Assembly: GCA_030432595.1 (NCBI GenBank)
Contig: JAUIGU010000030.1
Location: forward strand, 1 to 48,161
Source of the DNA: Phycisphaerae bacterium
GTDB taxonomy: Bacteria > Planctomycetota > Phycisphaerae > Phycisphaerales > Phycisphaeraceae
DNA length: 48,161 bases
Direction: 5' to 3'
The notes beneath the pieces are model-generated. The model was not told where the DNA came from. It saw only the letters and a list, made by a program, of their open reading frames with translations, and made no database searches. The position numbers were made by a program, and so were the translations under genes. Positions 1-48,161 of this stretch are shown one piece after another; position 1 is the first letter of the stretch, and each line of letters opens with the position of its first letter.

Positions 1-1
1 C

Positions 2-97
2 TACGTCGGCGTCATGAGCGTCGTGCTGGTGCTCACGAGCTACCTGTTCGTGAAGTTCAGCCCGTCGATGATGCGCAGCGTGAGCCGGATGTATTGA
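2..97 (+). CDS. ABC-2 type transporter permease, C-terminal end (partial)
   Basis: Only the last 31 codons are in the window, ending in TGA. They encode a hydrophobic stretch (about YVGVMSVVLVLTSYLFVKF) followed by a short polar tail with serines, methionines and arginine, typical of the last membrane helix of a polysaccharide-export type ABC permease (Wzm/TagG-like). The assignment rests mostly on the next gene, a Wzt/TagH-like ATPase on the same strand, since these genes are usually paired. The fragment alone is too short to prove the family. Confidence 0.55.
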   Translation, partial: YVGVMSVVLVLTSYLFVKFSPSMMRSVSRMY

Positions 98-135
98 GCA
101 TGATCACTCGTTTTCCCATGAACCGTGAAAGCGCT

Positions 136-207
136 GGGTGCCACGGTCGCTCGCGACCGTGCCCGTCCCCTTGAACAACCGCACGGTCGTAAGCGACCGT
201 GGCACCC
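136..207. repeat. Two-hairpin palindromic element (BIME-like)
   Basis: A perfect 16-bp inverted repeat, GGGTGCCACGGTCGCT at 136-151 and its complement at 192-207, encloses two smaller hairpins: CACGGTCGC/GCGACCGTG at 142-161 and CACGGTCG/CGACCGTG at 182-201. It lies between the permease and ATPase genes. Its architecture, and the GGGTGCC/GGCACCC ends, recur at 9973-10048. This looks like a dispersed REP/BIME-type element rather than a coding sequence. Confidence 0.75.
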
Positions 208-221
208 CAATACCCAAGCCC

Positions 222-1079
222 GTGACCGACGCCGTCAAACAACCCGACACCGCTCGCCCCGCCTGTGAACACCATGCCGCGCCCGTCATCGAGGCCGACG
301 GCGTGGGCGTCTGCTACCGCGTGTCCGACGGCCAACACAAATCCGACCTGATCACTCGGTGCCTCCGCCGGCGTCAGCCTTTCTGGGCGCTGCGCGACGT
401 GTCCTTCTCCGTCGGGCACGGCGAGATGTTCTTCATCATCGGCCGCAACGGCGCCGGCAAAACCACCCTGCTCAAACTCCTCGCCGAGACGCTTTTGCCC
501 GACGCGGGCACGCTGCGCTTCGCCGGCGACGTCACCGCGTTCCTCTCCATGGGGCTGGGATTCCAGAGCGAACTCTCGGGCCACGACAACCTCGAGCTGT
601 CCCTCACCCTCATGGGCGTGCCGCGCGGCGACATCCCCGACAAGCGCGAAGAGATCCGCGACTTCACGCAGCTCGGACCGTTCCTGGACATGCCGATCAA
701 AACCTATTCCGCCGGGATGAAGGCGCGCCTCGGCTTCGCGATCGCCACGTGCATCCAGCCCGAGGTGCTCATCATGGACGAGGTCATCAACGCCGGCGAC
801 GAGCAGTTCCGCGACGCCGCCAAGCAGCGCCTCGCCGCGATGCTCGGCAACGCCCGCGCCATCATCGTCGCCACCCACAACATGCAGCAGGTCCTTGAAC
901 AGGGCCACCGCGCGATGTGGATCGAGTCCGGCCGGGTCCAGGCCCTCGGCGACGCCGCCGACGTCGTCCAGAAATACCGCCGCTTCATCCAGCAGGTCCG
1001 CAACGACCCGTTCTACGACCTGCGCGCGCGCGAAGCTCGCTTCGCCGGCGACGCGATCCCCTCGCCCGACATTCTGTAA
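222..1079 (+). CDS. ABC transporter ATP-binding protein, polysaccharide export type (Wzt/TagH/KpsT-like)
   Basis: Cytoplasmic ATPase expected to drive export of a polysaccharide or teichoic-acid-like polymer with the permease just upstream. Counting from the GTG at 222 (285 aa), the Walker A motif GRNGAGKTT is near residue 74, the signature appears as YSAGMKARLGFA near 162, and Walker B is LIMDEVINAGD near 184. The reduced signature (SAGM) and short D-loop region match the TagH/Wzt subfamily. There is no C-terminal carbohydrate-binding extension, so this is the short type. The reading frame stays open upstream to an ATG at 138, but that stretch lies inside a palindromic repeat (136-207), so GTG 222 is preferred. 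The exported polymer cannot be told. Confidence 0.88.
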   Translation: MTDAVKQPDTARPACEHHAAPVIEADGVGVCYRVSDGQHKSDLITRCLRRRQPFWALRDVSFSVGHGEMFFIIGRNGAGKTTLLKLLAETLLPDAGTLRFAGDVTAFLSMGLGFQSELSGHDNLELSLTLMGVPRGDIPDKREEIRDFTQLGPFLDMPIKTYSAGMKARLGFAIATCIQPEVLIMDEVINAGDEQFRDAAKQRLAAMLGNARAIIVATHNMQQVLEQGHRAMWIESGRVQALGDAADVVQKYRRFIQQVRNDPFYDLRAREARFAGDAIPSPDIL

Positions 1080-1102
1080 ACGCCCCGCCGTATGCAGCCC
1101 GT

Positions 1103-2698
1103 CTACTGCCCCCCGGCCTTCGCGTTGGGCATCGCCACGCCGACCGCCGGCTGGCTCACCGTGCCCGTCACCCGGTAGCGCGGCAGGAACGACAGCGTCG
1201 CCGACAGCACGTCGCCGAGCTTGCCGAGCTGTTTCTCGATGCGTTCGAGCGGCCCGGCCCGCGCCACCAGGTCCAGGCTGCCGTCGAACCCCACGCTGCC
1301 CGTCGCCTTGATCCCCGCCGCATCCACGCTCAAAAACGAGTTGTCGATCAACAGCCGACCGTCGGCGATCTGGAACACCACCTCCGCCCGGTCCCGCGGG
1401 CCCGCCAGGCCCGGCACGATCGACAACGCGTCCAACAAACCCGACACCACCGGCAGCCGACTCAGCCGCGCCGCCTCCACCCGGAAGTTCCCCCCGCCCG
1501 TCACCGCCGACGCGTCGCCCAACGGCCCGTCCCACGTCACCCGGCCCGTCACCGCACCGGTCAGCAACGGCGCCGCACCGCTCGATCCCGTGGCGCCTTC
1601 CGTCGACTCCACCGGCTCGGCCTCCCGCGCTTCCAGCCGGACTTCATCCAGACTCAACGCCCCCTTCGCCGACCACGGCCGCTCCATCGACACCGAACCG
1701 TTCAGCGACGCCCACCCGCCCATCAGCTCGCCCTCGGCCTGGGTGAACGTCAACGTCCCGTCCTTCGCCTCCGCCGCCACCGTCAACGACGACACCGGGT
1801 ACCGCAACCCCGCCCACGAAAAACCTGCATCACGCAGCGTGCACACCAGCGACAACTCGCTACCCATGAAATCCCGAAACGACAGACCGCCTTGCGCCTT
1901 GACTTTGAGCCGACCCGACACCGCGTACCGCGCCGCCAACTCTTGCAACTCCGTCGGCAGCGTCTCCAACCCCGCCCCCGAGAGGTCGAGCACGACGTCC
2001 AGCCTCGCGTCCCGCAGCTCGCCGGTGTCCGTCCGCAGGGCGCCCTGCGCTTCGGCGTGCAGCGTGCCCGGGCGATCGATCACAAGTTGGACGGCCATGG
2101 CGTCCGCGTCCGTGCGGTCCAGCGTCGTCCGCGCCGCGATGCCGTCGAGCACCAGCGCCGGCCGGTCGACGCTCACCCGATGCGTAACCCGCGCGTCCAG
2201 CAAACTGACCGCTTCGAGCGCAAACTGTTCACCGAACGTCTTCGGTGTTTGTTGCGCTTCCGCGACATTCGCGTCGGTCGAACGGATGAGGCCGGAAAAC
2301 CCGACCAGCGCGCCGCCGTCCGACTCCAGCAGGTTCAGCTCGGGCTTGACCAGCACCGCTTCCCGCACGCGGATCGGGCGGTCACGCCGCGGCCGCTCCG
2401 CCAGTGCCAGCGTCACCCGCTCGCACCGCACCAGATCAAACGCATCCGGCGACTCGACGTGCAGCCGTAGCCCCGTCAGCTCCACCGTGTCGGGGTACCG
2501 GTAATCCAGCGTGTCGAAGTCGAACGTCGCGTTCAACCGCTCGTTGACCAGACCGCGCAAACGCTCACCCAACCAACGCTCGGTCCCGCTCTCGCCAAAC
2601 TCGCCGACCACCCACACCACGAACACGACCGCCGCCGCCGCAATCACGCCCAGCAGCACCGCCACCCGCACGCACCAACGGAACACCCGCTTCTTCAT
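1103..2698 (-). CDS. AsmA-like inner-membrane/periplasmic protein
   Basis: 531-aa protein with an N-terminal membrane anchor (residues about 8-31, VAVLLGVIAAAAVVFVVWVV) and a long periplasmic part rich in short beta strands. The opening of the soluble part (a repeated (E)RLNATFDFDTLDYRYPDTVELTGLR-like pattern, paraphrased here) and the strand-rich C-terminal third resemble AsmA/DUF748-type proteins, which are related to bridge-like lipid-transfer proteins. It follows the ferredoxin-NADP reductase gene by 19 nt on the same strand, but a TAGCAT hexamer sits 5 nt before its ATG, so it may have its own promoter. The lipid-transfer role is known for the family, not shown here. Confidence 0.6.
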   Translation of the reverse strand: MKKRVFRWCVRVAVLLGVIAAAAVVFVVWVVGEFGESGTERWLGERLRGLVNERLNATFDFDTLDYRYPDTVELTGLRLHVESPDAFDLVRCERVTLALAERPRRDRPIRVREAVLVKPELNLLESDGGALVGFSGLIRSTDANVAEAQQTPKTFGEQFALEAVSLLDARVTHRVSVDRPALVLDGIAARTTLDRTDADAMAVQLVIDRPGTLHAEAQGALRTDTGELRDARLDVVLDLSGAGLETLPTELQELAARYAVSGRLKVKAQGGLSFRDFMGSELSLVCTLRDAGFSWAGLRYPVSSLTVAAEAKDGTLTFTQAEGELMGGWASLNGSVSMERPWSAKGALSLDEVRLEAREAEPVESTEGATGSSGAAPLLTGAVTGRVTWDGPLGDASAVTGGGNFRVEAARLSRLPVVSGLLDALSIVPGLAGPRDRAEVVFQIADGRLLIDNSFLSVDAAGIKATGSVGFDGSLDLVARAGPLERIEKQLGKLGDVLSATLSFLPRYRVTGTVSQPAVGVAMPNAKAGGQ

Positions 2699-2703
2699 AC
2701 CCG

Positions 2704-2709
2704 ATGCTA
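2704..2709 (-). promoter_or_regulatory. -10-like TAGCAT 5 nt before the AsmA-like gene
   Basis: On the minus strand TAGCAT ends 5 nt before the ATG at 2698, and no Shine-Dalgarno is present. This is one of a recurring class in this window that suggests leaderless transcription. Confidence 0.35.
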
Positions 2710-2717
2710 CGCCGCGC

Positions 2718-3506
2718 TCACCAGTACCGTTCGAAATGCAGCGTCCCCTCCGGCACCTTGCGGCTGTGCGTCACGAACCCCCGGCCGTGCAGGTCCGCCT
2801 CACACTGATCGATCATCTGCGGGTTGCCGCACAGAAACACGCTGCACGTGCTCGGCTCGAGCGTAAACCCGCACAGCTCTTCAAACTTCCCCGGCTCCAG
2901 GAACGCGTGTACCCGACCCCGCCCGCCCTTCCAGTCTGAGTCCTCCGGCTCGCGCGTCACCGTCGGCAGATACGTCAGCGTCGGGTCGCTCGCCGCCAGC
3001 GTCGCGAACTCGTCGGCGTACGCCAGGTCCCGCGCGACCCGGCAGCCCTCGATCAGCACGAAGTTTTTCCACCGCCCCGTGCCCTTGTAGGTGTGGTACA
3101 TCGAGCGGTACGGCGCCAGCCCCGTGCCCGTCCCGATCAGGACGACGTGGTGATCCTCCGGGACCGGGTCGATGGTGAAGTGCCCCCCCAGCCGCGGGGC
3201 CATGAACAGCGTGTCCCCCACGTTCATCTTGAACAACGACGGCGTGAGTGCGCCCTCATCCACCTCGACGATGTAGAACGCCAACGCCTCGCGGTCCGTG
3301 GCCGGCGACGCGACCGAATACATCCGGCGTACCAGCTTGGGCGGCTTGCCGTCGCCCAGGTCCGGCCCTTCGAGCCCGAGCGTGGCGTACTGACCGGGCT
3401 TGAAATCCGGCACCTCGTGGTCGTTGTACTTGATCCGAAACGTCGCGAGCTGCTCGTGGTGGTCGATCCGCTCGATCAACGTCGCGTTCTTGGTGTCACG
3501 GGGCAT
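2718..3506 (-). CDS. fpr: Ferredoxin--NADP reductase
   Basis: 262-aa FAD enzyme that exchanges electrons between NADP(H) and ferredoxin or flavodoxin in the cytoplasm. The FAD-binding motif RMYSVAS lies near residue 61, the NADP-binding GTGTGLAPYRSM near 125, and the nicotinamide-side CGNPQM near 226. The C-terminus is FERYW, with the terminal aromatic residue that stacks on FAD in bacterial Fpr enzymes. Length and order fit the bacterial Fpr class. The ATG at 3506 has no clear Shine-Dalgarno. It lies between a small unknown gene and the AsmA-like gene on the same strand; the link is probably positional. Confidence 0.93.
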   Translation of the reverse strand: MPRDTKNATLIERIDHHEQLATFRIKYNDHEVPDFKPGQYATLGLEGPDLGDGKPPKLVRRMYSVASPATDREALAFYIVEVDEGALTPSLFKMNVGDTLFMAPRLGGHFTIDPVPEDHHVVLIGTGTGLAPYRSMYHTYKGTGRWKNFVLIEGCRVARDLAYADEFATLAASDPTLTYLPTVTREPEDSDWKGGRGRVHAFLEPGKFEELCGFTLEPSTCSVFLCGNPQMIDQCEADLHGRGFVTHSRKVPEGTLHFERYW

Positions 3507-3612
3507 GGGCGGGATTCACGAATGGAGATGAACAGAACTCAACACGGGCGGGCATCGTAACGGGCCGGCTACCGATCGAAAAGCTTCGATCTGAAGACGA
3601 TGCAAATCCAAT

Positions 3613-3885
3613 TCAAGCAAGCCAGACTTCGGTTCCTAACGACAGATCGTCCTTTGCAATCTCGGGCGGCAATGCAAATGCCAATGACTTGGAAGGCGGA
3701 TATGGAAACGCATGGATGCAGGTTTTGATGACCTGATCGTTTGGGAGTTTAAGTTCTAGTTCATCACCCACGCCCAGTTTGAACCCACCAGGAAAATCAT
3801 CCAACGCACGATCCAGACAGACCACGACACAGCGCCCACGAACCTCGATACACTCCTGCACACAGCCGAGATAGCGCCGCGTCAT
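3613..3885 (-). CDS. Hypothetical protein, small beta-barrel-like
   Basis: 90 aa from the ATG at 3885; a longer frame from a TTG at 3924 would overlap the end of the upstream gene. I do not recognise a family with confidence. The sequence MTRRYLGCVQECIEV…VGDELELKL…IPD-like pattern of alternating strands (for example GRCVVVCLDRALDDFPGGF and LGVGDELELKLPNDQV) suggests a small beta barrel such as an EF-Tu domain 2-like fold, which is a guess. Base composition is visibly less GC-rich than its neighbours (many gat, gca and aat codons), which may indicate later acquisition. No signal peptide. Confidence 0.6.
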   Translation of the reverse strand: MTRRYLGCVQECIEVRGRCVVVCLDRALDDFPGGFKLGVGDELELKLPNDQVIKTCIHAFPYPPSKSLAFALPPEIAKDDLSLGTEVWLA

Positions 3886-3907
3886 GTCGCTCGACTCAGG
3901 GTCAAAA

Positions 3908-4435
3908 CTACTGCGGCGCGACAATCTCCACCAAACCGATGTCGTTCACCTCGATGTTCGGCCGACCGCGGTGCGACGTGACCTGACCCGTCACGCGGAT
4001 CGTCTTGCCCAGGAAGTGCTCGGCCGGCGGCGCGGGCAGGCCCTCGTACGCCTCGGAGAACAGCGCGACGTAGAACGCCTGGTCGTCCTCAGCGTGCGGC
4101 ACGAAGTTCAGCCGACACAACACGTCGCGGATCTGGAACGTGTCGGTGATCTTCCCCTCGACCGTGATGTCGGCACCGTTGAGATACTTCGCCGCGTCCC
4201 GCCAATCGACGATGCCCGACTCCGGAACCTCCGGCATCAGGTGCGTCTTGGTCTCGAACTTCAGCGGCTCGGCGAACACCTCGCGCGGCTGCGGCGTCGC
4301 GCTGCGCCCGGCCAGCTTGGTGTACTGCTCGTATCGCCAGGCGATGTCGTTGGGGTTCGGGTTCGCCGAGGCGCACGCCACGCCGAAGCAAGCGGTGACG
4401 GCCAGCAGCACGACGGTGGAAAGGGCTCGCAGCAT
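3908..4435 (-). CDS. Exported protein with OB-like domain
   Basis: 175 aa with an N-terminal signal peptide (MLRALSTVVLLAVTACFGVA, cleavage near CASA). The C-terminal half has the pattern of a small OB-fold of the kind found in periplasmic proteins: ADITVEGKITDTFQIRDV, then LGKTIRVTGQVTSHRGRPNIEV, ending in a hydrophobic strand. The central region contains the ADITVEGK and VTGQV strand pairs typical of nucleic-acid-type OB domains, but exported OB domains often bind other ligands and no function can be named. The gene diverges from holB. A TACAAT hexamer ends 6 nt before the ATG, without a Shine-Dalgarno, so a leaderless mRNA is likely. Confidence 0.75.
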   Translation of the reverse strand: MLRALSTVVLLAVTACFGVACASANPNPNDIAWRYEQYTKLAGRSATPQPREVFAEPLKFETKTHLMPEVPESGIVDWRDAAKYLNGADITVEGKITDTFQIRDVLCRLNFVPHAEDDQAFYVALFSEAYEGLPAPPAEHFLGKTIRVTGQVTSHRGRPNIEVNDIGLVEIVAPQ

Positions 4436-4441
4436 GGCGGG

Positions 4442-4447
4442 ATTGTA
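4442..4447 (-). promoter_or_regulatory. -10 box TACAAT 6 nt before the OB-like gene
   Basis: On the minus strand TACAAT is followed by six bases (cccgcc) and the ATG at 4435. It matches the -10 consensus TATAAT at five of six positions, and no Shine-Dalgarno fits in the space, so transcription would start at or next to the start codon. Confidence 0.45.
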
Positions 4448-4473
4448 GCGTCAGGACCGAGGCACCCGTCCGT

Positions 4474-4479
4474 TACGAT
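4474..4479 (+). promoter_or_regulatory. -10-like TACGAT 6 nt before holB
   Basis: TACGAT, six bases, then the GTG start of holB at 4486. The same hexamer and spacing occur before the queuosine mannosyltransferase gene at 33974. This favours GTG 4486 as the start and a leaderless transcript. Confidence 0.45.
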
Positions 4480-4485
4480 GCCCCC

Positions 4486-5628
4486 GTGGCGCACGAACTG
4501 GGCGACATCCTCGGGCAGGGCCGGGCCCTCGAACAGCTCCGCGCGATGCTTGCGTCGCAACGCGTCCACCACGGCCTGATCTTCCACGGCCCGCCGGGCG
4601 TCGGCAAGTTCACCACCGCCGTCGCCCTGGCCAAGACGCTGCTCTGCAAAGAACCCGCCACCACCCTCACCGGCGAGGTGATGTCGTGCGGGCAGTGCGC
4701 CGCGTGCAGGCTCTTCCGCAAACCCGCGGACAAAGATAACGACGAAAACCAGACCAGCCCCGTCGCCCACCCCGACCTGCACGTCGTCACCAAAGAGCTC
4801 TCGCGCTACAGCGACGACGCCAACGTCCGCCAACGCAAGCTCACCAACATCCCCGTCGATGTCTTACGCGAGCACCTCATCGGCCCGGCGTTCCGCAGCG
4901 CCCAGCTCGGGCACGGCAAGGTGTTCATCGTCGATGAGGCCGAACTCATGCGCCGCGAGGGGCAGAACGCCCTGCTCAAAACGCTCGAAGAACCGCCGGC
5001 GGGCACGGTCATCATCCTCGTCACTTCAAGCGAGGACCGTTTGTTGCCCACGATCCGCAGCCGATGTCAGCGCATCGCGTTCGTACCGCTGCCGACCGAC
5101 CTGGTCGAATCGTTCGTGAAGAAACACGCGCCGCAACTCGACGACCCCGCCCGCGCCTGGGTGGCACGCTTCGCCGACGGCTCGCTGGGCCGCGCCGCGC
5201 TCGCGCTGGACCACGGCCTGACCGCCTGGGCCGACGCGTTGCTGCCGATGCTCAAGCAAGCCGCCGCGGGCAAAGCCGCGCCGGCGATGGGCGAAGAGGT
5301 CGCCGCGAAGATCGACGCCTTCGCCGAGGGCTGGGTCAAGGCCCACGCCAACGCAAGCAAGGAGGCCGCGAACAAACTCGGCGCCGCGCTGATGTGTGTG
5401 TTGTTCACGATCGAAGCCCGACAAAAACTCGCCCACGCCGCCGCGCAACTCCCGGTCGGCGACCCGCTCGCGGGCGACGCGGCGCTGTCGCCGTGGCTGC
5501 GCGTCATCGACGCCGCGCAGGCCTTCGAGCGCCGCCTGGGCAGCAACGTCAACGTCAAGCTCGCCGCCGCGGGCCTGGCCGCCGAGATCGCCGACGCCTT
5601 CTCTGAAAGCGCTCAAGCCGTGGGCTGA
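4486..5628 (+). CDS. holB: DNA polymerase III subunit delta'
   Basis: 380-aa AAA+ subunit of the clamp loader, which opens and loads the sliding clamp at the replication fork. Walker A GPPGVGKFT is at about residues 35-43. The zinc module is complete: C54 and the triplet C68, C71, C74 (CGQCAAC). A Walker B-like VDEAE is near residue 149, followed by NALLKTLEEPP, and the sensor region with SRCQR is near 193. Unlike E. coli delta', where Walker A is degenerate, this one looks able to bind ATP, as in some gamma-like paralogues; the zinc module, motif spacing and length still fit delta' better than DnaX. The start is GTG 4486. The HAD gene follows on the same strand after about 70 nt. Confidence 0.88.
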   Translation: MAHELGDILGQGRALEQLRAMLASQRVHHGLIFHGPPGVGKFTTAVALAKTLLCKEPATTLTGEVMSCGQCAACRLFRKPADKDNDENQTSPVAHPDLHVVTKELSRYSDDANVRQRKLTNIPVDVLREHLIGPAFRSAQLGHGKVFIVDEAELMRREGQNALLKTLEEPPAGTVIILVTSSEDRLLPTIRSRCQRIAFVPLPTDLVESFVKKHAPQLDDPARAWVARFADGSLGRAALALDHGLTAWADALLPMLKQAAAGKAAPAMGEEVAAKIDAFAEGWVKAHANASKEAANKLGAALMCVLFTIEARQKLAHAAAQLPVGDPLAGDAALSPWLRVIDAAQAFERRLGSNVNVKLAAAGLAAEIADAFSESAQAVG

Positions 5629-5700
5629 GCCACGCGAAGCCCCGGATCGCATTGCAGACCCCCGAGCGCTCCCCCGCCCCCGCGCCTACCCTCCCGCCCC

Positions 5701-6558
5701 ATGAAGTACCGGCTCCTCGGCATCGACCTGGACGGCACGCTCCTCCGCCCCGACCAGACCGTCAGCGACGACGACCAACGCGCCCTCCGCGACGCCCACG
5801 ACGCCGGCGTCACCGTCGTCCCCTGCACCGGCCGCGCGTGGCACGAGTCCGCCGCGGCGCTGTCGCCCCTCGACATGCTCGACCAGGGCGTCTTCGTCAC
5901 CGGCGCGCTGGTCACCGAGATGAAGTCCGGCACGACCCGCGACCACGCCGCCTTCGAGCCGCAGCTCGCCGCCGACCTGATCGACACGCTCAGCGAGCTG
6001 CCCGAGGCCGTGCTGGTCTTCCGCGTCCCCGACCGCGTGGGCCACGACTACCTCATCACCGGCCGCGGCGAAGTCACCCGCAACTCGCGCTGGTGGTTCG
6101 AGACCACCAAGGCCCGCGTCTACGAAAACCGACAACTCGAAGCCGGCGACTACGAACACTGCGTCCGCGTGGCGATCGTGTCGAGCCTGCCCGACATGCA
6201 GCACCTCGTCGCCGACGTGCACGAAAGATTCGACGGCAAGGTCGAGGCCCACAGCTTCGACGGCGTCGAACGCACCGACGACATGGACCCGGTCCAGATC
6301 CTCGAAATCTTCCCCGCCGGCGTCACCAAGTGGCGCGGCCTGCGCGCCGTCGCCGACCAGCTCGGCATCGACGATCAGCAGATCGCCGTGATCGGCGACC
6401 AGATCAACGACCTGCCCGCGATGCAACACGCCGGCTGCGCGGTCGCCATGGGCAACGCCGTCCCTTCCGTCAAGGCCGCCGCCGACCACGTCACAAAACG
6501 CAACACCGAGTCCGGCGTCGCCCACGCGATCCGGCAGATGCTCGACGGGTCGTGGTGA
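5701..6558 (+). CDS. HAD-superfamily hydrolase, Cof type
   Basis: 285-aa cytoplasmic phosphatase of the Cof/YbiV (type IIB cap) group, which dephosphorylates sugar phosphates and similar metabolites. Motif I is DLDGTLL with the nucleophile D9 and acid D11; motif II is around CTGR (residue 42); motif IV is GDQINDLPAM near 233, followed by the family-typical GCAVAMGNAVPSVK stretch. The substrate cannot be predicted. It converges on the DUF2071 gene, the two stops being 3 nt apart. A TACCCT hexamer lies 8 nt before the ATG; no Shine-Dalgarno. Confidence 0.9.
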   Translation: MKYRLLGIDLDGTLLRPDQTVSDDDQRALRDAHDAGVTVVPCTGRAWHESAAALSPLDMLDQGVFVTGALVTEMKSGTTRDHAAFEPQLAADLIDTLSELPEAVLVFRVPDRVGHDYLITGRGEVTRNSRWWFETTKARVYENRQLEAGDYEHCVRVAIVSSLPDMQHLVADVHERFDGKVEAHSFDGVERTDDMDPVQILEIFPAGVTKWRGLRAVADQLGIDDQQIAVIGDQINDLPAMQHAGCAVAMGNAVPSVKAAADHVTKRNTESGVAHAIRQMLDGSW

Positions 6559-6561
6559 CCG

Positions 6562-7287
6562 TCACGCCACCGCGCTCTGCTTGCCGGAGCCTTTCATGGC
6601 CGGCCCGTGCGGGACGGCGGCCGCTGTTTCGAGCAACCGTTCTGCCGTTCCGGGCCGCCAGGAAAAAACAGTCGGCGCGATCCGCGTCGCCAATTCGAGG
6701 TGCAAGTCGCGCTGCCCGATCGAGTCGAAGAAACCCAGCCGAGCGGACGCAACGGTCACGGGCGATTCTTCCCACCGGCCGGACCGCGGGAAGAAGCCCC
6801 CGGCTCGCAGCATCGATCCACGCCTCGACAAAAGCCGAGTGGTCAACGGGAGATTCTGGTGCGCGTCCGTGGCCGTCGGGAAGCACGACGTGAATCGGTG
6901 GGCCGGCCGGCCTTCGCTGACTTGGAGTTCCGCATCGGCCCTTCCGTCCTTGAAGACAAACTGAGTCACATCGTTTTGGCGCTGCCCGATGTCGTGCCGG
7001 ACGATGTGCAATCCCCTATCGATGTCACAGCCCGCGGTCATCGCCTGAACCCGCAAGGCGTAGACGGCGTGGCAGCCGCGATGTCCCAGAGTCGTATCGA
7101 CTGGCTCCGTGATCCCAGCATCAGGCTCAACCTCGACAAACATCACGGACCAGAACCCGTAGTCGCCCCGCCGCACCAGCTCCAGCCCCGCGGGCAGGAT
7201 CGCCCCGAGCGAATCGGCGGGCGTGCGGTACTCGAGCCGGAGGCCGCGCCGCAGCGTGCCGCGCGTTTCAAACAGTGGCCGCCGCAT
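6562..7287 (-). CDS. DUF2071-type protein (second of a tandem pair)
   Basis: 241 aa from the ATG at 7287. The frame stays open far upstream, but that part is the shadow of the preceding gene, and the ATG overlaps that gene's stop as TGATG, a sign of translational coupling. The N-terminal pattern (LRLEYRTPADSLGAILPAGLELVRRGDYGFWSV, given in part) and the later strands fit the acetoacetate-decarboxylase-like beta fold of DUF2071/YqjF proteins, whose activity is unknown to me. Similarity to its upstream neighbour is loose, so the pair may be diverged paralogues or two subunits. It is probably controlled by the regulator at 8152-8682. Confidence 0.65.
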   Translation of the reverse strand: MRRPLFETRGTLRRGLRLEYRTPADSLGAILPAGLELVRRGDYGFWSVMFVEVEPDAGITEPVDTTLGHRGCHAVYALRVQAMTAGCDIDRGLHIVRHDIGQRQNDVTQFVFKDGRADAELQVSEGRPAHRFTSCFPTATDAHQNLPLTTRLLSRRGSMLRAGGFFPRSGRWEESPVTVASARLGFFDSIGQRDLHLELATRIAPTVFSWRPGTAERLLETAAAVPHGPAMKGSGKQSAVA

Positions 7288-8108
7288 CACGCCGCCCCTT
7301 TCAGCCGCCGCGGGCCGCTCATCCAGACGTTCCGCACCCCCGGGCTGATGTGAGCGAAGCGGTACTCGGCAGCGTCGAACCACGGCCCGGTTGCCGCAAC
7401 GAGCGTGTCGTTGTCGATGTTCAACGCCGCACGACGCTGCGGCCAGGGCTCGTGCCAGACGTCGAACCGGCGCTGCGTGCCCCGGCGTTCGGTGAACGCG
7501 ACATAGCGCTCGAGCAGGAACGCGTCGAGCGTGCCGTCGTTTGCGGGGCCGTAGTCGGCGCTCGCAGCTTCTTCGCCGTGGTATTGCAACGCCGCATCCT
7601 CGTCGCCCGGCTCGACCCGGCCGAACCACCGCCCGTGCTCGTGGTCGTGGCGGGAGTCGATGCGGCCGAACCGGCACGGCACCCCGTACACCCGCGGCCC
7701 CACCAGCACGCTCGGCCAACTATTCAGCCACTCGGCCAGAAAGTAGATCCCAGTGTCTCGCCCGTGCCGAACGTACGTCCGCACGTTGAGGTACGCCACG
7801 TTGTCGCCCGGCCACATCAACGGCCGCAACCCCCTCGGCCCGAACCCCGCCCGCAGGCGACGCAGCGTGAATGCCACCAGGCTTACGTACGCCGCCCCGT
7901 CAAACGTGTCCAACGCGAACGGGACCTGGCGTTGCAGCGCAACCGGCTCCACCGCGTAGTGCAGCATCACCGTGCGGTCCCAGTCGCAGACCATCAGCGG
8001 TCGCCGCCGGCTCTGCTTCCAACGCGCCAACGCCAACGCGCTCTCGACGCTCGGCCGGGTCGCGGCGGGCGGTTTGCGTGGGGTGGCGTACGTCGTGAGC
8101 AGCGTCAT
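7287..8108 (-). CDS. DUF2071 (YqjF-like) protein
   Basis: 273 aa from the ATG at 8108, which has a purine-rich AGAGAGA 7-12 nt upstream; a longer frame to 8135 lacks this. Typical family features: a W-x-x-L-M-V-C-D-W start to the domain, an early stretch VPFALDTFDGAAYVSLVAFTL, the NVRTYVRH strand, and the late RRAALNIDNDTLV segment. The fold is related to acetoacetate decarboxylase, but a catalytic lysine cannot be assigned from the sequence alone. Its stop overlaps the start of the second DUF2071 gene by one base, and the regulator gene lies 43 nt upstream on the same strand, so the three form one operon. Confidence 0.8.
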   Translation of the reverse strand: MTLLTTYATPRKPPAATRPSVESALALARWKQSRRRPLMVCDWDRTVMLHYAVEPVALQRQVPFALDTFDGAAYVSLVAFTLRRLRAGFGPRGLRPLMWPGDNVAYLNVRTYVRHGRDTGIYFLAEWLNSWPSVLVGPRVYGVPCRFGRIDSRHDHEHGRWFGRVEPGDEDAALQYHGEEAASADYGPANDGTLDAFLLERYVAFTERRGTQRRFDVWHEPWPQRRAALNIDNDTLVAATGPWFDAAEYRFAHISPGVRNVWMSGPRRLKGAA

Positions 8109-8151
8109 GGTCGATCTCTCTACGACATGCAACAAAGAACAAGAAAGAAAC

Positions 8152-8682
8152 CTACCCGGCCAAACCGAGCGTCTTGAACACCTTCGTGCCCATCTTCACG
8201 AACTTGATCACCGCCCCCTGTGGAAGCGCCCGGATCTGCGAATACCAGCGCGTCAACGTTTCGAGCAGGTTCAGCAGCTCGCCGAGCCGTTGACGCGTCT
8301 CGTCGCTCTCGCGCTTCGACGCCTCGGCCTCTTCGACACACTGCCGGAGCAGCTCGAGCGTCGGCGCGATCTCGCGCTGCATGCGCTCGTCGAGGATTGT
8401 CTGGAACATCTCCCAGACATCCGTCGTGGTCGTGAAGTGGTCCCTCCGGTGACCCAGCACGGGCACGACCTGCACGATGCCCCACCCCTGAAGCTCTTTC
8501 AACGACGTGGACACGTTGCTCCGCGCCACCCGCAACGCCTCGCAGATCGCCTCGGCGTCCAACGGCTCGGGGTGCAGGTACAGCAGCGCGTGCACCTGCG
8601 CGACCGTGCGGTTGACGCCCCACCGCGTGCCCATCTCGCCCCAGTGGAGGATGAACTTCTGTTGGACGGGGGTGAGCTGCAT
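8152..8682 (-). CDS. GbsR/MarR-family transcriptional regulator
   Basis: 176 aa from the ATG at 8682 (a longer frame from 8772 crosses the operator and is unlikely). The N-terminal winged helix (QLTPVQQKFILHWGEMGTRW, then NRTVAQVHALLYLHPEPLDA and the recognition helix ARSNVSTSLKELQGWGIV) is typical of GbsR-like MarR regulators, which bind choline or other osmolyte-related ligands in known cases. The C-terminal half is a long helical dimer segment. Position at the head of the DUF2071 operon, plus a nested palindrome over its promoter, suggests an autoregulated local repressor. The ligand is unknown. Confidence 0.85.
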   Translation of the reverse strand: MQLTPVQQKFILHWGEMGTRWGVNRTVAQVHALLYLHPEPLDAEAICEALRVARSNVSTSLKELQGWGIVQVVPVLGHRRDHFTTTTDVWEMFQTILDERMQREIAPTLELLRQCVEEAEASKRESDETRQRLGELLNLLETLTRWYSQIRALPQGAVIKFVKMGTKVFKTLGLAG

Positions 8683-8690
8683 GACGAGTT

Positions 8691-8734
8691 TTCCAGAATT
8701 TTCTGTATCGACAGAAATGATTGTAATTCTGGAA
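8691..8734. promoter_or_regulatory. Nested palindromic operator upstream of the GbsR/MarR gene
   Basis: TTCCAGAATT at 8691-8700 and AATTCTGGAA at 8725-8734 form a perfect 10-bp inverted repeat. Between them lies a second palindrome, TTTCTGTATCGACAGAAA at 8700-8717. The site is 9 nt upstream of the regulator's ATG. On the minus strand a -10-like TACAAT (8725-8720) lies within it, so a protein bound here would block the promoter. This fits an autorepression operator. Confidence 0.7.
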
Positions 8735-8825
8735 ATCGGTCCGTCAAGCGAAACCCCCCGAAGCACCTCCAAATCCTCCTACGGAACCGGTTCAGCCGGG
8801 CTTGCCCGGAACCCGCCCCAAATGA

Positions 8826-8831
8826 TAATCT
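8826..8831 (+). promoter_or_regulatory. Extended -10 (TGnTAATCT) 7 nt before the ZIP gene
   Basis: TAATCT preceded by TG one base away (extended -10), then seven bases and the ATG at 8839. There is no Shine-Dalgarno. The AT-rich stretch around it (aatgataatctaatctcaat) could also hold a Zur/Fur-type operator, but no clear palindrome is visible. Confidence 0.45.
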
Positions 8832-8838
8832 AATCTCA

Positions 8839-9822
8839 ATGTCGCCCCTGACCCTCCTCCTGGCCTACTGCGTCCTCATTGCCCTCGCGTCCTGGCTGGG
8901 CGGCTACGTGCCGCTGCGACTCAAGCTCGGGCACACCGCGATGCAGACGCTCATGTCCGCCGTCGCCGGCTTCATGTTCGGCGTCGCCCTGCTCCACATG
9001 CTCGGCCACGCCCTGCCCGACCTCCAGGACCACCCCGGCGGCACACAGACCGCCCTGCTCTGGCTGCTCGCCGGCTTCCTGGCCATGTTCTTCACCGAAC
9101 GCTTCTTCACCTTCCACGTCCACGACCCGCAACGCGCCGAGGTCGCCACCACCGACGACGCGCACGACGAACACCCCCACCCGCACTCCTGCGACGACCA
9201 TGACCACCACCATCAACCCAAGCTCTCGTGGACCGGCGCCACCGTCGGAATGACCATCCACTCGCTCATCGGCGGGCTGGCCCTGGGCGCGGCGATGGCC
9301 CCGCCCGCGCTGCTCGACGGCCACGCCGACGAAGCCGGCGTCGCGCTGATCGGCCTGCCGGTGTTCCTGGCGATCGTGCTACACAAGCCGCTCGACGCGC
9401 TCACCATCACCGCGCTCGCGAAGTCCGGCGGCCTCTCCCACGGTTCGACGCTGCTGCTGAACTTCGTGTTCGCTTGGGTCGTGCCGATCGGCGCGCTGGC
9501 CGCCTGGTTCGGGTTGACCGCTTTCTTTGCGGATAAGCCGGAGGTACTGGCATACGCGTTGTGCTTCTCGGCCGGCACGTTCGTGTGCGTGGCGCTGTCG
9601 GATCTTTTGCCCGAGGTGCAGTTCCACCAGCACGACCGCGTCAAGCTCTCGGCCGCCCTGCTCGTGGGCTTGGCGCTCGCGTGGTCGGTCGGCCTGATCG
9701 AACACGCCGTCGGCCACGACCACCACGGCCATGGCCACGGCCACGAACACGCCGAACCTCACGACGAAGATCGCCACCACGACACCCACCAGGACACGGC
9801 ACACGACGGGCACGACCACTGA
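8839..9822 (+). CDS. ZIP-family metal transporter
   Basis: 327-aa inner-membrane protein, about eight helices, importing zinc or another divalent metal. The ZIP signature is visible: helix 4 has TIHSLIGGLALGAA and helix 5 has LHKPLDALTI, with H-x3-D in place of the more common H-x3-E. A histidine-rich loop (HDEHPHPHSCDDHDHHHQ) separates helices 3 and 4, and the C-terminus is a long His/Asp-rich tail, both common metal-binding features of ZIPs. The ATG at 8839 is preferred because hydrophobic sequence starts right there and a -10 box is placed 7 nt upstream. It diverges from the GbsR/MarR operon. Metal specificity is not certain. Confidence 0.9.
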   Translation: MSPLTLLLAYCVLIALASWLGGYVPLRLKLGHTAMQTLMSAVAGFMFGVALLHMLGHALPDLQDHPGGTQTALLWLLAGFLAMFFTERFFTFHVHDPQRAEVATTDDAHDEHPHPHSCDDHDHHHQPKLSWTGATVGMTIHSLIGGLALGAAMAPPALLDGHADEAGVALIGLPVFLAIVLHKPLDALTITALAKSGGLSHGSTLLLNFVFAWVVPIGALAAWFGLTAFFADKPEVLAYALCFSAGTFVCVALSDLLPEVQFHQHDRVKLSAALLVGLALAWSVGLIEHAVGHDHHGHGHGHEHAEPHDEDRHHDTHQDTAHDGHDH

Positions 9823-9871
9823 CAGGGTCGGCGCAAACATGTGCGGAGTGAAACCGCGTGAACACGCCCCC

Positions 9872-9900
9872 GAAGCCCACGCCGTCACGGCGTGGGCTTC
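9872..9900. terminator. Palindromic terminator-like hairpin after the ZIP gene
   Basis: GAAGCCCACGCCG, loop tca, CGGCGTGGGCTTC: a perfect 13-bp stem. On the plus strand a pyrimidine-rich run (tctcttctctcg) follows. Same family as the hairpins at 21422-21448 and 28835-28863. Probably ends ZIP transcription. Confidence 0.65.
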
Positions 9901-9972
9901 TCTCTTCTCTCGTGCTTTCGTGGAGCGACAACGCCCCTGCTTCACTTGTCAAAGAGCCGGCAGGCGTGTCGG

Positions 9973-10048
9973 GGGTGCCACAGACTTACAGTCCGTGCCG
10001 GCCGTGCCGTGGTTCCCGAAGCACACGGACCAATAGTCCGCGGCACCC
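9973..10048. repeat. Second two-hairpin palindromic element
   Basis: GGGTGCC (9973-9979) pairs with GGCACCC (10042-10048). Inside are two imperfect hairpins, CACAGACT-tac-AGTCCGTG at about 9978-9996 and CGGAC-caata-GTCCG near 10026-10040. Ends and layout match the element at 136-207, but the inner sequence differs. Confidence 0.6.
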
Positions 10049-10460
10049 GGCAACGACGCGCCACCCCAAACACCATCCCACCTTCACCAAGGCCGGACTC
10101 CATGTCCCACGCGGCGGCGGCTCCCACTTCACGCAGCACCACGCTGATGCACACCCAGCATCGACCCCGGCGAGCCATCGCGTTCGGATCGGACTCGCTC
10201 GGCCCTTGTCCCGTCGGGGGTCTTGCGTCGCGTGGGGTGGCGCTCATTCCTCGTCTCTTACGCCTTTGGTGCGAGCATCCACTCGCCGGGCGCACCACCC
10301 AATCCCATCCACGCAGCGGACCCCGCGTTTCACCGAGACACGGCCTCACCGACCTGGAACCCCGCGACAACCTGCGGGCCCCCGCCACCCGGACCCCGGA
10401 AGGGTCAGGAAGAAGCGGGGCTTATCTCGGGGCGCGGGTGCGCATTGTTGCGCAGCAAGA

Positions 10461-10497
10461 GAAACCACGGAGGCCCGGAGGACGCAGAGGTCGCGAT
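10461..10497. repeat. Degenerate GGAGG-type direct repeat
   Basis: A purine-rich stretch of repeated cacgGAGG/ccgGAGGacgc units. Similar degenerate purine tracts often flank GxxExxY genes; here there is no such gene, so this may be a leftover. Weak evidence. Confidence 0.3.
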
Positions 10498-10682
10498 GAG
10501 GACAACATTTATGTTCTTAGCCGCACTGCCACGCAGTGCGGAACGAGCGTTCAGAACCTGCGCCGCATACAGGTTTGCGGGCGGGGCAGCCGGGCCGTGC
10601 TGCTAGACTCGTGGCACGACGGTTGGCGTGGCCCCGCGCCGAATCAACGACCGCACTCCCCCCGCTTTGCTGGACCCCCACG

Positions 10683-11984
10683 ATGCCCGAAACCACCCTC
10701 GCCCCGTCCGACTCCGACGTTTCCGCCGCGACGCTTGCGGACACCGACCCCGCGATCGCGAAGCTCATCGCCGCCGAGGCGCAGCGCCAAGAGCACACGC
10801 TGGAACTGATCGCGAGCGAGAACCACTGCTCGGCCGCCGTGATGGCGGCGCAGGGCTCGTGCCTGACCAACAAGTACTGCGAAGGCTACCCCGCGAAGCG
10901 TTACTACTCGGGCTGCGGGTTCTACGACGAGGTCGAGTCGCTCGCCATCGAACGCGCCAAGCAGATGTTCGGCTGCGGGTTCGCGAACGTCCAGCCGCAC
11001 TCGGGCGCAAACGCGAACTTCGCGGTCCAGCTCGCATTGCTGGAGCCGGGCGCGACGTTTGCGGCGATCCAGCTCTCGGACGGCGGGCACCTCACGCACG
11101 GCAGCCCGGTGAATGTGTCGGGCAAGTGGCTTAACCCGGTGACGTACAAGCTGGTCGACGACGAGTCGCGCGACGACTGGGGGCACATCGATTACGACAG
11201 CGTCGACGCGGTGTGTGCGGAACACAAGCCGAAGGTCTTGATGTGCGGGTACAGCGCGTACCCGCGGACGATCGACTTTGCGAAGTTCCGCGCCATTGCG
11301 GACAAGCACGGGTGTCTGTTGTGGGCGGACGTGGCGCACATCGCGGGGTTGATCGTGGGCGGTGCGCACCCGTCGCCCTTCCCGCACTGCCACATCGTGT
11401 CGACAACGACGCACAAGACGCTGCGCGGGCCGCGCGGCGGGCTGGTGCTCACCAACGACGAAGATTTGGCCAAGAAGATCGACCGCGCGGTGTTCCCCGG
11501 CAGCCAGGGCGGGCCGTTGATGCACGTCATCGCCGCCAAGGCGGTCGCGTTCGGCGAGGCGTTGCGGCCGACGTTCAAGACCTACGCGTCCGAGGTGGTG
11601 AAGAACGCGCAGGCCCTTGCGAGTGCGCTGATGGGCAAGGGCTACAAACTGTCGTCCAACGGCACGGACAACCACCTGATGGTCGTGGATTTGCGTCCGA
11701 CCGACCCGGACCTGGCGGGCAAGGAGGCGGCGTTGTGGCTGGAGACGGCCGGCATCATCACGAGCATGAGCACCGTGCCCAAAGAAACGCGCAAGCCGTT
11801 CAACCCGTCGGGCTTGCGGCTGGGCACGCCGGCATTGACGACGCGCGGCCTGGGGGCAGACGATATGAACACGGTCGCCGAATTGATCGACCGCGTGCTG
11901 ACGAGCAAGGGCGATCAGGGCAAGCTGGACGCGGTGCGCAGCGACGTGGTCGAGCTTTGCAAGAAGTTTCCGATGCCGCATTGA
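10683..11984 (+). CDS. glyA: Serine hydroxymethyltransferase
   Basis: 433-aa PLP enzyme that converts serine and tetrahydrofolate to glycine and 5,10-methylene-THF, the main source of one-carbon units. Conserved landmarks: [11 protein letters not shown] near residue 38, [13 protein letters not shown](S)GC near 63, the PLP-lysine region [14 protein letters not shown] with the Schiff-base lysine at K245, and [17 protein letters not shown] near 275. Length is slightly above the usual 415-420 because of a short N-terminal extension rich in serine and threonine. The ATG at 10683 follows from this extension; no strong Shine-Dalgarno. The HARE/GIY-YIG gene starts 11 nt downstream and is probably cotranscribed. 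Confidence 0.96.
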
Positions 11985-11995
11985 CGGAGAACCCA

Positions 11996-12775
11996 ATGGT
12001 AGAACGCGAACTTCCTTGGAAGGATGCCATCAATGCGGTAATGCAGGAAGCGGACGAACCGCTGCATTACGAGGCGATTACGCAAGCAATCATCGCTGCC
12101 GGCTTGCGGACATCTTTGGGGGCGACTCCTGCCTCAACAGTCAACGCCAACATCTCGAACTCAATTAAGCACGAAGGCGAGTCGTCTCCTTACGTTCGTG
12201 TTGAGAAGGGGGTCTATGCTCTTCGAACGACGACGGGGATGCAGCAAAATGAAAAGCAGGCCAAGAAGCTCGAAGAGGACGAGGCGCAATACACGTTGAT
12301 CACCTCTTTCGGGATGTTTTGGCGGAGAAATGGCGTGGATTGGAAGGCGTCCCCACGACTGCTCGGCATGCAGAACATCGGCGCGACAACCGTCGATTTC
12401 TGCCAACAACTCGGCATCTACCTTCTTTACGATGGTCGGGAAGTCATCTATGTCGGCCGCTCCACCGATCGACCGTTGGGGCGGCGGTTGTACGAGCACA
12501 CTTTCGATCGCCTGGCCACGCGTTGGGATCGTTTCTCGTGGTTCGGGCTGTTACCAGTTTTCGAAAGTGGCGATCTTGGTCAGATGCCTGATCATCACGC
12601 AACAAGCCTTATCATCCCCGCGCTCGAAGCGGTGCTGATTGAGGCAGTTGAACCGCGTCAGAATCGAAAACGTGGCGACGATTTGGCTGCGGTCGAGTTC
12701 ATTCAAACAGTTGATCCAGAGATCAGTAAACGTCAGATGAAAGCAACATTCGACACGCTTCTCGAAAAGTTCTGA
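11996..12775 (+). CDS. HARE-HTH plus GIY-YIG nuclease domain protein
   Basis: 259 aa from the ATG at 11996, 11 nt after glyA, with a GGAG Shine-Dalgarno. Residues about 5-76 form a HARE-HTH (HB1/ASXL-type) winged helix: LHYEAITQAIIAAGLRTS, then the strand VRVEKGVYAL. Residues about 140-230 form a GIY-YIG nuclease domain: G140-I-Y, then Y152-V-G-R155, the helix with LGRRLYEH, and a later acidic position E211 or E216 in PALEAVLIEAVEP. So the catalytic set looks complete. Base composition is less GC-rich than glyA, suggesting transfer. The combination resembles DNA-damage or defence nucleases; no biochemical role can be assigned. Confidence 0.8.
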   Translation: MVERELPWKDAINAVMQEADEPLHYEAITQAIIAAGLRTSLGATPASTVNANISNSIKHEGESSPYVRVEKGVYALRTTTGMQQNEKQAKKLEEDEAQYTLITSFGMFWRRNGVDWKASPRLLGMQNIGATTVDFCQQLGIYLLYDGREVIYVGRSTDRPLGRRLYEHTFDRLATRWDRFSWFGLLPVFESGDLGQMPDHHATSLIIPALEAVLIEAVEPRQNRKRGDDLAAVEFIQTVDPEISKRQMKATFDTLLEKF

Positions 12776-12779
12776 CCGT

Positions 12780-13286
12780 TCAGGGCGTCCCGCGCGTCCG
12801 GCTCTCCAGGTACGCGATCAGGCCCGCGACGTCTTCGTCGTCCATGAGGTGGCCGAAGTTGGTCATGCGCTGGGCGCCGCGGTAGCCGGCGACGAGTTCG
12901 GTGTGCGGGGTGGCGATGGAGCGCCAGAGGTAGGGGCGGTCGCGCGTCGCCTTGATGGTGTCGGCCGGGTCGGCGGGGTCGATGAGCAGGAGCGGGCGTT
13001 CGTAGAGGCGGTCGAGGCGGGGGCCGGTCATGGGCACGTCGGTGAAGCCGTGGCAGGTGCCGCAGCTCATCTTCTTGAAGGTGGCCGCGCCGGATTCGAT
13101 GAGGGCGTCGCGCTGGGCGGGGTCGGCGTCGGCGGCTTCGAGGCGGGCGATGACGCCGGCCTGGGTGGACGCGGGCGGCGGCGGGCCGTGGCCGCAACCG
13201 GACAGAGCCAGCGTCGCGGCGAACACCACGGCACCGCGGGCGGCAGGCGCAACTCCTGGTCTCGGGGGGGCAGATGTCTTCAACAC
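12780..13286 (-). CDS. Cytochrome c family lipoprotein
   Basis: 168 aa from a GTG at 13286. A membrane-anchoring signal with a lipobox (LALSGC near residue 31) is followed by one haem-binding site CGTCH near residue 76 and a later methionine ligand region (TNFGHLMDDEDVAGLIAYL) in the class I cytochrome c style. It would sit on the periplasmic face and pass electrons in a respiratory chain; the partner is not in the window. It converges on the GIY-YIG gene with 4 nt between the stops. A TACGCT hexamer lies 6 nt before the GTG, which supports this start and a leaderless mRNA. Confidence 0.88.
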   Translation of the reverse strand: MLKTSAPPRPGVAPAARGAVVFAATLALSGCGHGPPPPASTQAGVIARLEAADADPAQRDALIESGAATFKKMSCGTCHGFTDVPMTGPRLDRLYERPLLLIDPADPADTIKATRDRPYLWRSIATPHTELVAGYRGAQRMTNFGHLMDDEDVAGLIAYLESRTRGTP

Positions 13287-13292
13287 GGCCGC

Positions 13293-13298
13293 AGCGTA
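13293..13298 (-). promoter_or_regulatory. -10-like TACGCT 6 nt before the cytochrome gene
   Basis: On the minus strand TACGCT, six bases (gcggcc), then GTG at 13286. No Shine-Dalgarno. Leaderless arrangement. Confidence 0.35.
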
Positions 13299-13619
13299 GG
13301 GCGTCCGTCCCGCGACCGGGGCTCGGGGGATGCCGCGCGGTGTTCAAGGCGGCTGGAATCACGGTTCCGCGGGTCTGCCGGGGCTTCACGGTCTTGCAAC
13401 CGCTAACGCCGCGCTCGCGGCCCGCTTGCGCTGCGCTCGAACGCCGCTCACCGGGCGTTCACACGCCGCATCCTGTGGAAAACCTGTATCGCGGGTGGCG
13501 AGATTTGGAATCTCGTTCAGGTCGCGGAAAAAACTCTCCCACTTAACCGCCCGTGTTTGCCTTACTTAACGGAATGACCCATGATCACCCCCATATTTCG
13601 CTCAAGTCCCGGCTAGACA

Positions 13620-13635
13620 CCACCAGATATAGTGT
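13620..13635 (+). promoter_or_regulatory. NrdR-box-like site upstream of dcd
   Basis: CCACCAGATATAGTGT matches the NrdR palindrome ACACTATATATAGTGT at 13 of 16 positions; the right half (ATATAGTGT) is perfect. NrdR boxes usually come in pairs about three helical turns apart, and only a very weak second copy is seen upstream. Tentative. Confidence 0.35.
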
Positions 13636-13832
13636 TTAGAGTCTTCCCCGCGGTGGAGGGCTCGTGTGAGCAACGCATGAGCCTCGACGCGACATCCGGC
13701 CCCGATCTCCTGCTCATCGTCGCCGACGGAGGGGGCGAACCGTGATCACTCACGGCCGCGATCAACCCCGCTGAACCCGCCCCCACGTTCGGAACCTGTA
13801 CGGACCCCGAGAAGCCCCGCGAGCCCCCGACC

Positions 13833-14408
13833 ATGCCCGTCCTCTGCGACACCCAGATCCGCGAGCTCATCGGCATCGAGCCGTTCGAAGACGCCGGCAA
13901 ACGCGCGGGCAAGATCTCCTACGGCGTGTCCTCGTACGGCTACGACGTCCGCGTCGGCACGCTCTTCAAGATTTTTACGAACACGCCCACGGACGGCGGC
14001 GCGTCGATCGTCGATCCGAAAAACTTTGACGACCGCAACTTCGTCACCGTCGACACCACTTCCGGGGGCGGCAAGGACCACGTCATCATCCCGCCCAACA
14101 GCTTCGCGCTGTGCGAGACGGTGGAGACCTTCGACATCCCGCGCGACGTGCTGGTGGTCTGCGTGGGCAAGAGCACGTACGCCCGCTGCGGGATCATCGT
14201 CAACGTCACGCCGCTCGAGCCGGAGTGGCGGGGCAAGGTGACCATCGAGATCAGCAACACCACGCCGCTGCCCGCGAAGATCTACGCCAACGAGGGCATC
14301 GCCCAGATGATCTTCCTCAAGGCCGAGCGCGTGTGTGCAGTGAGCTACGCCGACAAGGCCGGCAAGTACCAGGACCAGACGGGGTTGGTGTTGCCCAAAG
14401 TCGATTGA
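13833..14408 (+). CDS. dcd: dCTP deaminase
   Basis: 191-aa trimeric cytoplasmic enzyme that deaminates dCTP to dUTP on the way to dTMP. The family motif block [19 protein letters not shown] (with the catalytic Arg/Glu region that follows, [13 protein letters not shown]) is complete, the N-terminal [14 protein letters not shown] loop is present, and IAQMIFLKA near the C-terminus closes the active site. Whether it also hydrolyses dUTP (the bifunctional type) is not clear from the sequence. The neighbouring lipoprotein and nrdJ are on the same strand; together dcd and nrdJ supply deoxynucleotides. Confidence 0.95.
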
Positions 14409-14494
14409 ATCGGCTTTGGTTTAACGGGCGACGCGCAGCGTCCCTTTCCCCCTCCTCTTCACCACGCGATGTCATTCAACCAAGGAGAACCACC

Positions 14495-14677
14495 ATGGCA
14501 GGCAAATTCGAGGTTTACAAAGACAAAGCCGGCAAATTCCGTTTCCGTCTGAAGGCGGGCAACGGCGAGGTGATCGCGGTCGGTGAGGCGTACGAGAGCA
14601 AGTCCTCGTGCGAGAACGGCATCGCCTCGATCAAGAAGAACGCACCCGACGCGCCGATCGTCGAAGTCGACGGCTGA
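14495..14677 (+). CDS. DUF1508 (YegP-like) protein
   Basis: 60 aa, single YegP repeat. MAGKFEVYKDKAGKFRFRL, then NGEVIAVGEAYESKSSCENGIASIKKNAPDA, is the typical F-E-V-Y-x-D … R-L-K-A-x-N-G-E-V-I … Y-x-S-K pattern. One of the few genes here with a strong Shine-Dalgarno (AAGGAG, 9 nt before the ATG at 14495). The family is small, stress-linked and of unknown mechanism. A good rho-independent terminator follows at 14835. Confidence 0.93.
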   Translation: MAGKFEVYKDKAGKFRFRLKAGNGEVIAVGEAYESKSSCENGIASIKKNAPDAPIVEVDG

Positions 14678-14996
14678 GCGTCTTCGAGGACGAGACGCGT
14701 GGCGCGTCGTCTCCGCAAGGGATTGCACTTGTGGGGGGAAAGAACGACGCCGCGCCGCGTGCGGGGCAGGGATGCCCCACCCCGACCCGCCGCGCGGGCG
14801 TTCCGGCACACCTCCGCCGTCGAACGCCCGCCACCGCATCGGCCCCGCCCGGGCCGATGCGTTTTGAGGGTGAGCCGAAACGCTCGCCCGTCGCACACCC
14901 CGACGCGGGCCCCGGCCCGCGCGTCCTTGGGGGACGATGCTCGGAGCGTTGACGATGAACCCTGACCTTCGCAAACCCGAACCCCGGAAGACCCGC
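14678..14996. other. Gap between DUF1508 and the lipoprotein gene
   Basis: 319 bases; contains the terminator at 14835-14865 and otherwise no recognisable feature. An ATG at 14955 could extend the lipoprotein frame, but the signal peptide begins at 14997. Confidence 0.5.
14835..14865 (+). terminator. Rho-independent terminator after DUF1508
   Basis: CGCATCGGCCC, five-base loop, GGGCCGATGCG, then TTTT: a perfect 11-bp stem. Confidence 0.8.
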
Positions 14997-15509
14997 ATGA
15001 TGATCCAGCGCAGGACCGGCCGTCTGTTGGCGTGGGGCGCGGCGTTGGTGGTGGCGGCGGCGATGCCCGCGTGCGTCTCGCAGCGCATGGGCACCGAGGT
15101 GCCGCGCGAGGCGGCGATCGTCGGCGGCGGCCTGAGCATGAGCTACACCGCCGTGACCGACGGCATCCTGTTCCTGGTCGATCAGCGCAACCTGATCGCG
15201 TCGCAGACCATCCAGAAGGGCGAGACGTTCGAGCTCGAGGGCTCGGTCGAGCTGCCCGACGGCGCCCGGGTGGACCTGGTCGAGGCCCGGCTGTACTTCC
15301 TGCCTCACAACGAGCACACGTTCACGGGCGACGCGGCCGAGTACGAGGCCCACGACGACCTCGAAGACGCGCTCGAATCCGACCCCGACACGCGCCCCAG
15401 CCGGCGCGACCCCGAGATCGACCGCCTCGAAGAGGCGCTCGGGGACAAAGACGCCGGCGAGGCGACGCAAGCCGCCGAGGCCGTGTCCGAAGCCGCCCCC
15501 GACAAATGA
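14997..15509 (+). CDS. Putative lipoprotein
   Basis: 170 aa from ATG 14997 (14937 and 14955 are further in-frame starts). Signal peptide with a lipobox, VVAAAMPAC, cysteine at about residue 26. The mature part has a small beta-rich region (IVGGGLSMSYTAVTDGILFLVDQRNLIASQ) that resembles domains of outer-membrane-associated lipoproteins, then an acidic, low-complexity C-terminus (EDALESDPD…, EAAPDK). Function unknown. nrdJ lies 130 nt downstream on the same strand; no clear functional link. Confidence 0.7.
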   Translation: MMIQRRTGRLLAWGAALVVAAAMPACVSQRMGTEVPREAAIVGGGLSMSYTAVTDGILFLVDQRNLIASQTIQKGETFELEGSVELPDGARVDLVEARLYFLPHNEHTFTGDAAEYEAHDDLEDALESDPDTRPSRRDPEIDRLEEALGDKDAGEATQAAEAVSEAAPDK

Positions 15510-15521
15510 CCTGACCCGATT

Positions 15522-15562
15522 GCTCGCGTGCCGCCCGGCGGAGCCGGGCCACCGACGCGAGC
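15522..15562. repeat. Stable bulged stem-loop between the lipoprotein and nrdJ
   Basis: GCTCGCGT (15522-15529) pairs with ACGCGAGC (15555-15562), and inside it GCCCGGC (15533-15539) pairs with GCCGGGC (15543-15549). There is no U-run on either side. It could end the lipoprotein transcript, be a dispersed repeat, or act in the nrdJ leader. No B12-box of a cobalamin riboswitch is visible. Confidence 0.5.
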
Positions 15563-15638
15563 CGGGACCGCTTTGCGCACGGACGCACCTTCTCATCCCG
15601 CCTGTTTCACCTCCCCAACGGACTAGGGACCCCGCCTT

Positions 15639-18600
15639 ATGAAGATCGAAAGAAAGTTCACCACCGCCGGCCAGGATGTGTTCGCCACCGTCGAGTGGGC
15701 GCAGCGCACGACGCGCATCACCAACGTGGACGGCAGCGTCGTGTTCGAGATGAACGACGCCGAGGTCCCCAGCTCCTGGTCGCAACTCGCGACGGACATC
15801 ATGGTGTCCAAATACTTCCGCAAGGCCGGCGTGCCGAGCGATGGCGGGCCCAACGGTCTGCCCACCCCCGGCTTCAACGAAGGCGACGACGTCACGACCG
15901 GCCCGGAGAAATCCGCGCGGCAGGTCATCCACCGGCTCGCCGGTTGCTGGCGGCAGTGGGGCGAGTCGCACAACTACTTCGACACGAAAGACGATGCGCA
16001 GGCGTTCTACGACGAGCTCTGCCACATGATGCTGCACCAGCAGTGCGCCCCCAACTCGCCGCAGTGGTTCAACACCGGGCTCAACTGGGCGTACGGCATC
16101 AACGGCCCGGCCCAGGGGCACTGGTACGTCGACCCCAAGACCGGCGAAGCGAAACTCAGCGAAGACGCCTACGGCCACCCGCAACCGCACGCGTGCTTTA
16201 TCCAGAGCGTCGAAGACGACCTGGTCGGCGAGGCCGGCATCATGGACCTGTGGACGCGTGAGGCGCGCCTCTTCAAGTACGGCAGCGGCACGGGCACGAA
16301 CTTCTCCAACCTGCGCGGCGAGAACGAGCCGCTGTCCGGCGGCGGCAAGAGCTCGGGCCTGATGAGCTTCCTGAAGATCGGCGACCGCGCGGCCGGGGCG
16401 ATCAAGTCCGGCGGCACCACGCGGCGGGCCGCCAAGATGGTCTGCCTCGACCTGGACCACCCCGACATCGAGAGCTTCGTGAACTGGAAGGTCCGCGAAG
16501 AGATCAAGGTCGCCGCGCTGGTCGAAGGCCTCAAGCGCCTCGGCAGCGAGAAGGCCGCCAGCAACGACCCCGAAACCATCGGCGAGACCGCGGCGCGGCT
16601 GGGCCTCACGCTCGACTACGACTTCAACGGCGAGGCGTACCAGACTGTCTCGGGTCAGAACAGCAACAACTCGGTGCGCATCCCCAACGCGTTCTTTGAG
16701 GCGGTCGAGAACGACGACGACTGGGACCTGATCCGCCGGACCGACGGCAAGCTCGCCAAGAGCGTCAACGCGCGGAACCTGTGGGACCAGATCGGCTACG
16801 CCGCGTGGCGCTGCGCCGACCCGGGCGTGCAGTACGACTCGGCGATCAACGACTGGCACACGTGCCCGGAAGCGGGACGGATCAACGCGAGCAACCCGTG
16901 CTCGGAGTACATGTTCCTCGACAACACGGCCTGCAACCTCGCGTCGCTGAACCTCTTGACCTTCTACAACGCGGAGCAGCGCAAATTCGACCTCGAGCGG
17001 TTCGAGCACGGCGTGGCGCTGTGGACGATCGTCCTGGAGATTTCGGTGCTGATGGCGCAGTTCCCGTCGCGCGAGATCGCCGAGCTTTCGTACAAGTTCC
17101 GCACGCTGGGCCTGGGCTACGCGAACCTGGGCGCGATGCTGATGCAGGGCGGCATCCCGTACGACAGCGACCGCGGCCGGGCGATCTGCGGCTGCATCAC
17201 CGCAATCCTGACCGGTCGCAGCTACGCGACCTCGGCGCTGCTGGCCAAGTCGCTCGGCGCGTTCCCGGGTTACGAAGAGAACACGTCCGCGGGCGGGAAC
17301 ATGCTCCGCGTGATGCGGAACCACCGCCGTGCGGCGTACGGCGTGTCGCGCGAGTCCAAGCAGGCCCGCAAGCACGCGCTGGACGACTACGAGGGCCTGG
17401 GCATCAAGCCCGTGCCGATCGACGAGCACGACCTCACCAGTGACGAAGAGGCCTGCGGCAAGCTCGCCAACAGCGACGCGCTGCTGGCCCGCGCCCGCCG
17501 CGCGTGGGACGACGCGGTGACCTGGGGCGAGGAGTACGGCTACCGCAACGCGCAGTCCACTGTGATCGCGCCGACCGGCACGATCGGCCTGCTCATGGAT
17601 TGCGACACGACCGGCGTCGAGCCGGACTTCGCGCTGGTGAAGTTCAAGAAGCTGGCCGGCGGCGGGTACTTCAAGATCGCCAACCAGTCGCTCAAGCCGG
17701 CGCTGCGGTCGCTGGGCTACAAGGAAGCGCAGGTCGTCGACATTTTGACGTACGTGATGGGCGCGCTGCACCTGGACGTGCCGATGCCCAACGACAACAC
17801 GACGAGCTTCGCGGAGTGGCTGACGGACAAGGGCTTCACCAAGGCGGACCTGCAGACGGTGGCCGACGCGCTGCCGACGGTGTTCGAGATGGGCATGGCG
17901 TTCTCGCCGTGGTCGCTGGGCGAGGCGACGATGGAGCGGCTCGGGTTTGCCGAGCAATCGACGGCACCGGGGTTCAACCTGCTGCGTGAGCTCGGGCTCA
18001 ACGCGGTCGAGGTCAAGGCGCTCAACGCGCTGGTCTGCGGGACGCAGACGGTCGAGGGCGCGCCGCACCTCAAGGACGAGCATTTGCCCGTGTTTGACTG
18101 TGCGAACACCTGCGGCCCGACGGGCAAGCGGTTCATCGCGCCGGGCGGGCACATCCGCATGATGGCGGCCGCCCAGCCGTTCATCTCCGGCGCGATCAGC
18201 AAGACCATCAACCTGCCCAACGACGCGAGCGTCGAAGACATCCAGTCCGCGTACCGCCTGAGCTGGGAGCTGGGCCTCAAGGCCAACGCCCTGTACCGCG
18301 ACGGCTGCAAGCTCAGCCAGCCGCTGAACAGCAAGATGGACGAGGAAATCGACGACGAAAAAGAAACCGACCTCCACGGCGAGCAGGACGACGACGCGAT
18401 CAACGATGCGCTCGAAGAAGTCGCCGGCGAGGTGATGGAGACCGCCGCGACCGCCGCCGCGATGGAGGCGCTGGCCTCGCCGGAAGCGACCCGCGTCGTG
18501 GAGAAAGTCGTCGAGAAGATCGTCGAGCGCCCGATGCGTCGCCGGCTGGCGGACACGCGCGCGAGCAAGACGCACAAGTTCAACGTCGCCGGGCACGAGG

Positions 18601-19307
18601 GCTACCTGACCGTCGGGCTGTACGACGACGGCCAGCCGGGCGAGCTGTTCATCACGATGGCCAAGGAAGGCTCGACCATCGGCGGGCTGATGGACTCGCT
18701 GGGCACGGCGATCAGCGTCGCACTGCAGTACGGCGTGCCGGTGGATTCGCTTGTCCGCAAGTTCACGCACCAGCGGTTCGAGCCGGCGGGCATGACGCAC
18801 AACCGCGATATCCCGTTCGCCAAGAGCTTGGTGGACTACATCTTCCGCTGGATGGGCATGGAGTTCGTGCCGGGCTACCGCGAGGCGAACGCGCCCGTGC
18901 GGCCCGCGGCGGAGAAGTCCAGCGGCAAGGCCAAAGAGAAAGCCAAACCCGAGCCGCGCGTCGTGATCACCGACACCGGCCGGATGCCGACGCAGAGAGA
19001 AACCAACGAGGCGTCGAACGACCCGGCTGTGACCTCGGCCCGCGGCGACGAGCCGGTGGTAAGGCCGTTCGGGTTCGCGGCCGGCGCGAAGCGGCGCGAA
19101 GCGACACCCGCCGCGGGTTCCGACAGCGCGACCAGCGCCGCCGTCGCGGAAGGCACCGCCACCACGGCGAGCGGCTCGGCGCTCAGCGACGCGATGAGCC
19201 AGATGCAGCAGGACGCGCCGGCGTGCGACACCTGCGGCTCCATCACCGTCCGCAACGGCACCTGCTACAAGTGCCTCAACTGCGGCGCGTCGATGGGTTG
19301 TTCATAA
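15639..19307 (+). CDS. nrdJ: Vitamin B12-dependent ribonucleoside-diphosphate reductase (class II)
   Basis: 1222 aa. Makes deoxynucleotides using adenosylcobalamin to form the thiyl radical, so needs no oxygen-dependent partner subunit. Active-site cysteines: C186 (PHACFIQS), the radical cysteine C421 in NPCSE, and C432 in NTACNLASLNL. The glycyl-free class II barrel is followed by a long low-complexity linker (about residues 900-970), the TSCPD-like domain (HKFNVAGHEGYLTVGLYDDG) and a C-terminal zinc-ribbon with C-x2-C … C-x2-C-x2-C (CDTCGS … CYKCLNCG), which feeds electrons in. The length is normal for NrdJ proteins with this tail. Expected to need imported or made B12. A terminator follows at 19539. 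Confidence 0.96.
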   Translation: MKIERKFTTAGQDVFATVEWAQRTTRITNVDGSVVFEMNDAEVPSSWSQLATDIMVSKYFRKAGVPSDGGPNGLPTPGFNEGDDVTTGPEKSARQVIHRLAGCWRQWGESHNYFDTKDDAQAFYDELCHMMLHQQCAPNSPQWFNTGLNWAYGINGPAQGHWYVDPKTGEAKLSEDAYGHPQPHACFIQSVEDDLVGEAGIMDLWTREARLFKYGSGTGTNFSNLRGENEPLSGGGKSSGLMSFLKIGDRAAGAIKSGGTTRRAAKMVCLDLDHPDIESFVNWKVREEIKVAALVEGLKRLGSEKAASNDPETIGETAARLGLTLDYDFNGEAYQTVSGQNSNNSVRIPNAFFEAVENDDDWDLIRRTDGKLAKSVNARNLWDQIGYAAWRCADPGVQYDSAINDWHTCPEAGRINASNPCSEYMFLDNTACNLASLNLLTFYNAEQRKFDLERFEHGVALWTIVLEISVLMAQFPSREIAELSYKFRTLGLGYANLGAMLMQGGIPYDSDRGRAICGCITAILTGRSYATSALLAKSLGAFPGYEENTSAGGNMLRVMRNHRRAAYGVSRESKQARKHALDDYEGLGIKPVPIDEHDLTSDEEACGKLANSDALLARARRAWDDAVTWGEEYGYRNAQSTVIAPTGTIGLLMDCDTTGVEPDFALVKFKKLAGGGYFKIANQSLKPALRSLGYKEAQVVDILTYVMGALHLDVPMPNDNTTSFAEWLTDKGFTKADLQTVADALPTVFEMGMAFSPWSLGEATMERLGFAEQSTAPGFNLLRELGLNAVEVKALNALVCGTQTVEGAPHLKDEHLPVFDCANTCGPTGKRFIAPGGHIRMMAAAQPFISGAISKTINLPNDASVEDIQSAYRLSWELGLKANALYRDGCKLSQPLNSKMDEEIDDEKETDLHGEQDDDAINDALEEVAGEVMETAATAAAMEALASPEATRVVEKVVEKIVERPMRRRLADTRASKTHKFNVAGHEGYLTVGLYDDGQPGELFITMAKEGSTIGGLMDSLGTAISVALQYGVPVDSLVRKFTHQRFEPAGMTHNRDIPFAKSLVDYIFRWMGMEFVPGYREANAPVRPAAEKSSGKAKEKAKPEPRVVITDTGRMPTQRETNEASNDPAVTSARGDEPVVRPFGFAAGAKRREATPAAGSDSATSAAVAEGTATTASGSALSDAMSQMQQDAPACDTCGSITVRNGTCYKCLNCGASMGCS

Positions 19308-19538
19308 ATACAAATACGCGGACGGTGTCCGCGGTTTTCGGAGACCGCTGACGCCGTCGGCGGCTTTGTGAAGGAATGCAGCGCGAGGGCGAGGAAGCCA
19401 ACCCCGCGCCACGGCAGGAGGCAACGAGCACCACGACCCCGACGCACGTCGGCGGTCCCCACGGACGGACCCGACGGCAGACAGGACGTCTGCCCCAGCG
19501 CCACGGTCGGCCGACGCTCGCTCCCTCCGCCAACCAAG

Positions 19539-19574
19539 CCCCGGATCGCTGCCCACCGCGGTCCGGGGTTTTTT
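19539..19574 (+). terminator. Rho-independent terminator of nrdJ
   Basis: CCCCGGA (19539-19545) pairs with TCCGGGG (19562-19568), followed by six T's. The 16-base loop contains a smaller C/G pairing. Confidence 0.85.
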
Positions 19575-19585
19575 CGTGGCGCGCC

Positions 19586-20161
19586 TTACGGCTGCATTAT
19601 CGTCTTCACTCGTTTTTTTAGTGCGGGGACTACGTCGCGCTCGAACCACGGGTGTTTCTTCAACCAGCGATTGTTGCGCGGCGACGGGTGCGGCAGCGCG
19701 ATGCGTGTCGGCAGCAGCGACCTGTAATCACGCACCGCGTCGGTAAGGCTGTCGTACTCACCGAGGTAACGCGCGAGCGCGTACTTGCCCAGAATAAGCC
19801 GGAGTTTCACGTCCGGCATCGCATCGAGCATCGGCCCGTGCCATTCCGGGGCGCACTGCGGCGTGGGCGGCGCATCACCGGTCTTCGCCTGGCCGGGGTA
19901 GCAGAACCCCATCGGCAGCAGCGCAACCCGCCGGTGGTCATAAAACACGGCCGAGTCGATGCCTAGCCAGCTAAGCAGACGCGTGCCACTCGCGTCCTCC
20001 CACGGCACACCGGATTCGTGGACTTTGAGCCCGGGCGCCTGCCCGATGATGAGCAGCGTCGCGGTCGATCCGACCTGAAACACCGGCCGCGGGCCCAGGG
20101 GCAGGGCCGACTCGCAGAGCCGGCAGGCCCGGGCTTTTCTCTCGAGGGTCTTGAGTTGCAC
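19586..20161 (-). CDS. Uracil-DNA glycosylase family protein
   Basis: 191 aa from GTG 20161, which has a GGAG 6-9 nt upstream; a longer TTG start at 20194 is possible. The fold is that of the uracil-DNA glycosylase superfamily: motif 1 GQAPGLKVHESGVPWED near residue 40 and motif 2 LPHPSPRNN near 165. Four cysteines, C-x2-C near the start (CRLC) and two in FCYPGQ…PQCAPEWH, could hold a [4Fe-4S] cluster as in families 4 and 5. It lacks the classic aspartate of family 1, so substrate and activity are unsure; some relatives are non-catalytic. Role: DNA base-excision repair, inferred from family. Confidence 0.85.
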   Translation of the reverse strand: MQLKTLERKARACRLCESALPLGPRPVFQVGSTATLLIIGQAPGLKVHESGVPWEDASGTRLLSWLGIDSAVFYDHRRVALLPMGFCYPGQAKTGDAPPTPQCAPEWHGPMLDAMPDVKLRLILGKYALARYLGEYDSLTDAVRDYRSLLPTRIALPHPSPRNNRWLKKHPWFERDVVPALKKRVKTIMQP

Positions 20162-20246
20162 CGTGCTCTCCGGCGGACCTGCGGTGGCAAGCAATGCGTG
20201 GCCGGCCTTTCATGGCCGACCACGTTAAAGTGTGAAGGGCTATCGC

Positions 20247-21116
20247 TCAGCCGCCCGAAACCTGGGCCCAGTGCGATGTAGCCTTTTCGATCAGCACGCT
20301 GTCGTCGCCTTGTTCCCAGAGCGCCCTGGCGTCGATGTCGGCGTTGCGGAGAAAGACGTACAGCTTGTCGTCGACCACTTTGAACGCGGTCGGGTCGATG
20401 GGGAACTTGTCCTGCACGGACATGCCGAACGCACACCAGCCGCCGAACTGCGGGACGAAACGGTCGGGCGATGCGTTGAAAACATCGACCTGCGCGGGTG
20501 AGGTGAGGTGGTAGGTCACGCCGTCGTGCTCGACCGAGAAGCGTGCGTCGCCGCGCTCCGCCCGGCCCTGGGTAAAGTACGACACCGGGCTGTAGCCCTG
20601 CAGCGCGACGCCGGTGCCGTCGAGATTCCGAGCGCCGAGATACGCTCGGCTGGGTTGGGTGTGAAGTTCGGCCCAGTACGACTCGGCGTCGCTGTGCAGT
20701 TTGTTCTCGTCGCCGTCGTTCCAGAGCTGCAGCGTGTCGACCTGTTCGTTGCGGAGGAAGACGTTCAGCCGACCGTCGATGATCTTGTAGTTGGTCGGGT
20801 CGGCGTCAAAGAGCCCCTCGACGGCGACGCCGTACGCACACCACCCGTCGTAGGCGGGCACATAGCGCTGCGGATCGGCGAGGAAGGTTTCGCGTTCGTC
20901 GGCGGTGAGAAAGAGATAAGTCACACCGCCGTGGGTTGCGCGGTAGCGCGGCGTGCCGAAATGCGGGTGGTCGTGCTCGAAGTACGACACGGGGCTGTAC
21001 CCGCCCAGGCCAAGACGGAGGGTGTTGGGCTCGACGCGCTGTTGCGCGAGCACGGGGTGACTTAACGCGAGCAGGGTGAGGGTCAAGAGGACGCCAAGAG
21101 AATGTTGAGCATGCAT
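20247..21116 (-). CDS. Exported protein with two YHS domains
   Basis: 289 aa from ATG 21116. Signal peptide ends at LSHPVLA/Q (about residue 24). Two similar halves follow: each has L(x)GYSPVSYF, a YLFLT- or YHLTS-type strand, a central GWCAYG or GWCAFG with a conserved cysteine, and ends with a short strand (GRLNVF, DKLYVF). These are YHS domains, found fused to metal transporters and in periplasmic copper/heme-linked proteins. The duplication within one exported protein may mean it binds two metals or acts as a dimer. Function is an inference. Confidence 0.85.
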   Translation of the reverse strand: MHAQHSLGVLLTLTLLALSHPVLAQQRVEPNTLRLGLGGYSPVSYFEHDHPHFGTPRYRATHGGVTYLFLTADERETFLADPQRYVPAYDGWCAYGVAVEGLFDADPTNYKIIDGRLNVFLRNEQVDTLQLWNDGDENKLHSDAESYWAELHTQPSRAYLGARNLDGTGVALQGYSPVSYFTQGRAERGDARFSVEHDGVTYHLTSPAQVDVFNASPDRFVPQFGGWCAFGMSVQDKFPIDPTAFKVVDDKLYVFLRNADIDARALWEQGDDSVLIEKATSHWAQVSGG

Positions 21117-21416
21117 GATTGTGGTTCTGTGAGTGTTTGAAGTGGAAAACGAGTCCCCGAACAACGTGTCCGAGACGTGGGTAAGCGATCTGCGCAAGGC
21201 ACCTGCGGAAGGTTCCGTCGGCGCACGGATGCGGTAGGTGGTTGAGGCGTGGAGCGCCGGGGAAGCCTCAGAACAAGGCAAGCCCGGTTCCGTTGAGTTC
21301 CGCCTGCAGCGGTGCCCGGCGGTCGCAACGATGCGATACAAAGTGCCGATGAAGGAGCGTCATGACTCGATGAACGGCGGGGGGCGAAGGATTATTCCGC
21401 GGTCGCCGGGCGGCAC

Positions 21417-21448
21417 AAAAAAAGCCCACGTTCGGTGAACGTGGGCTT
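21417..21448 (-). terminator. Terminator of the Bax inhibitor-1 gene
   Basis: AAGCCCACGTTC (21422-21433), loop ggt, GAACGTGGGCTT (21437-21448). Read on the minus strand it is followed by a run of seven T's, directly after the BI-1 stop at 21476. Same hairpin family as 9872-9900 and 28835-28863. Confidence 0.85.
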
Positions 21449-21475
21449 CGGGGTTTGTGGGGAAGCGGTGCGGGC

Positions 21476-22276
21476 TCAGTCGCGGCTCTGCAGCTTGGCG
21501 AGCAGACGGAGGAACTCGAGGTACAACCAGATGAGCGTCACGAGCAGGGCGAACCCGCCGTACCACTCCATGTATTTGGGGGCGCCGGTGGCGCTGCCGT
21601 GCTCGATGAGGTCGAAGTCCAGCAGCAGCTTGAGCGACGCGACGATCAGCAGCACAACCGAGATGCCGATGGACAGCGGGCTCGCGTTGGCGATCGGGTC
21701 CAGGTCGATGCCGAACGCCAGGCCCAGCACGAAGGAGGCGATGTAGAACAGCATCGCGCCGCCGATGGCGACCGAGACGACGGCACGGAACTTCTGCGTG
21801 ACCGTGATGATGCGCGTCGCGTAGAGGATGAGCATGGCGGCGAGGGTGCCGAACGTCAGGCCGATCGCCTGCGCGACGATCCCGTTGAGCGGCATGCCGC
21901 CGGCGGTCCCCGTCCCGAACTGGGCCTCGTACACCGCCGAGATCGCGCCCAGCGCGAGCCCATACGCCACGGCGAACAACGGCGCGAGGAAAGGCGCGAG
22001 TGTTGGCTTGAACCCGATCACCAGGCTGAGCACGAAACCGACGATCACGCCGCCGATCGCCCAGAGGTTGGGGTTGCCGGTGCCGCTGGTGGTCATGCCC
22101 CAGGTGAAGGTCGCGGACGCGACAACGGCGACCAGCAGCAGCATGGTCTTCCAGATCGTGCCCGTGACGGTCATCGTCTCGGGCCGGGCCTGCGTCAGCC
22201 CACCGTCGGGGGTGTAGCGCTGGCCGAACTGGTCAAAGGTCTTTTCGTTAAGGGCGGGGTTGCCGGAGCTGAACAT
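21476..22276 (-). CDS. Bax inhibitor-1/YccA family membrane protein
   Basis: 266 aa from ATG 22276, which has GAGG about 8 nt upstream. Seven predicted hydrophobic helices after a polar N-terminus (residues 1-40); pattern GYGLALGAISAVYEAQFG near the middle, and the acidic, hydrophobic last third (LLLDFDLIEHG, then WYGGFALLVTLIWLYLEFLRLL) are the typical TMBIM/YccA shape. Family members are pH-gated calcium-leak channels in structures of bacterial homologues. Cellular role here unknown. Followed by a terminator (21417-21448). Confidence 0.9.
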   Translation of the reverse strand: MFSSGNPALNEKTFDQFGQRYTPDGGLTQARPETMTVTGTIWKTMLLLVAVVASATFTWGMTTSGTGNPNLWAIGGVIVGFVLSLVIGFKPTLAPFLAPLFAVAYGLALGAISAVYEAQFGTGTAGGMPLNGIVAQAIGLTFGTLAAMLILYATRIITVTQKFRAVVSVAIGGAMLFYIASFVLGLAFGIDLDPIANASPLSIGISVVLLIVASLKLLLDFDLIEHGSATGAPKYMEWYGGFALLVTLIWLYLEFLRLLAKLQSRD

Positions 22277-22379
22277 GGTGGGTGAACCTCGGAAAAGGTG
22301 GGGAACAGGTCGGCCATCATACGCGGTCCGTGTGGCAAAAGATCGGCCGTCCGGTGCCGCCCGCGTGAGCGTGCCCTGA

Positions 22380-22417
22380 CTCCCCTCCCATGGTGAGGGA
22401 CCGGGTGGGGAGGGGAG
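22380..22417. repeat. CTCCCCTCCC/GGGAGGGGAG inverted repeat
   Basis: CTCCCCTCCC (22380-22389) pairs with GGGAGGGGAG (22408-22417), 18-base loop. A similar motif occurs twice after the DUF4139 gene (43531 and 43705). Confidence 0.6.
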
Positions 22418-22464
22418 CCAAGGCACGGCCTGGGCGTTCCTCGGTCTCACAACCATTGTCGCCC

Positions 22465-22470
22465 TACACT
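22465..22470 (+). promoter_or_regulatory. -10-like TACACT 6 nt before the MacB-type ATPase
   Basis: TACACT, six bases (gccgcc), then ATG at 22477. No Shine-Dalgarno. Leaderless arrangement. Confidence 0.4.
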
Positions 22471-22476
22471 GCCGCC

Positions 22477-23238
<762 letters not shown>

Positions 23239-23295
23239 ACCGGGGCGCGGCGGGTGGACAAGCTTTTTTGATTGATTGGCGCAGCAGGTGCGGGG

Positions 23296-24045
23296 TCACG
23301 CCTCCGCCATCTGCGACTCGACCACGTTCTGCGCGAAGCCCTGGTAGGCCTCCCAGAACTGCTTCGCCATCGTGTCGGGGAACACGTGGAACGTCTCGTG
23401 CTTGAGCGCTTCCACGATCGCGTCGGCGACCACGGTCGGCGGGTCGGCTTGGTCCTCGAAGCCGGCGTCCCTGCCCATGTCGGTGGCGATCGGGCCGGGG
23501 TGCACGCTGACGACGGTGACCCCGTGCTCGGCAAGCACGTCGCGCAGGCCCTGCGTGTAGGAGTACGCGGCCGCCTTGGACGCGGCGTAGGTCGTGAAGG
23601 GCGCGAAGTTTCGCAGCGACGCGACGGAGTTGAGCTGCACGAACGCCGCACCGTTGCCGGTTTTGCCTTGGTTTTTCAGGGTGGGGGCGAACGCTTGCGC
23701 CATGCGGATCAGGCCGTTGACGTTGACGTCGAACTCGGTGGCGGCGTTGTCGAGCGCATCGGGCGACAGCGGGTCGCCGGACTTCAAGACGCCGCCGTTG
23801 TTCACGACGATGTCGATGTCCGACGCGGTTTTGGCCGCCTCGGTGATCGTGTCGGGCTTGGCGAGGTCGAGTTCGACGGCAACGACGCGTTCGCCGTGCT
23901 TGTCGATCAGCGGCTGGGCGGACTCGGGTTTGCGGACGGCGGCGTAGAGCTTGGCGATGCCGGCGTCGAGCAAGGCCTCGGCGATCGAAAGCCCGATGCC
24001 GCGGTTGGCGCCGGTGACCAGGGCGGTTTTTCCGTTGAACTGCAT
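23296..24045 (-). CDS. SDR-family oxidoreductase
   Basis: 249 aa from ATG 24045, preceded by GGAG. NAD(P)H-dependent Rossmann-fold enzyme. The dinucleotide motif TGANRGIG is near residue 11, NNGG at the end of strand 4 near 87, and the catalytic serine of NSVASLRN near 131 with YAASK near 145. The substrate-loop region PGPIATDMG fits classical SDRs. The N-terminal TALVTGANRGIGLSIAEALL resembles short, single-domain carbonyl reductase-like members (YciK/CsgA-type), but substrate cannot be predicted. Confidence 0.9.
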   Translation of the reverse strand: MQFNGKTALVTGANRGIGLSIAEALLDAGIAKLYAAVRKPESAQPLIDKHGERVVAVELDLAKPDTITEAAKTASDIDIVVNNGGVLKSGDPLSPDALDNAATEFDVNVNGLIRMAQAFAPTLKNQGKTGNGAAFVQLNSVASLRNFAPFTTYAASKAAAYSYTQGLRDVLAEHGVTVVSVHPGPIATDMGRDAGFEDQADPPTVVADAIVEALKHETFHVFPDTMAKQFWEAYQGFAQNVVESQMAEA

Positions 24046-24153
24046 GGTGTGTCTCCGTGGTGGGGGAAGAAACCGCGGGGACAATAGCGCCGGGCAAGTG
24101 ATTGTTCCAACAAGAAAAACTCCGTTCGGGGTAAACCGGCCGTATCGGCGGCT

Positions 24154-25980
24154 TCAGCGTCGGCGTGACAGCGCTGCGCAGCCCGCCAGGCCGAGCCAGC
24201 CCAGACAAAACGGCTCGGGCACCACCGCGGCACGGAAATCGGGGGCGGAAGTCGCGCCCCAATTCTGCAGCACGTGGTCGAGTTCGGTCTGTTCGATCAG
24301 GCCGACCGGCAGGTCGTTCAGCCAACCCGCGGGGATGCCTTGGGCATCGGTGTCGACGCCCCAGTTCTGCAGGATCAGGTCGAGGTCCGCCTGCTCGACC
24401 TGACCGGAGCCATCGAAATCGCCCGGCATTTCCTGGCCAAACCCCGTGAAGCGAGAGACCACCAGGCCCGCCCCGTCGTTGAGGACGATCAGCAGCTTGC
24501 CGTTGTTGAACTCTTGCCCGCCGGCCAACGACACTTCGGAGACGGTGGGGAAGAACTCGGGCCGCTCGGGGTCGTTGATGTCGATCTGGTCGCCTTCGCG
24601 CACGATGAGCGTCAGCACCCCGCCCGGCCCCACCGCCCAGAGGCCCTCGTCGTTTTCGGGCGTCACGCCCGGGCCGGTGACCGTGCCGGTGAAAGCGGTA
24701 TCGCCCTGGTGGCTGAAAGCCATCTCGGCCGACAAACTGGCGAAGACGACGCCGGTCGGTGTGCCCGGGGCGGCCTGCCCTTCCCGCGCGATCAGTTGGG
24801 TGGTTCCGTTCTTCTTTGCCCAGACCCCGAAGTCGTTGTCGGCCGTCACGCCCGGGCCGGTCAGCCGCGCACGAAACGCGATGTCCCCGGCGTCATTGAA
24901 GAGCACCGAACTGAGGTCTGAGAAGTTCTGGCCGTCGGAGGTGCCCGGGGCCGCGTCGCCCTCGCGGACGGCGAGTTGAATGCCGTCGGGGGTCCCGGTC
25001 CAGAAGCTGTTGTTGTTGGCGTTGCTGACGCCCGGCCCGGCGAGGGTGGCTTGAAACAGGGCCGTCCCGTTGTTGTTGACGCTCCCGCCAAGAACGCGGC
25101 CCAGCGTAACCCCGGGGGCAAGTCCTGGCGCGGCGTCCGAATCGCGTGCCACGACTTCCAAGCTGCCGGGCGTGCCGGTGTAGAGGACCTCGTCGTTGTT
25201 GCTGTTGATTCCCGGCCCGGTCAGACGGGTGCTGATCGCAAGTTGGCCCGCCCGGTTCAGGCCAACACCGTTCAATTCCGCGTAGGTCACATCGAATGGA
25301 AAGGTTGCGGCCGTTTCTCCCTCGCGGGCGACGTATTGGAGGCCCGCGCTGTCGCCGGTCCAGATGCCCACGTCGTTGAGTGAGTTGACGCCGGGCCCGC
25401 TGAGGCGAGCGCGCACGGCGACGTTGGCAGAACTGTCGATCTGGATACCGTCAAGAAACGTCAAAAACCGGGGGCCCGTGCTGGGTAGCGGTGCGAGGTC
25501 GCCTTGTTGTGCGACCAGGCTCAAGAATGCGGCAGCGCTTCCGCCTTCGGCCCACAAGCCCGTGGCGTTGCTGGCATCGATCGCCGGGCCGGTGAGATAC
25601 CCTTGGAAGGCGATGTGGTCGGCGTCGTTGCGGACAGGACTGACAAAGTCGGCGAAAACACTTCCCGCCGGCGCGCCGGGGGCAGCATCGCCCTCACGGA
25701 CGTCCAGCTTCAGGCCCATAGACCCTTGCGACCAGACCCCGTAGTCGGTGGCAGGGTCGAGCCCAAAGGTCGTGCTGAGGCTGCCCAGAAACATCACCCG
25801 GTCCAGGCCGTCGAAGCCGGCCTGAGTGACACCATGAAATCGTTCGCCGCCGGTACCCGGTGCCACGTTCCCGCGGTACACCACGTTATCAAACTCGACG
25901 TTGATCGCCCATGCGGGAGGTGCGGCCAAGCCAGCCAAAACCACGGCCATCCCGGTCCAATGCAGATTCGATTCCGTCAC
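24154..25980 (-). CDS. NxxGxxAF tandem-repeat surface protein with dockerin-like and PEP-CTERM ends
   Basis: 608 aa from GTG 25980, preceded by GGAGGAG at 7-13 nt; a methionine at 25950 is a weaker start. Signal peptide ends at PPAWA. Then about seven repeats of 60-70 residues, each with a (V/A)REGDAAPG-like segment and an N-x-x-G-x-(I/T)-A-F … LTGPGV segment, the choice-of-anchor NxxGxxAF repeat family. Near the end comes a dockerin-like EF-hand pair (GDFDGSGQVEQADLDLILQNWG and a shorter second copy), and the C-terminus is a PEP-CTERM signal: PEP, a hydrophobic stretch and RRR. It is expected to be sorted by an exosortase and placed on the cell surface or matrix; the exosortase is not in the window. 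Confidence 0.9.
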   Translation of the reverse strand: MTESNLHWTGMAVVLAGLAAPPAWAINVEFDNVVYRGNVAPGTGGERFHGVTQAGFDGLDRVMFLGSLSTTFGLDPATDYGVWSQGSMGLKLDVREGDAAPGAPAGSVFADFVSPVRNDADHIAFQGYLTGPAIDASNATGLWAEGGSAAAFLSLVAQQGDLAPLPSTGPRFLTFLDGIQIDSSANVAVRARLSGPGVNSLNDVGIWTGDSAGLQYVAREGETAATFPFDVTYAELNGVGLNRAGQLAISTRLTGPGINSNNDEVLYTGTPGSLEVVARDSDAAPGLAPGVTLGRVLGGSVNNNGTALFQATLAGPGVSNANNNSFWTGTPDGIQLAVREGDAAPGTSDGQNFSDLSSVLFNDAGDIAFRARLTGPGVTADNDFGVWAKKNGTTQLIAREGQAAPGTPTGVVFASLSAEMAFSHQGDTAFTGTVTGPGVTPENDEGLWAVGPGGVLTLIVREGDQIDINDPERPEFFPTVSEVSLAGGQEFNNGKLLIVLNDGAGLVVSRFTGFGQEMPGDFDGSGQVEQADLDLILQNWGVDTDAQGIPAGWLNDLPVGLIEQTELDHVLQNWGATSAPDFRAAVVPEPFCLGWLGLAGCAALSRRR

Positions 25981-26093
25981 TAAAACTCTCCTCCCGCACT
26001 GCGTGAAGTCCACGTTAACTTCACACGACACCACATGCCAGAGAATTTCCGGCAAGGCCCACGGTTCAACGATTCAACCAACAGACCTCGGGG

Positions 26094-27278
26094 CTACGCC
26101 GACCCCACCGCCGCGGTGATCTTGCTCGCCGCGTCGGTCAGGTCGTTGCCGACGATCATGGTGGGGATGTCGGCCTTGGCGGCCTCGATGATCTTGCGGG
26201 CCGGTTCGACGTTGGTGCCTTCGAGCCGGACGACCAGCGGGACCTTGAAGCCGACTTCCTTGGCGGCGGCGACGATGGCGTTGGCGATGGTGTCGCACTT
26301 GGCGATGCCGCCGAAGATGTTGACGAGGATGCCTTTGACGTTGTCGTCGCTGAGGATGATGCGGAAGGCCTCGGTGACGGCTTCCTGGCTGGCGCTGCCG
26401 CCGACGTCGAGGAAGTTCGCGGGCTCGCCGCCGTGGAGCTTGATGATGTCCATGGTCGCCATGGCTAGGCCCGCGCCGTTGACGAGGCAGCCGATGTTGC
26501 CGTCGAGTTGGATGTAGCTCAAGTGATGCTCTTGAGCGCGCTGTTCCGATTCCGGGGTCTCGGTCGGGTCTTCGAGCGCGGCGATGTCTTTTTGACGGAA
26601 CATCGCGTTGTCGTCGAAGTCGATCTTCGCGTCGATGGCGAGGATCTGCCCGTCGGGCGTCTTGATCAGCGGGTTGATCTCCGCCAGCGACGCGTCACTC
26701 TTAAGGAACAGCGCAACCAGCGCCGCAAGTGTCTTTTTGAACTGCTTGACCTGGTCGCCGGTGAAGCCCAGCGCGAACGCGAGCTTGGTGGCCTGATAAG
26801 GACGCAGGCCGGCGACGGGGTCGATGGGTTCCTTGATGATCGCGTCGGGGTTTTCCTCGGCGACCTCTTCGATCGCCATGCCGCCCTCGGCCGAGGCGAT
26901 GATGACCGGGCAGCCCAGCGCGCGGTCGACCACGATGCCCAGGTAGTACTCGTGGGCGATGTCGACGCCGGCCGCGATGAGCAGCTTGTTGACCGGCACG
27001 CCCTCGGGCGGGGTCTGGGGGGTGACGAGGTTCTTGCTGAGGATGGTCGCCGCGGCGTCCTTGGCCTCGGCGGCGGTCTTGACCAGCTTGACGCCGCCGC
27101 CCTTGCCCCGGCCGCCGGCGTGGACCTGGGCCTTGACCACGGCGAGGGTCGCGCCGTCGTTTTTCAGGGTCTCGAAGGCCTTTTCGGCCTCGTCGGCGGT
27201 GTCGACGGTGATCCCGCCGGGCACGGGGACGCCGGCGGATTGGAGCAGCTCACGGGCTTGGTATTCGTGGATTTTCAT
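26094..27278 (-). CDS. sucC: Succinate--CoA ligase (ADP-forming) subunit beta
   Basis: 394-aa ATP-grasp subunit; with SucD it converts succinyl-CoA to succinate and makes ATP or GTP in the TCA cycle. N-terminus [20 protein letters not shown] is highly typical; the ATP-grasp region [20 protein letters not shown] is near residue 44, and the CoA-side SubB hallmark [18 protein letters not shown] near 258 is intact, followed by PANFLDVGG. Length is normal. sucD is not adjacent, unlike most bacteria where sucCD is an operon. A TATCAT hexamer is 9 nt before the ATG. Confidence 0.96.
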
Positions 27279-27380
27279 GGTCGGCGGATGATAACGGGCT
27301 TAGACGGCACCGTGTGTCGCGTGACCCGTGCCGGTTGACACAGACAGCGCCCTCACGGCATTCACGCGTAATCCGTGGGA

Positions 27381-27386
27381 TAGCAT
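27381..27386 (+). promoter_or_regulatory. -10-like TAGCAT 6 nt before the CDF transporter
   Basis: TAGCAT, six bases, then GTG at 27393. No Shine-Dalgarno. Supports the GTG start. Confidence 0.4.
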
Positions 27387-27392
27387 GCCGAC

Positions 27393-28277
27393 GTGCCCGA
27401 GCCTGCGCCCGACCCTTATCTGGATCAGACCCGCCGGGTGGCGCGGGTGACGATTGCGGCGGGGGTCGGGATCACGCTGCTGAAGCTGGGGGTGTTCGTC
27501 GTCACCGGGTCGATGGGTGTGCTGTCGGACGGGGTCGAGTCGGTGGCGAACATCCTCGCGGCGCTGGTGATGCTCAAGGCGATCCGCGTGGCCAGCACGC
27601 CGCCTGACGAGAGCCACCCGTACGGGCACGGAAACATCGAGTTCATGGCCGTGTTCTTCGAGGGGCTGCTAATCACCGCGGCCGCCTTGGGGATCGTCGC
27701 GACTGCGGTCGTGCGTTTTTTCCAAGGGAGCCCGATCGAGCGGCTCGACCTGGGCACATGGCTGATGGCCGGCGTGTCGGTGCTGACCGGGCTGCTGGCG
27801 GGGTACGTCTGGAGCCGGGGCCGGCGGTACGACAACGCGACGCTCCGCGCCGACGGTCGGCACCTCGCGACGGACACGGTGACGACGCTGGGCGTGCTGG
27901 CCGGTCTGATCGTGGTGCGGGCGACGGGCTGGACGTGGGTGGACACCGCGGTGGCGATGGTGTTGTCGGTGCTGATCTTCGCGGCCGGGTGGGGGCTGCT
28001 CCGGCAAGGCTTCGACGGCCTGATGGGCAAGGCCGACCCCGACGACGACGCGGTGATCCTCGAGATCCTCGAGCGGCACCGCGCGAAAGGGCGGATCACC
28101 GGCTACCACAAGGTGCGTCACCGGCACACCGGCCCGTTCCACTGGGTGGACATGCACCTGCAGGTCGAGCCGCAGCGCACAGTCGCCGACGGGCACGCAC
28201 TGGCGTCGCAGATCGAGGGCGAGATCGAGCGGGCGCTGGGCCGGGCCAACGCGACGGCCCACGTCGAGCCCGGCTGA
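27393..28277 (+). CDS. Cation diffusion facilitator (CDF) transporter
   Basis: 294 aa from GTG 27393. Six transmembrane helices in the first 210 residues, then a cytoplasmic ferredoxin-like C-terminal domain. Metal-site motifs: helix 2 LSDGVESVANILA, the HPYGHGNIEF loop, and helix 5 HLATDTVTT, the H-x3-D pair. The C-terminal domain contains VRHRHTGPFHWVDMHLQV. The E-S in helix 2 is typical of Fe/Mn/Zn efflux members related to FieF; the exact metal is uncertain. Diverges from sucC with a 114-nt space. Proton-driven metal efflux at the inner membrane is known for the family. Confidence 0.9.
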   Translation: MPEPAPDPYLDQTRRVARVTIAAGVGITLLKLGVFVVTGSMGVLSDGVESVANILAALVMLKAIRVASTPPDESHPYGHGNIEFMAVFFEGLLITAAALGIVATAVVRFFQGSPIERLDLGTWLMAGVSVLTGLLAGYVWSRGRRYDNATLRADGRHLATDTVTTLGVLAGLIVVRATGWTWVDTAVAMVLSVLIFAAGWGLLRQGFDGLMGKADPDDDAVILEILERHRAKGRITGYHKVRHRHTGPFHWVDMHLQVEPQRTVADGHALASQIEGEIERALGRANATAHVEPG

Positions 28278-28399
28278 GTCGGCCGGCGCGTCACGCTGGG
28301 TACCCTGTGCCGGTGCCGCGGGCGGTTCTGCACGATCCACGCCCGAGAACCGCGCCCCTGACGCCGCCGTAGTGACGCACCCGATAAGATGGAACACCG

Positions 28400-28762
28400 A
28401 TGCACCGGCCGACCCGCCCCAACGTGACCCCGCCCGTTGCCGCCCTGGCGGCGATGTCTGTGGCGTTGCTGCTGTGCGTGCCGGCCGGGGCGGGCGGGTT
28501 CGCGGCGCTGTCCTCGCCCGACGCCCACCGGCTGGCGGGCCAGCGGGACGCGTTTGCCTCGCTGATCGAGACGCTCAACGACGCGGCCCGCACCCTCGCA
28601 GGGGTGGATGACCAACGCGTCGCCCACGCCGAGCATCCTGAGCGCGCCGCCTGGGCGTTGGTTCGCGCCACGGCGGACGCCGCCGGGCATGAACTGCCGC
28701 GCTTTGTGCACAACACGCCGCTGCGTGAGGCGTTGCTCAGTCTGCCGCCGCCGACTCGCTGA
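28400..28762 (+). CDS. Small exported protein, unknown
   Basis: 120 aa. A signal peptide (VAALAAMSVALLLCVPAGA, cleavage near residue 31) and a helical remainder rich in alanine, without recognised domain. A -10-like TAAGAT is 9 nt before the ATG. It is flanked by the CDF gene and secA on the same strand. Codon use is like that of its neighbours. Moderate confidence it is a real gene. Confidence 0.5.
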   Translation: MHRPTRPNVTPPVAALAAMSVALLLCVPAGAGGFAALSSPDAHRLAGQRDAFASLIETLNDAARTLAGVDDQRVAHAEHPERAAWALVRATADAAGHELPRFVHNTPLREALLSLPPPTR

Positions 28763-28834
28763 ACGTTCTGTTCTGTGGCCCGCGCCCTTTGCGTCGCGCG
28801 GCCCGTCGGCTCCTACTCAAACATCCAGACCCCG

Positions 28835-28863
28835 GAAGCCCGCGTTCATTGAACGTGGGCTTC
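28835..28863. terminator. Hairpin of the AAGCCCACG family upstream of secA
   Basis: GAAGCCCGCGTTC (28835-28847), loop att, GAACGTGGGCTTC (28851-28863), one G:T pair. No T-run, so its termination role is unsure. It lies between the small exported protein and secA. Confidence 0.55.
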
Positions 28864-28954
28864 GCCCGCACTCCCCACCGTGGCCGTCCCGTGTTTCGCG
28901 ACACGCGCCCGACGCCACGCCCCCGCATCCTTCCCTGAAGAAATCGAATCCACC

Positions 28955-31900
28955 ATGGTTTTCCAACACCTCTCCAAACCGTTCTCCAAGGTCTTCGGCT
29001 CGCGCAACGAGCGGCTCATCAAGCAGTACCGCAAGCGCGCCGAGGCCATCAACGCCCTCGAAGACGACACCCGCAAGCTCACCGACGCCCAGCTGCGCGC
29101 CAAGACGCAGGAATTCAACCAGCGGCACGTCGATCACAACGAGGACATGGACGTCCTCCTGCCCGAGGTCATGGCCGTGGCCCGCGAAGCGATGGACCGG
29201 TTCGTCGGCATCCGCAACGCGCTCAACCCCGAGTTCCGCGAGCTGTTCCGCGATGATGCGCTGTCGCCGGACATGCAACAGCTCTGGCGTGAGCTATGTG
29301 AGAAAGCCGACGCGATGGCCCCCATGCCCGTGATCGGCGGCGACCCGGCACCCGGGTACCTCCAGGTTGAGGTGCCCAACGCGTTCTACGACGCGGTGCG
29401 CGAAGTTTACGACCGGTCGCGCCCGCCCTTCCGCGCCCGGCCGTTCGACGTGCAGCTCGTCGGCGGTACCGTGCTCTCCGAGGGCCGCATCGCCGAGATG
29501 CGCACCGGCGAGGGCAAGACCATCGTCGCGCCCCTGGCCTGCTACGCCGCGGCGATCGAGGGCCTCCAGTGCCACGTCGTCACCGTCAACGACTACCTCG
29601 TCCAGCGCGACCGCGACTGGGTCTTCCCGTTCTACTTCGCGCTGGGCCTGAACGTCGGCGCGATCCACCCGCACCACCAGCAGCCGCCGCAACTCAAAGC
29701 GCAGGCGTACCTCTGCAACGTGGTCTACGGCACCAACAGCGAGTTCGGCTTCGACTATCTCCGCGACAACATGAAGCTCTCTCCGCAGGAGCAGGTTCAG
29801 AAACGCCGCGACTTCTGCATCGTCGACGAGATCGACTCCATCCTCATCGACGAGGCCCGTACGCCGCTGATCATCTCAGGCCCGGCCAAGACCGACAGCC
29901 CCAAGTACGAGCTGGCCGACAAGATCGCCCGGCACCTCGTGCAGAAACAGACCGAGTGGAACGCCGCCGACAAAAAGGTCCAGGAGGTCGATCTGCGCAT
30001 AAAGGGCCTCGAAGGCGACATCCGCAACAGCCGCGACAAGGCCAAAGCCAACGCGCTGCGCGACGAGATGAAGAAGCTCATCGCCGAGCTGCCCGCGCTC
30101 GAGGACGCGCGCGACCGGTACACGCAGTACTACGAGGTCGAGCCGGAGAAGAAGGCCGCGCACATCACGCACGACGGCGTCGCCGAAGCCCAGAAGCTCG
30201 CCGGCGTCGGCAGCTTCTACGTCGGCAACAACATCGACCTGCCCCACCTGATCACCAACGCGATCCGCGCCCACACCGTCTACAACCGCGACCAGCACTA
30301 CGTCGTGCAGAACGGCGAGGTCATCATCGTCGACGAGTTCACCGGACGCCTCATGGTCGGTCGGCAGTGGTCGGACGGCCTGCACCAGGCGGTCGAAACC
30401 AAGGAGAAGGTCAAGGTCAAGGAAGAAACGCAAACCCTCGCGACCGTCACCATCCAAAACTTCTTCAAGCTCTACGAACGCCTCGCGGGCATGACCGGCA
30501 CCGCTATCACCGAGGCGACCGAGTTTGGCGAGATCTACGGCCTGGACGTCGTGTGCATCCCGACCAACCGGCCCGTCGCCCGCATCGACCGCGAAGACCT
30601 CATCTTCCTGTCGGAAAAGGACAAGTGGAACGCGATCATCGACGAGGTGAAACGCGTCCACGACCTGGGCCGGCCCGTGCTGGTGGGCACGACGAGCGTC
30701 GACCGATCCGAGCGCCTGTCGGAGATGCTGCGCAAGCGTCACGGGATCAAGCACGAGGTCCTCAACGCCAAGGCCGAGCACGCCGAGCGCGAGGGCCACA
30801 TCGTCGAGGAGGCCGGCCGCCTGGGCGCGGTCATGATCGCGACGAACATGGCCGGCCGCGGCACCGACATCAAGCTCCGGCCCATCGATCGCGAAGCCCT
30901 GCTCAACCACTGGAAGCAGCGCAACCTGATCGACAAGGACGCCACCGCCGAGATGTCCGACGACGACCTGGTCGCGCGGTCGTACCGGCACCAGGCGATC
31001 CGCGAACTCGGGCTCTCGCCCAAGCAGGCGGAGAACAACACGGATGAAGAACTGAAGCTGCAAGTGTTCCGCAAGTGGTGCGAGGACGACGCGTACGTCG
31101 AGGCCAAGAAGGCTTCGAGCATGTCGCTGGACGAGTGCCTCGCCACGCTGGACCAGCTCCCCGACTACGGTCGGCACCGGCTGAAGGTCTACGAGAACGC
31201 CGAGCAGATGGGCGGCCTGCACATCGTCGGCACCGAGCGTCACGAGTCGCGCCGCATCGACAACCAGCTCCGCGGGCGCTCCGGACGCCAGGGCGACCAG
31301 GGCAGCTCGCGCTTCTTCCTCTCGCTCGAAGACGAGCTGATGAAGCACTTCGCCGGCGAGCGCACCAAGGCGATCCTCTCCAAGCTGGGCATGAAAGAAG
31401 GCGACGCGATCGAGCACGGCATGGTGTCGCGCTCCGTCGAACGCGCCCAGCGCAAGGTCGAAGAACGCAACTACGAGATCCGCAAGAACCTGCTCGAGTA
31501 CGACGAGGTCATGGAGTTCCAACGCTCCGACTTCTACGGCCTGCGCCAGCAGGTCCTCGAAGGCCGTGAGGTCCCCGAGACCGTGTTCGAGTACCTCGCC
31601 AACAGCGTGGACAACGCCTGCGCGAAGTACCTGGCCAAGGACTACGTCCGTCAGCAGGTCGCCGACTGGTGTTTGCAGACCCACGACATCAGCGTCGATC
31701 CGGCGAAGCTGCACATGGACGACCTCGACGAGCTCACCGAGATCGTCAAGCGTTCGGCCAAACAGGAGGTCGACTCGATCCTCGGCGTCACGCTGGGCGA
31801 ATACCTCTCCGACGACGTGCCGCCCGAGGAGTGGGACGTCAAGGGCCTGACCGACTGGGCCAAGTCGCGCTTCGACGTGTCGCTGCGCCCGGCCGAGGTG

Positions 31901-33055
31901 CGCACGATGAACGTCGGGCAGGTCGAGAAGACGCTCAGCGAGGCCGCCATCGAGAAGATCGAGCAGAAAGACCTGTCGGGCCTGGCGAAGTTCATCGAGC
32001 CGGACATCCCGCAGCGCGACCTGTCCGAGTGGTGCAAGCAGAAGTTCGGCTTCGAGTTGGACTATGAGGATTACAAAGACATCGAGCTCGGAGAAGCGGC
32101 CGACAAACTGCTCGCCAAGGCCCGTGAGGCGTACGCCCAGCGCGAGAAGCACTACGACCTGGAGTTCATGATGGAGGCGCTGCTCCAGGGCGCCCAGCAG
32201 AACCCGCAGTGGGCGGTCGAGCAGTTGCAGGGCTTTGCGAAGACGCGTTACGACGAGACGCTCGACGCCGAGGAGATCGCCAAGTGGAACGGCCAGCAGG
32301 TCTTCGAGAAGCTGCGCGACCTGCACGAAGCGTGGACCAAACCAGGCGGCAAGCTCGAGACGCAGGCCGCCGAGGTCGGGACGAAGTACAAGGACGACGT
32401 CGAAGGCTTCAACGAATGGGTCAAGCAGCGTTTCGGCGGAATCCTCGGTGAGCAGACCATCGAAGACGCGAAGAAAGAAGCGGCCGAGGCCGGCGAGCAA
32501 GATCGCTGGGCGGAACGGCTCGTGCTCAAGATGGGCCGGCAGATGTTCCGCGGCGAGCTGACCCGGCTGGAGCGGTTCGTGCTGCTGCAGATCCTCGACC
32601 AGACGTGGAAGGACCACCTCTACAACATGGACGGGCTCAAGGAGTCGATCGGCCTGCGCGGCTACGCCGAGAAGGACCCGCGCATCGAGTTCAAGCGCGA
32701 GGGCGCGAACCTGTACGGCTCGATGCAGGAGTCTGTGCGCGACCGCGTGACGGAGTTGATCTTCCGCGCCCGGCTGACGCCGAACGTGCAGGTGCAGTCG
32801 GCGTACGGCGACCGGCAGTCGGCGCAGCACCCGCAGGCCCGTCCGGCACCGTCGCGCCCGGGCGCGCCCGGCGGCCCGCTGCCGCACACGGTCGGCGGGG
32901 GCGGCAAGGCTCCGGCGACCGAAGACCAGGCACGCGACCTCGAGGCCGCCGAGCAGGCCGGCGGCGGAGGCGGGCAGCCGCCGATGTCCCGCAAGCAGCG
33001 CCGCGCCGCCGAGGCCCGGCAGCGCAAACAAGGCGGCGGCAAAGGCAGGCATTGA
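28955..33055 (+). CDS. secA: Protein translocase subunit SecA, expanded
   Basis: 1366 aa from ATG 28955; typical SecA is about 850-950 aa. It pushes preproteins through SecYEG using ATP. Walker A GEGKT is at 185-189 and the DEAD-box DEIDS at 291-295. Then a coiled-coil insert of about 55 residues (334-389, lysine/glutamate rich), the second motor domain with GRGTDI, then GGLHIVGTERHESRRIDNQ and RSGRQGDQGSSRFFLS. Between about residues 890 and 1190, within the scaffold/wing region, lie five ~60-residue repeats with a W-x-K-x-(R/K)-(F/Y) core at W905, W968, W1026, F1094 and W1155. The helical scaffold end (LLQILDQTWKDHLYNMDGL) is intact. The usual C-terminal zinc motif (C-x-C-x8-C-H) is absent; the tail is Pro/Gly-rich and ends in basic residues. 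No strong Shine-Dalgarno at ATG 28955. Confidence 0.95.
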   Translation: MVFQHLSKPFSKVFGSRNERLIKQYRKRAEAINALEDDTRKLTDAQLRAKTQEFNQRHVDHNEDMDVLLPEVMAVAREAMDRFVGIRNALNPEFRELFRDDALSPDMQQLWRELCEKADAMAPMPVIGGDPAPGYLQVEVPNAFYDAVREVYDRSRPPFRARPFDVQLVGGTVLSEGRIAEMRTGEGKTIVAPLACYAAAIEGLQCHVVTVNDYLVQRDRDWVFPFYFALGLNVGAIHPHHQQPPQLKAQAYLCNVVYGTNSEFGFDYLRDNMKLSPQEQVQKRRDFCIVDEIDSILIDEARTPLIISGPAKTDSPKYELADKIARHLVQKQTEWNAADKKVQEVDLRIKGLEGDIRNSRDKAKANALRDEMKKLIAELPALEDARDRYTQYYEVEPEKKAAHITHDGVAEAQKLAGVGSFYVGNNIDLPHLITNAIRAHTVYNRDQHYVVQNGEVIIVDEFTGRLMVGRQWSDGLHQAVETKEKVKVKEETQTLATVTIQNFFKLYERLAGMTGTAITEATEFGEIYGLDVVCIPTNRPVARIDREDLIFLSEKDKWNAIIDEVKRVHDLGRPVLVGTTSVDRSERLSEMLRKRHGIKHEVLNAKAEHAEREGHIVEEAGRLGAVMIATNMAGRGTDIKLRPIDREALLNHWKQRNLIDKDATAEMSDDDLVARSYRHQAIRELGLSPKQAENNTDEELKLQVFRKWCEDDAYVEAKKASSMSLDECLATLDQLPDYGRHRLKVYENAEQMGGLHIVGTERHESRRIDNQLRGRSGRQGDQGSSRFFLSLEDELMKHFAGERTKAILSKLGMKEGDAIEHGMVSRSVERAQRKVEERNYEIRKNLLEYDEVMEFQRSDFYGLRQQVLEGREVPETVFEYLANSVDNACAKYLAKDYVRQQVADWCLQTHDISVDPAKLHMDDLDELTEIVKRSAKQEVDSILGVTLGEYLSDDVPPEEWDVKGLTDWAKSRFDVSLRPAEVRTMNVGQVEKTLSEAAIEKIEQKDLSGLAKFIEPDIPQRDLSEWCKQKFGFELDYEDYKDIELGEAADKLLAKAREAYAQREKHYDLEFMMEALLQGAQQNPQWAVEQLQGFAKTRYDETLDAEEIAKWNGQQVFEKLRDLHEAWTKPGGKLETQAAEVGTKYKDDVEGFNEWVKQRFGGILGEQTIEDAKKEAAEAGEQDRWAERLVLKMGRQMFRGELTRLERFVLLQILDQTWKDHLYNMDGLKESIGLRGYAEKDPRIEFKREGANLYGSMQESVRDRVTELIFRARLTPNVQVQSAYGDRQSAQHPQARPAPSRPGAPGGPLPHTVGGGGKAPATEDQARDLEAAEQAGGGGGQPPMSRKQRRAAEARQRKQGGGKGRH

Positions 33056-33104
33056 GCCGAGGCGGTTCGTGAATCGCGGCGGGCGGCGGGTGCGCCCCAC
33101 GCCG

Positions 33105-33110
33105 TACGAT
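33105..33110 (+). promoter_or_regulatory. -10-like TACGAT 7 nt before recO
   Basis: TACGAT, seven bases, ATG at 33118. It overlaps an in-frame ATG at 33109, so 33118 is the more likely start. Confidence 0.4.
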
Positions 33111-33117
33111 GCAGACG

Positions 33118-33957
33118 ATGCCTCGTTTCAAGGACAGCGCGGTCTGCATCCGGCACCTGGACTTCTCGGAGACCAGCCAGGTCGTCGTGCTGCTCACGCG
33201 CGAGCACGGCAAGGTGCGCGGCCTGGCCAAAGGCTCGCGCCGGCTCGCGCCGTCGTCGATCCAGCGCTTCTCCGGCGGGATCGAGTTGCTTACGCTCGGG
33301 CAGGTTGTCGCCACCACCAAACGCACCGCCGAGCTCGCCACCGTCACCGAGTGGGACTTGGCAGACGACCACCACCACCTGCGGGGCGATTTGAACGCCC
33401 AGCGCGTCGCGCTCTACGCCGCGGACATCACCCACGCGCTGCTGGCCGACCTGGACCCGCACCCGGGCACTTATGACGCGCTGTTGACGCTTCTGCGCGC
33501 GATCGCCCAGCCCGACAAGGTGCAAGCCGCGCTGCTGCGGTTCCAGTGGGCGCTGCTGAACGACGTGGGCTACCGCCCGGTGCTGGACCACGATGTACAC
33601 GATGAACGGGTCGAGCTGATCGCTTCCGACACGCTGACGTTCGACCCGCACGCGGGTGGCTTCACCACCGACACCGGCGATCCAGCGTGGCGCGTCCGCA
33701 AAAAGACGCTCGAAACACTCCAAGGCGTCGCGCGTGGATCGGATGCCTTCGCAGAGCCGGGCGCGTCAGCGACCGATCGCCCGGAAGTGACGCGACAAAA
33801 CAGAGCCAACTCGAAGAATGACCGGTCGCTCACGCTCCCGGCTCTGAACGAAGGCGATGCGCGGCGGGCGAACCGACTGCTGTGCAGCTACGCCCGGGCG
33901 ATCCTGGACCGGCAGTTGCCGACGATGGACGTGGTGTTGTCGGACCCCGTTCGTTGA
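33118..33957 (+). CDS. recO: DNA repair protein RecO
   Basis: 279 aa from ATG 33118; an ATG at 33109 adds three residues but overlaps a -10-like TACGAT. RecO works with RecF/RecR to load RecA on gapped DNA. The N-terminal OB-fold begins with PRFKDSAVCIRHLDFSETSQVV, ending with VRGLAKGSRR near residue 35; the C-terminal helical domain has LLRFQWALLNDVGYRPVL. The zinc cysteine set found in Deinococcus-type RecO at this place is missing (LDHDVHDER here), as in enterobacteria. The long Asp/Ser-rich linker near 215-240 is unusual. secA ends 62 nt upstream, the next gene begins 16 nt downstream. Confidence 0.85.
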   Translation: MPRFKDSAVCIRHLDFSETSQVVVLLTREHGKVRGLAKGSRRLAPSSIQRFSGGIELLTLGQVVATTKRTAELATVTEWDLADDHHHLRGDLNAQRVALYAADITHALLADLDPHPGTYDALLTLLRAIAQPDKVQAALLRFQWALLNDVGYRPVLDHDVHDERVELIASDTLTFDPHAGGFTTDTGDPAWRVRKKTLETLQGVARGSDAFAEPGASATDRPEVTRQNRANSKNDRSLTLPALNEGDARRANRLLCSYARAILDRQLPTMDVVLSDPVR

Positions 33958-33961
33958 CCGT

Positions 33962-33967
33962 TACGAT
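33962..33967 (+). promoter_or_regulatory. -10-like TACGAT 6 nt before the queuosine mannosyltransferase gene
   Basis: TACGAT, six bases, ATG at 33974, identical to the layout before holB. Lies just after the recO stop. Confidence 0.4.
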
Positions 33968-33973
33968 GCCGTG

Positions 33974-35095
33974 ATGCGCATCCTCGCGGTCGAGCCCTAT
34001 TTCGGCGGGAGCCACCGCGCGTTTCTCGAAGGCTGGGCGGCGCGTTCCCGGCATGATTTCGAACTCCTGACGCTGCCGGCCCACCACTGGAAGTGGCGCA
34101 TGCGGCTGGGTGCGGTGACGCTGGGTCAGACCTTGCATGAGCGGGGCCTGCACGACGCAACGTTTGATGCTGTTTGGTGTTCGTCGATGCTGGACGTGGG
34201 GTTGTGGCGGGGCGTAGCGCCAGCGTCGATCGCGGCGTTGCCGCACGTCGTCTACTTCCACGAGAACCAGTTCGCCTATCCGGATGCGCCGGGTCAATCG
34301 CCCGACGTGCGCGACCTTCACTTCGGGCTGACGAACCTGACGAGCGCGTGGTCGGCGCTGCGGTCGGGGGCGCGGCCTTGGCAACCGGGCGACGCGCCGC
34401 GGCTGTGGTGGAACTCGGCGTACAACCGCGACACGTTCCTGGGCGGCGCGGGCGACCTGCTGCAGAAGGCTCCGGACGGCAAACGCGACGCCATGGCAGA
34501 CTGGCTGCCGGCGATCGCGTCGGCGTCGGCGGTTCAGCCGCAGGGTGTGGAACTGCTTGGCGGGCCGCGTCGCGCACAACTAAGCCGGCCGTTGCACCTG
34601 GCGTGGGCGGCGCGGTGGGAACACGACAAGCAGCCGGAAGTGTTCTTCAGGGCCATGGGCACGCTGGTCGAGCGCGGCGTGGACGTCCGGCTCAGCGTCA
34701 TGGGCGAGCGCTTCCAACTGATCTCTGCGGTGTTTGAGGAAGCACGGAAGCGGTTCGCGTCGCGCATCGTCCGCTGGGGTTATCTGGTGAGCCGGGCGGA
34801 CTACGCCGAGGCCCTGCGGAGCGCGGACGTGTTCGTGTCCACTGCGGCGCACGAGTTCTTCGGGATCGCGGCGGTCGAGGCGGCGTCGGCGGGATGCACG
34901 GTGGTGCTGCCCCGGCGGCTGGCGTACCCGGAGGTGTTTGGGCCGTCGGCCGTGTTCTACGAAGACGAGAAAGACCTGGTCGAGACGCTCGCATCGCTGG
35001 AGCATCCACGCTTCGCCGGTCTGCACGTCCGCAAGTACGGCTGGAAGACCCGGGCGGGCGCGTTGGACGACGCACTCGATGCGGTGATCGACTGA
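33974..35095 (+). CDS. tRNA-queuosine alpha-mannosyltransferase homologue (DUF3524, GT-B)
   Basis: 373 aa from ATG 33974. The N-terminus MRILAVEPYFGGSHRAFLEGW followed by LLTLPAHHWKWRMRLGA is the DUF3524 domain (the name PF12038 is my recollection) of the eukaryotic GTDC1/QTMAN enzyme, which adds mannose to queuosine in tRNA-Asp. Next come the YFHENQFAYP motif near 96 and the GT-B C-terminal domain: MGERFQ … a strand-turn around SRIVRWGYLVSRADY, and the donor-site STAAHEFFGIAAVEAASAGC near 305. The start is supported by TACGAT 6 nt upstream. The substrate is known only from animals; for bacteria the activity is an inference. Overlapping genes of queuosine synthesis are not in the window. Confidence 0.8.
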   Translation: MRILAVEPYFGGSHRAFLEGWAARSRHDFELLTLPAHHWKWRMRLGAVTLGQTLHERGLHDATFDAVWCSSMLDVGLWRGVAPASIAALPHVVYFHENQFAYPDAPGQSPDVRDLHFGLTNLTSAWSALRSGARPWQPGDAPRLWWNSAYNRDTFLGGAGDLLQKAPDGKRDAMADWLPAIASASAVQPQGVELLGGPRRAQLSRPLHLAWAARWEHDKQPEVFFRAMGTLVERGVDVRLSVMGERFQLISAVFEEARKRFASRIVRWGYLVSRADYAEALRSADVFVSTAAHEFFGIAAVEAASAGCTVVLPRRLAYPEVFGPSAVFYEDEKDLVETLASLEHPRFAGLHVRKYGWKTRAGALDDALDAVID

Positions 35096-35131
35096 CGTCT
35101 TGGTCGCCTTGGTCGTGCCCCGGCCAAGGCG

Positions 35132-36274
35132 TTGCAAACCGCACAGCCGACACGGTCTGATCCGTCGGGGGCCGCGGTGCGGCTCACATTGGAGGAGGAA
35201 CCCGAAAACACCGGGCCGCGGACCGATGACAGGGCCGTGAACGAAGCACCCCCGCCGTCCTTGCAACTCGAGGCCGACCCGGCCGTCGAGGACGCCAAGC
35301 CGCGTAAGAAGGCGGCGTCGAACCCGCTCGAAGCGCTCCGCCGCGACGTCACCCCACTGGACCAGAAGGTCACGTGGCTGGCGCTGGGCTCGCTGGCGGC
35401 GGGTCTGAGTATCGGCGCGGCCGAGGCGGCGCTGGGGCATCAGTTCTGGCCGATGCTCGTGATGGCTGCGGTGGCGGGGGCGGCGCTGGTGACGGTCGGG
35501 CGTTGCTGGATCGCCGACCCGTGGACGCGGCTGCTGCGGGTGCTTCCCGGCGTGACGCGCGAGCTGGATCGCAAACCCGCGACGATGTTGCCCACGCAGC
35601 GTCAGGACGAGGTCGGGCAGGTCGCCCGCGCCCTGCGCGACACGATCGGCCGACGCATCGCCCACCACCACGACGCCCGCAGCCTGCGCCGCACGCTCGA
35701 CCAGCGCGTGCAGCAGTCGGTCCGCCGCGCGACCGCCGAGCTCAAGGGCCAGGCGTCACGCGACCCGCTCACCGGGGCAGGCAACCGGCGGTTCCTCGAC
35801 GAGCAACTCCCCGACCTGATCGACCTGTCCCTGGCCAGCGACACCGAGCTGATCGTCATGGCCTTCGACATGGACTGCTTCAAGCAGGTCAACGACCAGC
35901 TCGGGCACGCGACGGGCGACGACCTGCTCATCCTCCTGGCCGACCTGGTCCGCGGCTCGCTGCGCGACGACGACCTGCTGGTCCGGCTGGGCGGCGACGA
36001 GTTCCTCGTGATCCAGCCCGGCGGCGACCTCCAGCAGGCGGAACAGTTTGCCCAGCGCCTGCGTCGGCTGTACCTCCACCAGACCAAGCACCTGGCCGAC
36101 CAGCTCGAGGGCGACCTGAAGCCGAACCTTTCGATCGGCATCGCGGGGCTGTTCGCCGACGGGTTGAACACCGACAAGGCCCTGCTGATGAAGGCGGACC
36201 AGCGCGTCTACGCCGCCAAGAATGCCGGCCGGGGCCGGACCGCGACGCCGCTGGGCCTGTGCAAGGTGGCGTGA
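35132..36274 (+). CDS. Diguanylate cyclase, GGDEF domain
   Basis: 380 aa from a TTG at 35132; GTG codons at 35177 and 35237 are other possible starts, so the N-terminus is uncertain. Two transmembrane helices (WLALGSLAAGLSIGAAEAALG and PMLVMAAVAGAALVTVG) suggest a membrane-attached sensor, followed by a HAMP-like helix (LLRVLPGVTREL…) and the catalytic domain. DPLTGAGNRRFLDE begins it and LGGDEFLVIQPGG is the active half-site, with the RDDD I-site five residues before GGDEF, so product inhibition by c-di-GMP is expected. It makes the second messenger c-di-GMP. A QTMAN gene precedes and speD follows. Confidence 0.9.
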   Translation: MQTAQPTRSDPSGAAVRLTLEEEPENTGPRTDDRAVNEAPPPSLQLEADPAVEDAKPRKKAASNPLEALRRDVTPLDQKVTWLALGSLAAGLSIGAAEAALGHQFWPMLVMAAVAGAALVTVGRCWIADPWTRLLRVLPGVTRELDRKPATMLPTQRQDEVGQVARALRDTIGRRIAHHHDARSLRRTLDQRVQQSVRRATAELKGQASRDPLTGAGNRRFLDEQLPDLIDLSLASDTELIVMAFDMDCFKQVNDQLGHATGDDLLILLADLVRGSLRDDDLLVRLGGDEFLVIQPGGDLQQAEQFAQRLRRLYLHQTKHLADQLEGDLKPNLSIGIAGLFADGLNTDKALLMKADQRVYAAKNAGRGRTATPLGLCKVA

Positions 36275-36353
36275 CCCGTCATCCACGTCGTCGGCGAAGC
36301 GCCCGCGGGGCCGGCTTTCTGCTGGCCGAAGCACATTTTGCGTGTCGCCTGTA

Positions 36354-36381
36354 TTGACACGGCACGAATAACCGATATCGT
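36354..36381 (+). promoter_or_regulatory. Promoter of speD
   Basis: TTGACA at 36354-36359, 16 bases, TATCGT at 36376-36381. The -35 is perfect, the -10 matches four of six positions. Of the promoters in this window it has the best -35. The leader carries a GGAGG at 36419-36423. Confidence 0.6.
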
Positions 36382-36432
36382 TCTCCCCCCGGCGTAATAC
36401 AGAACCCCTACGCCAACTGGAGGCTTTATGCG

Positions 36433-36834
36433 TTGTTGGATCACAAGCACCTTATCGTGCGGGCGGAAACGCTCCTGACCCCCTCCTCCGTGCCCGCCAC
36501 CGTCCGGTGGTTCAAGCAGTTGGTCGAAAAGATCGACATGAAGTTGATCGATCTGCCCAACAACCCCAACTGCTTCTACATGGATACGCCCGGCAACCGC
36601 GGGCTGACCTGTGTGGGCATCATCGAAACCTCGCACATCGCGCTGCACTGCTGGGACGAGGACCAACCGGGCCTGTTCCAGCTCGACGTGTACTCGTGCA
36701 AGGACTTCGACCCGATGGACGTGGTGGAGCACTTCCGGTGCTTCAAGCCCATCAAGATCGAGCACAAGTTCCTCGACCGCGAACACGAGCTGATCGAGCT
36801 CCCGCTGGGCAAACCCGCGCTGGCCGTGGCGTGA
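36433..36834 (+). CDS. speD: S-adenosylmethionine decarboxylase family proenzyme
   Basis: 133 aa from TTG 36433, which has GGAGG 9 nt upstream; an ATG at 36428 is nearer but in another frame. Pyruvoyl enzyme of the class 1b SpeD fold that self-cleaves at a serine: the stretch GIIETSHIALHCWDE holds the pyruvoyl-forming serine after T instead of the usual E, the histidine of the LHCW part, and the cysteine of VYSCKD. It would make decarboxylated AdoMet for spermidine, but some SpeD homologues use ornithine or arginine instead, so the substrate is not proven. Other polyamine genes are not in the window. Ends at a perfect bidirectional terminator. Confidence 0.8.
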   Translation: MLDHKHLIVRAETLLTPSSVPATVRWFKQLVEKIDMKLIDLPNNPNCFYMDTPGNRGLTCVGIIETSHIALHCWDEDQPGLFQLDVYSCKDFDPMDVVEHFRCFKPIKIEHKFLDREHELIELPLGKPALAVA

Positions 36835-36867
36835 AACCACTGGCGGGCTGGCTCCTTTTTTCGAGAT

Positions 36868-36897
36868 AAAGCCCGGGGACGGCCGTCCCCGGGCTTT
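36868..36897. terminator. Bidirectional palindromic terminator between speD and ribBA
   Basis: AAAGCCCGGGGACGG (36868-36882) and its full complement (36883-36897): a perfect 30-base palindrome. It lies between convergent genes and both ends carry AAA/TTT. Same family as 39871-39896. Confidence 0.8.
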
Positions 36898-36927
36898 GAT
36901 GTGCGCGGACGAAAGCCGGTGCAGAAA

Positions 36928-38127
36928 CTATCCCGGCACCACGAAGCCGTCGATCTCCAGCCCGAAGCCCGAGAGCGCGTGCGGCGTGAACGGGTGGGCG
37001 GTGATGAGGTTCAGCCGACGGATCCCTAAGTCGCGCAGGACCTGGCAGCCGATGCCGTAGTCCATCTTGTTGGAGGGCGGCGCGGTGCCGGGCGTGGTGT
37101 GGTTGTCGCCCAGGCGGAGGCGCTCGTCCTGCGCGGCGTGGTCACCCTCGGGGGCGCTTCCGGGGGCGTGCCCGGTCTGCAGGGCTTTGAGCAGACCGCG
37201 CCCCATGCCCTCGTGCCGGAGGTACACGACCGCGCCGCGGCCGGCGTCCTGGATCATCCGCATCGACGTGCGCAGCGTATCGCCCGAGGGCTGGGTCGCG
37301 TCGCCGAACACGTCGCCGAGCAAGTTCTGGCTGTGCATCCGCACCAGCACCGGGTCGGCGATATCGATCGGCTGCCCGAAGTCGTCGCGGGCCCCCAGGC
37401 CGTCGCCGCACACCAGGGCGACGTGCGGGAACGGGTCGACCGCCGACCGGTACGCGATGAGCCGCCAGGGCCCGAACTCGTTCTCGAACGCCGTGACGTC
37501 GATCCGCTCGACGAGGCGGTCGCGTTGCAGCCGGTGCTGGATGACGTCGGCGATGGTGCAGACCTTGAGGCCGTGCTTGTCACACAGCGCGTCGATCTGC
37601 GGCCGGCGGGCCATGGTGCCGTCGTCGTTCATCACCTCGATGCCCACCGCGCAGGGGCGGAGCCCGGCGAGGCGCATCAGGTCGGTCATGCCCTCGGTGT
37701 GACCGGCCCGCACGAGCGTGCCGCCGTCGCGGGCGCGGATCGGCTGGACGTGGCCGGGGCGGTCGAAGTCGGCGGGCGTGGCGTCGGGGTCGGCAAGCTT
37801 GCGGATGGTGGCCGAGCGATCCGCCGCCGACACGCCCGTGGTGACGCCGAACCGGGCCGCGGCGTCGACGCTGACGGTGTACGCCGTGCCGCGTTGCGTG
37901 GTGTTGACCGCGGTGGGCGGGGGCAGCTCCAGCCGGTCACACGCCCGGCCGTCGAGCGTCACGAACATCATCCCCCGGCCTTCGCGGAGCATGAAGTTGA
38001 CCACCTCGGGCGTCGCGAACTCGGAGGCGCACACGAGGTCCCCCTCGTTCTCGCGCCCTTCGTCGTCAAGGACGACCACCACCTTGCCGGCACGCAGGTC
38101 TTCGAGGATGTCAGTGATGGGGTGCAT
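36928..38127 (-). CDS. ribBA: RibBA-like protein: DHBP synthase with a degenerate GTP cyclohydrolase II half
   Basis: 399 aa from ATG 38127. The first half is a complete RibB, which makes 3,4-dihydroxy-2-butanone-4-phosphate for riboflavin: DDEGRENEGDL near 20, GVTTGVSAADR near 93, RPGHVQP near 123, RAGHTEGMTDLMRLAGL near 140. The second half aligns with GTP cyclohydrolase II, but the zinc-binding C-x10-C-x-C positions are replaced: VRMHSQNLLGDVFGDATQPSGDTL has N, Q and S where cysteines belong. The YLRHEGMGRGL loop also differs from the usual YLRQEGRGIGL, and the later NNP site reads AHP. The second half is probably inactive as a cyclohydrolase. Coupled loss of activity is known for some RibBA/RibBX proteins. 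Confidence 0.88.
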   Translation of the reverse strand: MHPITDILEDLRAGKVVVVLDDEGRENEGDLVCASEFATPEVVNFMLREGRGMMFVTLDGRACDRLELPPPTAVNTTQRGTAYTVSVDAAARFGVTTGVSAADRSATIRKLADPDATPADFDRPGHVQPIRARDGGTLVRAGHTEGMTDLMRLAGLRPCAVGIEVMNDDGTMARRPQIDALCDKHGLKVCTIADVIQHRLQRDRLVERIDVTAFENEFGPWRLIAYRSAVDPFPHVALVCGDGLGARDDFGQPIDIADPVLVRMHSQNLLGDVFGDATQPSGDTLRTSMRMIQDAGRGAVVYLRHEGMGRGLLKALQTGHAPGSAPEGDHAAQDERLRLGDNHTTPGTAPPSNKMDYGIGCQVLRDLGIRRLNLITAHPFTPHALSGFGLEIDGFVVPG

Positions 38128-38150
38128 GGCGGGAACACTCGGTTAGCAAT

Positions 38151-38187
38151 GATTGCACGAAGGACGCGAAAGCACGAAGGCGCGAAG
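38151..38187 (+). repeat. Left inverted repeat of the GxxExxY cassette
   Basis: 37 bp, beginning GATTGCACGAAGGACGCG. It matches the reverse complement of 38593-38629 at 28 of 37 positions, most differences being C/T transitions. It ends 10 bp before the stop of the GxxExxY gene. Confidence 0.75.
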
Positions 38188-38196
38188 TCAAAACCG

Positions 38197-38583
38197 TTAA
38201 GTGCGTATCACGCGGGCAATCCCATCACGAAGGACTTCGTTGTCGAAGTTGATGACCAGACCCAGGGGCAGCCCGGTGGCTCTTAGATAGTTGGCTGCTT
38301 GGCGATTGAACTTTCGGGCGGTCGCCGGCACGGCTTTGAGTTCCACGACGAGTCGCTGATCGATGAGCAGATCAATTCTTCCGTCGGCTAGATCTCGCCC
38401 CTTGTAATCCAATCGGGTCGGCGCTTCGGACTGATACGGAATGCCACACAGCTCCAGTTCAATCTCCATGGCGCGATGATAGGTGGACTCTAGGAATCCG
38501 GGCCCCAGGTGTCGATGAACTTCGATCGCAGCTCCGATCACTGCCGATGTCAACGATTCCAGTTCATCATCGATCTCAGTCAA
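38197..38583 (-). CDS. GxxExxY protein (PDDEXK-like)
   Basis: 128 aa, starting at a TTG at 38583. The name-giving motif is GPGFLESTY, preceded by IGAAIEVHRHLG. The following core, GRIDLLIDQRLVVELKAV, is a PD-(D/E)-x-K nuclease-like D … E-x-K. The final LVINFDN and the short tail are typical. Such small proteins are widespread, often in repeat-rich settings, and their function is unknown. It lies inside a pair of 37-bp imperfect inverted repeats, so the 479-bp unit may have moved as a cassette. Sits between ribBA and the M16 protease gene. Confidence 0.85.
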   Translation of the reverse strand: MTEIDDELESLTSAVIGAAIEVHRHLGPGFLESTYHRAMEIELELCGIPYQSEAPTRLDYKGRDLADGRIDLLIDQRLVVELKAVPATARKFNRQAANYLRATGLPLGLVINFDNEVLRDGIARVIRT

Positions 38584-38592
38584 GATTCAGCC

Positions 38593-38629
38593 CTTTGTGT
38601 CTTTGCGCCTTCGCGAACTTTGTGCAATC
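38593..38629 (-). repeat. Right inverted repeat of the GxxExxY cassette
   Basis: 37 bp, ending TTTGTGCAATC; reverse complement of the left copy at 28 of 37 positions. It begins 9 bp after the gene's start codon side and stops 4 bp before the M16 protease stop codon. Confidence 0.75.
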
Positions 38630-38633
38630 TGTT

Positions 38634-39857
38634 TCACGGCCCCATGCGGACGACCGTCTTCGGTGACAGCGGCCACGCATCCAGCAGCCGAGACACGTCG
38701 TCCACCGTCACCGCCCGGTACGCCTCGACCTCTTCGTCCAGCGTGCGGTAGGCGTTAAGCAGAAGCCAGCGGGCGCCCAGCGCGTGCATGCGGCCGGCGG
38801 GGCGTTCACCGTGGAGCGTCACCGTGGTGGCGAGTTTGTTCACGGCACGGGTGACTTCGTCTTCCGTGAGGTCACGCTTCTGGGCCGCGGAATCGAGCGT
38901 ATTCAGCAGCGTCTGCTCGACCTCGTCGGCGCGGCCGGGGTCGGACGTGGCGTAGCCCAGGAAACTGCCCACGTGGTCGCGCGGCGAGTAGGCAAACTCC
39001 GCGTCGTCCGCGAGGCCCGGGTCGATCAGGTTCCAGTACAGCCGCGACCCGTCGGCGTCGCCGAGCACGTCCGACAGCACCTTCGCGGCGTACCGCTGGT
39101 CGTCCTGGGCGCTGGGGCCGGGACAGAGCATGGCGAGATACGTTCGCGACAACGAATCGTCGTCGATCACCAGGCGTTTGCCCTCGTGTTGCGGCTGGCC
39201 GTGGTCACGCCGGGCGTCCGTGGCGGTCCAGCCGCCGCAGCGCTGTTCGAGGTCCCGACACAGCGCCTCAAAGTCCACGCGCCCGGCGGCCGCCACGACG
39301 ATGTTGTCCGGGCTATACCGCCCCCGGAAGTAATCGCCCATCTGCTGGGGGGTCAGGGCGCTGACGGTGTCGGTCGTCCCCAGCACGCGGAACCCCAGCG
39401 GGTGCCCCGGGTAGTGCTCTTCGAGCAGCCGGTCCTGCAGGCGCCACTCCGGGCGGTCGTCGTACATCCCGATCTCTTCGAGGATGACCTTCTTCTCCAT
39501 GTCGAAGTCGGCGTCGCGCAGCGCGGGCCGGAGCATGTCCGCCAGCAGGTCCACCGCGCGCGGCAGGAACTCGGGCAGGACGTGGGCGTAGTACACCGTC
39601 TGCTCGTGGGACGTGAACGCGTTGTAGTCCGCCCCGATCTCGTCGAACTCGCGGTTCACATCGTCGGCGCTGCGGCGGTCCGTGCCCTTGAACATCATGT
39701 GCTCAAGGAAGTGCGACACCCCCATGACGTCGGGAAGCTCGTCGCGGGCACCCGTCTTCACAAAGAAGCCGACGGCCGCGGTGTGCGCATCCGGGTCGGT
39801 CTCGGACAAAACGGTCAGGCCGTTGGGCAACGCGTGGTGTTCAAACGTGATCGGCAT
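38634..39857 (-). CDS. M16 family zinc peptidase (pitrilysin/MPP-like)
   Basis: 407 aa from ATG 39857. Single-chain subunit type, like the catalytic half of mitochondrial processing peptidase. The inverted zinc site HFLEH lies at residues 49-53, with H49, E52 and H53; the third ligand glutamate is in the DMEKKVILEEIGMY region near 125. The second half has the non-catalytic partner-like fold (RVDFEALCRDLEQRCG). A partner without HxxEH is not in the window. A TATCAT hexamer ends 6 nt before the ATG; the palindrome at 39871-39896 partly overlaps this promoter. Confidence 0.9.
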   Translation of the reverse strand: MPITFEHHALPNGLTVLSETDPDAHTAAVGFFVKTGARDELPDVMGVSHFLEHMMFKGTDRRSADDVNREFDEIGADYNAFTSHEQTVYYAHVLPEFLPRAVDLLADMLRPALRDADFDMEKKVILEEIGMYDDRPEWRLQDRLLEEHYPGHPLGFRVLGTTDTVSALTPQQMGDYFRGRYSPDNIVVAAAGRVDFEALCRDLEQRCGGWTATDARRDHGQPQHEGKRLVIDDDSLSRTYLAMLCPGPSAQDDQRYAAKVLSDVLGDADGSRLYWNLIDPGLADDAEFAYSPRDHVGSFLGYATSDPGRADEVEQTLLNTLDSAAQKRDLTEDEVTRAVNKLATTVTLHGERPAGRMHALGARWLLLNAYRTLDEEVEAYRAVTVDDVSRLLDAWPLSPKTVVRMGP

Positions 39858-39863
39858 GGCGTC

Positions 39864-39869
39864 ATGATA
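39864..39869 (-). promoter_or_regulatory. -10 box TATCAT 6 nt before the M16 gene
   Basis: On the minus strand TATCAT, six bases (gacgcc), then ATG at 39857. It abuts the perfect palindrome at 39871-39896. Leaderless arrangement. Confidence 0.4.
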
Positions 39870-39870
39870 A

Positions 39871-39896
39871 AGCCCGGAGACGGCCGTCTCCGGGCT
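39871..39896. repeat. Palindrome of the AAAGCCCGG family
   Basis: AGCCCGGAGACGG (39871-39883) with its complement (39884-39896): perfect 26-base palindrome, one or two bases different from 36868-36897. It follows the TPR gene's stop on the minus strand (39933) and may end its transcript just before the M16 promoter. Confidence 0.7.
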
Positions 39897-39932
39897 CGGG
39901 CGGGATTGAGGTTTCGCGAAGGGGCTCGGAGA

Positions 39933-40976
39933 TCACCCCGGCCGCTGGTACCGCGCGAGCAGATCGACGATGGCCGGCTGCTGGGGGCGGATGCGCAGGC
40001 TCGTCCGCCAAGCGTTGAGGGCCTCTTCGAGCTGTTGGCGGTTCTTGGAGTCGCCCTGGATGTAGTAGGTGACGAGCACGGCGCCGATGCCGTTGTAGGC
40101 CGCCGCCTCGTTGGGGTTCATCTGCACGGCGGTGCGGTAGTGCTTGAGCGCCTCGCCGAAGTCCCGCCGCTTGAACTGAGAATACCCCAGGCGTTCGAAC
40201 GCGGTGGACGTCGGCCGGGTGCGGATCACCGACTCGAGCGTGTTGGCCGCCCGCTGGTAGTTCCCGAGCTTGAGGTGCGTGTCGGCCAGGCCCAACAGCA
40301 CGGGGTCGTCGAGCGGGCCCAACTCGGTCGCGACGCGGTAGCACCGCAGCGCCGCCTCGTAGTCGCCGAGCATGTTGAACACGGTCGCGAGGTTGACCCA
40401 GGAGATCTGCTCGTCGGGGTTGAGGTCGGTGGCCTTCTGCGCGAACGAGATCGCGTAGTCGGGCCGGCCGACCTGGACGTACGCCGTCGCGAGATCGCGG
40501 TTGGGCTCGGGCTGGTTGGGGTCCAGCGCCAGCGAACGGAGGTACGACGTGATCGCCTCGTTGAGCCGGCCGAGCAACTGCTGCATCAGCCCCACCTTGT
40601 AGTGTGCGCGGGCGTTGGTGTCGTCGATCTGGACGGCCTGCTGGTACAGCCGCAGCGCGATCTCGGGCTCTTCGCGCAGCTCGTAGATCCCGCCCATGCC
40701 CATGTGGGCGTCGAGCAGGTCGGGGTTGTCTTCCAGCGCCAGGCCGAACTCCGCCAGCGCCGCGTCCAGCCGGCCCTGCTCCACGAGGCGCTCGGCGACC
40801 TCGACGCGGTCCTGCGCCCGTTCGATCCGTGCGACGTTGCCCGGCGTGCTGCTGCCGCGGATCCGGCGGTTGCTGGTCACGCCGTCGTTCACGCACCCCG
40901 CCGGGCCCAGCGTCAATAACGCGACCGCCCCGGCGGTCCACAACGCGGTCACGGTCGGCAGGCGGGTCGGTTTCAT
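39933..40976 (-). CDS. TPR-repeat lipoprotein
   Basis: 347 aa from ATG 40976 (a start at 41006 is possible). Signal peptide with a cysteine after LLTLGPAG (lipobox-like), then about eight tetratricopeptide repeats covering the rest: motif LDAALAEFGLALEDNPDL, then PEIALRLYQQAVQIDDTNA, LNEAITSYLRSLALDPNQ, PDYAISFAQKATDLNPDE, YEAALRCYRVATELGP, and more. TPR lipoproteins act as scaffolds in outer-membrane assembly or pilus/secretion systems. No further context shows its partner. Confidence 0.85.
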   Translation of the reverse strand: MKPTRLPTVTALWTAGAVALLTLGPAGCVNDGVTSNRRIRGSSTPGNVARIERAQDRVEVAERLVEQGRLDAALAEFGLALEDNPDLLDAHMGMGGIYELREEPEIALRLYQQAVQIDDTNARAHYKVGLMQQLLGRLNEAITSYLRSLALDPNQPEPNRDLATAYVQVGRPDYAISFAQKATDLNPDEQISWVNLATVFNMLGDYEAALRCYRVATELGPLDDPVLLGLADTHLKLGNYQRAANTLESVIRTRPTSTAFERLGYSQFKRRDFGEALKHYRTAVQMNPNEAAAYNGIGAVLVTYYIQGDSKNRQQLEEALNAWRTSLRIRPQQPAIVDLLARYQRPG

Positions 40977-41006
40977 CGTCGTCACATCCCAATTCGAAGT
41001 CTTCAC

Positions 41007-41413
41007 GGTCGCGGCCCGGCCCTACCAACGCGGTCGGGACCCAGCAGGTTCACCGCCCGCCCCGCCCCGGCCAAGCCGGACGCGACGGGGCAAGGTTACC
41101 GGACCTTGTGCCGGGTCTCCCCACGGGCCGGGCTTAACGTCGTCCGTGACCCGCCCCCGGGCGGACCGCAAGCGTAGCACGCCCGCGACCCCTTGCCATC
41201 GCCTCGCCTCCGCTCCGCTCGGCATCGGCCCGTGTCCGCCGTGACAGGCGCTACGACCCGGCACGCTTGCCGCGCTTCCCATCCGTTGCTCGATCTACGC
41301 GTCGCACGCAGAGCAATTGCCGAAACCCCGGGAACCCGCCGGCGGGCCCGCGCGTCCAACGGCCGTACACTCGATGGGGCCCGTCCGCCCCCGCCCTTCC
41401 GCCGGAGCCCGCC
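41007..41413. other. Gap between the divergent TPR and DUF4139 genes
   Basis: About 400 bases, very GC-rich, probably holding the two promoters. A TACACT (41366-41371) may be the -10 of the DUF4139 gene, giving a short leader. No other feature seen. Confidence 0.4.
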
Positions 41414-43522
41414 ATGTTCACCCGCGCCCGCCTGCTCGCCGCCGCCTTGGGCCTCGCCGCCACGACCACGCCCGCCGCGTTCGCCCAAAACGACGCCGAG
41501 CCCTTCGACCTGCCCCTCCGCCACCTCACGCTCTACAGCTCCGGCGTCGGGCACTACACCCACGCCGGACCCGTGCCCGGCGGCGACACCGAATTCACCT
41601 TCTCCGCCGAGCAGCTCAACGACGTGCTCAAGTCCCTGCTCGTGCGCGGCGCGAACGGCTCGGTCGCCGTGTCCTACCCCGGGCAGGAACCGCTCGCCCA
41701 ACGCCTCGCCGACTTCGGCATCGACGTCAGTCACGCCGAGTCCCTGCCGGACCTGCTCCGGCAGCTGCGCGGCGTCGAGCTGACCCTCGCCGTCCGCGGC
41801 GACGCCGAACCCGTCAAAGGGCGACTGCTGGGAATCAACACCGAGCACCACGTCGTCGATGACAAAACGACCCTGGACCACTTCCTCAACCTCGCCACCG
41901 ATGCGGGCCTGCGCCGCCTCGACCTCGACCAGGTCGACAACCTCCAGATCGACGACCCGGGGCTGCGGGCGGAACTCAACAAAGCCCTCGCCCTGCTGGG
42001 CGCGACGCGAAAACAAGACAGCAAGCCGCTGACGCTCTCCTTCGACAAGCCCAGCGACCAGGCGGCCGTGTCCTACCTGCTCGAAGCGCCGCTGTGGAAG
42101 CTGTCGTACCGGCTCGACCTCACCGAAACCGAAGACGCAGAAGGCCCGCTGCTCCAGGGCTGGGCGATCGTGGACAACACGACCGACGCGGACTGGGACA
42201 CCATCGACGTCACGCTCGTGTCGGGCCGGCCCGTGAGCTTCGTGCAGAACCTGTACTCGCCGGAGTATCTGAAGCGGCCCGTAGTGGTGCAGGAACGCTA
42301 CGCGGGGCTGCGGCCGCAGCAGTACGGCCAAGGGGTGATGCTGGCAGATCAAGATGTGGATAATGAAAACGGAGTGAGAGACGAACTGTCGTCTGTGCGG
42401 CGGGCTGTCGCGCGGCGTGCTGCGGGTCGGGAGAGTCTCATGGCCGGCGAGTCCGCGCCAACCGCACCCGCTTCCGCCGCCGACGCCTACTTCGCCGGGG
42501 CCGCGTTCAAATCCACCTCCGGCATCGACCCCACCGCCTCCGCCGGCGACCTGGGCGACCTCTTCGCCTACCACATCGACCAGCCCGTCACCGTCCCGCG
42601 CGGCGGCTCGGCCATGCTGCCCATCGTCAACGAGACCGTCGAGGCCACGCCGCTGTCGATCTACAACCCATCCGTCCAACCCAAGCACCCGATGCGCGGC
42701 GTGCGCCTCACCAACACCACCGACCTCAAGCTCGACGCCGGGCCCGTCACCGTCCTCGACGCCGGCAGCTACGCCGGCGACGCCCAGCTCGGCTTCATCG
42801 CGCCCGGCGACGACCGCCTGCTGTCCTACGGCCTGGACCTCGAGGTCACCATGGACGCCGCCGCCAACTCCTCCTCCACCTTCGCCACCGCCAACATCGC
42901 CCGCGGCGTCCTCGTCATCACCCACACCCACCGCTACACCCAGACCTACGAAGCCCGCAACGCCGCCGGCGACGACCGGCAACTCCTGATCGAACACCCG
43001 CGCCAGAACAACCGCGAACTCCTCGAACCCGAGATCGAAGAAGACAGTGACATCAAAATCGAAAAGACCGATGCGCTGTATCGATTCCCCTTGACGGTCC
43101 CGGCCGGGAAAACCGCCAAGCTCGAAGTGATCGAGTCCGAACCGCGCGTGCAGTACGTCCAGCTCGTCCGGCAGAACGCCGACCAACTCGCGGCGTACGT
43201 CCGCAACGGGCGCTTCCCCAAAGAAGTCCGCGACGCGTTGACCGAAGCGGTGAGCCGGCAACGCGACCTCGAGCAGACCCGGCGGGAGATCGGCGGCATC
43301 GAGAAGCTCAACGCCGAAATCACCGCCGAGCAGGACCGCATCCGCCGCAACATGGGCAGCGTCGACCGCAACAGCGCCCTGTACCGCCGGTACGTCGAGA
43401 AGCTCAACGCCCAGGAGACCCAACTCGAAAACCACGCCGAGCAGCTCGACGCACTCCGCAAGCGCCTCGCCGAACAGGAAAAAGCGCTGGCGGATTACCT
43501 CGAAGGGTTGAACGTGGAGTGA
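41414..43522 (+). CDS. DUF4139 domain exported protein
   Basis: 702 aa from ATG 41414. Signal peptide ends at PAAFA/Q (residue about 24). A first domain (DLPLRHLTLYSSGVGHYTHAGPV) and the central region WKLSYRLDL … GWAIVDNTTDADWDTI … LVSGRPVSF are typical of the DUF4139 family, which includes exported and eukaryotic 'mucoidy inhibitor A'-type proteins. A long, charged coiled-coil C-terminus (about residues 610-702, with EKLNAQETQLENHAEQLD) follows. Around residue 310-345 the base composition drops and the residues change to charged, linker-like sequence. Role at the cell surface is likely; mechanism unknown. Confidence 0.8.
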   Translation: MFTRARLLAAALGLAATTTPAAFAQNDAEPFDLPLRHLTLYSSGVGHYTHAGPVPGGDTEFTFSAEQLNDVLKSLLVRGANGSVAVSYPGQEPLAQRLADFGIDVSHAESLPDLLRQLRGVELTLAVRGDAEPVKGRLLGINTEHHVVDDKTTLDHFLNLATDAGLRRLDLDQVDNLQIDDPGLRAELNKALALLGATRKQDSKPLTLSFDKPSDQAAVSYLLEAPLWKLSYRLDLTETEDAEGPLLQGWAIVDNTTDADWDTIDVTLVSGRPVSFVQNLYSPEYLKRPVVVQERYAGLRPQQYGQGVMLADQDVDNENGVRDELSSVRRAVARRAAGRESLMAGESAPTAPASAADAYFAGAAFKSTSGIDPTASAGDLGDLFAYHIDQPVTVPRGGSAMLPIVNETVEATPLSIYNPSVQPKHPMRGVRLTNTTDLKLDAGPVTVLDAGSYAGDAQLGFIAPGDDRLLSYGLDLEVTMDAAANSSSTFATANIARGVLVITHTHRYTQTYEARNAAGDDRQLLIEHPRQNNRELLEPEIEEDSDIKIEKTDALYRFPLTVPAGKTAKLEVIESEPRVQYVQLVRQNADQLAAYVRNGRFPKEVRDALTEAVSRQRDLEQTRREIGGIEKLNAEITAEQDRIRRNMGSVDRNSALYRRYVEKLNAQETQLENHAEQLDALRKRLAEQEKALADYLEGLNVE

Positions 43523-43530
43523 TTTGGACT

Positions 43531-43723
43531 CCCCTCCCGCCGGGAGGGGCCGGGGGAGGGTGCCGGCATCAGCGGGATGACGAAGTCCGAATGACGAATG
43601 ACGAATGACGAATGACGAAGCTTCCCCGTCGCCGTGCCGGCGAGCGCATTTGGCATTCTTCATTCGTCATTCGTCATTCGGGCTTTCCCCGCACCCTCCC
43701 CTGCCCCCTCCCAAAGGGAGGGG
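43531..43723. repeat. Composite palindromic repeat region
   Basis: Three parts: CCCCTCCCG/CGGGAGGGG at 43531-43549; four head-to-tail ATGACGA heptamers at 43591-43618 whose 21-bp extension (43588-43608) has a perfect inverted copy at 43660-43680; and CCCCTCCC-aaa-GGGAGGGG at 43705-43723. Together they separate the DUF4139 gene from the next convergent gene. Confidence 0.75.
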
Positions 43724-43732
43724 AAACGAAAG

Positions 43733-43754
43733 AAAACCCCGCGTCGCCGCGGGG
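43733..43754 (-). terminator. Terminator of the secreted protein gene at 43796
   Basis: CCCCGCG (43737-43743), loop tcgc, CGCGGGG (43748-43754). On the minus strand it is followed by TTTT (43736-43733). Confidence 0.75.
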
Positions 43755-43795
43755 CTTCGTGCAACTCCTCTGTTGTTGGGGGCGAGGTTTGAGGT

Positions 43796-44539
43796 TTAGT
43801 CGTAGAGCGCCAACGCCGCCTTCGCACGCATCTCCAGGGCTTCGGGGCTGTCGCCCAGGGTGATCAGCACGACCAGGTCCTGGAAGTCGGCGTCCGGGGT
43901 GCTGGGGTCGGTGGCGCCCAGCTCGAAGAGGTAGATGATCTGGTCGTCGGCGATGGTGACGGTGCGGGTGTCGGCGTCGATGTACTGGGTCAGGTAGTCC
44001 GAGATGCCCGCCTGGTCGCCGAAGGCGTTGATGTTCGGCACGGTGTCGCCGTTACGCAGCACGAGCACGTTGTCCGAGTCGTCGTCGGTGGAGATGGTCA
44101 GGTGACGCTTCCAGTATGAAGTGCCGGCCAGCCAGCTCGTGGCGGTGAGGTTGATGCGGTTCCCTTCCTCGAACACCGAGTCGAGGATGACGTGCCGGGC
44201 GGGGCTGTGGTCGTTGACGTTGCCTTGGGTGGCGCTGTCGGCGTCGCCGAAGGTGTCGTACTCTCCGTCACCGACCTCGATGCGGAGGGTGACGGGCAGG
44301 TCGTACCCGCCCTCGCCGTAGGTGATGGCGGCGCCGAGCACGGAGACCTGCGCGGCGAAGTCGGCGCTGGGCTCGATACGGCGGTTGTTGATCTCGAAGT
44401 CGAAGCTGTAGCCGTGGCCGTAGGCGTAAGCGTGGCCTTGGCCACTGTTGTCGGACGCGGAAGCGGTGCCGGCGGCGAGGCACCCGGCCAGGCCGGCGGC
44501 GAGCAAAGCGTGTGAGCGAGTCGAGCGGAAAAGAGTCAT
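43796..44539 (-). CDS. Secreted protein, DUF4114-like end
   Basis: 247 aa from ATG 44539 with GGGGGAAC upstream (SD-like). Signal peptide ends at AGTASA (about residue 28). The mature part is acidic, with the repeated strand pattern YDLPVTLRIEVGDGEYDTF, and a late segment IIYLFELGATDPSTPDADFQDLVVLITL, close to the D-x-D-Y-N-D-like calcium-dependent DUF4114 pattern. No PEP-CTERM tail. Probably a cell-surface or matrix protein, unknown function. A terminator follows. Confidence 0.75.
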   Translation of the reverse strand: MTLFRSTRSHALLAAGLAGCLAAGTASASDNSGQGHAYAYGHGYSFDFEINNRRIEPSADFAAQVSVLGAAITYGEGGYDLPVTLRIEVGDGEYDTFGDADSATQGNVNDHSPARHVILDSVFEEGNRINLTATSWLAGTSYWKRHLTISTDDDSDNVLVLRNGDTVPNINAFGDQAGISDYLTQYIDADTRTVTIADDQIIYLFELGATDPSTPDADFQDLVVLITLGDSPEALEMRAKAALALYD

Positions 44540-44784
44540 GGTGGCGTTCCCCCAAAGCAGGTTGCGTCGGTGTCCGGGCGATGGACTCATCGACGCCCGA
44601 ACTGACGAATACATCCGCCCGCGACGCCAACGCCGGCGCAGGAAAAACCGTCCAGCCGAGGGTGCTGGATCGCTCGGGGAACGGTGTGAACCGTTGGGGG
44701 TTGTGCGGTCTGGCGAAGCGGCGCAACCCGGAGAATTGGCGCAACCGGGTTGAGGCGGTTTCGGGGCGTTCAAGCCGGGTCGGG

Positions 44785-46023
44785 TCAGAGCGGCTGACCC
44801 GCGCGGACCTCTTGCTGTTTGGCCGGGCTCTTGTCGTCGCCGACGAGCGCGGCGTTGGTCTCGAAGCGGTCCAACGCCTTGAGCAGTTGCTCGACCTGCA
44901 TGACCGGCTGCATGTTCATCAGCCGGCGTCTCAGGGCGGTGACGGTTTCGAGCTCCTTGTCGGGCATGAGCAGGTGCTCGTTACGCGTGCCCGAGGCGGC
45001 GAGGTCGATCGCGGGGAAGACGCGCTGCTCGGCGATCTTGCGGTCCAGGATCAGCTCCATGTTGCCGGTGCCCTTGAACTCCTCGAAGATCACTTGGTCG
45101 CCGCGTGACCCCGTATCGACGAGCGCGGTGGCGACGATGGTGAGCGAACCGCCCTCCTCGAACTTCCGCGCCGCACCGAAGACCTGTTTGGGGATCGACA
45201 GCGCGCCCGCGTCGAGGCCGCCGGTCAGTGTGCGGCCCGTCTGCACCATGCCGGGGGCGGTGTTGAACGCCCGGCCCAATCGGGTCAGCGAGTCGAGCAG
45301 CACGATCACGTCCTTGCCCATCTCGGCCCAGCGCTTGCAGCGTTCGGATGCGAGCATCGCGAGGCCGCAGTGGCGTTCGGGCGTGTGGTCGTTGGAGGAG
45401 GCCCAGACGGTGCAGGGCACGTTGCGGCGGAAGTCGGTGACTTCTTCGGGCCGTTCGTCCACGAGCAGCGCGACGACTTCGGCCTCGGGGTGGTTGGTCT
45501 TGAGGGCGAAGGCGATGTTCTGGAGCAGGGTGGTTTTGCCGGCCTTGGGCGGGGAGACGATCATGCCGCGCGTCCCGTAGCCGATCGGGCAGAACAGGTC
45601 GATCAGCCGGCACGCCGGCGGGCAGCCGGGGTGTTCCAGGTCCAGCCGGGGCTGGGGCATGATGGTGGTGAGTTCCTGGAAGTCGCGCTCGAGCTTGAAG
45701 TCGGCGGCGGGCGTGTCCTCGATGGTGTCGATGGCGGTGGCGCGTCGGGCGTCGGGGGCGACGGCGTTGAACTTGTTTTTGTTGCGTTTCTTCTTGTTCT
45801 TTTTGCCGCCGCCTTGCTGGGGTTGCTGGGCGTGTTGCGGCTGGCCGCCGACGGGTTTGCCGAGCGTGACGCTTAAGCGCAGCCCGCCGCGGAGGCCGTG
45901 TTTGTCGATGAGGTGGCCGGGGATGACGGGGTCGGAGGGCTCGGCGACGTAGGAGCCGTCGAGTTGGCGGAGTCGTCCGTCGGCTTTGCCGGTGAGTTCG
46001 AGGATGCCGGTGGCGGTGTCCAT
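44785..46023 (-). CDS. rho: Transcription termination factor Rho
   Basis: 412 aa from ATG 46023; a TTG at 46047 would add eight residues. Hexameric RNA-dependent ATPase. Walker A PPKAGKTTLL near 161, the Walker B and Q-loop part VIVLLDSLTRLGRAFN, the R-loop ARKFEEGGSLTI and the long conserved ALVDTGSRGDQVIFEEFKGTGN are intact. The N-terminal cold-shock-like RNA domain is altered: where E. coli has DGFGFLR, this protein has KADGRLR, and a lysine/asparagine-rich insert (KKNKKKRNKNK) follows the OB region. The N-terminal SAP-like Rho_N domain is absent. The next gene upstream is a hydrolase on the other strand. Confidence 0.95.
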   Translation of the reverse strand: MDTATGILELTGKADGRLRQLDGSYVAEPSDPVIPGHLIDKHGLRGGLRLSVTLGKPVGGQPQHAQQPQQGGGKKNKKKRNKNKFNAVAPDARRATAIDTIEDTPAADFKLERDFQELTTIMPQPRLDLEHPGCPPACRLIDLFCPIGYGTRGMIVSPPKAGKTTLLQNIAFALKTNHPEAEVVALLVDERPEEVTDFRRNVPCTVWASSNDHTPERHCGLAMLASERCKRWAEMGKDVIVLLDSLTRLGRAFNTAPGMVQTGRTLTGGLDAGALSIPKQVFGAARKFEEGGSLTIVATALVDTGSRGDQVIFEEFKGTGNMELILDRKIAEQRVFPAIDLAASGTRNEHLLMPDKELETVTALRRRLMNMQPVMQVEQLLKALDRFETNAALVGDDKSPAKQQEVRAGQPL

Positions 46024-46047
46024 AGGCGTTGGGGATGGGTTGTTCAA

Positions 46048-46518
46048 AAGGGGTCCCGGTGGGCCCGGGGTCGGCGGGGTGCCGGTCCGGGCGTGGGGCG
46101 GGCCGTGCGCGCACGGCGGGGGTCGGATGTCGCGGGCCCCGACGGCGGGGCGTTCGCATGTCGGACGTGGGGTGCCGCGGTCCCGGGCTTGGCCGGTTGG
46201 CCGGACCTGAAGGGTCAGGCCTATGGGCCTACGAGCCGGACCAGGGTGCGGGCGGGTCGGGGCCTCCGTACGTCACCGCGCGGGGCACCGGGGGAAACGC
46301 CTGATGGACCGTCGCCCCCACGGCGGCGGTCGGAAGGCATCGGGCGATGGATGCGGGGCCGGCTGGGGCCGGTTTCCCGTCCCACAGTTGTAGCGGGGCC
46401 GTGCCTCGGGATCAAGCCCGGCGTTCAGGGGGTCGATCTGGCTTGAGAGCGGCGAACAAGAACCCCCACGGACCCGGCGTGCGTAGAACGTCCGGTATAG
46501 TCGTCGGGCTCTCACGAA
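46048..46518. other. Gap between rho and the alpha/beta hydrolase
   Basis: About 470 GC-rich bases, no convincing gene. Contains a TATAGT (46496-46501) which may be the -10 of the hydrolase gene, 17 nt before its ATG. Some G-runs, otherwise nothing seen. Confidence 0.5.
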
Positions 46519-47526
46519 ATGCACTGGGGTGGAGCCTCATCTGGGGCTCACCGGGGCCTTGCGAGGCCCGAAAGACGGGAAAGAGATCGTTTGGCCGAGC
46601 AACACCCCCGCGAGCACTTTGCCATCGCCCGGAACCAGGCGTTCGCCTCGTTCCCCGCGCGGTCGCTCCAGTTGCTCATGGACCTTTATCGGCCCGACAC
46701 GCCCGAAACCGTGCCCGTCGTCCTCTGGCTGCACCCCGGCGGCTGGCACAGCGGCTCCAAGGACCACTGCCCCGTCCGCTGGCTGGTCCGCTACGGCTAC
46801 GCGGTGGCCACCGTCAACTTCCGCCTGCTGCCCCGGGACCACTTCCCCGCCCCGATCCACGACGCCAAGGCCGCCGTCCGCTTCCTTCGTGGCCACGCCG
46901 CCCAGTACGGCCTGATGTCCAACGCCATCGCCGTCTGCGGGGCCTCCACCGGCGCGTATCTGGCCCTCATGGTCGGCGTCACCCCCGGGCACCCGGCCTA
47001 CAGCGGACTGGGCGACGCCGCCGACCTGGCCTCGGTGTTCGGCGACGCCGTCGCGCCTCCGCCCCGCGCCGAACCCGAGCCCTGGGACCACGAGTCCGAC
47101 ACCGTCAACGCGGTCGTCAATTTCCACGGCTTCACCGACTTCATGGCCCTGCAGGGCTTGTCCTCCCGCCGGGACAACCGCGGGCTCACCTCGCCCGAAG
47201 CCCGCTTCCTGGGCACGCCGCCGCGTCACAACCCCGCCCTGGCCGACGCCGCCTCGCCATTGACTTACGTCCGGCCTGGGCTGCCGCCGTTCGTCCACAT
47301 CCACGGCGCCAAGAACGACGTCATCCCCATCACCCAGACCCGCGACTTCCACCAGCAACTCCGCCACACCGGCAACACCTCCAAAATGGTCCTCCTCAAG
47401 GAAACCGGGCACCGCTACCTGGGCATCCTCAACCACCAGCCGGCCCGGTTCCGCGTGGTCGACTTCCTCAACCGGCACATGACCGGCTTCGCCGCCGCCC
47501 GCGTCTTCCGCGAAGAGCCCGCCTGA
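46519..47526 (+). CDS. Alpha/beta hydrolase, BD-FAE/HSL-like
   Basis: 335 aa from ATG 46519; the first 30-40 residues are doubtful, a TTG around 46591 with an AAAGAGA upstream is an alternative. Oxyanion motif HPGGW near 74, the nucleophile elbow GASTGAY with serine near 143, the acid in GAKNDVIP near 275 and the histidine in TGHRYLG near 300. Such enzymes cut carboxyl esters, including feruloyl or acetyl esters of plant polysaccharide; the substrate is not known. No signal peptide is seen, so an intracellular site is likely. A few bases downstream is a T/A-rich element. Confidence 0.85.
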   Translation: MHWGGASSGAHRGLARPERRERDRLAEQHPREHFAIARNQAFASFPARSLQLLMDLYRPDTPETVPVVLWLHPGGWHSGSKDHCPVRWLVRYGYAVATVNFRLLPRDHFPAPIHDAKAAVRFLRGHAAQYGLMSNAIAVCGASTGAYLALMVGVTPGHPAYSGLGDAADLASVFGDAVAPPPRAEPEPWDHESDTVNAVVNFHGFTDFMALQGLSSRRDNRGLTSPEARFLGTPPRHNPALADAASPLTYVRPGLPPFVHIHGAKNDVIPITQTRDFHQQLRHTGNTSKMVLLKETGHRYLGILNHQPARFRVVDFLNRHMTGFAAARVFREEPA

Positions 47527-47587
47527 ATCCGGTTCAAGCGCGCGTTCTAAGCCTCCCATGCCCGCCGCAGCCCAACCGGTTGCGCGC

Positions 47588-47604
47588 CCTGTCTGTAAAT
47601 ACCT
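47588..47604 (-). repeat. Short REP-associated-type motif
   Basis: The minus strand reads GGGGTCAGGTATTTACAG. The same word appears next to REP/Y1-transposase genes in many bacteria. There is no transposase here. Weak evidence of a mobile relic. Confidence 0.25.
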
Positions 47605-47648
47605 GACCCCATCGCACACCCCGGCGACCGGCAAACTCCGGTAGTGGG

Positions 47649-48161
47649 TCAGTCTGAATTTCGGAGCGGGTTAGCCCAATGGGACGGCTCGACCGCGTGT
47701 GTCCCGTCTGGCAATTCGACGCGGGGCGGCAGCTTGCATTTCGATATCAGCGGGACCGGCAACATCTTGAGGCGGTCAGCGTTTTGCTGAAGCTCATGAA
47801 CTTCTTTGCGACTGCCGTGAGACGCAGGCACATAGACGCGAATGTCGATCTCGGGGAACCGCCCCTTCACCAGTTGAATAGGCGGAACCAAATCGGTGTC
47901 GCCAGTCACTAGCACCATGCGTTCGCATGCCCCTTGGTAGGCGTCATCAACCATATGTACGGCAAGGTTGACATCCGTTCTCTTTTCTTCTGGGTGCCAG
48001 AAAAGGGCACCCTTTTTGTCGCAATTTGCGACACCGCATTTTCGTTCTCGTTTCTTGAACAGCCCGAAGGTGATTTTTACTTTTGGGCAGTGCGCTTGGA
48101 TTGCCTTGAGATACGCGGCTTGGTTTTTAGCGCTCGGGCCTTCAACCCGTGGGCGCCCCGC
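47649..48161 (-). CDS. NYN-domain protein (partial, 5' end outside the window)
   Basis: 170 codons visible, ending in TGA (minus strand). The N-terminal part is cut off. Visible: a C-x5-C pair (KCGVANC) with nearby lysines, EKRTDVNLAVHMVDDAY and VLVTGDTDLVPPI, the metal-binding D positions of a LabA/DUF88-type NYN (PIN-like) nuclease domain, then a less conserved end. NYN proteins are RNases or act in regulation. GC content is lower than in the rest of the window. The full gene is needed for the family. Confidence 0.8.
   Translation of the reverse strand, partial: AGRPRVEGPSAKNQAAYLKAIQAHCPKVKITFGLFKKRERKCGVANCDKKGALFWHPEEKRTDVNLAVHMVDDAYQGACERMVLVTGDTDLVPPIQLVKGRFPEIDIRVYVPASHGSRKEVHELQQNADRLKMLPVPLISKCKLPPRVELPDGTHAVEPSHWANPLRNSD

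Follow-up and report, generated by a model that had tools for sequence, protein, structure and literature searches.

We found that GxxExxY genes are, as a rule, bounded by inverted arrays of a short word, and that this word differs between cassettes, is shared by both arms of a given cassette, and tracks the protein phylogeny across phyla. Such a unit is probably a minimal one-gene selfish cassette, the nuclease of which would read the words at its own ends. Here, we discuss a copy from a Phycisphaerae bacterium, located in a contig of 48,161 nt (the window, meaning the whole stretch analyzed), together with its counterparts in other genomes.

The GxxExxY gene of the window (38197–38583, minus strand) has a TTG start and encodes a 128-aa protein, a conserved small PD-(D/E)XK nuclease. 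It is enclosed by a 5′ arm (38593–38629, minus strand), which reads GATTGCACAAAGTTCGCGAAGGCGCAAAGACACAAAG in the sense of the gene, and a 3′ arm (38151–38187, minus strand), an inverted array of the same kind of word with the plus-strand sequence GATTGCACGAAGGACGCGAAAGCACGAAGGCGCGAAG. Each arm is 37 nt long and lies 9 bp from the gene; the two arms are inverted and complementary at 28 of 37 positions (76%), with 405 nt between them, and the whole unit measures 479 bp, which confirms the coordinates of the tight, imperfect repeats reported in the first-pass annotation. On the purine strand, 7-nt words are joined by linkers of 1–2 nt: the four purine-rich words of the 5′ arm are arranged as CACAAAG-TT-CGCGAAG-G-CGCAAAG-A-CACAAAG, and the 3′ arm reads CACGAAG-GA-CGCGAAA-G-CACGAAG-G-CGCGAAG. 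By our reading of the sequence, seven of the nine differences between the arms are A/G transitions, and a putative Shine-Dalgarno-like AAAGGG (38591–38596, minus strand), located 7 nt before the TTG start, extends into the inner end of the 5′ arm. The unit starts 4 bp past the stop of its upstream neighbor, an M16 peptidase gene (38634–39857, minus strand), and ribBA (36928–38127, minus strand) is the downstream neighbor. The sole gene inside the unit is that of PF13366, and no transposase was found there. An Rfam scan of the unit returned only a sub-threshold snoRNA match, which was outside the unit, and there was no rRNA match in 37900–38900. The arm pair scored 19; when one flank was dinucleotide-shuffled 3000 times, this score was reached twice. 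By itself, the pair is of moderate significance only, and its weight comes from the class of loci to which it belongs.

To describe this class, 144 GxxExxY loci were assembled: 36 from the window genome and its relatives, 28 more from the phylum, and 80 from a set of other genomes (Chloroflexota, Cyanobacteria, Bacteroidota, Proteobacteria, Acidobacteria, Omnitrophota, Planctomycetota, and others). Nine loci at contig edges were dropped, which left 135, including 74 from the other genomes and many phyla. The left flank of each locus was compared with the reverse complement of its right flank and with 60 block shuffles. Inverted arms better than all 60 block shuffles were present at 116 of the 135 loci (19 lacked arms by this test), and 112 loci beat every one of 100 dinucleotide shuffles. 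By a stricter test, 89 of the 135 loci had at most one of 60 other loci’s right flanks doing as well. Among M16 control loci, only 1 of 28 passed the shuffle test (2 of the 30 were too short and were left out). Inverted word arms are thus the rule around GxxExxY genes and not a peculiarity of the window, which bears out the first-pass statement that degenerate purine-rich repeats often surround them. The purine-rich arm was the 5′ arm in 103 of the 116 armed loci, and the pooled outer end of the cassettes read TTnACC followed by the first word. The window genome itself carries seven PF13366 genes, six of which are armed, each with its own word (CGCAGAG, CGCGGAG, CACGGAG, CACAGAT, CACGAAG, and CACAAGA); the seventh (L002) has a gene-less hairpin directly behind it. 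In one of these seven copies, L004 (C49:29241–29588), the GxxExxY gene contains an in-frame TAG, yet its arms are well matched. A plasmid search with one query protein matched 8 of 72,556 records and therefore yielded no plasmid series for empty sites.

The words were then compared within and between cassettes. The variable letters of the first word agreed at 0.86–0.95 between a cassette’s own two arms, a figure that gains from the alignment used to pair them, versus 0.50–0.61 between the arms of different cassettes; the first two linker letters matched less (0.62–0.74 within a cassette versus 0.39). Arm similarity to the nearest-protein neighbor was 0.363 (n = 113), compared with a shuffled mean of 0.176 and maximum of 0.239. 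Between planctomycetes and other phyla, this nearest-protein similarity was 0.270, and the maximum in 2000 shuffles was 0.258. Word groups (CGCCAAG, CATGAAG/CACGAAG, CACGGAG, CGCAGAG, and GAT-type) appeared when the cassettes were placed in protein-tree order. The period of the arms was also related to the gene between them; here, a best lag is the top one among several tried on arms that are short, and the counts of best lags come with no shuffled control. The best lag of GxxExxY arms was 8 or 9 in 86 of 116 loci and 7 in one, and pooled identity at lags 8 and 9 was modestly in excess (0.39 and 0.38 versus 0.32 expected). Free-standing S23/four-helix-bundle genes (PF05635) of planctomycetes likewise had inverted word arms at 24 of 26 loci (4 of 30 were too short and were left out), with the best lag at 7 in 17 of 24 and an identity at lag 7 of 0.57 versus 0.34 expected.

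That arms keep to the period of their gene family and to the word of their protein clade suggests that the encoded protein, rather than one common helper, reads them. At the same time, the agreement between word and protein could arise from long co-inheritance of the gene and its ends alone, and for this reason we do not raise the reading as a whole above probable. The first-pass annotation had suggested mobilization by another enzyme, meaning a passive cassette with arms recognized by a protein encoded elsewhere and GxxExxY as cargo. The lack of a transposase in the unit and the arms found without a gene at many places (sites in genome G255 and hairpins of the window genome, both described below) fit this possibility, but a period set by gene family and a word set by GxxExxY clade would be unexpected from one common enzyme. 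Neither of the two candidate enzymes compared was associated with the family: Y1_Tnp occurred in 30 of 36 GxxExxY-positive and 19 of 25 negative genomes, and RVT_1 in 15 of 36 and 9 of 25, respectively. Six of the 36 positive genomes were without Y1_Tnp (one of these is 51% complete), and the window genome has 3 weak Y1_Tnp matches, with a best E of 2.6e-6. Mobilization in trans therefore found no support here and seems unlikely.

The protein itself is clearly a member of its family. The window protein matched TIGR04256 (GxxExxY) with 119.8 bits (cut-off 35) and PF13366 (PDDEXK_3) with 120 bits (cut-off 22). Across 72 sequences, the residues G29xxE32xxY35, D71, E81xK83, and Q95xxxY99 all reached 90% conservation or more; G29, E32, Y35, D71, and E81 were invariant, and K83 was at least 90% conserved. 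Judged from these residues, the protein keeps a full nuclease active site. The structure model of the window protein (pLDDT 94.6, pTM 0.88) predicts a clear PD-(D/E)XK fold. Among the matches listed, the best Foldseek match was lambda exonuclease (E 1.4e-3), and the Cas4 protein SSO0001 followed at E 2.1e-3, with a Z of 9.2 over 99 residues and an rmsd of 3.2. Since no Foldseek match at E 0.001 or better was among those listed and other PD-(D/E)XK proteins were nearly equal by VIA (Wolbachia CinB, Z 8.2; an HsdR, 7.9; versus 9.2 for Cas4), the model-based assignment to the Cas4/lambda-exonuclease subgroup is tentative. The Foldseek list comprises its top matches only, and a family missing from it carries no weight. 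A PDB sequence search with the family profile gave one weak match (E 0.48), PADLOC gave 0 matches for 3 proteins, and PHROGs gave one marginal match for the window protein (E 0.0041). In 10 orthologous pairs, dN/dS was 0.04–0.23, indicating that the gene is maintained for its protein and is not decaying cargo.

Under the selfish-cassette reading, the unit would consist of one gene and two inverted arrays with 3–4 copies of an 8–9-bp word. The GxxExxY nuclease may bind its own word arrays and process them as duplex, hairpin, or cruciform, and this processing would excise or insert the unit, apparently leaving no detected target-site duplication; units would presumably also be gained as a whole. 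Selection for recognition would keep the two ends of a cassette in agreement even as lineages drift apart in their word. Loss of the gene can leave gene-less arms behind. Arm-onto-arm copying at each move was considered and rejected: the cassette L219 keeps left/right arm differences like those of L220 though it is sited elsewhere, which shows that movement does not equalize the arms.

The cassettes sit in short gaps just behind stop codons. Measured from the left arm’s outer end, the stop of a same-strand ORF of at least 100 codons fell between −25 and +80 nt at 88 of 108 loci, and in 56 of those 88 it was within 10 nt; the corresponding figure for random positions was 128 of 675. Target-site duplications, which the first-pass annotation had proposed to look for, were not detected: among the 78 strong-arm loci that could be anchored, 0–1 scored 8 or more, with a control of 0.5–0.9%, although old insertions would lose a duplication. 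At one site (L210, see below), an A-rich similarity is visible, but a duplication there was rejected given the negative pooled test of the 78 cassettes. There was also no conserved target outside the arms among the anchored cassettes.

A different possibility is that GxxExxY is an immobile local gene whose arms work at the RNA level, forming a long stem in the mRNA that would serve regulation, processing, or termination. The mostly co-oriented position behind an upstream ORF, the overlap of the 5′ arm with the Shine-Dalgarno-like site, and the presence of the window copy at one site in three genera by common descent all agree with a stem. However, A/G differences between arms showed no bias toward G·U over A·C (167 versus 160), which means that RNA pairing is not visibly the property that is kept, and an immobile gene does not account for presence, absence, and exchange at fixed sites. 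We consider this explanation highly improbable.

Such changes at fixed sites were observed in genus g100, in which all 11 species had matches to the GxxExxY family, many of them fragmentary. A site at an RND gene was compared in 15 genomes of the family. Cassette A, with CGCAGAG words, occupied the site in G177, G107, G251, and G252, and cassette B, with CACAGATTT words, in G253, G254, G257, and G223; the proteins of A and B are about 2.9 substitutions per site apart on the tree. In G208, G128, and G255, B-type arms were kept and the gene was truncated or not found; remnants were present in G162, G248, and G145; and in G256 the genes overlap without an insert. At the L210 site, compared in 11 genomes, G256 has a whole cassette and G254 has arms with a truncated gene. 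No cassette was present in the other nine, where the gap measures at most about 10 nt in G257, G255, G177, G208, G107, and G253 and 30–74 nt in G252, G251, and G128; G251 may hold a footprint. Thus, the gene and its arms are present, absent, exchanged, or decayed as a whole unit at fixed sites. The truncated genes between intact arms indicate decay of cassettes, while the direction of individual changes at the two sites is not proven. The part of the first-pass proposal that treats the gene and its ends as one unit is therefore upheld at these sites, but the copy in the window is no recent arrival.

One cassette lineage was also found at different sites in different species (L219 versus L220 and L228). 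In G255, the L219 lineage is represented by a full copy, a 5′-truncated copy (L209), and several internally deleted gene-less copies, three of which have an identical deletion. In these copies, the cassette is nested within a dispersed repeat found throughout the genus, and the copies have the ends of that repeat in common. The repeat may have carried the lineage, and we therefore do not take the G255 copies as proof that the cassette has mobility of its own. For L219, the flank is the dispersed repeat itself, so that no unique empty site can be defined. Retrotransposition, which the 5′ truncation might evoke, was rejected as L209 is a single case and there is no reverse-transcriptase association. 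The dispersed repeat of g100 (e.g., L344–L348, L353, and L366–L368) starts with TAGTATCT and ends near CGTTCGGGTTA(T)G, and it holds exchangeable palindromic payloads, among them the GxxExxY cassette.

These copies bear on a further explanation, namely that the units are intergenic palindromes without mobility of their own, which recombine or ride other dispersed repeats and are otherwise spread by whole-locus exchange. The G255 cassette inside a genus-wide repeat that also carries other payloads is in line with it, as are the right flank of L220, which by our reading of the alignment resembles the right end of the g100 repeat, and the nested hairpins with different words at L199 and L202. Conversely, the differences between filled and empty RND and L210 sites begin close to the arms, anywhere from a few to a few tens of nt away, with no larger repeat around the cassettes there, and a passenger needs neither clade-specific words nor purifying selection. 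We regard passenger palindromes as quite unlikely.

The site of the window copy was also followed in relatives. Of 29 M16 loci retrieved from relatives, 24 had M16 and ribBA together, which with G036 gives 25 relatives. The space between the two genes was empty or was occupied by a cassette, by inverted repeats without a gene, or by other sequence. A GxxExxY gene was present there in the window genome (G000) and in 2 of the 25 relatives (G010 and G036), representing three genera, and the unit is accordingly not fixed at this place in all relatives. The three proteins form one clade (support 1.0), indicating one old insertion and common descent rather than recent arrival; nothing at the window’s own site indicates recent movement. 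The words differ in most units of both arms, being CACAAAG/CACGAAG in G000 and CACGGAG in G010 and G036. An empty site of the kind that the first-pass annotation suggested searching for exists in the nearest relative, G001, which is of the same genus as the window genome (M16 78% identical) and has a 36-nt gap from M16 to ribBA; no PF13366 match was found anywhere in its assembly (96% complete). This gap may reflect loss, or the cassette may never have been gained there. Among relatives, the site is thus not fixed in either state. The window cassette would be an old M16–ribBA insertion that at least two further genera have in common with it through descent and that G001 lacks.

Gene-less inverted repeats occur at the same site. 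For a hairpin test, 30 loci were considered; five did not extend to ribBA, three with too long a gap and five with a gap below 40 nt were left out, and the results are those of the remaining loci. The inverted repeats were clearly above all 40 shuffles at L051, L052, L053, and L059 and slightly above all 40 at L044, L050, L055, and L058; it is not clear that those of L053 and L059 belong to the word type. Behind M16 at L042, with ribBA outside the view, there is a word-type hairpin. In a 400-kb sample of the window genome, 29 inverted repeats had periodic arms, versus 1 in a single block-shuffled control. By our reading, 16 of the 29 were gene-less word hairpins, and the rest were coding or near-perfect palindromes. 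One source of such hairpins is seen at the RND and L210 sites, where cassettes have decayed.

The gene-less hairpins of contig C17 (L179–L198) have tandem 7- or 8-nt words (GGGGTCT, GATGGCG, CAGTAGT, and GATTTGGC) and loops of 18–163 nt; sample positions are 27318, 51755, 87205, 100008, 126853, 135795, 149733, 162050, 163269, 164240, and 329864. Those with period 7 match the arms of S23 four-helix-bundle genes, and their existence means that not every hairpin is a GxxExxY fossil. Two and three nested hairpins with different words, including CACAGAG, CGCAGATGA, and CAGGATGA, share one intergenic gap each at L199 (C14:4828) and L202 (C19:37983), respectively. L200, L201, and L203–L206 are multicopy sequence of the window genome with a single word arm (e.g., CACAGAGGGCGCGGAGAGCACGGAG, identical at three places); the copies share a long stretch ahead of the arm and a short stretch behind it. 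Another small dispersed repeat, located at C17:41687, 150740, and 288377, consists of near-identical palindromic pairs (GCCACGGTCGC..GCGACCGTG) with unrelated loops of about 40 nt.

Taken further, these observations may point to a bacteria-wide class of word-armed selfish cassettes with unrelated one-gene payloads, either a minimal Cas4/lambda-exonuclease-like nuclease with 8–9-nt words or an S23 four-helix bundle with 7-nt words, each of which would recognize its own ends, insert behind stops, and leave nested gene-less hairpins as fossils; the intervening sequences (IVS) of rRNA, known for decades, would then be its 23S branch. We propose this wider class only tentatively. No rRNA matches were found at the 20 S23 four-helix loci scanned; an Acido-Lenti-1 RNA (RF01687, 49.5 bits) lies near one S23 four-helix-bundle locus (L307:54–100). 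If true, the selfish-cassette reading and its extension would supply the widespread, unexplained annotation “GxxExxY protein” with a function and a logic for its mobility, explain many periodic intergenic hairpins, and tie rRNA intervening sequences, an old puzzle, to a general class of one-gene elements. In addition, the natural pairs of protein and word offer material for learning how a very small nuclease reads DNA.

A one-gene nuclease cassette with ends made of repeat words seems to be undescribed. In the literature searched, a body that leaves most subscription journals outside, GxxExxY was mentioned in passing, and no description of its ends or cassettes was found. The family models TIGR04256 and PF13366, of which the window protein is a clear member, describe the protein only. 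GxxExxY resembles Cas4, lambda-exonuclease, and RecB-like nucleases in its fold and in the D, ExK, and QxxxY residues, the last of which we take to be a mark of that group, but it is much smaller (128 aa), has one cysteine only in the window protein, and is encoded here beside ribBA and M16. Like MITEs and DDE transposons, the unit is short and has inverted ends, with gene-less derivatives at several G255 sites, whereas it contains no transposase, shows no detected target-site duplication, and ends in word arrays with a sequence that varies from unit to unit. REPINs, which go with RAYT (Y1) transposases, are likewise paired inverted short repeats in intergenic gaps, but the GxxExxY ends are tandem words of cassette-specific sequence and are not associated with Y1_Tnp. 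The closest described relative of this architecture that was found is the IVS of Coxiella 23S rRNA (PMC4990558). This selfish element is 428 nt long and carries an S23p ORF preceded by tandem heptamers (GACAGAT), and its terminal inverted repeats form a stem of 28 bp. Both this IVS and the GxxExxY unit have one small gene within terminal inverted repeats, whereas the GxxExxY unit sits between protein genes (ribBA and M16) and not in a 23S rRNA helix, encodes a PF13366 nuclease and not an S23p four-helix bundle, and has arms with a best lag of 8 or 9, compared with 7 for S23 arms. Hence, the GxxExxY cassette looks as if it works in the manner of the one-gene, inverted-repeat-bounded selfish element that rRNA IVS exemplify, though it is not itself an IVS member.
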